Below, one piece after another: positions 1 to 64,000 of a stretch of 64,000 nt of DNA; positions within the stretch are counted from its first letter, which is position 1; every line of letters begins with the position of its first letter. This DNA comes from Mumia sp. ZJ1417. Its GTDB lineage: Bacteria; Actinomycetota; Actinomycetes; Propionibacteriales; Nocardioidaceae. The DNA lies in the NCBI RefSeq assembly GCF_014127285.1, contig NZ_CP059901.1, forward strand, positions 1,922,001 to 1,986,000, read 5' to 3'. The position numbers and the translations under genes were made by a program. Under the pieces are notes generated by a model, which ran no database searches, was not told where the DNA came from, and saw nothing but the letters and a program-made list of their open reading frames with translations.

Positions 1-1608
<1,608 letters not shown>

Positions 1609-1642
1609 TCATGTCCGACACGTTTGAACTAGGAGAAACCAC

Positions 1643-4281
<2,639 letters not shown>

Positions 4282-4299
4282 GCGGGCAGACTGGGCGCC

Positions 4300-4881
4300 G
4301 TGGACACGCTCACGGTCGAGACGCACGCGCGCAGGCTGCTCGGGGCGATGCTGACGCACGGCGACGTCACCGTGCGGATCACCGAGGTGGAGGCGTACGG
4401 CGGGACCGACGATCCCGCCTCGCACGCCTTCCGCGGCCCGACGCCGCGCAGCGCGATCATGTTCGGGCCGCCCGAGGTGCTGTACGTGTACCTCTCGTAC
4501 GGCATGCACTACTGCGCCAACGTCGTGGTCGGCCGTGAGGGCGACGCGTCGGCGGTGCTTCTGCGGGCGGGCGAGGTCGTCCGGGGGGTCGACCTCGCCC
4601 GCTCACGCAGGGGGCAGGTGCCGGACGTCCGGCTCGCCCGCGGGCCTGCCAACCTCACTCAGGCGCTCGGTCTCGCCCTCGCGCACAACGGGTCGTCGCT
4701 GACCGGGCCGGAGGTCGTCCTGCGGCGCCCCGACGTCCTCGCGGAGGCGATCAGCGCGGGGCCGAGGGTCGGCGTCTCCCAGGCGGCCGACGTCCCGTGG
4801 CGGTTCTGGCTGACCGGTGACCCGACCGTCTCGGCGTACCGACGCAGTCCACGGGCGGCGGCGCCCGAGCCTCTGGGATGA
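4300..4881 (+). CDS. DNA-3-methyladenine glycosylase (AAG/Mpg family)
   Basis: 193 aa from a GTG 18 bp after argH. It excises alkylated purines in base-excision repair. The AAG-family core is visible: ITEVEAYGG near residue 27, containing the catalytic glutamate, SHAFRGPTPR, and YLSYGMHYC, with the base-intercalating tyrosine region. The close spacing suggests read-through from the arg operon, an arrangement I recall from other actinobacteria. No obvious ribosome binding site precedes the start, which fits coupling to argH. Confidence 0.9.
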   Translation: MDTLTVETHARRLLGAMLTHGDVTVRITEVEAYGGTDDPASHAFRGPTPRSAIMFGPPEVLYVYLSYGMHYCANVVVGREGDASAVLLRAGEVVRGVDLARSRRGQVPDVRLARGPANLTQALGLALAHNGSSLTGPEVVLRRPDVLAEAISAGPRVGVSQAADVPWRFWLTGDPTVSAYRRSPRAAAPEPLG

Positions 4882-4888
4882 TGTCGGG

Positions 4889-5578
4889 ATGCGGCGTGCC
4901 CCCCTCGTACGAGTCGTGACACTCGTCCTGTGCCTGTTCCTGGTCACCTCGTGCGGCAGCGCCGCCGACCTGGCCGTCGGAGGCTCGCGGTCAGGCGCCG
5001 CGACGGAGGTGCCCGGGCTGACCGTCGACGGGGGAGTGGTGGTGTCGTCGGACGACCTCGACACCGAGGCCGCGGAGGCGTCCGACCCGATCCCCGTCGT
5101 CGTCTACGTCGAGCCGCTGTGTCCGCACTGCAAGGCCTTCGACGCCGAGCACGGGTCGATGCTCCAAGAGCGCCTGGAGGGTGGGCAGATCACGCTCGAG
5201 TACCGTCTCGTCTCGTTCCTCGACAACGGCACGACGGAGCGCTCGTCGGCGCGGGCGGTCAACGCCGCGCTGTGCGCGGCCACCGATGCCGGCCCCGCCG
5301 CGTACGCCACCTACGTCCACGAGCTCCTCGAGAACCAGCCGGTCGGCGGGGTGCTGACCGACGCGGCCCTCGTCGCGCTCGGAGACGACGCAGGTGCCTC
5401 CATCGAGTCGTGCGTGACAGGGGAGTCTCACGCAGACCTCGTCGCGTCGCTGTCCAAGAACGCGCTCGGCAAGATCAGCGCGACGCCGACCGTCATCGTC
5501 GGTGGGCGCGAGTTCGAGGGCGTGCCCACGGCCGAGGACCTGGTCGCTGCGCTGGGCAGCGGCTCCGCCGTCGTCTGA
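4889..5578 (+). CDS. Thioredoxin-fold (DsbA-like) lipoprotein
   Basis: 229 aa from the ATG at 4889. Residues 1-22 form a lipoprotein signal ending in the lipobox VTSC (Cys22), so the protein is probably anchored outside the membrane. A thioredoxin-like domain follows with the redox motif CPHC (Cys78-Cys81) inside YVEPLCPHCKAF and a cis-proline context SATPTVIVGG near the end. This layout matches the Thioredoxin_4/DsbA family of actinobacterial extracytoplasmic oxidoreductases. Substrate unknown. It could equally be called a membrane-anchored disulfide isomerase. Confidence 0.82.
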   Translation: MRRAPLVRVVTLVLCLFLVTSCGSAADLAVGGSRSGAATEVPGLTVDGGVVVSSDDLDTEAAEASDPIPVVVYVEPLCPHCKAFDAEHGSMLQERLEGGQITLEYRLVSFLDNGTTERSSARAVNAALCAATDAGPAAYATYVHELLENQPVGGVLTDAALVALGDDAGASIESCVTGESHADLVASLSKNALGKISATPTVIVGGREFEGVPTAEDLVAALGSGSAVV

Positions 5579-5620
5579 GCTGTCCTCCCCGTTGTGCCAG
5601 CTCACCGGTGACCGTCACGG

Positions 5621-6763
5621 TCAGCCCGGCAGCGCCACAGCGTCGAGGGCGATCAGGAGCGCGCCCACGACCGACGCCTGGTCGCCGAGCGTCGAGAGCG
5701 ACACGTCCACCCCGCCGCGCAAGCCGTCGACCGCGTGTCGGCGCAGCCCGTCGCGGATGCCGTCGACGACGATCTCGCAGGCCAGGTCGCCGCCGATCAC
5801 GATGCGCTCGGGGCTCAGGAGGTTGGCCACGATCGCCGAACCCTGTCCGAGCGCACGCCCTGCGTCTTCGAGCAGGCGACGAGCACCGGCATCGCCCGCG
5901 GCCGCGATCTCCACGAGCTCGTGGACCGTGAGGTCGGGGAGCCGGCCGGCAAGCTGCTCGACCAGCCCCGAGCCTCCCGCGTACGCCTCGAGGCATCCGC
6001 GGCTCCCGCACCGGCACAGCGGACCTGACTCGTCGAGCGTGATGTGTCCGAGCTCGCCCGCCGTGCCGAGCCCGCCGCGGTAGACCCGGCTGTCGAGGAC
6101 GAGGCCGCAGCCGATCCCGGAGGACACCTTCAGGTAGGCGAGCGTCGTGACGCGAGGATCCGTGCGCAGCTCGGCGAGCGCGCCGAGGTTGGCGTCGTTG
6201 TCGACGACGGCGGGGACGCCGAACTCTTCGGACGCGACCTCGGACGCCGTCACCCCCACCCACCCCGGGAGGATCGACCCGGCCGTGATCCGACCGTCAC
6301 GGCTGATGGGTGCGGGCAGCCCGACACCCGCGGCGTGGACCCGCTTCGCGTCCTCGCCGAGGCCGTCGAGGAGCTCGGCGAGCATCGTCGAGGCGAGCGC
6401 GAGCCCGTCGGCGTACGCGTGGTCGTTGTCGAGCGGGCACTGCGACGAGGCGACGAGCCTGCCGGCCAGGTCGCCGAGGGCCACCTGGAGGTGGGAGTGG
6501 CCGAAGTCGAACCCTGCGACGAGCCCGGCCTCGCGTGAGATCCGGACGGTCGATCCGCGCCGCCCGACCGTCCCTGTCGTCTCGACGAGCCCGATCGCGA
6601 CGAGGTGGCGCACGATGTTGGAGACCGTGGCAGGCGCGAGCGCGGTCTGACGGGCGATCTCGGCCTGGCTGAGCTCGTCGACGGCGCGCAGGAGGTCCAC
6701 GACGCGGTCGAGGTTGGCCGAGCGCAGCGCAGAGGTCGATCCGGACCGAGGGGGCATGGCCAT
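5621..6763 (-). CDS. ROK-family transcriptional regulator (XylR-like)
   Basis: 380 aa from the first ATG (6763), or 378 aa from the second ATG at 6757, which fits a leaderless transcript better. An N-terminal winged helix-turn-helix (about residues 31-60, LSQAEIARQTALAPATVSNI) is followed by a ROK sugar-kinase-like domain. That domain has the zinc site His240, Cys250, Cys252 and Cys257 in CRCGSRGCLE, and the VDNDANLGALAE motif near 188-199. It is divergent from a XylF-type sugar transporter, so it is most likely the local sugar-responsive repressor. A glucokinase role is unlikely because of the DNA-binding domain. Confidence 0.9.
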   Translation of the reverse strand: MAMPPRSGSTSALRSANLDRVVDLLRAVDELSQAEIARQTALAPATVSNIVRHLVAIGLVETTGTVGRRGSTVRISREAGLVAGFDFGHSHLQVALGDLAGRLVASSQCPLDNDHAYADGLALASTMLAELLDGLGEDAKRVHAAGVGLPAPISRDGRITAGSILPGWVGVTASEVASEEFGVPAVVDNDANLGALAELRTDPRVTTLAYLKVSSGIGCGLVLDSRVYRGGLGTAGELGHITLDESGPLCRCGSRGCLEAYAGGSGLVEQLAGRLPDLTVHELVEIAAAGDAGARRLLEDAGRALGQGSAIVANLLSPERIVIGGDLACEIVVDGIRDGLRRHAVDGLRGGVDVSLSTLGDQASVVGALLIALDAVALPG

Positions 6764-6791
6764 AACCTAGCCCGCTCCCAAGAATCGTCAA
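6764..6791 (-). promoter_or_regulatory. Promoter of the ROK regulator, apparently leaderless
   Basis: On the minus strand a -35 TTGACG (6786-6791) and a -10 TAGGTT (6764-6769) are separated by 16 bp. The second ATG of the gene starts 7 bases after the -10 box, exactly where transcription would begin. The first ATG directly abuts the -10 box, so it is probably not transcribed in full. Confidence 0.65.
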
Positions 6792-6797
6792 GAGGTG

Positions 6798-6829
6798 AAC
6801 ATTTCAAAGCAATGTTGCGGTTTGGCAAC
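6798..6829. promoter_or_regulatory. Candidate operators in the xyl-type divergent region
   Basis: Two inverted repeats sit side by side: AACATT-N7-AATGTT (6798-6816) and GTTGC-N6-GCAAC (6814-6829). They lie just upstream of the regulator -35 box and upstream of a TTGACG (6847-6852) that could serve the transporter. They are reasonable ROK binding sites, but nothing beyond symmetry and position shows this. Confidence 0.4.
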
Positions 6830-6930
6830 GCTCTATCGTTCACGACTTGACGATTTAGCCGCGCGACCGAAGACTTGCGGCGAATAGGCGTGGCCATGTG
6901 TGCCACGTCACAAACTCCTGGGGAGGAACA

Positions 6931-7995
6931 GTGAAGAAGTTTGCGCGCACCGCTGTAGGGGCGGCGTCGGTCGTGATCCTCACGGCCGCACTGGGCGCCT
7001 GCGGCGGGGACGATGACAGTGATGGCGGAGGCGGCGGCAGCGACAGCAAGACGATCGCCCTGCTGCTCCCCGAGACCAAGACCACCCGGTACGAGGCCTT
7101 CGACAAGCCGCTCTTCGAGGCCAAGGTCAAGGAGCTGTGCGACGACTGCGACGTCAAGTACCTCAACGCCGACCAGGACGCGTCGAAGCAGCAGCAGCAG
7201 GCGGAGTCGGCGATCACCGACGGCGCGGCCGTGCTGGTGCTCGACCCGGTCGACAGCGAGGCCGCCGTCGGCATCGTGAAGTCGGCCCAGTCCTCCGACG
7301 TCCCTGTCGTCGCGTACGACCGCTTCATCGAGGGCGCCGACTACTACCTGTCGTTCGACAACGAGCGGGTCGGCGAGCTCCAGGGCGAGGCGCTCGTCGA
7401 GGCGACCGGTGGCACCGGCGACATCCTCATGCTCAACGGTGCGCCGACCGATCCGAACGCTGCCCAGTTCAAGGCGGGCGCGCACAAGGCGATCGACGCC
7501 AGCGGCCTCAACGTGGTCGCTGAGTTCGACAACCCGGACTGGAGCCCGGACAACGCGCAGAAGTTCGTCACGTCGCAGCTCAACAACACCGATGCTGCGT
7601 CGCTCGCCGGCGTGTACGCCGCCAACGACGGGCAGGCAGGCGGCGTCATCGCCGCACTGCGCGCCGACGGGCTGACGAAGTTCCCGCCGGTGACAGGCCA
7701 GGACGCCGAGCTCGCCGCGATCCAGCGCATCGTGGCCGGCGACCAGTACATGACGATCTACAAGTCGATCAAGACCGAGGCCGAAAAGGCTGCCGAGGTT
7801 GCCGTCGCGATCGTCAACGGCGACGACGTGGGCGAGACGACCGACTTCCAGGGCGTCAAGTCGTTCATCTTCGACCCGGTGGTCGTCACGCAGGACAACG
7901 TCAAGGACACCGTCGTGGCGGACGGTTTCTACACGGTCGAGGACATCTGCACTGCCGAGTACGCCGACGCGTGCGCAGCCGCAGGCCTCAGCTGA
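6931..7995 (+). CDS. Sugar ABC transporter substrate-binding lipoprotein (XylF-like)
   Basis: 354 aa from the GTG at 6931, preceded by GGGAGGA (6921-6927). A start at 6898 is possible but would spoil the signal peptide. The lipobox LGAC places the lipid-modified Cys at residue 24, followed by a Gly/Asp/Ser-rich linker. The mature part is a periplasmic-binding-protein type I fold. The segments VVAYDRFIEGADYYLSFDNE, GELQGEAL, TGQDAELAAIQRI and DNVKDTVVADGF resemble E. coli XylF as I recall it, so D-xylose or a related pentose is the best guess. It sits first in a three-gene transporter operon. Confidence 0.88.
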   Translation: MKKFARTAVGAASVVILTAALGACGGDDDSDGGGGGSDSKTIALLLPETKTTRYEAFDKPLFEAKVKELCDDCDVKYLNADQDASKQQQQAESAITDGAAVLVLDPVDSEAAVGIVKSAQSSDVPVVAYDRFIEGADYYLSFDNERVGELQGEALVEATGGTGDILMLNGAPTDPNAAQFKAGAHKAIDASGLNVVAEFDNPDWSPDNAQKFVTSQLNNTDAASLAGVYAANDGQAGGVIAALRADGLTKFPPVTGQDAELAAIQRIVAGDQYMTIYKSIKTEAEKAAEVAVAIVNGDDVGETTDFQGVKSFIFDPVVVTQDNVKDTVVADGFYTVEDICTAEYADACAAAGLS

Positions 7996-8014
7996 TCCAC
8001 CCCACACCCCCGGG

Positions 8015-8048
8015 TCCGGGTGGCCACGTCGCATCGTGGCCACCCGGA
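8015..8048 (+). other. Intercistronic hairpin between binding protein and ATPase genes
   Basis: A perfect 14-bp stem (8015-8028 with 8035-8048) with a 6-base loop fills the gap after the binding-protein gene. Such stems often stabilise the upstream message or cause partial termination, so that binding protein exceeds transporter. No T-tract follows, so full termination is not implied. Confidence 0.7.
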
Positions 8049-8080
8049 TCGCCCACGTTCACCCACCAGCGAAGGACATC

Positions 8081-8965
8081 ATGAACGACGGCAGCCAGCC
8101 GATCCTCTCGCTGCGCGGCATCGACAAGCGCTTCGGCGCCGTGCAAGCCCTCAGCGACGTCTCGATCGACGTACGACCCGGCGAAGTGGTCGCGCTCGTC
8201 GGAGACAACGGCGCGGGCAAGTCGACCCTCGTCAAGATCATGTCCGGCGTCTATCAGCCCGACGGCGGCGAGATCATCTTCGACGGCCGCCCCGTGTCGA
8301 TCCCCGGTCCGAAGGCCGCGCAGGCGCTCGGCGTCGCGACGGTCTTCCAGGACCTCGCGCTCTGCGACAACCTCGACGTCGTCGCCAACCTCTTCCTAGG
8401 CCACGAGCGCACCAGCGCCGGTGTCCTGGACGAGGTGGAGATGGAACGCCACTCCTGGGAGCTGCTCCAACAGCTCTCCGCAAAGATCCCGTCCGTCCGC
8501 ATCCCCATCGCGTCGCTGTCGGGCGGCCAGCGCCAGACCGTCGCGATCGCACGCAGCCTCGTGGGCGACCCCAAGGTCGTGATGCTCGACGAGCCGACCG
8601 CTGCCCTGGGCGTCGCGCAGACCGCAGAGGCCCTCAACCTCATCGAGAGGCTGCGCACACGGGGCCTTGGCGTGATCCTCATCAGCCACAACATGGCGGA
8701 CGTGCAGGCCGTCGCCGACCGGATCTACGTCCTTCGCCTCGGGCGCAACGGGGCAGAGTTCGAGATCGCCGACGTCACGACGGAGCAGCTCGTGGCCGCG
8801 ATCACCGGTGCCTCGGACAACGTCGTCGCCGAGCGCGCCGCCCGCGACCGTACGGGGACCCCGATCACCCCGGAGGACATCGATCCGTTCGCCGTCCTGC
8901 CCGACGGCGGCTCCGGTGCCACCGATGCCGCCACCCCCGACTCGGACGAGGAGCGCGACGCATGA
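8081..8965 (+). CDS. Sugar ABC transporter ATP-binding protein (single cassette)
   Basis: 294 aa from the ATG at 8081; the open frame upstream belongs to the spacer. Walker A GDNGAGKST at 41-49, signature LSGGQ at 146-150, Walker B VVMLDEPT near 166-173, H-loop ISHNMAD. Only one nucleotide-binding cassette is present, whereas XylG/RbsA proteins carry two in about 500 aa. This resembles the FrcA type of single-cassette carbohydrate importer, which would work as a homodimer. About 50 acidic residues at the C terminus are extra. Overlaps the permease start (ATGA at 8962-8965). Confidence 0.92.
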   Translation: MNDGSQPILSLRGIDKRFGAVQALSDVSIDVRPGEVVALVGDNGAGKSTLVKIMSGVYQPDGGEIIFDGRPVSIPGPKAAQALGVATVFQDLALCDNLDVVANLFLGHERTSAGVLDEVEMERHSWELLQQLSAKIPSVRIPIASLSGGQRQTVAIARSLVGDPKVVMLDEPTAALGVAQTAEALNLIERLRTRGLGVILISHNMADVQAVADRIYVLRLGRNGAEFEIADVTTEQLVAAITGASDNVVAERAARDRTGTPITPEDIDPFAVLPDGGSGATDAATPDSDEERDA

Positions 8966-10191
8966 CCACCACGTACGACAAGAGCGACGAACGCCTCGTC
9001 GGCACGGACTCGCCGCGCGCGACGCTGAGGGCCTTCGGTCGCCGCATCCGCTCGGGGGACCTCGGGATGGCACCGGTCATCATCGGGCTCCTCGCGATCT
9101 GGGTGATCTTCTTCCTCCAGAACGAGCGCTTCCTGTCCTCGCGCAACCTGGTCAACCTGAGCCTCGACTCCGCGACGATCGGCATGATCTCGCTCGGGAT
9201 CGTGCTCGTGCTGCTCCTCGGCGAGATCGACCTGTCGGTCGGCTCGGTCAGCGGTGTCGGCGGGTCGATCCTCGCGGTCATGCTTGTCTACCAGGGCTGG
9301 CCGCTGCTCCCGTCGATCCTGCTGGCGCTCGCCGCGGGCGTGGCGATCGGCACGTTCTACGGGCTGCTCTTCACGCAGTTCGGGGTCCCGAGCTTCGTCA
9401 TCACCCTGGCCGGCCTGCTCGCGTTCCTCGGAGTCCAGCTGTGGGTCCTCGGCAGCCGCGGCACGGTGAACCTGCCGGTCGACTCGTGGCTCATCGAGTT
9501 CGCCAACTTCAAGTTCCTGTCCGAGCCGGTCTCGTACGGTCTCGCGGTCGTCATCGGTCTGGTCTACCTCGGCACCCGCCTGCGGACGATCCAGCGCCGT
9601 CGCGCCGCGAACCTCTCCGCGCCCTCCTTCCAGGGCGCGGTGGTCCGGGCGGTGCTGATGGTGGCGGCGCTGTTGTTCGGCGCCTGGTACCTCAACCAGG
9701 ACCGCGGTGTCGGCTACATGCCGCTGTTCTGGGTGGCGACGATCGTGGCGGTCGACCTGATCTTGCGCAGGACGCGGTTCGGCCGCTCGGTCTTCGCGGT
9801 CGGCGGCAACGAGGAGGCGTCGCGGCGCGCGGGCGTCGCGGTGAACAAGGTCTACATCACGGTGTTCGCGGCGTGCTCGACGTTCGCGGTGCTCGGCGGC
9901 ATCCTCGCCGCGGGACGCCTGCAGTCTGTCGCGCAGTCCAGCGGCGGCACCGACACCAACCTGATGGCGATCGCGGCCGCGGTCATCGGCGGGACGAGCC
10001 TGTTCGGCGGGCGCGGCTCGGCGTACGCGGCGCTGTTCGGCATGCTCGTGCTCCAGTCGATCACGAGCGGTCTCAACCTCATCGGGGTCGAGGCCGAGGT
10101 GCGCTACATCGTGACGGGCGCGGTCCTGCTGCTCGCCGTGACGATCGACTCGCTGTCGCGCCGGGCCAGGCGCAGCAGCGGTACGGCCTAG
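8962..10191 (+). CDS. Sugar ABC transporter permease (XylH/RbsC family)
   Basis: 409 aa from the ATG at 8962 overlapping the ATPase stop. Around ten hydrophobic segments are visible. The family signature LLGEIDLSVGSVSG is near residues 88-101 and the conserved GGNEEASRRAGV loop is near 275, with AIAAAVIGGTSLFGGRGS near the end. Greater length than RbsC (about 320 aa) matches XylH-type permeases. With the binding lipoprotein and the ATPase it forms a complete importer. No catabolic gene such as xylA or xylB is adjacent. Confidence 0.93.
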   Translation: MTTTYDKSDERLVGTDSPRATLRAFGRRIRSGDLGMAPVIIGLLAIWVIFFLQNERFLSSRNLVNLSLDSATIGMISLGIVLVLLLGEIDLSVGSVSGVGGSILAVMLVYQGWPLLPSILLALAAGVAIGTFYGLLFTQFGVPSFVITLAGLLAFLGVQLWVLGSRGTVNLPVDSWLIEFANFKFLSEPVSYGLAVVIGLVYLGTRLRTIQRRRAANLSAPSFQGAVVRAVLMVAALLFGAWYLNQDRGVGYMPLFWVATIVAVDLILRRTRFGRSVFAVGGNEEASRRAGVAVNKVYITVFAACSTFAVLGGILAAGRLQSVAQSSGGTDTNLMAIAAAVIGGTSLFGGRGSAYAALFGMLVLQSITSGLNLIGVEAEVRYIVTGAVLLLAVTIDSLSRRARRSSGTA

Positions 10192-10274
10192 CTGTTCGTA
10201 CGGCGCGGGCGTTGGTGGACGCTTGGGCACCGACGCCTGCCGTGATGCGCCGGACACAGCGCTAGCGCCGCCAC

Positions 10275-10303
10275 CCCAAGCCGTTCCCAAGCGATTCCCA
10301 AGC
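10275..10303 (+). promoter_or_regulatory. SARP-type operator: three CCCAAGC repeats every 11 bp
   Basis: The identical heptamer CCCAAGC occurs at 10275-10281, 10286-10292 and 10297-10303, so each repeat lies on the same face of the helix. Direct heptamers in 11-bp steps are the known binding pattern of SARP/AfsR-type activators, and a gene of that type lies 2.5 kb downstream at 12880-16236. The site is 52-80 bp before the MMPL gene. A second matching array lies at 16287-16315. Confidence 0.75.
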
Positions 10304-10354
10304 CGCCCGCGCAAGGCTCCTTTCCGTCCAGACGGATGACTAAGGAGCTTTGTG

Positions 10355-12535
10355 ATGTCCAGCATGTTGTACCGCCTCGGCCGAGCGGCCGCGGCACACC
10401 CGTGGCGCACGCTCAGCGCGTGGCTCGTCGTGCTCGTCGGGGTGCTCGCGTTCGCGTCGAGCGCCGGGGGCACGTTCCAGGACGACTGGGACGTCCCCGG
10501 GGCCGAGGGCCAGGCGGGGCTCGACGCCCTGCGCGCCCACATGCCGCAGGCGGGTGGAGCGAGTGCCCTCGTCGCCGTGCACGACCCTGACGGTGATGCT
10601 CTCGCGGAAGGTGACCTCAGCCGGCTCGCCGGCGAGCTCGCCGACGTCCCGCACGTCATAAAGGTGTCGCCGCCGCAGATGTCCGAGGACGCCGACACCG
10701 CGTTGCTGACGCTGCGCTATGACGTCCCGGTCACCGACAACGATGTGATCGGGGCGCTCGAGCCGCTCGAGGACGCGGTCGCCGCGGCCGACCTCGAAGG
10801 CGTCGAGGTCCAGTACGGCGGAGAGGTGCCGGGGTCCGCGATGGAGATGAGCGGGCGCGGCGAGATGATCGGCGTGGGCGTGGCCCTCGTCCTCCTCGTC
10901 CTGACGTTCGGCTCGGTCGTGGCAGCAGGCCTGCCGATCGTGGTGGCGCTGGTCGGGCTCGCGATCGGCAGTGCCGGCGTGACGCTCCTCGCGGCGACGA
11001 CCGACGTCAGCTCGACCGCGCCGACCGTCGCGACGATGGTGGGGCTGGGAGTCGGCATCGACTACGCGTTGCTGCTGGTCACGCGCTTCGTCGAACAGCT
11101 GCGCGGCGGCCAGTCGAAGGTCGAAGCCGCCGGGTACGCCGTCGCGACCGCGGGTCGCTCGGTGGTCTTCGCCGGGTTGACCGTGCTGGTCTCGTTGATG
11201 GGCCTCGGTCTCGCCGGACTGCCGATGTACTCGGCGTTCGGGGCCGCCACCGCGATCGCCGTCGCTGCGGTGATGGCGGCTTCGCTGACACTCGTCCCCG
11301 CGTTCTGCGGTCTGGCCGGCCACCGGCTCGTCGCCCGCAAGGACCGTGGACGCCCGTACGAGGACAGCGCCGACCAGGCCGCCCGTTCCACCCTCACCGG
11401 CCGCTGGGCGCGCCGGATCGGGGCGCGCCCGCTGCCGTGGGCGCTCGCCGCACTCGTCGTGCTCGTGGCGCTCGCCGCGCCGGCGCTGGGTATGCGGACG
11501 TTCCCGCAGGACGCCAGCGCCGACCCGACGTCGTTCACGACCAGGCAGGCGTACGACCTGGTCGCGGCCGAGTACGGCCACGGCGCCAACGGGCCGCTGA
11601 CGTTCGTCGCCGACACAGGCACCGTCGACCCGGCCCAGACCGAGCGGCTGCGCGAGGACCTCGCCGACGACCCGCGCATCGCGTCGGTCGGTCCCGCGGC
11701 CACGTCGTCGGACGGGGCGATCACGGTGTTCGACGCGCAGCCCGCCTTCGGGCCGCAGGACGAGCGCACGACCGACCTGATCACGTCGCTGCGGGCCGAC
11801 ACGCTGCCAGACGGCGTCCAGCTCACCGGCGGTACGGCGATCTTGACCGACATCTCGACGATGTTGTCCGAGCGCATCTGGCTCGTCGTCGGCTTCGTGG
11901 TGCTCGTGTCGATGCTGCTGCTGGCGATGATGTTCCGCTCGGTGGTCGTCCCGATCAAGGCGGCATTCATGAACCTGCTGTCGATCGGCGCCGCGTACGG
12001 GGTCGTGACCCTGGTGTTCCAGCACGGCTGGGGCTCGTCCCTGCTCGGGATGGACCATGCCGTCCCTGTCTCGAGCTGGGTTCCGATCTTGATGTTCGCG
12101 ATCCTGTTCGGGCTGTCGATGGACTACGAGGTGTTCTTGCTGTCGCGGATCCGCGAGGGCTGGCTCCGTACGGGCGACGCCCGCGGGTCCGTCGTCTCGG
12201 GCCTCGCGTCCAGCGCACGCGTGATCTCGAGCGCGGCGGCGATCATGGTGGCCGTCTTCCTCGGGTTCGCGACGGAGGGCGACGTCACGGTCAAGATGCT
12301 CGGGCTCGGGATGGCCGTCGCCGTCGCGCTCGACGCGACGCTCGTCCGGCTGGTCCTCGTCCCCGCGACGATGACGATGCTCGGCCACTGGAACTGGTGG
12401 CTTCCCGCGTGGATCGACCGTCGACTCCCGCACGTGCGGGCCGAGCTGGACGCGGACGCGGGCGCGGTGCCCGTGGCGGCTGGGCCGGTGGGGCCGCCCG
12501 GGAGCGCGGACGAGCATGAGGGGGTCTCGGCATGA
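10355..12535 (+). CDS. MMPL-family RND transporter
   Basis: 726 aa from the ATG at 10355, with AAGGAG (10342-10347) seven bases upstream; a GTG three bases earlier is less well spaced. It has the typical two-halves layout. An N-terminal membrane helix and an external domain are followed by a cluster of helices with GLGVGIDYALLLVTR, then a second external domain and second helix cluster with FGLSMDYEVFLLSRIREGW. Conserved Asp-Tyr pairs in both halves match proton-relay positions of MMPL exporters. Likely exports a lipid or a hydrophobic small molecule. Its promoter carries the SARP-like repeats, which suggests control by the BTAD regulator. Confidence 0.93.
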   Translation: MSSMLYRLGRAAAAHPWRTLSAWLVVLVGVLAFASSAGGTFQDDWDVPGAEGQAGLDALRAHMPQAGGASALVAVHDPDGDALAEGDLSRLAGELADVPHVIKVSPPQMSEDADTALLTLRYDVPVTDNDVIGALEPLEDAVAAADLEGVEVQYGGEVPGSAMEMSGRGEMIGVGVALVLLVLTFGSVVAAGLPIVVALVGLAIGSAGVTLLAATTDVSSTAPTVATMVGLGVGIDYALLLVTRFVEQLRGGQSKVEAAGYAVATAGRSVVFAGLTVLVSLMGLGLAGLPMYSAFGAATAIAVAAVMAASLTLVPAFCGLAGHRLVARKDRGRPYEDSADQAARSTLTGRWARRIGARPLPWALAALVVLVALAAPALGMRTFPQDASADPTSFTTRQAYDLVAAEYGHGANGPLTFVADTGTVDPAQTERLREDLADDPRIASVGPAATSSDGAITVFDAQPAFGPQDERTTDLITSLRADTLPDGVQLTGGTAILTDISTMLSERIWLVVGFVVLVSMLLLAMMFRSVVVPIKAAFMNLLSIGAAYGVVTLVFQHGWGSSLLGMDHAVPVSSWVPILMFAILFGLSMDYEVFLLSRIREGWLRTGDARGSVVSGLASSARVISSAAAIMVAVFLGFATEGDVTVKMLGLGMAVAVALDATLVRLVLVPATMTMLGHWNWWLPAWIDRRLPHVRAELDADAGAVPVAAGPVGPPGSADEHEGVSA

Positions 12536-12858
12536 GCACGACGACGCTCGACCGCGCGTACCAGCGTGAGGTGGCGGCGGTGATCGACGCCGCGGTGGGA
12601 ATCCCTGTCGAGGACCGGCGAGGCTGGGCACGGCTGCACCGCCGCTGGCACCGGCTCGCGGCCGAACGGCCACCTGTGCCGGACCCCGGCCTGGAGATGG
12701 CCGCCCTCGCGGAGACGATGACCGTGTGCGGTGACGGGCTCGCATGGATGGCCCACAGCGGAGACCGCGACGTCCGGGCCGCCGTGGTGGTCAGGCTCGC
12801 GCAGACCAAGCGGCAGCTCGATCGGCTGGTCGCGGACGCCGGCACCGAGCGGCGCTGA
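12532..12858 (+). CDS. Conserved small protein of unknown function
   Basis: 108 aa, starting with an ATG that overlaps the MMPL stop (ATGA at 12532-12535), so it is co-translated with the exporter. I do not recognise a domain. It is soluble, rich in Arg and Ala and mostly helical in appearance (AYQREVAAVIDAAVGIPVE, ALAETMTVCGDGLAWMAHSG). No signal peptide or membrane segment. The tight coupling suggests a role with the MMPL exporter, but the sequence gives no direct hint. Confidence 0.75.
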   Translation: MSTTTLDRAYQREVAAVIDAAVGIPVEDRRGWARLHRRWHRLAAERPPVPDPGLEMAALAETMTVCGDGLAWMAHSGDRDVRAAVVVRLAQTKRQLDRLVADAGTERR

Positions 12859-12879
12859 GCCGGGCGGGTTCGGGCCCGC

Positions 12880-15800
12880 TCAGAACCCGTGCAGATCCCG
12901 CTGACCTTGGAGCCACTCCTCGGCCAGCGGGATCCGCCATTCCCGCATCAGCCGTACGGCGTCGTCCGCGTGCAGCGTCGCGAGCTCGAGGTTGTCGTTC
13001 GCGGCCGCAGCCAGGGCGAGGAAGGCGTCCACCGGTCCCATCGCGATCGTCGACCCCGCGCTCAGGACGCCACCACGCAGCGGGGCGAGCCGCCCGTACG
13101 CCGCCGCAGCGAGGTCGCGCTCACCCAGCGCGAGGGCGACCTCCGCGCCGAAACCCCAGATGAGCGGCGCGATCCAGCTGTCGTCGTCGAGCGACGGCTG
13201 CGACTCCTCGTACATCGCCCGTGCCTCGTCAAGACGGCCGAGCCGGACGAGGATGCCGGTGGCCGCCATGTGGATCGGCACGCGAGCAGCGGCGACGAGC
13301 TGTCCGAGCCCGGCGTCTTCCTTCTCGTCGAGCCCGCCCCAGATCCCGAGCACCAGCATCAGGCCGCCGACTGCGTCGTGCTTGTGCGGGACGGCGATCG
13401 TGTCGATCACCGTCATGAGGTCGGCCATCGTCGTACGGGCGGCGTCGAGCTCGCCGCGCATCGCCAGCCAGGGGAGCCGCATGCAGTCGAGGAACCACTG
13501 GGCATACGTCAGCTGGAGCGCGTCCGCGAGTCCGCGCGCCTCTGCCAGGTCGCGTTCGAGGTCCTCGACGTTGCCGAGCTCGCTGTGCACGGCGGCCCGC
13601 TGCGCGAGCGCCATCGTCTCCGCGCGGGCATCGCCGAGGCGGCCGGCGAGCGCGACCGCCTCGTCGGCCAGCGCGAGACGCTGCTCGGCGGTCCAGGGGT
13701 GCCAGACCGCGAGGAACGCCGCGGAGCACATCTCCATGACCAGCGCGTCGTCGCCGAGGCGCCGTGCCATGTCGAGCCCCTCGGCGACCAGGAGCTGGCA
13801 CTCCGCCTCGGTGGCGGTGTAGTACAGCTCGTTGGCCAGGCCGATCAGCAGCGTGCAGCGCAGCGCCGAGTCGCCGGGCGGCAGCGCGGCCAGCGCCCGC
13901 CGCTGTGCTCCGACGACGGTCTCCTTCGTCTCTCCGGACGGGCGGCTCTGCCACAGCGCGCCGCGCGTCGTCGCGACCGCGGCACGGGCCAGGAGCTCGG
14001 GGTCGCCGATCTCGTCGGCGACCGCGATCGCCTCCTCGACGGCGTCGGTGAGCTCGTCCCAGCGTGCCGCCCAGCGAGCGGCGTCGGCCAGCGCGAGAAG
14101 CAGCTCGTACCGGTCGGCAGGGGTGGCGTCGGGGTCGAGGTCGATGCGGGTCAGCGCTAGGTGCAGCAGCTCGGCCCCCTCGTCGTGGCCGTGTCGCCGC
14201 TGCGCCGCGAGCGCTGCCCGGTATGCCGAGGTCCAGGCCTGTGCGGCGTGGTCCTCGCCCGCGTCCGCCCAGTGGCGCGCGATCTCCGCGACCCGGCTCG
14301 ACGCACGCCGGTCGTCGCCGAGCGCCTCGGCGATCCGGGCGTGCATCCGCTGACGCCGCGAGGGCGACAGCGTCGCGTACACCGCATCCCGGACGAGTGC
14401 ATGAGCGAACCGGAACCGGTCGTCCCCCTCGTCTCGGAGCATCCCTGCCGCCGTCGCCGGCTCGAGCTGGTCGAGGACCGCGAGATCGCTGAGCCCGGTG
14501 CTGCTCATCACGGTGGCGAGGTCGAAGCGCCTCCCGACGACCGCGGCGTGCCGAAGGACGTCGAGCGTGCTCTCGGGGACCGCCGACAGGCGGCGTCGTA
14601 CGACGTCGGCGACAGCGGTCGGGGGCTCGATCTCTACGTCGCCTCCGGCATCGCCCAGGAGACGGGCGTACTCGACGACGAAGAATGGGTTGCCCTCCGT
14701 ACGCTCGCGCATCGCCTCGGCCGCCGCGGGAGCGACGGGTTGTGCCGAGACCGCCGCGAGGACCTCGGCGGTCTCCGACGCCGACAGGCCACTCAGCGCC
14801 ACCGAGGCCGCGTGGCGACGGGCGAGGGCCTCGAGCGTCTCTGCGACCGGCCCGCTGGGTTCAGGGTGGGTCCGCATGGTGACGAGGAGGAGGAGGCGTG
14901 ACTCGTGGGCCACCGCGCAGAGGTGGCGCAGGACTCCCAGCGAGGATGGATCCGCCCACTGGAGGTCGTCCAGCGCGACGACGAGGGGGCGTTCGCTCGC
15001 GGCGTCGAGCACCTGGCGGCAGATGCGGTCCCACGCGGCGAAGCGCTCGCTGTCGGGGTCGGCGCCCATCGAGGTCGGCACGGCGCCACCGAGCCCGTCC
15101 AGGATCGACTCCCACGGCCACAGTGGGGGAGCACCGCTGTCTTGGGAGCAGCGGCCGACGAGGACGCGGGCGCCGCGCTCGCGCGCCCGGGCGAGCACCT
15201 CGGCGACCAGGCGGGACTTGCCGATCCCTGGCTCGCCGGCGACGCACGCGAACTGCGGCTCGCCTGCGTCGGCGGCCTCGAGCCGGTCGAGGAGCAGCGT
15301 GAGCTCGCGGTCGCGTCCGACCATCGGCCAGGCGGGGAGCCGGGGGAGTCGTGGCTGGGGGCGCGACCGAGGACGAGCCGGTACGGGGTCGGCCGGCGCG
15401 GGTGCCGGTGGCGGCGCCTCCTCCGACCACGTGATCGCGGGGTCCTGCCGCAGGATCGCCGTCTGCGCCTCTTGGACCTGCGTGCCGGGCTGGAGGCCGA
15501 GCTCGTCGTCGAGGGTGGTCGCCAGTACGCGGATCGACTCCAGCGCGTCGGCCTGACGCCCGCTGCGGGCCAGTGCGACCGCGCGCAGTGTCCACAGGCG
15601 CTCGCGGAGCGGGTGCTGGGCGGTGAGCGACTCCAGCTCGACGGCGACCGTGGCGTGCTCTCCCTGGGCCAGCCGTACGGTCGCGCGGTCCTCGAGCGCG
15701 AGGAGGCGCAGCTCGTCGAGGCGCGCCCGCTCGGCGACGGCCTGGGGGTGCTCGCCGAGCTCGTCGTACGGGCGCCCACGCCACAGGGCAGCCGCGGCGT

Positions 15801-16236
15801 CGAGGTCGTCCGCCGCCTGCTGGAGAACGTCCGACCCCGCCACCCCTGAGCCCGGGATCGCGTGCCGGACGAGCGGTCCGAGCCGGCGGTGCGCTCCCTG
15901 CATGAGGTCGCTCGCGGTCGCCGCGTCGATCGTCAGAGCATCCGTGTCGAGGACGTACCCGCCACCGGCCGTCCGCAACGGCGAGGCCGCGCCGGGCGGC
16001 AGCACCGTCGCCAGTGCCCGCCGCAGGCCCGACACGTACGCCTGCAGCGTGCCGTGCGCACCGCCGGGCGGGTGGTCGCCCCAGAGGTAGTCGATGAGCA
16101 CGTCGACGCTCTGGACGTTCCCGGCGCCGAGCGCAAGGGTCGCGAGCAGGACGCGGTGCTTGCGCGTGCCGAGCGCGACCGGCGGTGATGCCTGCTCGCC
16201 GTGCATCTCGACCGGTCCGAGAACAGCGAGCCACAT
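12880..16236 (-). CDS. SARP/AfsR-type regulator: BTAD domain plus AAA-type ATPase
   Basis: 1118 aa. Residues about 1-95 form an OmpR-like winged helix (ALGTRKHRVLLATLALGAG, DYLWGDHPPGGA), 100-260 a bacterial transcriptional activation domain with TPR-like helices, and 305-460 a STAND-type ATPase with Walker A GEPGIGKS (334-341) and Walker B LVVALDDLQ (418-426). The remainder is helical repeats, and there is no LuxR helix-turn-helix at the C terminus. Such proteins act as activators at direct heptamer repeats. Its own promoter region and the promoter of the MMPL operon both contain such repeats. It is convergent with the MMPL operon and divergent from the FAD oxidoreductase. The signal it senses is unknown. 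Confidence 0.92.
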   Translation of the reverse strand: MWLAVLGPVEMHGEQASPPVALGTRKHRVLLATLALGAGNVQSVDVLIDYLWGDHPPGGAHGTLQAYVSGLRRALATVLPPGAASPLRTAGGGYVLDTDALTIDAATASDLMQGAHRRLGPLVRHAIPGSGVAGSDVLQQAADDLDAAAALWRGRPYDELGEHPQAVAERARLDELRLLALEDRATVRLAQGEHATVAVELESLTAQHPLRERLWTLRAVALARSGRQADALESIRVLATTLDDELGLQPGTQVQEAQTAILRQDPAITWSEEAPPPAPAPADPVPARPRSRPQPRLPRLPAWPMVGRDRELTLLLDRLEAADAGEPQFACVAGEPGIGKSRLVAEVLARARERGARVLVGRCSQDSGAPPLWPWESILDGLGGAVPTSMGADPDSERFAAWDRICRQVLDAASERPLVVALDDLQWADPSSLGVLRHLCAVAHESRLLLLVTMRTHPEPSGPVAETLEALARRHAASVALSGLSASETAEVLAAVSAQPVAPAAAEAMRERTEGNPFFVVEYARLLGDAGGDVEIEPPTAVADVVRRRLSAVPESTLDVLRHAAVVGRRFDLATVMSSTGLSDLAVLDQLEPATAAGMLRDEGDDRFRFAHALVRDAVYATLSPSRRQRMHARIAEALGDDRRASSRVAEIARHWADAGEDHAAQAWTSAYRAALAAQRRHGHDEGAELLHLALTRIDLDPDATPADRYELLLALADAARWAARWDELTDAVEEAIAVADEIGDPELLARAAVATTRGALWQSRPSGETKETVVGAQRRALAALPPGDSALRCTLLIGLANELYYTATEAECQLLVAEGLDMARRLGDDALVMEMCSAAFLAVWHPWTAEQRLALADEAVALAGRLGDARAETMALAQRAAVHSELGNVEDLERDLAEARGLADALQLTYAQWFLDCMRLPWLAMRGELDAARTTMADLMTVIDTIAVPHKHDAVGGLMLVLGIWGGLDEKEDAGLGQLVAAARVPIHMAATGILVRLGRLDEARAMYEESQPSLDDDSWIAPLIWGFGAEVALALGERDLAAAAYGRLAPLRGGVLSAGSTIAMGPVDAFLALAAAANDNLELATLHADDAVRLMREWRIPLAEEWLQGQRDLHGF

Positions 16237-16243
16237 GGCTCAG

Positions 16244-16249
16244 AGCATA
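16244..16249 (-). promoter_or_regulatory. -10 box of the BTAD regulator, probably leaderless
   Basis: TATGCT on the minus strand ends 7 bases before the ATG at 16236, which places the transcription start at the start codon. No convincing -35 hexamer exists 16-18 bp upstream. This is consistent with a promoter that needs an activator, perhaps the protein itself through the nearby repeats. Confidence 0.5.
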
Positions 16250-16286
16250 GGCGCGCGACCGTGCCAGGACGGGGGTTTTCCCGTAC

Positions 16287-16315
16287 CCCAAGCGAACTCC
16301 AAGGACTCTGCAAGC
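16287..16315 (+). promoter_or_regulatory. SARP-type operator: three heptamers every 11 bp
   Basis: CCCAAGC (16287-16293), TCCAAGG (16298-16304) and TGCAAGC (16309-16315) lie in exact 11-bp steps, sharing the core CAAG. The array matches the one at 10275-10303 in motif, orientation and spacing. It lies between the BTAD regulator and the FAD oxidoreductase and points toward the latter, 73 bp before its start. Confidence 0.75.
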
Positions 16316-16388
16316 GGCTTCCGTGACGGTGTGACGGTCACAGCAGAAGGCCGTCGCGAACCAGCGGCCACGGAGCAAGGAAGCATCG

Positions 16389-17786
16389 ATGAGTACAACC
16401 ACCGACACGATCGGGATCCGACCGGGTCACCCCACCGAAGTCGACGACGACGTCGACTTCGATGCGCTGCGGGTGCAGCTCGGCGAGCGTCTCGTCACCC
16501 CCGGCGACCCCGGGTGGGACGAGATCAGCCGACCGTGGAACCTCGCGATCGATCAGACACCCGCTGCCGTGGTCTTCGCGCACAGCCCGAGAGACGTCGC
16601 GGCCGCGGTCCGCTTCGGCCGGGCGAACGGCCTCGCTGTCGCGCCGCAGGCCGGCGGTCACGGAGCGACCTCCCGGCTCGCCGGGAGCATCGTCGTCCGC
16701 AGCAGCGGCCTGACCGACCTCGCGATCGACCCGGTCGCCCGGATCGCTCGCGTCGGTGCCGGGGTGCGCTGGGGAGCGCTCCAGGCCAAGCTCGACGGCA
16801 CCGGCCTGACCGGCATGATCGGCTCCAACCCAGACGTCTCGGTCGTCGGCTACACGCTCCAGGGCGGCTACTCGTGGTTCACCCGCGCGTTCGGCATGGG
16901 CTCGGACTCGCTGCGTGCCGCGGAGGTCGTCGATGCCCAGGGCGAGGTGCGCTGGGTCGACGACACCTCCGATCCCGAGCTGATGTGGGGGCTGCGCGGG
17001 GGCGGCGGAAACCTCGCGTACGTGACGGCCGTCGAGATCGATCTGCACCCGGCACCGGAGATCGCGGGCGGGCGGCTGATGTTCCCGTTCGTCGCGGCCC
17101 GCGCGGTGCTCGACGCCTACGTGGACGCCACGGCGTCGGCGCCGCCTTCGGTGTCGCTCTGGGCGTCGATCGTCCACCTGCCGGACGTGTCGTTCATCCC
17201 GGAGGAGGTGCGGGGGCAGTCGTTCGTCGTGATCGAGGGAGCCACGACGGACGGTCTCGAGCTCCTCAAGTCCGCACTGGCGCCCGTACGCGCTGCGGGG
17301 CCGGTCGTCTACGACACCGTGCGTGTCCGTACGGCCTCCGAGGTCGGGGACATCTGCGAAGAGCCCGTCGACCCGATGCCGGCCCTGCACTGCGCACGGC
17401 CGCTCGGCGATCTCACGCCGCAGACCGTCGAAGCCCTGCTGGCGGTCTCGGGGACTCCCGGCGTCATGCAGATCCAGGTCCGGCACGTGGGAGCCGTACG
17501 CCCGGGCCACCGCCCGGGGTTCGTCACCGCGGTGCGGTCGGAGTTCCTGGTGACGTCGCTCGCGCTCGTACCGGACCCGTCGATGGAGCCGATGATCGTC
17601 AAGGGCTTCGAGACGGTGTCCGAGGCACTGCTGCCGTGGACCGAGGGGGCCGTCGGGTCGACACTGCTCGCCCCGTGGGACTCCTTGGACCGCTCCGCCT
17701 CGTACGGCGAGCTCGAACGCCTGCGTGAGCTCGTCGCACGTGAGGACCCGACCGGCGTGTTCCGCGCGGCGACGGGTCTGTCCTGA
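16389..17786 (+). CDS. FAD-dependent oxidoreductase (berberine-bridge-like)
   Basis: 465 aa. An N-terminal FAD-binding type 4 (PCMH) domain covers about residues 55-225: GGHGAT at 89-94 has the histidine (His91) that usually carries covalent FAD, and VVGYTLQGGYSWFTRAFGMG forms the flavin loop. The cysteine used for a second covalent link in berberine-bridge enzymes is absent at the expected place (GSNPDVSVVG), so single attachment is likely. The C-terminal end DPTGVFRAATG is a reduced version of the BBE motif. These enzymes oxidise sugars or secondary metabolites. A SARP-like operator lies upstream, linking it to the BTAD regulator and MMPL exporter. Confidence 0.87.
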   Translation: MSTTTDTIGIRPGHPTEVDDDVDFDALRVQLGERLVTPGDPGWDEISRPWNLAIDQTPAAVVFAHSPRDVAAAVRFGRANGLAVAPQAGGHGATSRLAGSIVVRSSGLTDLAIDPVARIARVGAGVRWGALQAKLDGTGLTGMIGSNPDVSVVGYTLQGGYSWFTRAFGMGSDSLRAAEVVDAQGEVRWVDDTSDPELMWGLRGGGGNLAYVTAVEIDLHPAPEIAGGRLMFPFVAARAVLDAYVDATASAPPSVSLWASIVHLPDVSFIPEEVRGQSFVVIEGATTDGLELLKSALAPVRAAGPVVYDTVRVRTASEVGDICEEPVDPMPALHCARPLGDLTPQTVEALLAVSGTPGVMQIQVRHVGAVRPGHRPGFVTAVRSEFLVTSLALVPDPSMEPMIVKGFETVSEALLPWTEGAVGSTLLAPWDSLDRSASYGELERLRELVAREDPTGVFRAATGLS

Positions 17787-17866
17787 TCGTGCTCCCTCCC
17801 GATCGGGGGACGGGAGGAGCACGATCGATCGGCGTCCCGGCCGGCAGGACTGCCGGCCGGGGCGCT
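17785..17866 (+). terminator. Double hairpin terminator after the FAD oxidoreductase
   Basis: Two stems lie in tandem. The first (17785-17826) pairs the bases at the stop codon with those downstream, about 16 bp with one bulged C. The second (17831-17846 with 17851-17866) is a 16-bp GC-rich stem with a 4-base loop. There is no clear T-tract, as is usual for actinobacterial terminators. Confidence 0.75.
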
Positions 17867-17952
17867 CTTGCTCGTCAGGTGACGTGCGCGGTGCGGCAGA
17901 CTTGCAGGGATCGGCCCTTGCCTGGCCGCGATCCCGACAGAGGAGACACACC

Positions 17953-19212
17953 GTGACCACCCACGTCCTGGACGACCTCGAGGCGCGCGGACTCATCGCG
18001 CACTCGACGGACCGTGACGCCCTGCGCGCCGATCTGTCGGCGGGGCCGCTCACCTTCTACGTGGGGTTCGACCCGACGGCACCGAGCCTGCACATGGGCA
18101 ACCTGCTGCAGCTGCTCACCGCGCGCAGGCTCCAGCTGGCCGGACACCGCCCGCTGATCCTCGTCGGCGGCTCCACAGGTCTGATCGGTGACCCGCGGGA
18201 CGTGGGGGAGCGGACCATGAACAGCCGAGAGACCGTCGCCGACTGGGTCGAACGGATCCGGGCGCAGGTCGAGCAGTACGTCTCGTTCGAGGGCGACAAC
18301 GCGGCCCTCGTGGTCAACAACCTCGACTGGACGCAGGACGTCAACGTCATCGACTTCCTGCGTGACATCGGCAAGCACTTCCCCGTCAACCGGATGCTCG
18401 ACAGGCAGGTGGTGGCGAGTCGGCTGGAGTCAGGGATCAGCTACACCGAGTTCAGCTACGTGCTGCTGCAGTCGATGGACTACCTCGCGCTCTACCGCCG
18501 GTACGGCACCTCGCTGCAGACCGGCGGCAGCGACCAGTGGGGCAACATCACCGCGGGCGTCGAGCTGGTACGGCGTGCGGAGGGAGCGAAGGTCCACGCC
18601 CTGTCGACCCCGCTGATCACCAAGGCCGACGGGACGAAGTTCGGCAAGTCGACCGGGGGAGCGCTCTGGCTCGACCCCGAGATGCTCTCGCCGTACGCGT
18701 TTTACCAGACCTGGATCCAGGCGGAGGACTCGAAGGTCATCGAGTACCTCAAGCAGTTCACCTTCCTCGACCTCGACGAGATCGCCGCGATCGCCGTGGA
18801 GTCGGCCGAGAAGCCGGGGCTGCGGATCGCGCAGCGCCGCCTGGCAGCCGAGGTGACGGCGATGGTGCACGGGCAGGACGAGGTACGCGCCGCTGAGCAG
18901 GCTTCGGCGGCGCTGTTCGGACGTGCCGAGCTGGTCGATCTCCCTGTGGCGACCTTGCGCGCTGCTCTGGTCGAGGCGGGGCTGGTGTCCGTCCCGCCCG
19001 GCACGACCGTCGTGGACGCGTTCGTCGACGCCGGCCTCGTCGACAGCAAGTCGGCCGCGCGCCGTGCCGTCAAGGAGGGCGGCGCGTACGTCAACAACGC
19101 CCGGGTCGAGGATCCCGAGCAGACCCTCGACGACGCCGAGCTGCAGGGTGGTCTGGTGGTCCTCCGCAAGGGCAAGAAGTCGATCGCGGGCGCCGAGGTC
19201 GAGAGGGCCTGA
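17953..19212 (+). CDS. tyrS: Tyrosyl-tRNA synthetase
   Basis: 419 aa from the GTG at 17953, with AGGAGA (17941-17946) upstream; the frame extends further 5' but through the terminator region. Class I synthetase: the HIGH-type motif appears as PSLHMGN near residue 44 and KMSKS as KFGKS near residue 227. GGSDQWGNI and the tyrosine-binding YTEFSYVLLQ region are present. A C-terminal S4 RNA-binding domain covers about residues 350-415 (SKSAARRAVKEGGAYVNN). It charges tRNA-Tyr. No T-box leader is visible in the 90 bases upstream. Confidence 0.97.
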   Translation: MTTHVLDDLEARGLIAHSTDRDALRADLSAGPLTFYVGFDPTAPSLHMGNLLQLLTARRLQLAGHRPLILVGGSTGLIGDPRDVGERTMNSRETVADWVERIRAQVEQYVSFEGDNAALVVNNLDWTQDVNVIDFLRDIGKHFPVNRMLDRQVVASRLESGISYTEFSYVLLQSMDYLALYRRYGTSLQTGGSDQWGNITAGVELVRRAEGAKVHALSTPLITKADGTKFGKSTGGALWLDPEMLSPYAFYQTWIQAEDSKVIEYLKQFTFLDLDEIAAIAVESAEKPGLRIAQRRLAAEVTAMVHGQDEVRAAEQASAALFGRAELVDLPVATLRAALVEAGLVSVPPGTTVVDAFVDAGLVDSKSAARRAVKEGGAYVNNARVEDPEQTLDDAELQGGLVVLRKGKKSIAGAEVERA

Positions 19213-19347
19213 CCGGTCTGTCCGAACTTGTCCGAGAGGTCCGCAGGGCTCGGTGTCGCGCCGCGACGCCGGGCCCTGGACTTTCGAGGAGAAAAGGGGC
19301 TCTGACCTGCAAAGACAGTCGTTGTGAGCCACGACACAGCCCCCCGG

Positions 19348-19376
19348 TTTGACCAACGGTTTTCCTCCGCGTAATG
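19348..19376 (+). promoter_or_regulatory. rRNA promoter P1
   Basis: TTGACC (19348-19353) and TAATGT (19371-19376) with a 17-bp spacer, close to the primary sigma-factor consensus, about 365 bp before the 16S gene. Confidence 0.65.
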
Positions 19377-19479
19377 TTCTTCTTGTTGCCGGGGACGGCG
19401 GCGGGCAAGGCCGAGAGGCCGGGCCTGCGGACCCCGGATCGACACCCCCTCTCTCTGAGACCACCGAACGGTGGCCATC

Positions 19480-19508
19480 TTGGCCGCTGCGCGAAGTTCT
19501 GGTAGGTT
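19480..19508 (+). promoter_or_regulatory. Possible rRNA promoter P2
   Basis: TTGGCC (19480-19485) and TAGGTT (19503-19508) with a 17-bp spacer. The -10 matches the TAGGTT seen in front of the ROK regulator. Weaker support than P1. Confidence 0.45.
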
Positions 19509-19741
19509 TGGGGGTCGCGCCTTGATCTGATGCCCGTGGGGGTTGAGGGTTTTGTGTGTCTGATGTTTGAGAACTCAACAGTGTGCCAAAAGTCGACGAG
19601 ATAATCAGTAGTAAGGCCTCGGACTTTTGCTTCTCTTCGGAGGGGTGAGTGTTTGGGGTTGATTCCGTGACAATTATTTGTCAGCAAATAGTTAGTCCGG
19701 GTCATAACGGAAGTTGTTGCCTAGCCTTTGGTTGGGTTTTC

Positions 19742-24789
<5,048 letters not shown>

Positions 24790-24845
24790 GGGATCACAAC
24801 CCATTACAACAACAGAACAGAGTTGTTGGTTGTGTAATCCTGTAG

Positions 24846-24964
24846 GGTTACGGCGGCCATGGCGAAGGGGAAACACCCGGCAACATTCCGAACCCGGAAG
24901 TTAAGCCCTTCAGCGCCGATGGTACTGCACGGGAGACTGTGTGGGAGAGTAGGACGCCGCCGGA
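24846..24964 (+). rRNA. rrf: 5S ribosomal RNA
   Basis: About 119 nt. The 5' TTACGGCGGC pairs with the 3' GCCGCCGGA, and the internal CCGAACCCGGAAGTTAAG loop is conserved. It follows the 23S gene by about 95 bp and directly precedes the operon terminator. Confidence 0.93.
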
Positions 24965-24973
24965 CAATATTTA

Positions 24974-25016
24974 GGCCGTAGGCCGTCACCAATGGTGACG
25001 GCCTACGGTCATTTTT
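24974..25016 (+). terminator. rRNA operon terminator
   Basis: A 15-bp perfect stem (24976-24990 with 24994-25008) with a 3-base loop, extended by two more pairs at the base, followed by a short T-tract (25012-25016). It could also act on the opposite strand for the gene ending at 25067. Confidence 0.88.
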
Positions 25017-25066
25017 GCGTTCCCTCCCGGCATCTTTCGCGGGTCCCGCAGAAGACGAGCTGGTGC

Positions 25067-26167
25067 TCAGTCCCAGCGACGCATGACCATGCCCACGCGG
25101 GGCTTCGGGCGGAACCACGAGGACTTGTGGGGGAGCAGCCGCCCCGACGTCGCGGCGCGGGTGACCGTGGCGAGCGTCGGGGTGGCGAGAAGCAGAGCGA
25201 CACCGCCGGCCTCCTCAGCTGCTCTGGCGGCGCCACGGAGGTCCGGGTCATAAGCGACCGCGTCGGACTCGAGACCGTGGTGCGGCGTGAAGACGTCCTC
25301 GACCCAGCGCGGCGCGCACTCGTACGCATCCACGCCGAGGAAACGACGACCGTCCGTCAGGACGCATCGCGACTCTCCGACCGAGACGAATCCTTCGGCC
25401 GCATCGGCGTCTGCGAGCTCGACGACGGGCAGCGGGAGCCCCTTGAGCGCCTCGTCGAGATCCATGTCGGAGACGACCCGGTGGATCGGTCCGACGCTCA
25501 CCGACGGCCGGTCGAGGACGAGGGTGAGCGCGAAGCGCCCTGCACGCTCGGGCGACGTCCGCCAGGCCGCGTACCGGTGGTGGCCGTCGGCGATCACGAG
25601 CGACTGCTCAGCGAGGCGCGCGGCGAGCGCGGCGGTGATCGAGGGGTCGGAGACCGCCCAGACCTCGTCGCTGCGCCCGGGGGCATGCGCCGTGTGGTCG
25701 GCGGAACGGGACACCACCGTGTCGAGCAGCGGTGCGACCGGCGCGTCGGTCGTGTACGCCGTGATCGGCTCCCACTGGGCGCGGGTCGCCTCCGCGAGGC
25801 GCGCCTGCCTGATCGCGTACGCGGCGATTACGTCCTCGTGGGGACGCAGCCGTCCGGACTCGAGGTCGACCAGTGCCATGACCCCAAGCGCCTCGCGGCC
25901 GTCCTCGACGGTGCGGGAGGCGTAGATCGCCGGCTCGGGATCTTCGCCGAGGACTCCGTCGGCGAGCCAAGCCTCCGCCGTCCGCGCTGCTGTCTGGGGG
26001 TCGTTGTCGCGGAAGGCGGGTTCGAGAAGTCGGAGAACGTGGTGCGCCGGCAGCTCCGCCGGGAGGTGGGACCAGCTGACGCCGGGCACATAGGTGCGGG
26101 ACGAGACGACCTCGTCGCCGCCCCGGAAACCCACAGCCCTGAAAGGGCGGATCACGCCGTTGTCCAC
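25067..26167 (-). CDS. DUF1015 family protein
   Basis: 366 aa from the GTG at 26167. Longer frames upstream run into the divergent gene and are unlikely. The family hallmark ADGHHRYAAWR is present near residue 200, with IRPFRAVGF at the start. DUF1015 proteins are widespread cytoplasmic proteins with no settled function. The gene is divergent from the HAD phosphatase, only about 45 bp apart, and is convergent with the rRNA operon across the shared terminator region. Confidence 0.85.
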   Translation of the reverse strand: MDNGVIRPFRAVGFRGGDEVVSSRTYVPGVSWSHLPAELPAHHVLRLLEPAFRDNDPQTAARTAEAWLADGVLGEDPEPAIYASRTVEDGREALGVMALVDLESGRLRPHEDVIAAYAIRQARLAEATRAQWEPITAYTTDAPVAPLLDTVVSRSADHTAHAPGRSDEVWAVSDPSITAALAARLAEQSLVIADGHHRYAAWRTSPERAGRFALTLVLDRPSVSVGPIHRVVSDMDLDEALKGLPLPVVELADADAAEGFVSVGESRCVLTDGRRFLGVDAYECAPRWVEDVFTPHHGLESDAVAYDPDLRGAARAAEEAGGVALLLATPTLATVTRAATSGRLLPHKSSWFRPKPRVGMVMRRWD

Positions 26168-26211
26168 CGGTGCATCGTAGGCCAGTGCTGCGGGGCCTAC
26201 GCTGGTCGGCG

Positions 26212-27309
26212 ATGTCTGACCACACGAATCCCCCTGATCCTCGCCGACGCGCCGTCCACACCCTGGCGGCGTGCGACACCGCGCTGCGCGAGGCGTACGA
26301 CGTGGCGATGCTCGACCTCGACGGGGTCGTCTACCGCGGCGAGGACGCCGTCGACCATGCTGCTGACGCGCTCGCCGAGGCCGCGGATGCCGGGATGCGG
26401 CTGGCGTACGTGACGAACAACGCCTCTCGTACGCCGTCCGACGTCGTCGCGAAGCTGCGCGGACTCGCGATGCCGACGGACGACGACAGCGTCGTGACGT
26501 CGGCTCAGGCAGCCGGGCGACTGGTCGCCGACGCCGTTCCTCGAGGCTCTCGGGTGCTGGTGGTCGGAGGGGCGGGGCTCGTCGAGGCTCTCCAGGAGCA
26601 CGGTCTCGTACCGGTGAGCAGCGCCGAGGACGCGCCGGCAGCCGTCGTCCAGGGGTTCTCACCCGAGCTCGACTGGGCGCAGCTCGCCGAGGGGGCGTAT
26701 GCGGCGGCGAGCGGCATCCCCTGGATCGTCAGCAACATGGACGGGTCGATCCCGACCGCGCGCGGTATGGCGCCCGGCAACGGGACGCTCGTCGCCGCCG
26801 TCGCGACGGCCTCGGGCCGCGTCCCGGAGGTCGCCGGCAAGCCGTACGCGCCGCTCTTCGACGAGACCGTCCTTCGTGTCGGGGGCGAGCACCCGCTCGT
26901 GGTCGGCGACCGGCTCGACACCGACATCGAGGGCGCCAACAACGTCGGCGGCGACAGCCTCCTCGTCTTCACCGGCGTGTGCGACCTCGACACAGTCGTC
27001 GCGGCCACGGCGTACGCGCGGCCGACGTTCCTCGCACCCGACCTCCGTGGGCTGGCACTGCTTCAGCGCGCCGTCACGGTCGACGGTCTCGAGGCGGCGC
27101 GGTGCGGAGGCTCCGCTGTCCTGTGGCACGAGGGTCGTCTCGTCGTCGACGGCTCCGCCGCGCCGGAGGATGCACAGGCCGCCGTCGACCTCCTTCGAGC
27201 GGCGGTGGCCCTGGCATGGCACCACCGAGACGAGGTCGGGGGCGAGACGTTCGACCGACTCGACGTCTCCGACGTGCGTGACGCGCTCGGTCAGTGGGGA
27301 GTGCGATGA
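26212..27309 (+). CDS. HAD-IIA family phosphatase (NagD/glycerol-1-phosphatase-like)
   Basis: 365 aa from the ATG at 26212. HAD motif I is MLDLDGVVYRG near residues 30-40, motif II is VTNNASRTP near 79, and motif III/IV is VVGDRLDTDIEGANN near 230. The C2-type cap between motifs II and III matches class IIA members that hydrolyse small sugar or glycerol phosphates. The extra C-terminal region of about 90 residues is often seen in the actinobacterial version next to tlyA. First gene of the tlyA-nadK-recN run. Confidence 0.88.
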   Translation: MSDHTNPPDPRRRAVHTLAACDTALREAYDVAMLDLDGVVYRGEDAVDHAADALAEAADAGMRLAYVTNNASRTPSDVVAKLRGLAMPTDDDSVVTSAQAAGRLVADAVPRGSRVLVVGGAGLVEALQEHGLVPVSSAEDAPAAVVQGFSPELDWAQLAEGAYAAASGIPWIVSNMDGSIPTARGMAPGNGTLVAAVATASGRVPEVAGKPYAPLFDETVLRVGGEHPLVVGDRLDTDIEGANNVGGDSLLVFTGVCDLDTVVAATAYARPTFLAPDLRGLALLQRAVTVDGLEAARCGGSAVLWHEGRLVVDGSAAPEDAQAAVDLLRAAVALAWHHRDEVGGETFDRLDVSDVRDALGQWGVR

Positions 27310-27337
27310 TCGACAGGCCGACACGAAGGAGCACGCG

Positions 27338-27568
27338 ATGACCGAAGGCGGAGCCGCAGACCACGACGAGCCTGCACGCGACCCACGGGTCGACGCCGTG
27401 CTGAGCGACCTCGAGCGGCTGGCCGACCTGCCCGTCGAGTCGCACCTCGAGGTGTACGAGGCGGTCCACGCCAAGCTGCGTGAGGTGCTGCAGACCGCGG
27501 GCCAGGCCCCCGGTCCTCGCCCGCCGACGCCGCCTGGCCCCACGCCCCCACGGCCCGAGGCCCCGTGA
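27338..27568 (+). CDS. Small conserved protein before tlyA
   Basis: 76 aa with a good ribosome binding site, GAAGGAG (27325-27331). The first two thirds are acidic and helical (VDAVLSDLERLADLPVESHL, EVYEAVHAKLREVLQ), and the last 20 residues are almost all Pro, Gly and Ala. No known catalytic motif. The stop overlaps the tlyA start (GTGA at 27565-27568). Short proteins like this are commonly found at this spot in actinobacteria; function unknown. Confidence 0.78.
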   Translation: MTEGGAADHDEPARDPRVDAVLSDLERLADLPVESHLEVYEAVHAKLREVLQTAGQAPGPRPPTPPGPTPPRPEAP

Positions 27569-28398
27569 GCAGGCGCCTGCGCCTCGATGCCGAGCTCGTC
27601 CGCCGCGGACTTGCCCGGTCGCGCGAGCAGGCCAGCGACCTGATCGCGCAGGGGCGCGTGTCCGTGGCAGGCGCGCGGGCGGGCAAGGCCGCGACCCAGG
27701 TGACCACGGACCAGGCGATCGTGGTCCGCGACGCGCGGAGCGACCCCGGCTATGCGTCTCGTGGGGCGTACAAGCTCCTCGGGGCCCTCGAGGCCTTCGA
27801 GCCGCTCGGCCTGACGGTCGAGGGTCGTCGGTGCCTCGATGCGGGCGCGTCCACCGGCGGGTTCACCGACGTCCTGCTGCGGCGTGGCGTACGCGAGGTC
27901 GTCGCGGTCGACGTCGGCTACGGCCAGCTCGTGTGGGCGCTTCAGCAGGATCCTCGCGTCGACGTCCACGACCGGACGAATGTCCGTGACCTCGAGCCCG
28001 AGGCGCTCGGCGGTCTCGTCGATCTCATCGTGTCCGACCTGTCCTTCATCTCGTTGACGCTCGTGATGCCTGCCCTCGCCCGCGTCTGCGTGGACGACGG
28101 CGACATGGTGCTGATGGTCAAGCCGCAGTTCGAGGTGGGAAAGGATCGCGTCGGCAAGAAGGGCGTGGTGCGTGACCCGGATCTTCACGTCGACGCCGTC
28201 CTCGGGGTCTGCGCTGCCGCTGCGGCGACGGGCTGGGGGACCCGCGCGGTGGCGGCGAGCCCGTTGCCCGGCCCGACCGGCAACGTCGAGTACTTTGGGT
28301 GGTTCCGGCGCGACGCCGCTGCAGTCACCGAGGACGAGGTGCGCGCTGCGGTGGACGCGGGACCGCTGGGCCGGCCGAGTGGAGGGGAGCAGCGATGA
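27565..28398 (+). CDS. tlyA: rRNA 2'-O-methyltransferase TlyA
   Basis: 277 aa. An N-terminal S4 RNA-binding domain (about 3-60, LRLDAELVRRGLARSREQAS) is joined to an FtsJ-type Rossmann methyltransferase. The SAM motif is CLDAGASTGGFTDVLL near residue 92, followed by VDVGYGQL and SDLSFISL. In mycobacteria TlyA methylates cytidines in 16S and 23S rRNA and sets capreomycin sensitivity. The older label haemolysin is misleading. Couples to the small gene upstream and to nadK downstream (ATGA at 28395-28398). Confidence 0.93.
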   Translation: MSRRLRLDAELVRRGLARSREQASDLIAQGRVSVAGARAGKAATQVTTDQAIVVRDARSDPGYASRGAYKLLGALEAFEPLGLTVEGRRCLDAGASTGGFTDVLLRRGVREVVAVDVGYGQLVWALQQDPRVDVHDRTNVRDLEPEALGGLVDLIVSDLSFISLTLVMPALARVCVDDGDMVLMVKPQFEVGKDRVGKKGVVRDPDLHVDAVLGVCAAAAATGWGTRAVAASPLPGPTGNVEYFGWFRRDAAAVTEDEVRAAVDAGPLGRPSGGEQR

Positions 28399-29339
28399 GC
28401 ACCGAATCCTCGATGCCCGGCACGCGGCGCGTGCTGATCCTCGCTCACACGGGGCGCGAAGAGGCCAACAAGGTCGCCGCGGAGTTCGCTCAGGCGATGG
28501 TCGCCGAGGGGATCGCGGTCAGGGTCGTCAACGAGGACGCCGCGGCGCTGGAGCGCTGGGGGCTTCCGGACGCCGAGGTCGTGCCCGTGACGGTCGACGC
28601 CGGGCGTGACTGCGAGCTGGCCGTGGTCTTCGGCGGCGACGGGACGATCCTGCGGGCGGCCGAGCTCGTCCGCGAGTGCGGCACGCCGCTCGTCGGGGTC
28701 AACCTCGGCCACGTGGGGTTCCTCGCCGAGGCGGACGTCGACGACCTCGACTACACGGTGCGACGCGTCGTGGCCCGTGACTACACGGTCGAAGAGCGGA
28801 TGACCGTCGACGCGCGGGTCTTCGTCGACGATCGCGAGGTTGCGCGCAGCTGGGCGCTCAACGAGGCCACCGTCGAGAAGGCCTCCCGCGAGCGGATGCT
28901 CGAGGTCATCGTCGCGATCGACGACCGCCCCGTCTCTCGCTGGGGCTGCGACGGCGTCGTCTGTGCGACCCCGACAGGCTCCACGGCCTACAACTTCAGC
29001 GCCGGCGGCCCGGTCGTCTGGCCCGAGGTTGAGGCGCTGCTGATGGTCCCCATCAGCGCCCACGCCCTCTTCGCCCGCCCGATGGTCGTCTCTCCGACGT
29101 CGCTCCTGGCGATCCAGGTGATCCCCGAGGCGCCGGCGTCCGGGGTGCTCTGGTGCGACGGCAGGCGGACGTACGAGCTGCCGCCGGGCGCCCGTGTCGA
29201 GGTCAGGCAGGGTGAGAAGTCCATCCGGCTCGCCCGGCTGCACCAGGCCCCCTTCACCGACCGGCTCGTCCGCAAGTTCGACCTGCCCGTCAGCGGCTGG
29301 CGAGGCGCTGCGGCCCTTCGGCGCACCGAGGAGGCATAG
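28395..29339 (+). CDS. nadK: NAD kinase
   Basis: 314 aa from the ATG overlapping the tlyA stop. GGDGT at 80-84 is the ATP/NAD binding core; LNEATVEKA and CATPTGSTAYNFSAGGP are the other signatures. It phosphorylates NAD to NADP. Family length is normal. Part of the tlyA-nadK-recN run common in actinobacteria. Confidence 0.96.
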   Translation: MSTESSMPGTRRVLILAHTGREEANKVAAEFAQAMVAEGIAVRVVNEDAAALERWGLPDAEVVPVTVDAGRDCELAVVFGGDGTILRAAELVRECGTPLVGVNLGHVGFLAEADVDDLDYTVRRVVARDYTVEERMTVDARVFVDDREVARSWALNEATVEKASRERMLEVIVAIDDRPVSRWGCDGVVCATPTGSTAYNFSAGGPVVWPEVEALLMVPISAHALFARPMVVSPTSLLAIQVIPEAPASGVLWCDGRRTYELPPGARVEVRQGEKSIRLARLHQAPFTDRLVRKFDLPVSGWRGAAALRRTEEA

Positions 29340-29342
29340 CCC

Positions 29343-31046
29343 GTGTGGCAGGAGATCCGACTGTCCTCGCTCGGCGTCATCGCCGACGCTGAGCTGTCCT
29401 TGGGCCCCGGCCTCACGGTGATCACCGGCGAGACCGGTGCCGGCAAGACGATGGTCGTGACGGCGTTGGGCCTGCTGAGAGGTGCCCGTGCCGACGCGGG
29501 GCTCGTCCGCCACGGCGCCGACCGGCTCCGTGTCGAGGCGACCGTCGATGTCGGTGGTCTCGCGCCGGTCCTCGCGGTGCTCGCCGAGACGCCCGCCGAG
29601 CTGGAGGGCGACGAGCTCGTGGTGGCCCGCACCATCGGCCGCGACGGGCGGTCACGGGCCTACCTCGGGGGTTCTTCGGTTCCGGCCGGCGTGCTCGCGC
29701 GGGTCAGCGAGCAGCTCGTCGCCGTGCACGGCCAGTCGGACCAGCACCGTCTGCTCCGTACGGGCGCGCAGCGCGAGGCGCTGGACCGGTTCGGCGACGT
29801 CGCGGCGATGCTCGCGGAGTACGCGCCGGCGTACGCGCGGCTGCAAGAGGCCCGGCGTACGCACGAGGAGCTCGTCGCTGCCAGCCAGGAGCGGCTGCGC
29901 GAGCTCGACGTCCTCCTGTTCGGTCTGGACGAGATCGCCGGGGTGGCGCCGGAGGAGGGCGAGGACGAGGCCCTGCGTATCGAGGAGGGTCGCCTCGCGC
30001 ACGCGGAGTCTCTGGTGGTGGCCGCCGCACAGGCGCACACGCTGCTGTCGGAGGTCGACGACGACGCCGACGTCCTCGACCTGCTCGGCCGGGCCGGTGC
30101 GCTCCTCGACGGGGTCCGTGAGCACGACCCGGCACTCGACGTCCAGGCACGTCGCCTGGAGGAGGTGCGCTTCACGGTCAGCGACGTCGCGGCCGAGCTC
30201 GCGTCGTACTCCGACGGTGTCGAGGTCGACCCGGCCCGCCTCGCTGCGGTCTCGGAGCGGCGAGCGGCGCTGGCGGGGCTGACCCGCAAGTACGGTCCGG
30301 GGCTGGACGACGTGCTGCGGTGGGCCGAGGACGCGCGGGAGCGGACCAAGGCGCTCCGGGGCGACGACGAGCGGATCGCGGCGCTGCGCGACGAGGTCGT
30401 CGCGCTCGAGGGCGAGCTCCTCGCCCGGGCCGCCGAGATCAGCGAGCGGCGCCGCGACGCCGCGGGACGGCTCGCCGCCGCGGTCGGTTCTGAGCTGGAG
30501 GCGCTCGCGATGCCGCACGCGCGGATCGCGGTGGAGGTCCGTACCCCCGAGACCCCTGAGCCGTCCGACCTGGGCCCGGACGGTGTCGACGACGTCGAGC
30601 TGCTGCTGGCGGCCAACGCTGGCGCCGCGCCTCGACCCCTCGCCAAGGGGGCCAGCGGCGGCGAGCTCTCGCGGGTGATGCTCGCCCTCGAGGTCGTGCT
30701 CGCCGACAAGGCGAGCGTCCCCACGTTCGTCTTCGACGAGGTCGACGCCGGCATCGGTGGCAAGGCGGCGATCGAGGTCGGACGGCGGCTGGCCCGACTC
30801 GCCGCTAACGCCCAGGTCCTCGTCGTCACGCACCTCCCGCAGGTCGCGGCGTTCGGCGACCGGCACTACCACGTGCTGAAGTCCGACGACGGCACCGTGA
30901 CCACCAGCGGGGTCGCGCTCCTCGATGACGACGAGCGAGTGGCCGAGCTCTCGCGGATGCTGGCCGGGCTCGAGGGCTCTGCGACCGCTGAGGCGCACGC
31001 TCGCGAGCTCGTCGACCTCGCCGCCGAGGACCGCGCGTTGCGCTGA
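29343..31046 (+). CDS. recN: DNA repair protein RecN
   Basis: 567 aa from a GTG three bases after nadK. SMC-like ATPase: Walker A GETGAGKT at 29-36, long central coiled coil (about 150-350), signature KGASGGELSRVMLALE near 436, Walker B TFVFDEVDAGIGGKA near 462, and VVTHLPQVAAFGD near 500. Acts in recombinational repair of double-strand breaks. Confidence 0.96.
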   Translation: MWQEIRLSSLGVIADAELSLGPGLTVITGETGAGKTMVVTALGLLRGARADAGLVRHGADRLRVEATVDVGGLAPVLAVLAETPAELEGDELVVARTIGRDGRSRAYLGGSSVPAGVLARVSEQLVAVHGQSDQHRLLRTGAQREALDRFGDVAAMLAEYAPAYARLQEARRTHEELVAASQERLRELDVLLFGLDEIAGVAPEEGEDEALRIEEGRLAHAESLVVAAAQAHTLLSEVDDDADVLDLLGRAGALLDGVREHDPALDVQARRLEEVRFTVSDVAAELASYSDGVEVDPARLAAVSERRAALAGLTRKYGPGLDDVLRWAEDARERTKALRGDDERIAALRDEVVALEGELLARAAEISERRRDAAGRLAAAVGSELEALAMPHARIAVEVRTPETPEPSDLGPDGVDDVELLLAANAGAAPRPLAKGASGGELSRVMLALEVVLADKASVPTFVFDEVDAGIGGKAAIEVGRRLARLAANAQVLVVTHLPQVAAFGDRHYHVLKSDDGTVTTSGVALLDDDERVAELSRMLAGLEGSATAEAHARELVDLAAEDRALR

Positions 31047-31105
31047 GCGGGGTCGGACACGCCCGGGGCGCATCCTGCAGGGTTCGTGGAGCCCGCGGTG
31101 GCAGC

Positions 31106-32280
31106 ATGACGACGGTGAGCCTGCTGAACCTTCGCCGGACGGCCCCTGACACCGAGCTCGACGTCACGGGGCCCGCACGCCTCGTGCGCAGCGCACGTGA
31201 CGTGCGGCGCGTCCGCGTCGGCGACGTCGCCGTCGTCGACCTGCCGGACCTCGACCGTACGACCGCCGAGGCACTGCGTTCGCGTGGTGCCGTCGCCGTG
31301 GTCAACGTCGTGCCGACGAGCACCGGCCGCTACCCGAACCTCGGGCCTCAGGTCCTGGTCGGTGCGGGGGTGCCGCTGCTCGATGCCGTCGGCACCGATC
31401 TGTTCACACGCGTCAAGGACGGCGACAAGGTCGGTCTCGACGGCGCCACGCTCGTACGGGGAGAGGACGTCCTCGCCGAGGGCACGCTGCTCGACGACGA
31501 GCTCGTTGAGCAGATGCTGAGCCGAGGCCGTACGGGGATGTCCGTGCAGCTCGAGACGCTGGCGGCCAACAGCGGCGAGTACTTGCGTCGCGAGCACGCC
31601 CTCCTGCTCGAGGGCGTCGGTGTCCCCGAGCTCGCAACGTCCCTGGATGGCCGCGAGGTCGTCGTCGTGCTTCCCGGCCCGCAGGCGGCGAGCGAGCTCA
31701 AGACGATGAAGCGCTACCTCAAGGAACGCAAACCGGTGCTGATCGGTGTCGACTCCGGCGCGGATGCCCTGGTCACCGCGGGCTACGACCCTGCGGTCGT
31801 GGTCGGCGACATGTCGCAGATGAGCGACCGTACGCTGCGCGCCGCGGGAGAGGTCGTCGTGACCGAGTCCCGCCGCCACCTCGAGACCGAGGAGCGCCTG
31901 GAGCGCCTCCAGCGGACGGCGGTGGAGTTCCCCGGCACGAGCGGCTCGGAGGAGGCAGCGCTGCTGCTGTCCGACGCGCGCGGTGCGCGGGTGGTCGTGA
32001 CGGTGGGCGGCTTCGGCAGCCTCGACGAGTTCCTCGACTCCGCGCGCTCCGGCGGCGCGACGCGCTATCTCACCCGGCTGCGCCTGGGCGCGAAGCTCGT
32101 CGACGCGCGGGCGATGGTCGGGCTGCACCGGCCGCGGTTCACGCTCTTCCAGGTGCTCCTCGTCCTCTTCGTCGCCATGGTCGCGCTGGGCGCGGCGCTC
32201 GCGACGACAGCAGTCGGGGCGGAGTGGTTCGAATCAGCCCGCGACCAGATCACCTCCACCGTTCAGGAGATCCGAGGCTG

Positions 32281-32281
<1 letters not shown>
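31106..32281 (+). CDS. steA: SteA-like cell-division protein
   Basis: 391 aa. The central part has a thiamin-pyrophosphokinase-like fold (PVLIGVDSGADALVTAGY, VVVGDMSQMSD), and one membrane helix lies near residues 350-370 (FQVLLVLFVAMVALGAALAT). This layout and the position after recN match SteA of Corynebacterium, a membrane-linked protein that works with SteB in cytokinesis and cell-wall cleavage at the septum. The catalytic kinase function is probably lost. The stop overlaps the next start by one base. Symbol given by synteny and domain plan. Confidence 0.82.
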
Positions 32282-35709
<3,428 letters not shown>

Positions 35710-35751
35710 GATCGGCTGTGTCATGACGGGCGGCCCGGGGAGGAGAGCACG

Positions 35752-36864
35752 ATGAAGGTCGGTGTCCCACGCGAGGTCAAGGTCCACGAGTACCGCGTCG
35801 CGATCACCCCCGCCGGGGTGCGCGAGCTGCGGGAGGCCGGGCACGAGGTGCTGATCGAGGCCGGTGCGGGGGAAGGCTCGTCGATCCCCGACGACGAGTA
35901 CGTCCGTGCCGGGGCCGACATCCTGCCCGGTGCCGACGACGTCTGGGCAGCCGCCGACCTGGTGCTCAAGGTCAAGGAGCCGATCCCCGAGGAGTACGCA
36001 CGGCTGCGACGTGACCAGGTGCTCTTCACCTACCTCCACCTCGCCGCGTCGCGTGAGTGCACCGACGCGCTGGTGGAGTCGGGCACGACCGCGATCGCGT
36101 ACGAGACCGTGCAGACCGCCGACGGCGCGCTGCCGCTGCTGGCGCCGATGAGCGAGGTTGCCGGCAAGCTCTCGGCGCAGGTCGGCGCGTACCACCTCCT
36201 GGCGCCGGAGGGTCGCGGTGTGCTCATGGGCGGTGTGCCCGGGGTGCACCCCGCCGACGTGGTCGTCCTCGGCGGCGGCGTCTCCGGACGCAACGCGGCC
36301 GCTGTCGCTCTCGGGATGGGCGCGCGGGTCTCGCTGCTCGACATCAATGTGGCACGCCTGCGCCAGCTCGACATCGAGTTCGGTGGTCGTATGCAGACCG
36401 TGGCGTCCAACCGCTACCAGGTCGAGGGCGCGATCGCCGACGCCGACCTCGTCATCGGGGCCGTGCTGGTGCCCGGAGCCAAGGCCCCCTGTCTGGTCAC
36501 CCACGAGATGGTCGCCGCGATGCGCCCGGGCAGCGTGCTCGTCGACATCGCGATCGACCAAGGCGGCTGCTTCGAAGACTCGCGTCCCACCACGCACGTC
36601 GAGCCGACGTTCGTGGTTGAGCAGTCGGTGTTCTACTGCGTGGCCAACATGCCCGGCGCCGTCCCGCACACCTCCACGTACGCGCTCACCAACGTGACCC
36701 TCCCGTACGTGCTCGCGCTGGCGGACGCCGGCTGGCGCGACGCGCTGCGGGCCGATCCCGCCCTCCGTGCCGGACTGAACGTGCACGACGGGCGGGTCAC
36801 CAACGAAGGCGTCGCCGAGGCGCACGGTCTGGCGTACGTGACACCGGACGAGGTCGTGGCCTAG
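35752..36864 (+). CDS. ald: Alanine dehydrogenase
   Basis: 370 aa. It interconverts L-alanine and pyruvate plus ammonia with NAD. MKVGVPREVKVHEYRVAITP at the start and KVKEPIPEEY (near 75) are family signatures. The Rossmann motif VLGGGVSGRNAAAVALGMGA is near 172, and NMPGAVPHTST near 300. GGGGAGG-like purines precede the ATG. Sits between the Nudix gene and xerD, with xerD starting immediately after the stop. Confidence 0.96.
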   Translation: MKVGVPREVKVHEYRVAITPAGVRELREAGHEVLIEAGAGEGSSIPDDEYVRAGADILPGADDVWAAADLVLKVKEPIPEEYARLRRDQVLFTYLHLAASRECTDALVESGTTAIAYETVQTADGALPLLAPMSEVAGKLSAQVGAYHLLAPEGRGVLMGGVPGVHPADVVVLGGGVSGRNAAAVALGMGARVSLLDINVARLRQLDIEFGGRMQTVASNRYQVEGAIADADLVIGAVLVPGAKAPCLVTHEMVAAMRPGSVLVDIAIDQGGCFEDSRPTTHVEPTFVVEQSVFYCVANMPGAVPHTSTYALTNVTLPYVLALADAGWRDALRADPALRAGLNVHDGRVTNEGVAEAHGLAYVTPDEVVA

Positions 36865-37803
36865 GTGGCCGACGACGACCGGACCCCCGTCGGTCGACTC
36901 GTCGAGGAGTACCTCAGCCACCTCGCGATCGAGCGCGGCCTCGCGGCCAACACGCTGACGTCGTACCGGCGTGACCTGCGCCGTTACGTCGCCTACCTCG
37001 ACGCCCGCGGCATCGAGGGCGTCGACGAGATCGCGGAGGCAGATGTCACCGAGTTCCTCGTGCACCTGCGCGAGGGCGACGAGGATCATGTGCCGCTGTC
37101 CGCCCCGAGCGCGGCGCGGACGCTCGTCGCGGCGCGCGGGTTCCACAAGTTCGCCGTGCGCGAGGGCACCGTCGGACGGGACGTGGCCGCCGAGGTCAAG
37201 CCGCCCACACCGCCACGCCGGCTGCCCAAGGCACTCGCTGTCGAGGAGGTCGAGGCGATCCTCGACGCGGCGGGATCGGCGGGTACGGGGCTCGCGGCCC
37301 GTGACCGCGCGCTGCTCGAGCTGCTGTACGGCACGGGGGCGCGGATCTCGGAGGCCGTCGGGCTCGACGTCGACGACCTGGACCTGGAGTCCGCTCAGGT
37401 GCTGCTGCGCGGCAAGGGCGGCAAGCAGCGCGTCGTGCCGGTGGGACGGTTCGCCGTCGACGCGGTTCGGTCGTACCTCGTTGACGTGCGGCCGAGCCTG
37501 GTGAGCGCCCGCGACAACGGGGGAGCGGTGTTCCTCAACTCGCGCGGTGGACGGTTGTCGCGGCAGAGCGCGTGGACGGTGCTGGCGAAGGCGGCTCAGC
37601 GGGCCGGGATCGCGGTCGACGTGTCGCCCCACACCCTGCGCCACTCGTTCGCGACGCACCTGCTCGACGGTGGCGCCGACGTCCGCGTGGTGCAGGAGCT
37701 GCTCGGGCACGCGTCGGTGACGACCACCCAGGTCTACACGCTGGTCACGATCGACAAGCTCCGCGAGGTGTACGCGACGGCCCACCCGCGCGCCCTCGCG
37801 TGA
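36865..37803 (+). CDS. xerD: Site-specific tyrosine recombinase XerD
   Basis: 312 aa from a GTG that abuts the ald stop. N-terminal SAM-like DNA-binding domain ([20 protein letters not shown]) and catalytic domain with Arg160 ([12 protein letters not shown]), Lys in [30 protein letters not shown] and the nucleophile Tyr291. With XerC it resolves chromosome dimers at dif near division. Neighbours parA, scpA and scpB also serve chromosome segregation. Confidence 0.95.
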
Positions 37804-37826
37804 CCTCCCGCCCCGAGAGACCTTCC

Positions 37827-37898
37827 GCCCCGCGATTTGACGGGTTATCCACCGAATCGGGTGCAGCAAAGGGTGGGAAACCCGTCAAATTGCGGGGC
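37827..37898. repeat. Long imperfect inverted repeat between xerD and parA
   Basis: Two 20-bp arms (37827-37846 and 37879-37898) match with one mismatch around a 32-base centre. The centre itself contains a CCACC/GGTGG pair. The arms contain the AT-richer core ATTTGACGGGTT, which is unlike the surrounding coding sequence. It could be the xerD terminator, but the structure is longer than needed and has no T-tract. Confidence 0.75.
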
Positions 37899-37984
37899 GT
37901 ACGCCGACACTCCGCGCGGCGTGGCGGAGGAGACTTGTCGACTTGCTAGAGTCCAAACAGCCATCTTCATGGGATCGAGTGCGC

Positions 37985-38872
37985 ATGAACCACACCAGTG
38001 ATCTGCTCGGCGACCTCGGACCGTCGACCAGCGCCAAGAACGGGCCGACCGGCCGCCCCCTACCTGACTTCCCCCAGCCGGGCCCCCCGAGCGGAGGTCC
38101 CGCCTATGTCATCGCCCTGTGCAACCAGAAGGGCGGAGTCGGCAAGACCACCACGGCGATCAACCTCGGTGCCGCGCTGGCCGAGACGGGCCGGCGCGTG
38201 CTGTTGGTCGACTTCGACCCTCAGGCGTCGATGACGGTCGGGCTGGGCTTCCCCGCGCACGATCTCGACGCGACGGTCTACCACCTGCTGATGCACGACG
38301 ACGTCGAGGTGTCCGACGTCCTCCTCAAGACCCGTACGGCCAACCTGCACCTGCTGCCGTCCAGCATCGACCTGTCCGGCGCCGAGATGCACCTGGTCCA
38401 CGAGGTCGGGCGCGAGCAGACCCTCGCGCGGATGCTGCGCCCGGTGCTCAACGACTACGACGTCATCCTCATCGACTGCCAGCCGTCGCTCGGCCTGCTC
38501 GCCGTGAACGCGTTGACCGCCTGCGACGGCGTCCTGATCCCGTTGGAGTGCGAATACTTCGCCCTGCGCGGAGTCGCCCTGCTCAAGGAGACCATCGAGA
38601 AGGTGCGCCAGCGGACCAACTTCGATCTCGAGATCATCGGTCTGCTCGGCACGATGTACGACAGCCGCACCCTGCACAGCCGTGAGGTGCTCCAGACGCT
38701 CGTGGACGGGTGGGGCGACAAGGTCTTCCACACCGTGATCCGGCGTACGGTGAAGTTCTCCGATGCCACGGTCGCGGGCGAGCCGATCACCGAGTTCGCC
38801 TCCGACTCTCCGGGTGCCGATGCCTATCGTCAGCTTGCGCGGGAGGTGCTCGTCCGGTGCCCCGGCGTGTGA
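37985..38872 (+). CDS. ParA/Soj-family chromosome partitioning ATPase
   Basis: 295 aa from the ATG at 37985; a TTG at 37943 is possible but less likely. The deviant Walker A KGGVGKTT is at residues 49-56 after a disordered Pro-rich start, with VLLVDFDPQASMTVGLG (motif A') and VILIDCQPSLGLL (Walker B). It is the ParA of the scpA-scpB cluster, not the one beside parB at the origin. It may help position SMC-condensin or division machinery. Confidence 0.9.
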   Translation: MNHTSDLLGDLGPSTSAKNGPTGRPLPDFPQPGPPSGGPAYVIALCNQKGGVGKTTTAINLGAALAETGRRVLLVDFDPQASMTVGLGFPAHDLDATVYHLLMHDDVEVSDVLLKTRTANLHLLPSSIDLSGAEMHLVHEVGREQTLARMLRPVLNDYDVILIDCQPSLGLLAVNALTACDGVLIPLECEYFALRGVALLKETIEKVRQRTNFDLEIIGLLGTMYDSRTLHSREVLQTLVDGWGDKVFHTVIRRTVKFSDATVAGEPITEFASDSPGADAYRQLAREVLVRCPGV

Positions 38873-39195
38873 AGCTGCCTGGCGCCGACGAGCTCTTCCG
38901 ACCGACCACCGCTGAGGCCGCGTCGGAGGCTGCTCCCGCGGCCGACGCGTCGACCGACGACGGTGCCTCCTCGGGACGCTCGAGCGGACGGGTGAAGCAC
39001 GACAGCAAGGTCACGGTCTACATGACCTCGGACGAGCTGCTCGACCTCGAGCACACGCGCCTCGAGCTGCGCCGCGACCTCGGCCAGACCCTCGACCGGG
39101 GCCGGCTGATCCGCGTCGCCCTCGCGATGGCGCTGGCCGACTACGACGAGAACGGCGCCGACAGCGAGCTCGCCCGACGACTCGGGGCCACGTGA
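38857..39195 (+). CDS. Conserved protein between parA and scpA
   Basis: 112 aa from the GTG at 38857, which has GGGAGG (38841-38846) ten bases upstream; the GTG at 38869 overlapping the parA stop is an alternative. The first half is disordered and Ala/Ser rich. The second half (KVTVYMTSDELLDLEHTRLE, then helices to the end) looks like a ribbon-helix-helix-type DNA-binding fold. It may be a ParB-like or regulatory partner of the ParA, but no function is known. Confidence 0.75.
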   Translation: MPRRVKLPGADELFRPTTAEAASEAAPAADASTDDGASSGRSSGRVKHDSKVTVYMTSDELLDLEHTRLELRRDLGQTLDRGRLIRVALAMALADYDENGADSELARRLGAT

Positions 39196-40049
39196 GCGGA
39201 CCCGAGGTCGGCGAGCAGGCGAGCTCGACAGGGTTCGTCGTCCACCTCGACGCGTACGAGGGGCCGTTCGATCTGCTCCTGCAGCTGATCGCGAAGCACA
39301 AGCTCGACATCACCGAGATCGCACTGTCCAAGGTGACCGTCGAGTTCATCGCGCACCTGAAGGCGATGGGTCCGGACGGCGACCTGGAGCAGACTACGGA
39401 GTTCCTGCTGGTCGCGTCGACGCTGCTCGACCTGAAGGCCGCGCGGCTGCTGCCGCAGGCCGACGTCGAGGACGAGGACGACCTGGCGCTCCTGGAGGCG
39501 CGTGACCTGCTGTTCGCGCGCCTGCTGCAGTACCGCGCGTTCAAGCTGGTCGCCGCACGGATGCGCGAACGGCTCGAGGAGGAGTCGAAGCGGTTCCCCC
39601 GCGACGTGGCGTTGGAGGAGCGGTTCGCGACGCTGCTGCCCGAGGTGCTCATCAGCGTCGGTCCGGAGGAGCTGGCCATGCTCGCCGCGAAGGCGATGCA
39701 GCCCAAGGTGCCGCCGCTCGTGTCGCTCGCGCATCTGCACGCCCCGCAGGTCAGCGTGCGGGACCAGGCCGTCGTGGTGGTCGAGCGGCTGCGCCGCGGG
39801 ACGTCGCTGACGTTCCGGACGCTGGTCGCGGACGCCCCGGACATGCTCACGAAGGTGGCGCGCTTCCTTTCGCTGCTCGAGCTGTTCCGTGAGGGGGTCG
39901 TCGCGTTCGACCAGGTGACCCCGTTGGGGGAGCTGACGATCCGCTGGACGGGATCCGAGGACGGTGAGGTCGAGGTCAGCACGGAGTTCGACGAAGACGA
40001 CGAGGCGGCCCAGGAGGCCGCAGGTGAGGATGGCGATGGACGAGACTGA
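39192..40049 (+). CDS. scpA: Segregation and condensation protein A
   Basis: 285 aa from a GTG overlapping the previous stop. The N-terminal FVVHLDAYEGPFDLLLQLI and DITEIALSKVTVEFI motif is the kleisin helical domain that binds SMC; a C-terminal winged helix follows. With ScpB it forms the SMC condensin complex. Acidic C-terminal tail. Confidence 0.93.
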   Translation: MSGPEVGEQASSTGFVVHLDAYEGPFDLLLQLIAKHKLDITEIALSKVTVEFIAHLKAMGPDGDLEQTTEFLLVASTLLDLKAARLLPQADVEDEDDLALLEARDLLFARLLQYRAFKLVAARMRERLEEESKRFPRDVALEERFATLLPEVLISVGPEELAMLAAKAMQPKVPPLVSLAHLHAPQVSVRDQAVVVVERLRRGTSLTFRTLVADAPDMLTKVARFLSLLELFREGVVAFDQVTPLGELTIRWTGSEDGEVEVSTEFDEDDEAAQEAAGEDGDGRD

Positions 40050-40689
40050 CGCGACGGAGCCGAGTGGCGCGGAGGCGCCCGCGTACCCGCTGCGCCCTGC
40101 GCTGGAGGCGGTCCTCATGGTGGCCGACCAGCCGCTCGACCACCTCACGCTCGCCTCGGCAGTGGGGCACCCGCCCGCCGATGTCGAGACCGCGCTCGTC
40201 GAGCTCGCACGGTCCTACGACGACGAGGAGCGCGGGTTCGCGCTGCGGCAGGTCGCCGGCGGCTGGCGGTTCTCCACCCGCGACACGTATGCCGGCGCGG
40301 TGGAGCGGTTCGTCCTGGACGGGCAGCAGGCACGGCTCACCCAGGCGGCGCTGGAGACGATGGCCGTGGTGGCCTACCGCCAGCCGATCTCGAGGGCGCG
40401 CGTGTCGGCGATCCGCGGCGTCAACGTCGACGGCGTCATGCGCACGCTCGTGACCCGTGGTCTGGTCGCGGAGGCCGGCGCCGACAATGAGACAGGGGCG
40501 GTCTTGTACGCGACCACCCCGTACTTCTTGGAGCGGATGGGGCTGGGCAGCCTCGACGAGCTGCCCGACCTGGCGCCGTTCCTGCCGGAGATGGAGGAGA
40601 TGGGCGACCCGGAGGGTCTCGGAGCGCCGGTGGAGGGGTCTGGACAGGCTCGACCGGCGGACGTACAAGGAACAGAGGAGGACGCGTGA
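40030..40689 (+). CDS. scpB: Segregation and condensation protein B
   Basis: 219 aa from the ATG at 40030 (a second ATG lies two codons later); it overlaps scpA by 20 bp. Tandem winged helices: LRPALEAVLMVADQPLDHLT, TQAALETMAVVAYRQPISRARVS with the conserved Arg-Gly-Val, and YATTPYFLERMGL near residue 160. Partner of ScpA in condensin. Confidence 0.93.
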   Translation: MAMDETDATEPSGAEAPAYPLRPALEAVLMVADQPLDHLTLASAVGHPPADVETALVELARSYDDEERGFALRQVAGGWRFSTRDTYAGAVERFVLDGQQARLTQAALETMAVVAYRQPISRARVSAIRGVNVDGVMRTLVTRGLVAEAGADNETGAVLYATTPYFLERMGLGSLDELPDLAPFLPEMEEMGDPEGLGAPVEGSGQARPADVQGTEEDA

Positions 40690-41423
40690 GCGAGTTGCCC
40701 GAAGGCATCCGTCTGCAGAAGGTGCTGGCCCAGGCAGGGGTCGGTTCGCGGCGTGCCTGCGAGATCCTCATGGAGCGCGGCCGGGTGTCGGTCAACGGCG
40801 AGGTCGTCACCCAGATGGGGCGCCGGGTCGACCCCCGTACGGACGTGATCCACGTCGACGGCAAGCGCATCCCGCCCGCGTCGGACCACGTCTATCTGGT
40901 CCTCAACAAGCCCCGCGGCGTCGTCTCGACGATGAGCGACGAGCAGGGCCGCCCGGACCTGTCCTCGTACGCGGCCGACCGTCCTGAGCGGCTCTTCCAC
41001 GTCGGCCGGCTCGACACCGACACCAGCGGGCTGCTGCTGCTCACCAACGACGGCGAGTTCGCCAACCGGATGGCGCACCCGTCGTTCGAGATCACCAAGA
41101 CCTACGTCGCCGAGGTGGAGGGCCAGGTCGCCCGTGGCCTCGGCCGCACGCTGCGCGACGGCATCACGCTCGACGACGGGCCTGTCCAGGTGGACCGCTT
41201 CGTCGTGAAGCAGATGGCAGCCGACCGCAGCATCGTCGAGCTCGACATCCACCTCGGCCGCAACCGGATCGTCCGCAGGATGCTCGACGCCGTCGGCCAC
41301 CCCGTCGTCCGGCTGACCCGTACCGGTTTCGGGGGCATCCACCTGGGCGGCATGAAGCCGGGCGACCTCCGAGAGCTCACGTCGGACGAGCTCGGGGTCC
41401 TGTTGGATAGCGTGGGGCTGTGA
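40686..41423 (+). CDS. rluB: 23S rRNA pseudouridine synthase (RluB/RsuA family)
   Basis: 245 aa. S4 domain at the start (IRLQKVLAQAGVGSRRACEI), then the catalytic motif GRLDTDTSGLLLLTNDG with the active-site Asp, and LGRNRIVRRMLDAVGHPV. Overlaps scpB by 4 bases. Which nucleotide is modified cannot be told from sequence alone. Confidence 0.92.
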   Translation: MSELPEGIRLQKVLAQAGVGSRRACEILMERGRVSVNGEVVTQMGRRVDPRTDVIHVDGKRIPPASDHVYLVLNKPRGVVSTMSDEQGRPDLSSYAADRPERLFHVGRLDTDTSGLLLLTNDGEFANRMAHPSFEITKTYVAEVEGQVARGLGRTLRDGITLDDGPVQVDRFVVKQMAADRSIVELDIHLGRNRIVRRMLDAVGHPVVRLTRTGFGGIHLGGMKPGDLRELTSDELGVLLDSVGL

Positions 41424-42502
41424 GTGCCGACGCCCAGCCCCGTACGATCGACGGCCCCGCCCTCGTGGTGGGGTGCGGGCTCGTCGGCACCTCCGTCGCC
41501 CTCGCGCTGACGCGTGCTGGCGTGCCGGTGCACCTGCGCGACCTCCAGCACGACCACGCCCGTACGGCCCAGATGCTCGGCGCCGGCACCGTGGACGAGC
41601 CGGAGTCCGTGGCCCTCGTCGTCGTCGCCGTGCCGCCGGACTTCGTCGCCGAGGTCGTCGCGGACGCCTTGGCGGAGTGGCCCGCAGCGGTGGTCACCGA
41701 TGTCGGGAGCGTCAAGCTCCCGCCCCTCGAGGCGCTCGCGTCGGCCGGTACGGAGGGGCTGGAGCGCTACGTCGGGAGCCATCCGATGGCCGGCAGCGAG
41801 CGCTCGGGACCGACTGCGGCCTCAGAGACGCTGTTCGAGGGCCGGGCGTGGGCCGTGACCCCGCACGCGGCTGCGTCGGAGGTGGCCCTCGAACGCGTCC
41901 GTGATCTCGCACACGTCGTGGGCGCCACGCTGGTCGAGATGCCGCCGGACGAGCACGACCTCGCCGTCGCGCGGGTCTCGCACCTGCCCCAGGTGATGTC
42001 CGTCCTCACCGCGTCGCGTCTGCACGGTGGCCCGGCCGACCACCTCGCCCTCGCCGGGCAGGGCCTGCGTGACGTCACCCGGATCGCGGCCAGCGACCCC
42101 GTGCTCTGGCGCCAGATCCTGCACGCCAACAGGCTCCCGCTGGCCGAGCTGCTGCGCGGCGTGCGCGACGACCTCGACGAGCTGCTGGACGGCATCGAGC
42201 GGGGCCACGTGATCGAGGACGTGCTCGGCCGGGGAGTCGCGGGGACCCGCCTGATTCCGGGCAAGCACGGCGAGGAGCTCACCCCTGCGCTGACCTCTGT
42301 GTTCGTCCAGGTGCCCGATCAGCCGGGCGAGTTGGGGCGCCTCTTCCGTGATACGGGAGAATCGGGAGTGAACATCGAAGACCTGCGTATCGACCACGAC
42401 CTCGGCCGCCCGGTGGGCGTCGCCGAGATCGCGGTGCGCTCCGAGCGTGCCGAGGAGCTCACCGTCGCGCTCACCGAGCGCGGATGGACCACGCACCTAT
42501 GA
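41420..42502 (+). CDS. tyrA: Prephenate dehydrogenase
   Basis: 360 aa. Rossmann motif VVGCGLVGTSVALALTRAG near residue 15, GSVKLPPLEAL, the substrate motif GSHPMAGSE near 118, and HLPQVMSVL. An ACT-like domain (about 290-360, VFVQVPDQPGELGRLFRDTG) may bind tyrosine for feedback control. It converts prephenate to 4-hydroxyphenylpyruvate. Overlaps rluB by 4 bases. Confidence 0.93.
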   Translation: MSADAQPRTIDGPALVVGCGLVGTSVALALTRAGVPVHLRDLQHDHARTAQMLGAGTVDEPESVALVVVAVPPDFVAEVVADALAEWPAAVVTDVGSVKLPPLEALASAGTEGLERYVGSHPMAGSERSGPTAASETLFEGRAWAVTPHAAASEVALERVRDLAHVVGATLVEMPPDEHDLAVARVSHLPQVMSVLTASRLHGGPADHLALAGQGLRDVTRIAASDPVLWRQILHANRLPLAELLRGVRDDLDELLDGIERGHVIEDVLGRGVAGTRLIPGKHGEELTPALTSVFVQVPDQPGELGRLFRDTGESGVNIEDLRIDHDLGRPVGVAEIAVRSERAEELTVALTERGWTTHL

Positions 42503-42557
42503 CGAACAGCTCGATGAGAACAGCTCAACGAGTACCCCTGTGAGAAAGGTTGGCCCC

Positions 42558-43250
42558 GTGCCCCCAGCAGTCATCGCCCTCGACGGCCCTTCCGGATCGG
42601 GCAAGTCGAGCACGGCGCGAGGCGTCGCGACGCGCCTCGGCCTGGCGTACCTGGACACCGGGGCGATGTACCGCGCCATGACCTGGGCGGTGCTCGAGCG
42701 GGGCGTCGACGTCGAGGACCCGGTGGCCGTCGCCGCCGCCGCGGCCGACGTCGACATTCTCTCCGGCACCGACCCCCAGGCGCCGACGATCGCGGCCGAC
42801 GGCGTGGACGTGTCCGGGCCGATCCGCACCCAGCGGGTCACCGACGCGGTCAGCCAGGTGAGCCGCGTGCCCGAGGTGCGCCAGCGGCTCGTCGCCCTCC
42901 AGCGCGAGACCATCGCTGCGTCGGACGGGATCGTCATCGAGGGCCGCGACATCGGGACGGTCGTCGCCCCGGATGCGCCGCTCAAGCTCTTCCTCGTGGC
43001 CGACACCGCTGCGCGCGCCGCCCGCCGTGCGGCGGAGCAAGGACAGTCGGAGGCCGCGCACGTCGAGGCCACCGCCGCTTCGTTGCAGCGACGCGACGCG
43101 ATCGACTCCTCGCGTACGACGTCGCCTCTGGCCAAGGCCGACGACGCGATCGAGCTCGACACGACCCATCTGACTCTCGACGAGGTGATCGACGAGGTCG
43201 TTCGCCTCGCGGCGAAGGCCGTACCCGATCTCGGAGGAACCACTTCATGA
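42558..43250 (+). CDS. cmk: Cytidylate kinase
   Basis: 230 aa from the GTG at 42558, with AAAGG 8 bases upstream; a GTG at 42540 is also in frame. P-loop [18 protein letters not shown] near residue 9, then [13 protein letters not shown] and [14 protein letters not shown]. It phosphorylates CMP and dCMP. The stop overlaps der (ATGA at 43247-43250). Confidence 0.95.
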
Positions 43251-44596
43251 CCGAAACTGCCACCGAAGGGGGCGCGCTGCGCGTCCCCGTGCTTGCCGTC
43301 GTGGGCCGACCCAACGTCGGCAAGTCGACGCTGGTGAACCGTATCCTCGGCCGCCGCGAGGCCGTCGTGCAGGACGTGCCGGGCGTCACCCGTGACCGTG
43401 TCTCGTACGACGCCGAGTGGAGCGGCCGCGAGTTCACCGTCGTCGACACCGGCGGCTGGGACCCGGACGCGAAGGGCCTGGCCGAGCGCATCGCCGCTCA
43501 GGCCGAGGTTGCCGTGGCCGCCGCCGACGCGGTGCTGTTCGTCGTCGACGCGACGGTCGGCATCACCGACGCCGACGAGGAGGTCGTGAAGGTCCTGCGG
43601 CGTTCGGGTAAGCCCGTCATCCTGGTCGCCAACAAGGTCGACGACGAGCGCGGCGAGCTGGAGGCCGCGGGTCTGTGGAACCTCGGCCTGGGCGAGCCGT
43701 TCCCGGTCTCCGCGCTGCACGGGCGCGGAGCGGGCGACCTGCTCGACATCATCCTCGACGTGCTTCCGGAGGCGCCGCAGGAGACTGACGACGAGGACGA
43801 GGGCCCGCACCGCATCGCGCTCGTCGGCAAGCCCAACGCGGGCAAGTCGAGCCTCCTCAACAAGCTCGCCGGGTCGGAGCGCGTCGTCGTCGACAGCGTC
43901 GCCGGCACGACCGTCGATCCCGTCGACGAGCTCGTCGAGCTCGGGGGAGAGGTGTGGCGGTTCATCGACACCGCCGGCATCCGCAAGCGCGTCAAGGAGG
44001 CGTCGGGCCACGAGTACTACGCGAGCCTCCGTACGACCACCGCGATCGAGCGCGCCGAGGTCGCCGTCGTCGTCCTCGACTCCAGCGAGTCGATCTCCGA
44101 GCAGGACCTGCGGATCATCCGTCAGGTCGAGGAGGCCGGGCGCGCGCTAGTCATCGCGTTCAACAAGTGGGACCTCGTCGACGACGAGCGTCGCTACTAT
44201 CTGGACCGCGAGATCACCCGCGAGCTCGTCCAGGTCCAGTGGGCGCCGCGCGTCAACATCACGGCGCTGACCGGCTGGCACGTGGACCGGGTCGTCCGGG
44301 CGCTCAACACGGCGCTCGACGGCTGGTACACCCGTGTGCCGACCGGCCTGCTCAACGCGTTCCTCGGTCGCCTGGTCGCCGAGCACCCGCACCCCGTCCG
44401 CAGCGGCAAGCAGCCCAAGGTGATGTTCGGGACGCAGGCGAGTGTGGCTCCGCCGACGTTCGTCCTGTTCACGTCGGGCAAGCTCGAGGACCAGTACCTG
44501 CGGTTCATCGAGCGCCGCCTGCGCGAGGAGTACGGGTTCGAGGGCTCGCCGATCCACCTGACGCAGCGCGTGCGCGAGAAGCGCAAGCGCCGCTGA
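43247..44596 (+). CDS. der: Ribosome-assembly GTPase Der (EngA)
   Basis: 449 aa with two tandem GTPase domains. The first has GRPNVGKST near residue 22, VDTGGW and NKVD. The second has GKPNAGKS at 194-201, DTAGIRKR and NKWD. A C-terminal KH-like domain follows (about 365-449). Essential for 50S subunit maturation. It ends the conserved block and is followed by a strong terminator. Confidence 0.97.
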
Positions 44597-44614
44597 CGTA
44601 CATCCCGACCGAAG

Positions 44615-44657
44615 GACCCGACGTCGCACCCCTGATTGAGGGGTGCGACGTCGGGTC
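44615..44657. terminator. Terminator after der
   Basis: A perfect 19-bp stem (44615-44633 with 44639-44657) with a 5-base loop, followed by TTCTTGT. The hydrolase on the opposite strand ends 14 bp away, so it may serve both genes. Confidence 0.88.
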
Positions 44658-44670
44658 TTCTTGTCGGGTC

Positions 44671-45291
44671 CTACGTCTGCGCGAGGAACGGGACGACGGC
44701 GTCGAGCCAGGCCTGCGGGGCCGCGCGGTGGATCAGATGGCCGACCGGGATCGTGACGCGCCGCGCGTCGGGGACGCGGTTCACGAGCTCGTCGATCGTC
44801 TCGTCGGGGACGGGGCTGTCCGGGCCGCCGGCGAGGACGAGCGTCGGCGCGGCGATGAGCGCAAGGTCGTCGCGCCAGGTCGGGTCGGGGGAGTCGAGCT
44901 GACGCCGTACCGACAGGACCATGTCCCAGTCGAAGAGCAGCGGGCCCGGCGGGCGGTCGGGCGACTGCGGCACGCGAGGGCGGAGCGCGCCCACGTCCTC
45001 CAGCACGAGGCGTCGTATGCGGTCGGGCTGTGCCGCCGCGACGTGACAGGCCACCGCACCCCCGAGGGAGTGGCCGACGAGGTCGAGCTCGTCGAGGCCG
45101 AGATCGTCGAGCGTCCGGATGACGTCGTCGCGCATGCGGGCGAACGTGTACGGAGGTTCCCACGCGGCCTGGCCGTGACCGCGCAGGTCGAGGGCGTGGA
45201 CGTCGTGGTCTTGTGCCAGTGTCGGCGCGATCTTCGTCCAGTCGTCACGTGTCTCGCCGAGGGCGGGCAGGAGGACGACCGGTGTGCGCAT
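44671..45291 (-). CDS. Alpha/beta hydrolase
   Basis: 206 aa, short but with a complete-looking catalytic set: nucleophile elbow VGHSLGG near residue 73, an acid within VLAGGPDSPVPDET, and a final histidine in IPVGHLIH. The start VVLLPALGETRDDW is a typical oxyanion region. Substrate unknown. Stands alone between two terminators. Confidence 0.85.
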   Translation of the reverse strand: MRTPVVLLPALGETRDDWTKIAPTLAQDHDVHALDLRGHGQAAWEPPYTFARMRDDVIRTLDDLGLDELDLVGHSLGGAVACHVAAAQPDRIRRLVLEDVGALRPRVPQSPDRPPGPLLFDWDMVLSVRRQLDSPDPTWRDDLALIAAPTLVLAGGPDSPVPDETIDELVNRVPDARRVTIPVGHLIHRAAPQAWLDAVVPFLAQT

Positions 45292-45313
45292 GACGTGACC
45301 GTACGACGTCGAA

Positions 45314-45356
45314 CGCCACGAGCGGAACCGTCGGGGAGGCGATTCCGCTCGTGGCG
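45314..45356 (-). terminator. Hairpin downstream of the broken SDR gene
   Basis: A 14-bp stem (45314-45327 with 45343-45356) with a 15-base loop between the SDR pseudogene and the hydrolase. Probably the old terminator of the SDR gene. Confidence 0.6.
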
Positions 45357-45375
45357 GACTGGAGGCTCCCGCGGG

Positions 45376-46054
45376 TCAGCGGGCGGTGAAGCCGCCGTCG
45401 ATCACCAGCTCGGCGCCGGTCACGAAGGACGCGTCGTCGCTGGCGAGGAACAGGATCCCCGCGGCGATCTCCTCCGGCTGACCGACGCGCTGCATCGGTG
45501 CCGCCGCGGCGAGCATCGTACGGTCGGTGTCACCGAGGATCGGCGTCTCGATGAACCTGGGGTGGATCGAGTTCACGCGAACGCCCTCGGTCGCCCAGCC
45601 GAGCGCGGTGTTCTTCGTGAGGGTTCGGACCGCGCCCTTGGCGGCGGCGTACGCAAGGCCCGTCCCGGACTCGCCCGAGATGCCGAAGATCGAGCTGGTG
45701 TTGACGACGGCGCCGTGGCCGGAGGCCTTGAGCGCGGAGGCGGCAGCCTTCGTCCCGAGGAAGACGCTTGTATCGGTCACCGCGCCGACTCTCCGCCACG
45801 TGTCGTACGAGGTCTCCTCGATCGGATCGGAGTCACCGATGCCCCGCGGCCTCGGTCCACTCGTCTTCGTTGGTGACGTCGAGGTGCAGCGCGCGGGCGG
45901 CGCCTCCGGCTGCCTCGATCTGGGCGATGACCTCTTTGGCGAGGTCGTCCTGGACGTCGGCGACGACGGCGGTGCCGCCCTCGCTGGCGAGCCGGATCGC
46001 GGTGGCGCGACCGATGCCGCTCGCGCCGCCGGTGATGAGGGCGACGCGTGCCGG
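45376..46054 (-). pseudogene. Short-chain dehydrogenase, broken by deletion and frameshift
   Basis: The two halves lie in different frames. The N-terminal half (minus strand from about 46051 down to 45831) has ARVALITGGASGIGRATAIR and ends LHLDVTNEDEWTEA before a stop. The C-terminal half (from about 45845 to 45376) reads IGDSDPIEETSYDTWRR, SSIFGISGESG and AYAAAKGAV and ends normally with VIDGGFTAR. The stretch with the NNAG motif, about 20 residues, is missing at the join, and the frame shifts there. The normal start and promoter are also gone. Non-functional. Confidence 0.85.
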
Positions 46055-46215
46055 CGCCGTACGACAGGGCGACGGTCGCGGTCGCGTCACGCTACGTCGC
46101 GTACGGGACGGTGGGGGCGATCGAGGCCTGGCTCGAAGGGCCGGAGCCGCGGAGCGTGGACGCGTTCGCCGAGCGCTATCGGCTGCTGCTGCCGGCGTGG
46201 TGGCCCCTGGCCTGA
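46048..46215 (+). pseudogene. C-terminal remnant of a TetR-type regulator
   Basis: An open stretch ending in TGA at 46213-46215 reads YDRATVAVASRYVAYGTVGA, IEAWLEGPEPRSVDAFAERY and RLLLPAWWPLA. This resembles the last 55 residues of TetR-family ligand-binding domains. No DNA-binding part is present, because the sequence before 46048 is the antisense of the SDR gene. Most likely the tail of a divergent regulator whose front was deleted together with the SDR promoter. Confidence 0.6.
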
Positions 46216-46294
46216 GCGGCCCTGGCCGGTGTCGGGAACGGCAACTGTGGCTGCTAGGGTTGCTTCGCAGGTTCGGAGCGGTTGCTCTGGGTCT

Positions 46295-46368
<74 letters not shown>

Positions 46369-46377
46369 CAGAAATCG

Positions 46378-46415
46378 ATGTCCCGGGACGCCGTTTGATC
46401 GGTGTCCCGGGACAT
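46378..46415 (+). terminator. Terminator after tRNA-Pro
   Basis: A 12-bp perfect stem (46378-46389 with 46404-46415) with a 14-base loop, ten bases after the tRNA. Confidence 0.75.
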
Positions 46416-46477
46416 TCCTGTCTGACGTCGCCGTGGTGGCGTAGGGATTGACGCTACGTCACCTGCAAGAGTCTGGT

Positions 46478-47392
46478 TCAGGGAACGAGGACGTACCGTC
46501 CGCGGAGGCCCCCTGCGGCGACGCGCTGGAGGGCCTCGACGACCTTCTCGAGAGGCAGGACGTCGGCGATCCGGGTCGGAAGGACCTCGCGGTCAGCGAG
46601 CTGCAGCAGGGTCGCAAGCCGATCCGGGTCGGGCGCGACCGACACGGCACGAGCGGAGATGCCGCGCCCTGGGGAAGGCACGTCGGTGGGACGGACTCCC
46701 ACGAAGGTTCCGCCGTCGCGGACGAGAGCGGCGCCCTCGGCCTGCAGAAGTGCAGTGTCTGCGACGGCGTCCCAGCCGTGGGAATACTCGGAGGTGAACT
46801 CGGCGCCGAGACCACGGACGAAGGACTCGTCGCCGGTGCGTGCGAGCCCGGTGACCACCCAGCCGCGATCGAGGGCCAGCGGGACGACGAAGGAGCCCAC
46901 GGCACCGGCTGCTCCGGTGACGAGCAGGCGCTGGCCGTCGCCGTCGCCGAGCAAGTCGACGATCTGGTCGGCCGTCAGCGCGTTGAGGGGGACGATGGCA
47001 GCGGCGGTGAGCTCGAGGTCGTCGGGAACGACGGCGATCCAGTCCCGGTCGGCCACGACCTCTTCCGCGTACGTCCCGAAGTCGCGGTCGAACCCCGGCA
47101 CGATCCCGGCGACGCGCGCGCCGACGGGCAGCGTGACGTCCGCTCCTGCCTGCGTGACCACGCCGGCGAAGTCCCATCCGAGCCCGGCGTGGTCAGGCTG
47201 GTTGATCATGCCGATCGAGTGGAAGAAGCCGTCGGTGACCCACACGTCCGCAGGGTTGACCGACGCGGCCTCGATCCGTACCCGGACCTGTCCGGCACCC
47301 GGCTCGCGTCGGGGTACGTCGATCAGCTCGACAGACGCTGGTCCAGCAGGCACGCGGACGACGGCGGTGCGAAAGGTCGCGGTGGTGTCCAT
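46478..47392 (-). CDS. NADP-dependent quinone oxidoreductase (zinc-free MDR family)
   Basis: 304 aa from the ATG at 47392, with AAGGAGA just upstream on the minus strand. A GroES-like N-terminal domain (VELIDVPRREPGAGQVRVRI, SVNPADVWV, GWDFAGVV) is followed by a Rossmann domain with LLVTGAAGAVGSFVVPLA near residue 140. No zinc-ligand cysteines. It is divergent from an HxlR regulator, the same arrangement as qor2/qorR in Corynebacterium, so quinone or electrophile detoxification is likely. Confidence 0.88.
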   Translation of the reverse strand: MDTTATFRTAVVRVPAGPASVELIDVPRREPGAGQVRVRIEAASVNPADVWVTDGFFHSIGMINQPDHAGLGWDFAGVVTQAGADVTLPVGARVAGIVPGFDRDFGTYAEEVVADRDWIAVVPDDLELTAAAIVPLNALTADQIVDLLGDGDGQRLLVTGAAGAVGSFVVPLALDRGWVVTGLARTGDESFVRGLGAEFTSEYSHGWDAVADTALLQAEGAALVRDGGTFVGVRPTDVPSPGRGISARAVSVAPDPDRLATLLQLADREVLPTRIADVLPLEKVVEALQRVAAGGLRGRYVLVP

Positions 47393-47467
47393 GATTCTCC
47401 TTGGTGGGGTTGTGGTGGCGTGTGCCGAAGTCCAGACTGGCTCCACACGCTCTCTGTTGGGAAGTAG

Positions 47468-47481
47468 GCACCCAAAAGTGC
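47468..47481. promoter_or_regulatory. Candidate HxlR operator
   Basis: GCAC-N6-GTGC inverted repeat centred in the 125-bp divergent region, with a second GTGCGCAC-like stretch about 15 bp further on. Position fits autoregulation and control of the reductase. Confidence 0.4.
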
Positions 47482-47517
47482 GTTAGATGCTGGCAAGTGC
47501 GCACCGAAGGAGCTCTG

Positions 47518-47931
47518 ATGCCGACGACCACTGCGGCCCAGCGCCGAAGCAGCGCAAAGGCCGAGTACAACGCCTTCCTCGCGGGCTGTCCGAGCCGGGA
47601 GCTGCTCGCGCGCATCTCGGACAAGTGGGTGGCGCTCGTGCTCGCGGCGCTGGCGGAGGAGGGACCCCTGCGGTACTCGGCGCTCGCGCGACGCATCGCG
47701 GGGGTCAGCCAGAAGATGCTGACGCAGACTCTTCGTACGCTCGAGCGCGACGGGCTCGTGACGAGAACGGTCACTCCAACCGTGCCGGTGACCGTCGACT
47801 ACGCGCTGACAGATCTGGGCGCATCCCTTCAGCACGTCATGATGGCTCTGAAGGGCTGGGCAGAGGCGCACATGGACGACGTCCACGAGTCTCGGGACTC
47901 GTACGACGCGATCGCGAGCGAAGTCGGTTGA
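47518..47931 (+). CDS. HxlR-family transcriptional regulator (QorR-like)
   Basis: 137 aa from the ATG at 47518, with GAAGGAG upstream. Winged helix-turn-helix with the HxlR start CPSRELLARISDKW (Cys24), RYSALARRIAGVSQKMLTQT as recognition helix and LERDGLV in the wing. Cys24 is the residue used for redox or quinone sensing in QorR/YodB relatives. Probably represses the divergent reductase and itself. Confidence 0.9.
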   Translation: MPTTTAAQRRSSAKAEYNAFLAGCPSRELLARISDKWVALVLAALAEEGPLRYSALARRIAGVSQKMLTQTLRTLERDGLVTRTVTPTVPVTVDYALTDLGASLQHVMMALKGWAEAHMDDVHESRDSYDAIASEVG

Positions 47932-48326
47932 CGGGCTCAGGACGCAGTGGCGCAATGGTGCCGTGACCTCGGCGCTGAGGGCATCGAGGTGGTCGCGATG
48001 GGCGGGATCACGAACACGCGGGCTTTGCCTCGCGGTACGGCCCGCAAGGCTCGGCGTCCGGCTCGCCGGCCTCTTCGACGCCCCTGAGGAGGCGAAGCTC
48101 CGGCGCGGACTGGTCAGAGCAGGTCTCGACGCCGCACTCGCTGAGGCTCCTGGCGGGCATGCCCGCCCAGCGCGACTGGACGCAAGAAGCGGTGCTGCGG
48201 CGCTTCCTCGGAGTGCGGGCGGGACGCAAGTCGCGCTACGCCGCGCTGCTGGTCGAAGCGCTGGAGCCCGACCGTGTGCCGGAGCCGCTGGCAGCAGTGC
48301 TGAACCGGGTCTCGGCTCGCCGCTAA
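47932..48326 (+). pseudogene. TOPRIM-domain protein (OLD-like nuclease type), decayed
   Basis: Pieces of one protein appear in shifting frames: AQWCRDLGAEGIEVVAMGG (frame of 47941), FASRYGPQG (48024), LGVRLAGLFDAPEEAKLRRG (48050) and a final run RDWTQEAVLRRFLGVRAGRK ... VEALEPDRVPEPLAAVL ending at TAA 48324-48326. These match, in order, the start and end of an actinobacterial TOPRIM nucleotidyl-transferase/hydrolase protein as I recall it. The middle acidic part and the N terminus are missing. At least three frameshifts, so it is not functional. Its last bases overlap the end of the TauE gene on the other strand. Confidence 0.8.
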
Positions 48327-49030
48327 AGGGCGCCGCCGACGAGCCCGAGCCCGCCGAGCAGCGAGAGCGCCAGGATGCCGGTCCGTACGCGCGACGGCGT
48401 CAGGCGGCTCGCGAGCAGCATCCCGGCGGCGGTGCCGACGCCGAGCACGGCCAGCTGCGGCGCACCTGGAAGGTGGACGCCGAGGACAAGCGCGGTCGCG
48501 AGGTTCTGTACGAGGAAGAACGCCGTGAGATTGGCGCGCATCACTTGAGGCTCCCACCCGGCGTTCGCGGCGTACAGGCCGATCGGGGGACCCCCGACGC
48601 CCCCCACGACGTTGAGCGCCGCGCTGGTGGCGCCGGTGAGCACAGCGGCCTGCGGTGTGCCGAGCCACCGGGAGCGCAGACCGCTCGCGAGCAGCGCGAC
48701 GGCGATGACGACGCCGACACCGCCGGCCAACCCGAGCCACCGCGTCTCCACGTCGCGCACGGCCCAGGCGATCAGCGGCGTGCAGACCAGCGTAGGGAGC
48801 AGCATCCGCGTCACCGCACCGGGCTGGACCTCCCTGCGGTCGCGAACGAGCGGCACCGTCGAGGCGAACACGGCGAGCAGCACGGTCGCCGCCACCCCTT
48901 CGCGGGGTCCCAGCGCGGTCACCATGAAGGGGGCGGCGACGAGCGAGAACCCCATCCCGGTCGCGGCCTGCGCGAGCGCGCCGACGAGGATGCCGAGCAG
49001 GGCCAGACCGAGGAGCAGCTCCTCGCTCAC
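48323..49030 (-). CDS. TauE/SafE-family permease
   Basis: 235 aa from a GTG overlapping the MFS gene stop (GTGA at 49027-49030). About eight hydrophobic helices. The family motif QAATGMGFSLVAAP is near residue 21, and its second copy NVVGGVGGPPIGLYAAN is near 140. Family members export sulfite or sulfonates or take up anions. Last gene of the FMO-SDR-MFS operon; the link to those genes is by position only. Confidence 0.85.
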   Translation of the reverse strand: MSEELLLGLALLGILVGALAQAATGMGFSLVAAPFMVTALGPREGVAATVLLAVFASTVPLVRDRREVQPGAVTRMLLPTLVCTPLIAWAVRDVETRWLGLAGGVGVVIAVALLASGLRSRWLGTPQAAVLTGATSAALNVVGGVGGPPIGLYAANAGWEPQVMRANLTAFFLVQNLATALVLGVHLPGAPQLAVLGVGTAAGMLLASRLTPSRVRTGILALSLLGGLGLVGGAL

Positions 49031-50400
49031 GTCAGCGGCACGGACCGGTCTAGCCGGCACCGGCGCTGGATGAGCAGGGCGATCGTCATCAGCACGGCGG
49101 GGACGGCGGTGAACCCGATCAGGACGGCGCTGAGCGCGGAGTCCGGCTGCGCCACACTGTCGCCGTCGACGGCCGCGGCGAAGCCGCCGATCGCCAGCAT
49201 GGCGGAGTAGACGTACGGCCCGATCGCAGTGCCCACGGCCTCGGTCGCGGTCCACACGCCCGTGTACGCCCCGGCGCGGGACGAGCCGCGCTGCTCGGCG
49301 GCAGCCACGGCGTCGGGGACCATCGAGAACGCGAAGAGCTGCAGGCCCGCGAAGGCGACGCCGAGCACGACCACGACGGCCACCGAGATGGCGACGCCGA
49401 GCTGGTCACCGGCCAGGAGCGCCGCCGTCCCGACGATGAACATCAGCTGGCTCAGCAGCAGCCCGCGCTGCTTGCCGATCCGGCGGGAGACCCGCAGCCA
49501 GATCGGGGAGGCGAAGACGGCCGGTCCGAGGAAGGCGCCCATGAGCACTGCGGTCAGCCCGCTGCTGCCGAGCACGTACTCGGCGTAGAACGGCACCGCC
49601 GCCAAGACGAGGTGCGTGGTGGCGCCGGTGAACAGGTAGGAGAGTACGAGCAGGCGGAAGTCACGGTCCTGCCAGGCGAGCGCGAGGTCGGCCCGCGTGG
49701 AGTGTGCTTCCGCGTCCGGGCTGCGGAAGCCGCAGGTCTCGGTGAGGCGGCGTACGCCGCGAATCGCCACCACGCCGCTGACCACCATCACCACCCCGAG
49801 CAGCAGCGCCATCCGTACGTAGCTGCCCCGCTCGTGGTCCGCGACCAGCGCGGGAGCCGCGACGCCGGCGGCCAGGAGCCCGACGGTGAGCATCACCATC
49901 CGCACCATGAAGACGCGGGTGCGCTCGTGGTAGCCGACCTTGAGGTCCGACGGGGCTGTCAGGTACGGCACCTGGAAGGCGGCGAAGAGCAGGTTGCCCA
50001 CGATGTAGAAGAAGCCGACCCAGAGGGCGGCCGAGAGACCGGTCAGCCCCGACGGCACCGCGAACATCGCGCCCATCGCCACGGCGAGTAACAGGCCCAG
50101 GCGCATCATCCCGCGCCGGTGGCCGTGGCGGCGGGCCTGGCGGTCCGACCACGTGCCGAATGTCGGGTGCACGACGGCGTCGAGGACCTTCGGCAGAAGG
50201 AGCACCAGACCGGCCACGAGCGGGCTGACCCCGAGGGTGTTGGTCAGGAAGTAGAGCAGCAGAAGTCCGGGAACGGTGACCCACACGCCCATCCCGAGCG
50301 ACCCGGACCCGTACGCCGCCAGGTGCGGCAGACGGGCGCGGGGGGACGCCTCTGCTGCACGACTGACGGGTACGGGTCCGGGGGTCTGTGTGGCCGTCAC
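49027..50400 (-). CDS. MFS transporter, GPH/MFS_2-like
   Basis: 457 aa with about 12 membrane helices. LPHLAAYGSGSLGMGVW, FLTNTLGVSPLVAGLVLLLP and KVLDAVVHPTFGTWSDR at the start follow the glycoside-pentoside-hexuronide cation symporter pattern. Begins with a GTG overlapping the SDR stop. The substrate is probably the compound handled by the neighbouring FMO and SDR, which need not be a sugar. Confidence 0.85.
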   Translation of the reverse strand: MTATQTPGPVPVSRAAEASPRARLPHLAAYGSGSLGMGVWVTVPGLLLLYFLTNTLGVSPLVAGLVLLLPKVLDAVVHPTFGTWSDRQARRHGHRRGMMRLGLLLAVAMGAMFAVPSGLTGLSAALWVGFFYIVGNLLFAAFQVPYLTAPSDLKVGYHERTRVFMVRMVMLTVGLLAAGVAAPALVADHERGSYVRMALLLGVVMVVSGVVAIRGVRRLTETCGFRSPDAEAHSTRADLALAWQDRDFRLLVLSYLFTGATTHLVLAAVPFYAEYVLGSSGLTAVLMGAFLGPAVFASPIWLRVSRRIGKQRGLLLSQLMFIVGTAALLAGDQLGVAISVAVVVVLGVAFAGLQLFAFSMVPDAVAAAEQRGSSRAGAYTGVWTATEAVGTAIGPYVYSAMLAIGGFAAAVDGDSVAQPDSALSAVLIGFTAVPAVLMTIALLIQRRCRLDRSVPLT

Positions 50401-51227
50401 CGGGCGGCCTCGCGGTGACGCGCGACTGCCCTGGCCGCCAGATCGGCTCCGGCGAACGCCCCGGAGCGGACACGCTCGGAGAAGGTCCGCGAGACGATCC
50501 GGTCGGTGAGAGCGGGGAGGTGCCGGGCAAGGAAGAACTCCATCGCGCCGCGACGCGTGGTGGGCAGGTCGCGCCGGGGGCGGCGTGAGAGCGCCGCGTG
50601 CAGAACGGTTGCGACCACGCCCTCGAGCGGCTCGTACGCGCTCATCCCCTCGAGGGAGAGCCCGGCCGCTGCGGTCGAGTCGTGGATCGGACTGCGTACC
50701 GACGAGGGGTAGACGCAGGTGACGCCGACATGGGTGCCGAGCTCGAGGCGAAGCGCGTCGGCGTAGGCGACCATTGCGCGCTTCGACGCGCCGTACGCGG
50801 CCGCGAGCGGCAGCTGCATCACCGCCATCCGCGAAGCGACCATGACGATCCGGCCACGCGAGGCGACCAGCGCTTCGGTGCAGGCTGCGGTGACGCGCCA
50901 GGTGCCGAGCAGGTTGATGTCGAGCTGACGGCGCACCTCGTCACCGGGTGCGAGCTCGGCGGGCGCGGGCCCACCGATGCCGGCGTTGTTCACCAGGACG
51001 TCGAGACCGCCCAGGAGCTCAACAGCCTTGGCGACCGCTGCGGGGACAGCAGCGTCGTCGGTGACGTCGCACGCCAGCACCTCGACCGGGTCGTCGGCGC
51101 GTGGCGCCAGATCGAGGCCGACGACGTGGGCACCCTGCTCGGAGAGCTCCTGGCACAGGGCGCGACCGAAGGTCCCCGACGCGCCGGTCACGAGCACGCG
51201 CAGCCCGGTGGCATCACGGCGGCTCAT
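50397..51227 (-). CDS. Short-chain dehydrogenase/reductase
   Basis: 276 aa. NAD(P) motif TGASGTFGRALC near residue 14, DVLVNNAGIGG near 77, catalytic Ser in VMVASRMA and the YGASK pair near 145. A longer C-terminal part (about 60 residues) than classical SDRs. The pairing with an FMO suggests oxidation of an alcohol to the ketone that the monooxygenase uses, but this is inference. Confidence 0.9.
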   Translation of the reverse strand: MSRRDATGLRVLVTGASGTFGRALCQELSEQGAHVVGLDLAPRADDPVEVLACDVTDDAAVPAAVAKAVELLGGLDVLVNNAGIGGPAPAELAPGDEVRRQLDINLLGTWRVTAACTEALVASRGRIVMVASRMAVMQLPLAAAYGASKRAMVAYADALRLELGTHVGVTCVYPSSVRSPIHDSTAAAGLSLEGMSAYEPLEGVVATVLHAALSRRPRRDLPTTRRGAMEFFLARHLPALTDRIVSRTFSERVRSGAFAGADLAARAVARHREAAR

Positions 51228-52573
51228 GCGTTCACCGCCACGGGACGCGCGGCGAAGCCCTCGGTGCCGGTGGCGAGACGGCGACGGCCTGCCTCGATCT
51301 CGCGCGGGACCGCGGCGACGTACCGGTCGAAGTCGATGCGCATCGCGGGCCGCTTGTCACCCCACCTGTCCTTGGCCTCGTCCAGTGCGCGATGGGCTTC
51401 ACGGTCGCGCTCGTCGGGCGTCGGCAGCGCGTAGTCCCCGCCGACGTACGCCGCGAACAGCTTGGCCTGGGCCTCGACGACGGGCAGAGCCGCTCCGGTC
51501 GACTGCATCAGGCCGACGAAGGCCAGGCTGGGGTCCTCGAGGTGGAACACGCGATGGTGCAGCAGCATGGCCTCGGGGTTCGTGCCCAGCCAGCGCGGCG
51601 ACAGGAACGGGATCGTGACGCGGTATCCGGTCGCCCACACGATGGTGTCGACCATCTCGGTACGGCCGTCGGTGAAGACGACGCGATCTCCGTCCAGCCG
51701 CGCGATGCCGGGACGGGCCTCGACCGCACCATGGGTGAGCCGGTGCAGGATCGTGTCGCTGATCGTGGGGTGGTTCTGGAAGAACCCGCCGGACGGGGCA
51801 GGGAGGCCGTACTTCTCCGGTCGTCCGACGGCCAGGCGCAGAGACGTCTCCGCGATCCGCTGGCGCACGCGCCACGGCAGCGCGGCGATCGCGCCGCCGG
51901 TGGCGTCGGCAGGGCGGCCGAAGAGGTACTTCGGGAGGATGTGCACGCCGTGGCGGGCGGAGAGCAGCACCGGAGCCTCGGCGACGTACGAGGCGTCGAC
52001 GGCGATGTCCATCGCGGAGTTGCCCATCCCGACCACGACGACCCGCTTGTCGCGGAAGACGTCGGCGCTGCGGTAGTCGTGGGCGTGCATCTGCGTGCCG
52101 TCGAAGTGGCCGGGGTAGGCGGGCGACGGCCACTTCGGGTCCCAGTTGTGCCCGTTGGCCACGACCACTGCGTCGTACTGGTCGACGTCGCCGGACGCCG
52201 TGGTGACGGTCCATGTGCTGTCGTCCTCGCGCTCCACCGCCGCGACCGCGGCATCGAAGCGGATCGACTCGAGGACGCCGAAGGTGCGCGCATAGTCCGC
52301 GAGGTAGCCGGCGACCAGGTCCGCCGACGGGTAGTCCGGCCACTCTGCGGGCATCGGGAAGTCGGCGAACTCCGTGCGTCCCTTGCTGGTGTTGAGGTGC
52401 AAGGAGTCGTACGCGGGGGAGAGGCCGTTGCTGTTGCCGCGAACCCACAGGCCGCCGGGACGGTCACCCTTCTCGTAGGTGACGACGTCGGCGCCGACAT
52501 CCAGCAGTGCCTTGGTGGCGGTGAGGCCGGCGGCTCCGGCGCCGATCACGGCGACGCGGGCGGGGTGGGTCAT
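51224..52573 (-). CDS. Flavin-containing monooxygenase
   Basis: 449 aa from the ATG at 52573; the longer frame upstream crosses the promoter. FAD motif GAGAAG at 11-16, FMO signature FDGTQMHAHDY (F-x-G-x3-H-x3-Y) near residue 156, NADP motif VVVGMGNSAMDIA near 177, and ATGYR near 310. Class B flavoprotein that inserts oxygen into N, S or carbonyl compounds, using NADPH. First gene of a four-gene operon with overlapping ends (FMO, SDR, MFS, TauE). Confidence 0.92.
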   Translation of the reverse strand: MTHPARVAVIGAGAAGLTATKALLDVGADVVTYEKGDRPGGLWVRGNSNGLSPAYDSLHLNTSKGRTEFADFPMPAEWPDYPSADLVAGYLADYARTFGVLESIRFDAAVAAVEREDDSTWTVTTASGDVDQYDAVVVANGHNWDPKWPSPAYPGHFDGTQMHAHDYRSADVFRDKRVVVVGMGNSAMDIAVDASYVAEAPVLLSARHGVHILPKYLFGRPADATGGAIAALPWRVRQRIAETSLRLAVGRPEKYGLPAPSGGFFQNHPTISDTILHRLTHGAVEARPGIARLDGDRVVFTDGRTEMVDTIVWATGYRVTIPFLSPRWLGTNPEAMLLHHRVFHLEDPSLAFVGLMQSTGAALPVVEAQAKLFAAYVGGDYALPTPDERDREAHRALDEAKDRWGDKRPAMRIDFDRYVAAVPREIEAGRRRLATGTEGFAARPVAVNA

Positions 52574-52596
52574 GCACGAGCTCCTGTTCGGCGACA

Positions 52597-52613
52597 CGGA
52601 CCGATGTGGTCCG
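52597..52613. promoter_or_regulatory. Candidate operator between FMO operon and PucR gene
   Basis: Perfect inverted repeat CGGACC-N5-GGTCCG, 24 bp before the FMO start in the 135-bp divergent region. It could be bound by the PucR-type regulator. Confidence 0.4.
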
Positions 52614-52708
52614 GGACAACCGTAGACGCCGACCAGCGGTATCCCTGTGGCCCTCGTCACCGAGTTTCTGCATAAGGTTGTGCCACGCCACAAGGGAACG
52701 GAGGCGGG

Positions 52709-53869
52709 GTGCCGATGCCACGAGGAGTCGGAGCGCGGACCGACGAGTGGTCCGGACTCATCGATCTCATCGAGCGGGTCATGCGGGACGAAGACCTGCT
52801 GCCGCAGGTGGTCGCCGGCGTACGCTCGATGGTCGCCGAGGTGGCCTCGCTCCCTGTGGCGGACATCGCCGGCCACACGCGAGCCCTGCTGATGGCCGCC
52901 ACGCGCGCGCTCGCCGCGCGCCGGGGCCCGACGGAGGCAGAGCTGGCCTTCGTCGAGGAGCTGGCGGTCACCCGCGCCACTCAGGGGATCCCGATCGAGG
53001 TGGTGCTCGGCGCCATCCACGTTGCCGAGCGCGCCATCTGGGCGCGGGCCCGCGAGATAGCGGAGGCCGAGGACGTCGGAGCAGGTCAGCTGCTGGACGC
53101 GCGTGAGCTGTACGACGACTGGGCCGAGGCCGTCCGCTCACGGTTGATCCGCGCGCACCGCGACGCGCGTGCCGAGCAGACCGCAGTCCGGCGAGATCGC
53201 GACGTGGAGGTCATGCGGCGGCTGCTGGAGGGCGGTTCCGCGGCGACCCTGGCCGCGGCCGAGGCCGGGCTGCCGTACGCGGGCGGTCTGTGGGTGCTGG
53301 TGGCACGCCACGGTGACCCACGTGCGACGGAGGCGTTGCGCCTTCTGCGCAGTGACCGGGCCGTGTCGCTCTCGGCGTCCCTCGGTGACACCGTCGTCGC
53401 CGTCGTGTCGAGCCGCCCGTCTGCCCGTCGTGATGCCGGTGGTGACGTGGTCGTCGGTGTCGCCGGACCGGTCGGTGCCGAGGAGGTTGGTACGGCACAC
53501 CGGCTCGCCGTCGCCGCCGTCCCTGCCGCCGAGGCGATCGGTCGGACCGGCCCGGTGCACGTCAGCGAGGTCGCGAGCGTGGTGGCCGTGCTCTCCCGGA
53601 CCGATCTGACCGCGGCGCTGCTCACCCAGCACCTCGCGGCCTGGCGCGAGCTCGGGCCCAGTGCCGAACCGGTTGCGCTCGCCGTGCGCGCGTGGCTGGA
53701 GGCGGACCGGGACACCGCTGCGGCGGCGGAGGTCCTCTTCGTCCACGCCAACACGGTGCGCAACCGGGTGCAGCGGTTCACCCACGTCACCGGGATCGAT
53801 CCGCTCGGCACGTTCGGGGCGATGGACGCGTGGTGGCTCTGCCGGGCCTGGCTCGCCGATGCGGAGTGA
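52709..53869 (+). CDS. PucR/CdaR-type transcriptional regulator
   Basis: 386 aa from the GTG at 52709, or 384 aa from the ATG at 52715 (better spaced from GGAGG at 52700-52704). The N-terminal half is helical and resembles RsbT co-antagonist/CdaR sensory domains. The C-terminal helix-turn-helix AAEVLFVHANTVRNRVQRFT is the HTH_30 class. Divergent from the FMO operon and therefore probably its activator. Confidence 0.88.
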   Translation: MPMPRGVGARTDEWSGLIDLIERVMRDEDLLPQVVAGVRSMVAEVASLPVADIAGHTRALLMAATRALAARRGPTEAELAFVEELAVTRATQGIPIEVVLGAIHVAERAIWARAREIAEAEDVGAGQLLDARELYDDWAEAVRSRLIRAHRDARAEQTAVRRDRDVEVMRRLLEGGSAATLAAAEAGLPYAGGLWVLVARHGDPRATEALRLLRSDRAVSLSASLGDTVVAVVSSRPSARRDAGGDVVVGVAGPVGAEEVGTAHRLAVAAVPAAEAIGRTGPVHVSEVASVVAVLSRTDLTAALLTQHLAAWRELGPSAEPVALAVRAWLEADRDTAAAAEVLFVHANTVRNRVQRFTHVTGIDPLGTFGAMDAWWLCRAWLADAE

Positions 53870-53879
53870 CGCAGGCCCG

Positions 53880-53899
53880 CTCTCTGTCGATACAGAGAG
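53880..53899. promoter_or_regulatory. MarR operator 1
   Basis: CTCTCTGTCGATACAGAGAG, a 20-bp palindrome with a 4-base centre, 40 bp before the MarR gene. Its core TCTGT-N4-ACAGA is shared with operator 2. Confidence 0.7.
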
Positions 53900-53938
53900 A
53901 ATGAGGCGGTACGTGATGTCGCGAGATCGGAGCCTGTC

Positions 53939-54403
53939 ATGCGCGACCCCCTGACTCCCCGTCAGGAGATCTGGCGAGGTCTGCTGCTGGGTCAGCGCTC
54001 GATGCTGACCGGCCTCGCCGCCGAGCTCAAGAAGGACTTCGGCCTCACGGTCCCTTCGTACGAGGCTCTTCTCTCGCTGTGGGAGGCGCCAGGACACACG
54101 CTCAAGGCCACACAGCTGGCGCGTTCGCTCGTCTACAGCTCGGGCTCGGCCTCGCACCTCATCAGTCGCCTGTGCGAGGCGGGGCTGGTCGACCGCGTGG
54201 AGAGCCCGGAGGATGCACGGGTCGTCCAGGTGGTGCTGACGGAGCGGGGAGCCGAGCTGGTCGAGCGGGCGACCGACGCCCATGCCGAAAGCCTCGCCCG
54301 CGAGTTCGAGCCGCTCATCGACGACGCCGACCTCGCGCCGTTGCTTGCCTTCGCCCGCCGACTGGCGGCGCACGAGGGCGTCACTTCTGCCCCGCCTGCG
54401 TAG
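53939..54403 (+). CDS. MarR-family transcriptional regulator
   Basis: 154 aa. Typical MarR winged helix: LTVPSYEALLSLWEAPGHTL, TQLARSLVYSSGSASHLISR as recognition helix, GLVDRVESPEDARVVQVVLT as the wing with the conserved Asp-x-Arg, and closing dimer helices. Palindromes with the same core lie before its own gene and before the next gene, so it probably represses both. Confidence 0.93.
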   Translation: MRDPLTPRQEIWRGLLLGQRSMLTGLAAELKKDFGLTVPSYEALLSLWEAPGHTLKATQLARSLVYSSGSASHLISRLCEAGLVDRVESPEDARVVQVVLTERGAELVERATDAHAESLAREFEPLIDDADLAPLLAFARRLAAHEGVTSAPPA

Positions 54404-54442
54404 CGAACGAGGAACGTCTCAACTGCGGGGAAGAGAATCCGG

Positions 54443-54462
54443 ATATCTGTAGTTACAGATAT
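54443..54462. promoter_or_regulatory. MarR operator 2
   Basis: ATATCTGTAGTTACAGATAT, perfect 9-bp arms around GT, 43 bp before the oxidoreductase start. It shares the core TCTGT-N4-ACAGA with operator 1 at 53880-53899 and is notably AT-rich for this genome. Confidence 0.72.
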
Positions 54463-54504
54463 AGCGCCATCGTGGCGCCCTTGCGCGTGAGAAAGGCAAA
54501 CGCC

Positions 54505-55440
54505 ATGTCGCAGATCAGTCGGATCGCGGTCGTTCGTCGCTTCGGTCCTCCCGACGTCATCACCATCGAAGAGCACGAGACTCCTCCGCTCGGACGTGGG
54601 CAGGTTCGTGTCGCGGTGCGGACGGGAGGTCTGAACCCCGTCGACGCCCGACGCCGGGCCGGCACCTTCGGTGGGAGTGTCCCGATGGTGCTGGGGACCG
54701 AGTTCGCCGGAGTCGTGGCCGAGTCGAACGACCGGGCATGGAAGGTCGGGGAGGAGGTCATCGGCTGGGGAGCCCAAGGCGCTGACGCGGACCTGGTCAC
54801 CACCGACGGCTCGCGCCTGCATCCCAAGCCGGCGAACGTCGACTGGGCGCTCGCGGGCGGCCTGAGCGGTGTCGGTCAGTCGGCGCTCTCCGCGCTCGAC
54901 GCGCTGCCGCTGCGGCAAGGAGACGTCGTCGTCGTCCATGGAGCATCCGGGGGCGTCGGCACGATGCTCACCCAGCTGGCGCTCGCGCGCGGTCTCACGG
55001 TCATCGGCACCGCGAGCGAGGCGAACCACGACCACCTCCGCGCACTCGGCGCCCTCGCTGTGTCGTACGGGCCCGGGCTGGCCAGCCGCATCGCGGCGGT
55101 CGCGGACGGTCGTGCCCTCGCTGCCTCGATCGACCTGGCCGGTTCGAAGGAGGCGGGAGACGTGGCCGTCGCGGTCGCTGCTGCCGGCGGGAAAGCGATC
55201 ACGCTCGTGCCGGAAACGATGGTGTCGCACGGCATCCGCCTCGTGCGGGTGCAGCACAGCACCGCGCAGCTGCGCGAGCTGTTGGACGGCGTCGCGGCGG
55301 AGACGCTGCGGCTCCCGGTGGAGACCCTGCCCTTCACCGAGATCGTCGAGGCACACAAGCGCCTCGACGCCAAGCACGCCCGCGGAAAGCTCGTCCTCGA
55401 CCTCTCCGACAACCCCCACCTGCCCGTATCGGAGGCATGA
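54505..55440 (+). CDS. Quinone-reductase-like NADP oxidoreductase (zinc-free MDR)
   Basis: 311 aa from the ATG at 54505. GroES-like start (FGPPDVITIEEHETPPLGRG, GLNPVDARRR, GTEFAGVV) and nucleotide motif VVVHGASGGVGTMLTQLAL near residue 133. No zinc-binding cysteines. Controlled by the MarR operator upstream, so a role in electrophile or quinone stress is likely. It is a separate paralogue of the reductase at 46478-47392. Confidence 0.9.
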   Translation: MSQISRIAVVRRFGPPDVITIEEHETPPLGRGQVRVAVRTGGLNPVDARRRAGTFGGSVPMVLGTEFAGVVAESNDRAWKVGEEVIGWGAQGADADLVTTDGSRLHPKPANVDWALAGGLSGVGQSALSALDALPLRQGDVVVVHGASGGVGTMLTQLALARGLTVIGTASEANHDHLRALGALAVSYGPGLASRIAAVADGRALAASIDLAGSKEAGDVAVAVAAAGGKAITLVPETMVSHGIRLVRVQHSTAQLRELLDGVAAETLRLPVETLPFTEIVEAHKRLDAKHARGKLVLDLSDNPHLPVSEA

Positions 55441-55441
55441 G

Positions 55442-56125
55442 ATGAACTCCCTGGCCCTCATCGGCCCCGGACGCCACGGCACTGCCATCGCCCGGCTCTT
55501 CGCGTCGCACGGCGTCGACGTGACCCTCTACCACCACCGCCCCGCCAAGGCAGCGGCCGCCGCCGGTGCGGTGCGCGCCGTCGCCGTCGGCGCCCAGGTC
55601 GCCGTCGCCTCGACCCTCGCCGAGGCGGTCGACGGACAGGAGCTCGTGATCCTCGCGACGCTCTGGGACTCTGCTCAGCGTGCCGTGATCGGCGAGCTCG
55701 GAGCATCGTTGGCCGACAAGGTCCTCCTCGATGTCTCGAACCCGCTCGACGTGACTCCGGCGGGGATCGTCCCTCGTACGCCCCGCGAAGGGTCCGCGGG
55801 GGAGTTCGTCGCGACCCTCCTGCCCAGCGGGACGGGGCACGTCAAGGCCTTCTCCAACCTGGCGACCACCGCGATCGGGGAGGGCGCTGACCACGAGCCG
55901 CCCGCTGTGCTCGCGTTCGCCGCCGACTCCGCTGCGACGGCCGACCGCGTCCGCCCGTACCTTGAGCGCACCGGCTGGCTGCCGTGGCTGGTGGGAGACA
56001 TCTCGGTCTCGCGCGACCTGGAGATCGGCGGCAAGTACAACGCTGTCCACGGCAGGTGGGGCAGATCGCGTCTCGACCCTGACCAGATGCTCACCCATGC
56101 CGGTCCGGAGCCCGAGCTCGTCTAA
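55442..56125 (+). CDS. NADPH-dependent F420 reductase-like protein
   Basis: 227 aa, starting one base after the previous stop. Rossmann start LALIGPGRHGTAIARLFASH, then LVILATLWDSAQRAVIGELG and LLDVSNPLDVTP, the plan of the F420_oxidored (NADP oxidoreductase, coenzyme F420-dependent) family. Family members reduce F420 or act on other small molecules; the actual substrate is not certain. Same operon as the MarR-controlled reductase. Confidence 0.82.
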   Translation: MNSLALIGPGRHGTAIARLFASHGVDVTLYHHRPAKAAAAAGAVRAVAVGAQVAVASTLAEAVDGQELVILATLWDSAQRAVIGELGASLADKVLLDVSNPLDVTPAGIVPRTPREGSAGEFVATLLPSGTGHVKAFSNLATTAIGEGADHEPPAVLAFAADSAATADRVRPYLERTGWLPWLVGDISVSRDLEIGGKYNAVHGRWGRSRLDPDQMLTHAGPEPELV

Positions 56126-56132
56126 GACACGG

Positions 56133-57527
56133 CTAGCGGCCGCAGGTCGCGATCCGGCGTGCGAAGCCGGCCTGACGTTCACGCAGCTGCACCGAGCGCT
56201 CGCGGCGCGAGACGTACGCGGTGCCCTCGGGGAGCGCCGTGCGCAGGTCGGCCAGCTTCACCACGCGCGACGTGACGAACGGCTTCCCGCTGGTGTCGGA
56301 GAGCAGCGACGCGCCCTGCCAGCGCAGGAGGAAGGTGCCCTGCGCGAGACCGCCGGTGCTCATCCAGTTGTGGACGCCGGGGTCGCGCGGCGAGACGACG
56401 AGCGTGGTGGTCCCGTCGGGGTTGGCGACGGACTGGCCGCTGGAAAGGCTTGTCTGCTCGTCCCAGTAGTCCGGGGTGATCGTCCAGACGTCCTGGACCG
56501 TGGCTCCCGTGTAGGTCGCGGGTCCCTTGCGCGTGGTGATCACGAGGGCCTCGACGTCGTCGAGGTCGAAGTTGCCGGTCGAGCGAGAGATCGACGCGAC
56601 GCCCTTCGTCGGTTCGGGCACGACGTTCGGCGGCGTGGAGAACGACGCGAAGAGGACGAAGTAGTCCATCCAGAACGTGCCCGAGGCTCGCGCCGTGCGG
56701 ACGGTCTCGTCGACGAGGGTACGGAACGACCGTCCGGCCGACGGCGGACCGGCGATGCGCTCGACCGAGAGCGTCGCGGGAGTCTGCGTGCCCCAGTCGG
56801 ACAGCGTGTCGCGGATGAACAACTGGACGGTGCCGGGGTTGGTCTGGAGGTGGTTCGGACGTCCGGCGTCAGGCTCGGAGTCGATGGTGATCGTGAAGCT
56901 GCCGTCCGCACGGGTCACGAGATCCTTCAGCTCGATCGTGTCCGTGGCGGCCACCCGATCGCCGTCGTTCGTCAGCTCGAAGACCGCGTGGACGGGCCTG
57001 ACCTTCTGGACCTGGCCGCGGATCACGTAGCGCGAGGCGCCGTCGATCGGCACGATGCGATAGATCGTGTCTGGGTTGTCGCCGGCGTACCGACCGCCCT
57101 GGACGCGAGCGCCGTTCCAGGTGTGGGGAGGCGACTCGACCCACGACACCTTCGGAGAGGCGGGATCGTTGTTGGCGGCACGCTGGGCGTACGTGAAGAC
57201 CAGCTCGCGCGTGGCGAGGTCGAGCCGCTCCTTCGCCTGTCGGCTCAACGGACCGACCTTGGCCTCGAGCTTCGTCCGCCACTCCTGTGCGATCGCCGCG
57301 CGCGCCTCACGTACCTCCGGGGTGCCGGCGATCTTCGTCGCGACGGCCTCGACAGCGCGGACCTCCTGGGTGAAGAGGGGACTCTGCACGCACTTCTTTG
57401 CGACGGTGGCCAGCCGCGGCGGACCGGATGCCGAGGCCAGCGACGCTTGCGCCACCATGGCCGGTGCTGCGACCACGATGGCCGCTGCGAGGGCGACGAC
57501 CGTACGACGGAATCTCGGGCTCCACAA
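56133..57527 (-). CDS. Secreted DUF1214-domain protein
   Basis: 464 aa from a TTG at 57527 supported by AGGAG five bases upstream on the minus strand. A signal peptide covers about residues 1-33 (Arg-rich start, VVALAAAIVVAAPAMVAQAS), so the protein is exported. GGRYAGDNPDTIYRIVPIDG and SRYVIRGQ follow the DUF1214 pattern. Function unknown; no catalytic site recognised. Convergent with the F420-type gene, only 7 bp apart. Confidence 0.8.
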   Translation of the reverse strand: MWSPRFRRTVVALAAAIVVAAPAMVAQASLASASGPPRLATVAKKCVQSPLFTQEVRAVEAVATKIAGTPEVREARAAIAQEWRTKLEAKVGPLSRQAKERLDLATRELVFTYAQRAANNDPASPKVSWVESPPHTWNGARVQGGRYAGDNPDTIYRIVPIDGASRYVIRGQVQKVRPVHAVFELTNDGDRVAATDTIELKDLVTRADGSFTITIDSEPDAGRPNHLQTNPGTVQLFIRDTLSDWGTQTPATLSVERIAGPPSAGRSFRTLVDETVRTARASGTFWMDYFVLFASFSTPPNVVPEPTKGVASISRSTGNFDLDDVEALVITTRKGPATYTGATVQDVWTITPDYWDEQTSLSSGQSVANPDGTTTLVVSPRDPGVHNWMSTGGLAQGTFLLRWQGASLLSDTSGKPFVTSRVVKLADLRTALPEGTAYVSRRERSVQLRERQAGFARRIATCGR

Positions 57528-57626
57528 CTGAACTCCTACGACGGCGGGAAGCTGGGCCAGGTCAGATTCGCCGGGTAGTGAGTTTATGTACAGGTATTCG
57601 TGCAGTGAGACGCAAACGCGCGTCTC

Positions 57627-58283
57627 TCAGGGTGTCGGCTGCCCGACCGGCGCGATGGCCGCTTCGAGCTGCGGAGCTGAGGTTCGCAGCTTCCCGTGGC
57701 GCCACGCCAGGTGGATGACGACAGCCGCGACGAGGCACCCGAGGGTCCCGAGCGTGAGGTCGCCGAGCGTGTCGGTGTAGGCGCTGTGGCGCTCGGCGGA
57801 CTTGCTGATGAACGCGAAGTACTCGGCCAGCTCCCACACGATCGCCGCCGTCGCGCCGAACGCGAGAGCCCGCTCGAGTGTCGCGCCGAGGGTCGCGCTG
57901 CGGGGGAGGGTCAGCAGGATCGCCGCCGCCGCGAGGAGCCCGGTGTTCATGAAGTGCATCCAGTCGTCGAACCACACGATGGCGTCGTACAGGTCCATGC
58001 GGTTGCCGAGGATGTCCGTGAAGCAGGTGATCGTGATGAGGAAGTCCGCGAGCCACGGGAAAGACGCACGCTCGCGCCACCACACGTGCCAGACGACCGG
58101 GACAGCGAAGGCGAGCGCCGGGTAAGTGATCGCCCGCGCGACTGCGCCCTTGTCCTCCAGGTTGCCGAACGCTGGGAAGGCGAGCGCCGTCGCGAGCATC
58201 AGGACGAGAAGGAGCTTGGCTGCGATGTCGAGGCGCCGTAGCAGCGTGGGGACAGGATGCCGTACTACGGCGACGTCAGTCAT
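57627..58283 (-). CDS. Multi-pass membrane protein (DUF2238/YjdF-like)
   Basis: 218 aa with about six hydrophobic segments. Charged residues are conserved inside or next to them: LYDAIVWFDDWMHFMNTG, ELAEYFAF and YTDTLGDLTLGTLG. This Asp/His/Glu pattern is what I recall for DUF2238 membrane proteins. Function unknown. Confidence 0.72.
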   Translation of the reverse strand: MTDVAVVRHPVPTLLRRLDIAAKLLLVLMLATALAFPAFGNLEDKGAVARAITYPALAFAVPVVWHVWWRERASFPWLADFLITITCFTDILGNRMDLYDAIVWFDDWMHFMNTGLLAAAAILLTLPRSATLGATLERALAFGATAAIVWELAEYFAFISKSAERHSAYTDTLGDLTLGTLGCLVAAVVIHLAWRHGKLRTSAPQLEAAIAPVGQPTP

Positions 58284-58318
58284 GCGCGTACGCTAACCCA
58301 GCCCGCGAGGCGGTGGGG

Positions 58319-58741
58319 TCATCCGGTCTGGTTGCTGTCCTTGTGGGCTCCCCAGCCGTGCCAGCGGTCGACCTCGATCCACGCACTGACCCGCCCCCGA
58401 TCGCGGTTGCTGTAGGGATGGCCGGTGTAGTGCGACGAGATGCGGTCGATGTCGGTCAGCCCGTCGTCATCCTTGATCTCGACGACCCGGCCGAGCACCG
58501 TGATGTGGGTCGTCCAGCCGTCCTCCGCGAGGACGGTCAGACTGACACGCGGATCGTGGCGCACGTGCGTGAGCCGCACCCGCCCCTCGTCCATGTTGAC
58601 GAGGACGCGACCGTCGTCCTCCCAGAGGTACCAGGTGGCCGTCGTGACAGGGGAGCCGTCCTTGCGCAGCGTGGCGATAACGGCGGGGTTGGGGCGGCGC
58701 AGCAGGGCGATCGCCTCGTCGGGCAGCGGCGGCTTGGACAT
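58319..58741 (-). CDS. PPOX-class (F420-dependent type) flavin oxidoreductase
   Basis: 140 aa from the ATG at 58741, with AAGGAGA upstream; a start 13 codons earlier is less likely. Split-barrel flavoprotein: IATLRKDGSPVTTATWYLWE, RLTHVRHDPRVSLTVL and WIEVDRWHGWG fit the pyridoxamine-phosphate-oxidase-like F420 or FMN enzymes common in actinobacteria. Cofactor choice cannot be settled from sequence. Confidence 0.85.
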   Translation of the reverse strand: MSKPPLPDEAIALLRRPNPAVIATLRKDGSPVTTATWYLWEDDGRVLVNMDEGRVRLTHVRHDPRVSLTVLAEDGWTTHITVLGRVVEIKDDDGLTDIDRISSHYTGHPYSNRDRGRVSAWIEVDRWHGWGAHKDSNQTG

Positions 58742-58854
58742 GGTGTCTCCTTCGCGAGCGGACGGGCATTCGTCGTTCACGCTACTGCGGCGTCAGCGTG
58801 ATCAGTTCGTCGAAGTCTTGAAAACCGGTAGCGCCGGTACGCGAGACTGACCGC

Positions 58855-60312
58855 GTGCTCCTGACAGTCTCGACGACTCTCCAGCCGGCGACCGACCTCG
58901 GCTACCTCCTTCACAAGCACCCCGACCAGGTGCAGGAGTTCCGGCAGTCGTTCGGTGTCGCGACTGTGTTCTACCCAGAGGCGAGTGACGACCGGTGCAC
59001 CGCTGCGCTCATGCTTGACGTCGACCCGGTGAGACTTGCTCGGTCCCGCGCGAAGGGGTCGCCGGACTTCAGCCTCGCGCAGTACGTCAACGACCGGTCG
59101 TACGCGGCCTCCTCCCTGCTCGGTGTGGCCATGGCCCATGTCTTCAGCACGGCGCGCAGCGGGCGCTGCCAGGCGCGCCAGGAGCTGGCCGACCGCGCGA
59201 TCCCGCTCGAGATCGCGATCCCGGTGCTTCCGTGTCGAGGCGGTCCCACGATCGCCGACCGCCTCTTCGCGCCGCTGGGATGGACGGTCGAGGCGGAGGC
59301 GATCCCGCTCGACGAGCGCTTCCCGGAGTGGGGTGACTCGCGGTATGTGCGGCTCCGCCTGACCGGCGACGTCCGGCTCGCGGACGCCCTCAACCAGCTG
59401 CACGTGCTCCTGCCGGTCCTCGACGAGTCCAAGCACTACTGGCAGGGGCCGGACGAGGTCGACAAGCTCCTGCGCTCGGGTGAGGGCTGGCTCGCGACGC
59501 ACCCGGACCAGGAACTCATCACCCGCCGCTACCTGGGACGACGAGGTGCCCTGACCCGGGTGGCCCTCGCCCGGCTGGCCGAGCTCGGCGACGACGTCGA
59601 GGACGCGGTCTCGCCCGCGGAGGACGAGGAGGCGCTGCAGCCGGAGGCCGCGCGGATCCCGCTCAACGCCCAGCGCCACGACGCGGTCCATCAGGCGCTT
59701 CTCGAGCTGGGGGCCAGGTCGGTCGTCGATCTCGGCTGCGGGCCTGGTCAGCTCGTGGAGCGCCTGGTCGCGACTCCGTCGTTCACCCGGATCACCGGCA
59801 CCGACGTCTCGGTGAGGACGCTTCAGCACGCCGCGCGCCGGCTGCACCTCGAGCGGATGAGCGAGCGTCAGGCGGAGCGCGTCACGCTCTTCCAGAGCGC
59901 CCTGACGTACGAGGATCCGCGGCTCGCCGGCTATGACGCGGCTGTCCTCATGGAGGTCGTCGAGCACGTCGATCCGTCGCGGCTCGAGGCGCTCGAACGC
60001 GCCGTCTTCGGTGCGGCGAAGCCCGGAGCGGTCGTCGTGACCACCCCGAACCGCGAGTTCAACGTCCGGTACGAGGGACTCAGCGGCATGCGCCATCGCG
60101 ATCACCGATTCGAGTGGGATCGGGCGGAGTTCACCGCGTGGTCGGATCGCGTCGCCGCGACCTACGGCTATGTCGTGGAGCGGCGCGGCATCGGCGAGCA
60201 CGACGACGTCCTCGGCGCTCCGACCCAGATGGCCGTCTTTGTGAGGGGCACTGCCGATGACCAGTACAGCGTTGACCAGCACCGCGTGAACCAGCGAGGA
60301 ACCCGTGACTGA
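58855..60312 (+). CDS. hen1: Hen1 3'-terminal RNA ribose 2'-O-methyltransferase
   Basis: 485 aa. An N-terminal domain specific to bacterial Hen1 (DLGYLLHKHPDQVQEF at the start, then PDFSLAQYVNDRSYAASSLL) activates the Pnkp ligase in known systems. The C-terminal methyltransferase has VVDLGCGPGQLVERL near residue 292 and the metal-binding E-x2-E-H in MEVVEHVDPSRL near 365, with later His residues in MRHRDHRFEW. It marks the 3' end at a cleaved RNA before it is sealed. Starts with GTG and overlaps pnkp by 8 bases. Confidence 0.95.
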   Translation: MLLTVSTTLQPATDLGYLLHKHPDQVQEFRQSFGVATVFYPEASDDRCTAALMLDVDPVRLARSRAKGSPDFSLAQYVNDRSYAASSLLGVAMAHVFSTARSGRCQARQELADRAIPLEIAIPVLPCRGGPTIADRLFAPLGWTVEAEAIPLDERFPEWGDSRYVRLRLTGDVRLADALNQLHVLLPVLDESKHYWQGPDEVDKLLRSGEGWLATHPDQELITRRYLGRRGALTRVALARLAELGDDVEDAVSPAEDEEALQPEAARIPLNAQRHDAVHQALLELGARSVVDLGCGPGQLVERLVATPSFTRITGTDVSVRTLQHAARRLHLERMSERQAERVTLFQSALTYEDPRLAGYDAAVLMEVVEHVDPSRLEALERAVFGAAKPGAVVVTTPNREFNVRYEGLSGMRHRDHRFEWDRAEFTAWSDRVAATYGYVVERRGIGEHDDVLGAPTQMAVFVRGTADDQYSVDQHRVNQRGTRD

Positions 60313-62827
60313 GCAGACCGGCACGACGCAGATCATGGTCCCCGCGAAAGGGCTGGTGGTGCTCATCGGGATCTCCGGCAGCGGCAAGTCCACCTTCGCC
60401 CGTACGCACCTCAAACCCACGGAGGTCCTGTCCAGCGACTTCTGCCGCGGCCTGGTGGCCGACGACGAGAACGACCAGTCCGCGACGCCGGACGCCTTTG
60501 ACGTCCTGCACTACGTCGTCGCGACGCGCCTGCGCCGCGGCCTGCTGACCGTGGTCGACGCCACCAACGTGCAGAAGGCGGCGCGGGCGGCGCTCGTCGC
60601 GCTCGCCAAGAGTCACGACGTGCTGGTCGACGCCGTGGTGCTCGACGTGCCCGAGTCGCTCGCGGCCGAGCGCAACGCCCTCCGCGACGACCGCGACTTC
60701 GGGCGCCACGTCGTCGCTCGGCAGCAGCGCGACCTTCAGCGTTCGCTGGGTCGTCTCTCCAAGGAAGGCTTCCGCCGCGTGCACGTGCTGCGCGGGACGT
60801 ACCAGGTCGCGTCGGCGGAGATCGTGCGCGAGCGTGCGTGGAACGACCGGACGGATCTCCGCGGGCCGTTCGACGTCATCGGCGACGTCCACGGGTGCGC
60901 CTCGGAGCTGCGGACGCTGCTGACCGATCTCGGGTGGTTGCTGCGTGACGAGGACGGCCACGCGGTCGGCGCCTCGCACCCCGAGGGCCGTACGGCGGTG
61001 TTCGTCGGCGACCTCGTCGACCGCGGGCCGGACACCCCCGGCGTGCTGCGCCTCGTCATGGGCATGGTGGCCGACGGAGTCGCGCTGTGCGTCAGCGGCA
61101 ATCACGAGGCCAAGCTCGTGCGTGCCCTGCGAGGCTCTAAGGTCACCGTCTCTCACGGCCTCGCCGAGTCGTTGGCCCAGCTCGAGGGGGAGAGCGACGA
61201 CTTCCGGAAGGCCGCGCTCGGTTTCATGGACGGACTCCTCAGCCACTACGTCCTCGACGACGGGAGGCTCGTGGTCGCTCACGCGGGCCTCAAGGAGGCG
61301 TACCACGGTCGGACGTCCGGGCGGGTGCGCGCGTTCGCGCTGTACGGCGACACGACGGGCGAGACCGACGAGTACGGGCTGCCGGTCCGCTATCCGTGGG
61401 CGCAGGAGTACCGCGGTCGGGCGACGGTCGTGTACGGGCACACACCGGTCCCGCGGGCGGAGTGGGTCAACAACACGATCTGTCTCGACACGGGCGTCGT
61501 CTTCGGCGGGGCGCTGACGGCCCTGCGCTATCCCGAGCGCGAGATCGTGTCGGTCCCCGCTGAGGAGGAGTGGTACGCCCCTGCCAGGCCGCTGGGACCG
61601 GCCCCCGTCGACCGCGAGCCGCTCGCCCTGTCGATCAACGACGTCACGGGAACGCGCTGGCTGGAGACGAGGCACGCAGGGAAGGTCAAGATCCCCGAGG
61701 AGAACGCCGCCGCCGCGCTCGAGGTCATGAGCCGGTTCGCCGTCGACCCTCGGTGGCTCGTCTATCTGCCGCCCACGATGTCGCCTGGCTCGACCTCGAG
61801 GCGGGACGGTTTTCTGGAGCACCCCGAGCAGGCGTTCGAGGAGTACGCCGGCTGGGGGGTCGAGCGCGTCGTGTGCGAGGAGAAGCACATGGGCTCGCGC
61901 GCGATCGCCGTCCTGGCAAAGGATCCCGAGACTGCCGAGCGGCGGTTCGGCATCGGCGACGGCTCCACCGGCGCGGTGTACACCCGGACCGGCCGGCCGT
62001 TCTTCGCCGACACCGGCGCGCTCGTCGATCGGCTGCGCGAGGCGGCGGCACCGCTGTTCGCGTGGCTCGGGACCGACTGGGTCGCTCTCGACGGAGAGCT
62101 CCTGCCGTGGTCGGCGAAGGCGCACGACCTCATCACGTCGCAGTACGCCTCCGTCGGGGCAGCTGCGCGTCATGCCCTGCCCGAGGTCCTCGCCGTCCTG
62201 GAGCAGGCGGCCGCGCGTGGTCGCGACGTCGAGCGGTTGGCCGAGCGTGCGCGCCGCCGGCTCGTCAATGCCGAGGCCTTCAGCGACGCCTACGCGGCGT
62301 ACGTCCGACCGACCGACGGGCTCGAGGGCCTCACGTACGCGCCCTTCCAGATCCTCGCGTCCGAGGGGCGGGCGCTCGCGCTGACGGAGCCGCACCCGTG
62401 GCACCTGGAGCAGCTCGGTCGCCTGGACGACGCTCTGATCGCGCCGACGCGGCACCGGTTTGTGGATCTCGCCTCCGAGCAGGAGCGTGCGGCGGCGGTC
62501 GACTGGTGGCGAGCGCTCACAGACGCCGGGGGAGAAGGCATGGTCGTCAAGCCCGCGCACCTCGTCGAGGGGCGGCGGGTGCAGCCGGGGCTGAAGGTCC
62601 GGGGTCGCGAGTACCTGCGGATCATCTACGGACCTGACTACACCGATGCCCTCGACACGCTGCGTGAGCGCCACCTCGGCAAGAAGCGCCAGCTCGCCCT
62701 GCGCGAGCACGGGCTCGGCCTCGACGCGCTCACCGGGTTCGTCGACCGAGATCCGCTGTGGCGGGTGCACCAGGCCGTCTTCGCGGTGCTGGCGCTGGAG
62801 TCGGAGCCGGTCGACCCTCGCCTGTGA
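60305..62827 (+). CDS. pnkp: Polynucleotide kinase-phosphatase-ligase Pnkp
   Basis: 840 aa, three domains. The kinase has P-loop GISGSGKST (22-30) and VVDATNVQ. The metallophosphatase has IGDVHGC near 190, VGDLVDRGPDTP near 233 and SGNHEAK near 261. The adenylyltransferase/ligase has the nucleotidyl-lysine motif EEKHMGSRA near 522 and a C-terminal VVKPAH motif. It heals 5' and 3' ends of RNA cut by ribotoxins and, with Hen1, seals and methylates them. The final 98 bp overlap an opposing ABC-ATPase gene. Confidence 0.96.
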   Translation: MTEQTGTTQIMVPAKGLVVLIGISGSGKSTFARTHLKPTEVLSSDFCRGLVADDENDQSATPDAFDVLHYVVATRLRRGLLTVVDATNVQKAARAALVALAKSHDVLVDAVVLDVPESLAAERNALRDDRDFGRHVVARQQRDLQRSLGRLSKEGFRRVHVLRGTYQVASAEIVRERAWNDRTDLRGPFDVIGDVHGCASELRTLLTDLGWLLRDEDGHAVGASHPEGRTAVFVGDLVDRGPDTPGVLRLVMGMVADGVALCVSGNHEAKLVRALRGSKVTVSHGLAESLAQLEGESDDFRKAALGFMDGLLSHYVLDDGRLVVAHAGLKEAYHGRTSGRVRAFALYGDTTGETDEYGLPVRYPWAQEYRGRATVVYGHTPVPRAEWVNNTICLDTGVVFGGALTALRYPEREIVSVPAEEEWYAPARPLGPAPVDREPLALSINDVTGTRWLETRHAGKVKIPEENAAAALEVMSRFAVDPRWLVYLPPTMSPGSTSRRDGFLEHPEQAFEEYAGWGVERVVCEEKHMGSRAIAVLAKDPETAERRFGIGDGSTGAVYTRTGRPFFADTGALVDRLREAAAPLFAWLGTDWVALDGELLPWSAKAHDLITSQYASVGAAARHALPEVLAVLEQAAARGRDVERLAERARRRLVNAEAFSDAYAAYVRPTDGLEGLTYAPFQILASEGRALALTEPHPWHLEQLGRLDDALIAPTRHRFVDLASEQERAAAVDWWRALTDAGGEGMVVKPAHLVEGRRVQPGLKVRGREYLRIIYGPDYTDALDTLRERHLGKKRQLALREHGLGLDALTGFVDRDPLWRVHQAVFAVLALESEPVDPRL

Positions 62828-63602
62828 CGGTCGCCCGACGAGGGCGGAAGGCGAGCTGGAACCCGTCGTCGAGGGGGACCCGGCGCACGTCGACCTCGTA
62901 CACCGGCTCGAGCGTCGCCGGCGTGAGGACCTCGCTCGGGGCGCCGTGCGCGACGACCTGCCCCGTCTGGAGCAGGAGCACCTGATCGCAGTACGCGGCG
63001 GCGAGGTTGAGGTCGTGCAGTACGACGACGACGGTGTGGTGGCCGCTGACCGCGAGGTCGCGCACGAGGTCGAGCACCTCGTGCTGGTAGCGCACGTCGA
63101 GATGGTTGGTCGGCTCGTCGAGCAGCAGATGGGTCGACTCCTGGGCGAGGGCCCGCGCGATGAGCACGCGTTGCCGCTCCCCGCCGGACAGGCCGTCGAA
63201 CGGCTGCCCGGCCAGGTGCAGCGCCCCCACCCGCTCGAGCGCGGCGGCGGCCACCGCGTCGTCCGCGTCGGTTGCTCGCCCGAACGTCGACCGGTGCGGT
63301 GTACGTCCGAGGAGGACCATGTCCGACACGAGCAGCGGGAGGTCTCCCGGCGGTTCCTGCACGACGACCGAGACCCTTCGTGCGATCTCCCGCGCGGACA
63401 GGCGTCGCAGGTCGTCGTCGTCGATCAGCACCGAGCCTGTACGAGGCACCAGCGCGCGGTGGAGGGTCCGCAGCAGCGTGGTCTTGCCGCTGCCGTTCGG
63501 GCCGAGCAGTCCCAGGACCTGGCCGTGAGGTGCGGCCAGGTCGATCCCGGACAGGATCGTGCGCGACCCGTACGAGAAGGCGATGCCGGAGGCGCGGATC
63601 AT
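62730..63602 (-). CDS. ABC transporter ATPase for haem/siderophore uptake
   Basis: 290 aa. Walker A GPNGSGKT at 34-41, signature LSGGERQRVL near 138, Walker B LLLDEPTNHLDVRYQHE near 158, and H-loop VVVLHDLNLAAAYCD. These patterns are of the FecE/HmuV type. The last 30 or so residues (Pro/Ala/Arg-rich) come from sequence antisense to pnkp and look like a run-on tail. Starts within the stop of the binding-protein gene (ATGA at 63599-63602). Confidence 0.9.
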   Translation of the reverse strand: MIRASGIAFSYGSRTILSGIDLAAPHGQVLGLLGPNGSGKTTLLRTLHRALVPRTGSVLIDDDDLRRLSAREIARRVSVVVQEPPGDLPLLVSDMVLLGRTPHRSTFGRATDADDAVAAAALERVGALHLAGQPFDGLSGGERQRVLIARALAQESTHLLLDEPTNHLDVRYQHEVLDLVRDLAVSGHHTVVVVLHDLNLAAAYCDQVLLLQTGQVVAHGAPSEVLTPATLEPVYEVDVRRVPLDDGFQLAFRPRRATVTGEGRPAPTPAPAPRRRPGAPATADLGRRTR

Positions 63603-64000
63603 TGGCCGAAGCGCTCCACGATCGACTCCAGGCCATCGATCGAGAGAGGGCTGGGCGGCTCGGTGAAGTTGAAGAGCTGCACCAGGATCTCGTCGCGTGC
63701 GACCGCCGTGATCTTGTCGGCACCGTTGAGCGACGTGACGGCCTCCTTCACCGCTGCGGCGTCACCGTCGGAGTGGAGCAGGATCAGCACGTCGGGATTG
63801 CGTCCGACGAGCTCCTCGACGGACACCTCGAACAGGCGCTCGTCGACGTTGCCGAAGACGTTCGTCAGCCCGGCGGCCTCGAGCTGGGGCTGAGCCATCG
63901 AGCGCGTGCCGTACGCGTAGGTCGCGCCGCCGCCGACGGTCGGGTAGAGCACCGCCGCCGTACGCGCCTTGCCGTCGGAGGCCGCAGCGATGTCGGAGGT
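63599..64000 (-). CDS. ABC transporter substrate-binding protein, C-terminal part (partial)
   Basis: 134 codons are in the window and the gene continues past base 64000. TSDIAAASDGKARTAAVLYP, GRNPDVLILLHSDGD and SLNGADKITAVARDE follow the class III (PeripBP_2) haem or ferric-siderophore binding proteins. The AGL-NVFG-N stretch near the start is typical of the HmuT group. It is followed by its ATPase, with a permease expected further upstream outside the window. Confidence 0.82.
   Translation of the reverse strand, partial: TSDIAAASDGKARTAAVLYPTVGGGATYAYGTRSMAQPQLEAAGLTNVFGNVDERLFEVSVEELVGRNPDVLILLHSDGDAAAVKEAVTSLNGADKITAVARDEILVQLFNFTEPPSPLSIDGLESIVERFGQ

Follow-up and report, generated by a model that had tools for sequence, protein, structure and literature searches.

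The window, which is the whole stretch of 64,000 nucleotides of Mumia DNA that we analysed, contains a regulator gene set between two short repeat arrays. Along the locus run sugar-type ABC genes, array 1, a gene for an MMPL family (RND) transporter, a gene for a 108-aa protein, the regulator gene, array 2, a gene for an FAD-linked oxidoreductase, the tyrosyl-tRNA synthetase gene and an rRNA operon. The MMPL transporter (726 aa; Pfam MMPL, 1.2e-72) is encoded on the plus strand at 10355–12535, beginning with ATG 10355, and its end is overlapped by the 108-aa protein gene (12532–12858, plus strand). The regulator gene (1118 aa) occupies 12880–16236 on the minus strand, and the FAD gene (465 aa; Pfam FAD_binding_4, 7.4e-25) lies on the plus strand at 16389–17786, beginning with ATG 16389. 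Array 1, a predicted operator on the plus strand (10275–10303), precedes the MMPL gene and consists of CCCAAGC at 10275–10281, 10286–10292 and 10297–10303. Array 2 (16287–16315, plus strand), likewise a predicted operator, precedes the FAD gene and reads CCCAAGC (16287–16293), TCCAAGG (16298–16304) and TGCAAGC (16309–16315); it sits in the gap of the divergent regulator/FAD gene pair, about 50 bp from the regulator start codon. A sequence-only reading had described two arrays at these positions, both stepping by exactly 11 bp and oriented alike toward their genes, and had placed a BTAD regulator gene between them; the sequence bears out both descriptions. The direct repeats at 11-bp steps characteristic of SARP operators are thus present in both arrays.

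The regulator has the build of a large-type SARP. Its N-terminus holds an OmpR-type HTH (Pfam Trans_reg_C, 2.1e-6) followed by BTAD (1.3e-31), both over the cut-off, and aligns to AfsR and EmbR, the closest solved chains. The central AAA_16 domain (3.4e-25) supplies the nucleotide-binding STAND/AAA part of this type, and the translation contains GEPGIGKS and LVVALDDLQWAD, which we take to be its nucleotide-binding motifs. The long C-terminal part has no Pfam match; in particular, no TPR model was found there at a threshold of 0.001, and the second piece of the AfsR alignment scored just 1.4 bits. Against the NCBIfam AfsR equivalog NF053617 the regulator reached 136.8 bits, far under the cut-off of 1430, and it is therefore a relative of AfsR, not AfsR itself.

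The two smaller products were characterized by distant similarity. The 108-aa protein has no Pfam match and is a distant relative of hemerythrin-like module proteins: its best match in a 19-protein set was 7.9e-11, and when the hemerythrin-like profile was run against ORFs taken from the window and from six Mumia loci it scored 1.2e-5, with two Mumia homologues next, although these E-values are generous because the databases were small. The protein is shorter than its hemerythrin-like relatives, and its alignments consist of two pieces that skip the stretch between, which on our reading is the expected place of the paired-histidine HHE part; on these grounds it may be a reduced hemerythrin-like form. 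The closest solved relative of the FAD enzyme is mitomycin radical oxidase (9r43; E 1.4e-48, residues 36–460), an enzyme that gives self-resistance, followed by EncM (~1e-36), and BagG/FevA2 match below the cut-off. His91, in the motif GGHG, is a candidate covalent-FAD residue. Since the relatives include biosynthetic enzymes, the enzyme may serve either detoxification or biosynthesis, despite the mitomycin name of the best relative.

We then asked how unusual the arrays are. The window has 8 copies of the single heptamer CCCAAGC, a count at chance level (at least 8 in 19 of 100 shuffles). The spaced triplet CAAGN7CAAGN7CAAG behaved differently: when the window was dinucleotide-shuffled 400 times, none of the shuffles contained one. 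The whole-genome search for three CAAG at 11-bp steps that the sequence-only reading had proposed as a check returned exactly two places in 4,190,080 bp, arrays 1 and 2, against one for the reversed control. Looser searches of the same genome added nothing above background: allowing up to two mismatches and requiring a -10 element gave the 2 exact sites and three 2-mismatch sites, against 4 control matches, and the CCAAG form of the motif gave 2 extra sites against 5 in the control. A wider regulon in this genome was accordingly rejected as a candidate, and no further site is claimed.

From a fixed spacing, we predict a -10 element of the form ANNNT 11 nt past the third CAAG of each array. On the plus strand these are AAGGCT at 10313–10318, with a predicted start near 10325, and GACGGT at 16325–16330, with a predicted start near 16337. 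ANNNT stood at offset 11 in all 10 exact Mumia arrays, which are orthologues of each other and were not selected on the -10, and at none of the offsets 6–10 or 12–17. Similarly, all 6 exact arrays of the regulator-homologue loci L035–L110, also chosen without regard to the -10, carried it at offset 11 and at none of those other offsets. A mixed set of 27 distinct non-Mumia sites, chance sites included, had it at offset 11 in 6 cases, offset 8 in 4 and offset 10 in 2.

This spacing places the repeats in the register of a known activator. In the case of AfsR, two 11-bp repeats span -40 to -30 and -29 to -19, the -10 is CACTGT, and region 4 of the sigma factor sits on the SARP dimer in place of a -35 element (PMC10936776). 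With the -10 A set as -11, the second CAAG of each array occupies -37 to -34 and the third -26 to -23, so that each falls within one of the two afs repeats, and the first CAAG forms an extra upstream repeat. As a general rule, the final repeat of a SARP operator and the -10 are some 8 bp apart, and there is overlap with the -35 (PMC10936776). Both properties were found here: 9 bp separate the heptamer CCCAAGC from the ANNNT hexamer (8 bp with the heptamer frame moved one base downstream), and, read from the sequence, the -35 positions are occupied by repeat letters. The statement in the earlier reading that SARPs bind such repeats thus agrees with the 11-bp steps of SARP operators and with the register of AfsR. 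One could still propose that the regulator represses both promoters until an inducer arrives, given that two of the repeats lie over the -35 and the spacer and could block RNA polymerase. We regard repression as very improbable, because two repeats in the same register serve an activator in the AfsR case (PMC10936776), and because a -10 that fits the consensus at ANNNT only, together with a -35 position that holds repeat letters, is what is expected of activator-dependent promoters.

The locus is conserved within the genus. Homologues on three Mumia contigs share 89%, 82% and 69% identity with the regulator. The MMPL array precedes the orthologous MMPL gene in all six Mumia genomes searched, exactly in 5 and with one mismatch in the sixth (G003). 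The FAD array is exact and in the same place in 5 of the 6, namely those that keep the FAD gene at the locus; the sixth (G002, locus L033) has no FAD gene between the regulator and tyrosyl-tRNA synthetase and no FAD array, and it has kept the MMPL array at this locus.

Beyond orthologous positions, we tested the target side at 30 MMPL loci of a longer match list, for which 39 genomes were searched. Among the 9 loci with at least 56% MMPL identity, 7 had an array with no mismatch or one, one (G016) had CCAG three times with the spacing unchanged, and one (G049) had no array. The 21 loci with at most 47% identity showed 5–7 mismatches, the level of the opposite-strand control, although some distant MMPL alignments start past the gene start, so that the upstream stretch searched may miss the promoter. 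On the regulator side, the composite of three CAAG and ANNNT was exact at 6 of 13 loci tested, had one mismatch at 1 and two mismatches at 1, and was missing at 5. Three of these five (G002, the G016 copy on C15, and G023) have an array or a variant of it before their MMPL partner, and at the two G049 regulator loci no array was found.

To place the composite motif in a broader context, we searched 341 genomes of the family and found it at 135 places in 75 of them, 10 in Mumia and 125 elsewhere. The reversed composite matched once in the same genomes, a control with spacers shifted to 6 and 8 had 0 matches, and the shifted pattern reversed had 2. A class-wide draw, which includes family genomes, had the composite in 64 of 394 genomes, against 5 matches of the reversed control. 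These counts bear on whether the arrays are chance or simple repeats, a view that could appeal to the chance-level frequency of single CCCAAGC words and to the one reversed triplet, without a -10, in the genome. We give that view practically no credence: the two exact triplets are the only ones genome-wide, none appeared in the 400 window shuffles, the family scan stands far from its reversed and spacer-shifted controls, and ANNNT keeps to one fixed offset. Chance origin is ruled out by the shuffles and by these two kinds of control.

The promoter class is therefore, judging by these sequence matches, general in the family and the class and not private to the Mumia locus. The earlier proposal of a closed regulon holds for this motif in this genome, where there are two exact sites and looser matches lie at control level, and has to be qualified by this wider occurrence. 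The exact CAAG triplet was nevertheless absent from 71 of 76 non-Mumia regulator-homologue loci (L035–L110), so the box is not common to most relatives of the regulator.

Examining the genes downstream of the sites revealed a small number of recurring families. We took the flanks of all 125 non-Mumia sites, mostly 11 kb and in some cases cut by contig ends, and tallied 127 sites, the 125 outside the genus plus the two of the window. Downstream genes came from a simple ORF caller, and some starts are wrong, for example in most of cluster 4 and at L121 in the FAD cluster. The most frequent groups were FAD/flavin oxidoreductases (22), MMPL transporters (20) and hemerythrin-like proteins (17), followed by secreted RTX-repeat proteins (12); Pfam was used to check the hemerythrin label for 3 proteins and the RTX label for 1. 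Of the other sites, 11 belonged to a cluster whose starts are doubtful, and a 159-aa secreted protein accounted for 7, another secreted group for 5, three pairs for 6 and singletons for 27. A start codon lay exactly 7 nt past the -10 T, and so coincided with the predicted +1, at 28 of the 127 sites (25 ATG, 3 GTG), which include several orthologues and hence are not all independent, and an ATG lay 8 nt past the -10 T at 7 further sites. The coincidence of start codon and predicted +1 provides independent support for the -10 assignment, and genes with this arrangement would be leaderless.

A SARP-type gene was present within the flank at 70 of the 125 non-Mumia sites when the SARP-domain profile was combined with tblastn to the whole regulator, a count in which some gene related to just the ATPase half may be included, and at 62 by the profile alone. 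The figure of 70 carries no formal background; the genome of the window has 3 BTAD genes in 4.19 Mb. The presence of such a gene varied with the target: 14/19 for MMPL, 17/21 for FAD, 15/17 for hemerythrin-like, 7/7 for the 159-aa group and 8/11 for the doubtful cluster, as against 2/12 for RTX, 1/5 for the other secreted group and 6/33 for the rest. The arrangement of the window recurs as well. Regulator and MMPL genes are convergent, with the array before MMPL, at 12 of the 19 non-Mumia MMPL sites (2 are arranged otherwise and 5 have no regulator in the flank), and at 8 of these 12 an ORF between the two genes has a hemerythrin-like match, some of these ORFs being overlong and running into MMPL. 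A divergent regulator–FAD gap with the array toward FAD was found at L189, L222, L240 and L257, with one mismatch at L243 and L260, and also at two Gordonia loci, L038 and L040. One further gap (G009, L117) has its array oriented toward the regulator, with G replacing the -10 A. At the recognition-helix positions aligned with AfsR R87/T88, the SARPs linked to arrays have Q/H in 80/83 and A/S in 79/83, and other SARPs in 32/53 and 15/53; these counts include duplicate loci and ignore kinship, and were not used as evidence.

The remaining 55 of the 125 sites have no SARP-type gene in the flank, some flanks being cut by contig ends, and other SARPs may consequently act in trans. The same 55 sites, and the fact that the genome has three BTAD genes, would suit a scenario in which the arrays are real SARP operators bound by another BTAD protein (encoded at genome position 3314868 or 1790639) and the neighbouring regulator controls something else. 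We consider this scenario improbable, since the only exact arrays of the genome flank this regulator, regulator–MMPL and regulator–FAD neighbourhoods with arrays recur in other genera, and no exact array was found around the two other BTAD genes in their fetched surroundings (L114, L125).

Overall, the central claim, that the arrays are putative operators for the intervening SARP-type regulator and mark an exporter–oxidase regulon, is supported: the operator reading draws on the conservation of the arrays across the genus, on the same gene families with arrays in other genera, and on the fixed distance to the -10. The two arrays are very probably SARP-type operator-promoters through which the regulator activates the MMPL operon and the FAD gene. 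Adjacent protomers of the 1118-aa regulator would each occupy one of the three 11-bp repeats, the second of which coincides with the -35 position, while the third falls within the spacer that precedes the -10. Once bound, the regulator would bring RNA polymerase to two weak promoters, that of the FAD gene and that of the operon formed by MMPL and the 108-aa gene, and its AAA_16/C-terminal half would probably be the switch that answers a ligand or cell state. Exporter and flavin oxidase would be made together, a pairing that suggests the handling of a small molecule as the most likely role. We infer the binding, the preference for activation over repression, the trigger and the chemical role from sequence. 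The regulon of exporter and oxidase put forward in the sequence-only reading gains from the conservation of the arrays in the genus and the recurrence of the same families elsewhere, and is extended by the 108-aa gene in the MMPL operon; the sensor function and the made or detoxified small molecule suggested in that reading keep the standing of proposals.

The module might instead be left over from a natural-product pathway, or be an outlying part of one, in which the FAD enzyme tailors, and the MMPL transporter exports, a compound made by the cell. The matches of the FAD enzyme to EncM and, below the cut-off, to BagG/FevA2 lend this idea some weight, as does the service of biosynthetic clusters by the SARPs listed in a review (PMC10972967). 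We nonetheless consider it unlikely. The neighbours tested are housekeeping or sugar-uptake genes (argininosuccinate synthase, tyrosyl-tRNA synthetase, a ROK regulator, ABC parts and an rRNA operon), and the recurring downstream clusters identified elsewhere are not core biosynthetic genes, the 27 singletons falling outside this tally. A Pfam scan of 17 ORFs around the locus, three of them without a match and one of these an antisense ORF, found no PKS/NRPS-type family, in line with the earlier remark that classical biosynthetic genes are lacking nearby. Location in a biosynthetic gene cluster, the mark of a cluster-situated SARP, was accordingly not seen across these 17 ORFs.

SARP-controlled operators built of three heptamers at 11-bp steps are a known type, and in the cited work SARPs are switches of antibiotic clusters (PMC5930380, PMC10936776, PMC10972967). 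Among the literature matches listed, in a search with subscription papers mostly outside it, there was no account of a SARP regulon with MMPL and a flavin oxidase (and hemerythrin). The new part is the stand-alone module, since the neighbouring genes tested include no biosynthetic family. A broader proposal, which we advance tentatively and at somewhat less than even confidence, is that SARPs widely act outside antibiotic clusters, in a chemical-defence regulon that would combine MMPL efflux with flavin oxidation and hemerythrin-like proteins, would extend across Nocardioidaceae genera, with the oxidase part in two Gordonia loci, and would be marked by a promoter code. If so, the code (three CAAG at 11-bp steps, ANNNT 11 nt on) would allow the regulons of orphan large SARPs to be read from sequence, including genes that look leaderless. 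The signature also yields predicted targets for uncharacterised SARPs in many genomes. Because the module is compact and recurrent, and because its promoter signature is precise and its targets are named, binding, trigger and substrate can be addressed directly.

Several known systems resemble parts of this module. The small SARPs DnrI and ActII-ORF4 likewise have three heptameric repeats, and SARP sites generally overlap the -35 (PMC10972967), but these are small proteins serving biosynthetic clusters. PimR, a SARP-LAL, joins a SARP to a LAL-like ATPase without a LuxR HTH, and its operator has three heptamers with 4-nt spacers, as here; the PimR triplet, however, is placed farther upstream than the -35 and controls a cluster regulator (PMC5930380), whereas the repeats of the window overlap the -35 position. 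EmbR of mycobacteria matches the regulator in its N-terminal domains at the sequence level (2fez, E 3.6e-28, residues 4–267), but its solved chain of 388 residues has no match to the ATPase half, and the comparison concerns the proteins and not their operators. Mitomycin radical oxidase, although the best solved relative of the FAD enzyme, is a distant one. AfsR of Streptomyces coelicolor, a large SARP acting at the afs box, differs in having two afs repeats where the window arrays have three CAAG repeats, in the helix residues R92 and T88, aligned with Gly and Ala in the window regulator, and in its target, afsS, as opposed to an exporter and an oxidase. It shares with the window regulator an N-terminal OmpR-type HTH and BTAD and a central nucleotide-binding domain, and its promoter has the same design: 11-bp direct repeats over the -35 and the spacer, and a weak -10, CACTGT, that fits ANNNT.

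The targets of the composite promoter, a CAAG triplet followed by a -10-like element, extend to secreted proteins. It lies directly 5' of the genes for 12 mutually similar secreted proteins (loci L122, L195, L201, L203, L215, L221, L224, L227, L246, L250, L252 and L264), and the one protein checked among them carries RTX repeats. In 10 of these 12 genes, the start codon falls exactly 7 nt past the -10 T, the position expected of leaderless genes. A secreted protein, of 159 aa, also adjoins the regulator throughout a second SARP group (L186, L194, L206, L208, L216, L229 and L254), with an array upstream of its gene at all seven loci. Five of them (L186, L194, L206, L208 and L216) have an exact array upstream of an FAD oxidoreductase gene. 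The recognition helix of this SARP group, in the members where it was read, is QAYVSHLRR.

Variant boxes carry CCAG in three repeats (L276:1407-1448) or in two (L308:801-842), with the 11-bp geometry and the -10 element of the CAAG boxes. Regulators L306 and L308, from the genomes of these variant boxes, have Gly at a helix position where CAAG-linked regulators mostly have Ala or Ser; a counter-example to this pairing is the L222 regulator, which combines Gly with a CAAG box.

In the window, the 108-aa gene downstream of MMPL (12532-12858, plus strand) encodes a reduced-looking relative of the hemerythrin-like protein whose gene, in other genera, sits between MMPL and the regulator. The window also holds a complete rRNA operon (16S, 23S and 5S; 19740-24965), immediately 3' of the tyrosyl-tRNA synthetase gene.

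A single genome, G135, contains 10 composite sites (L166-L175). The genes they precede include hemerythrin-like, FAD and MMPL genes alongside others, which suggests that the SARP-box network has expanded in this genome.
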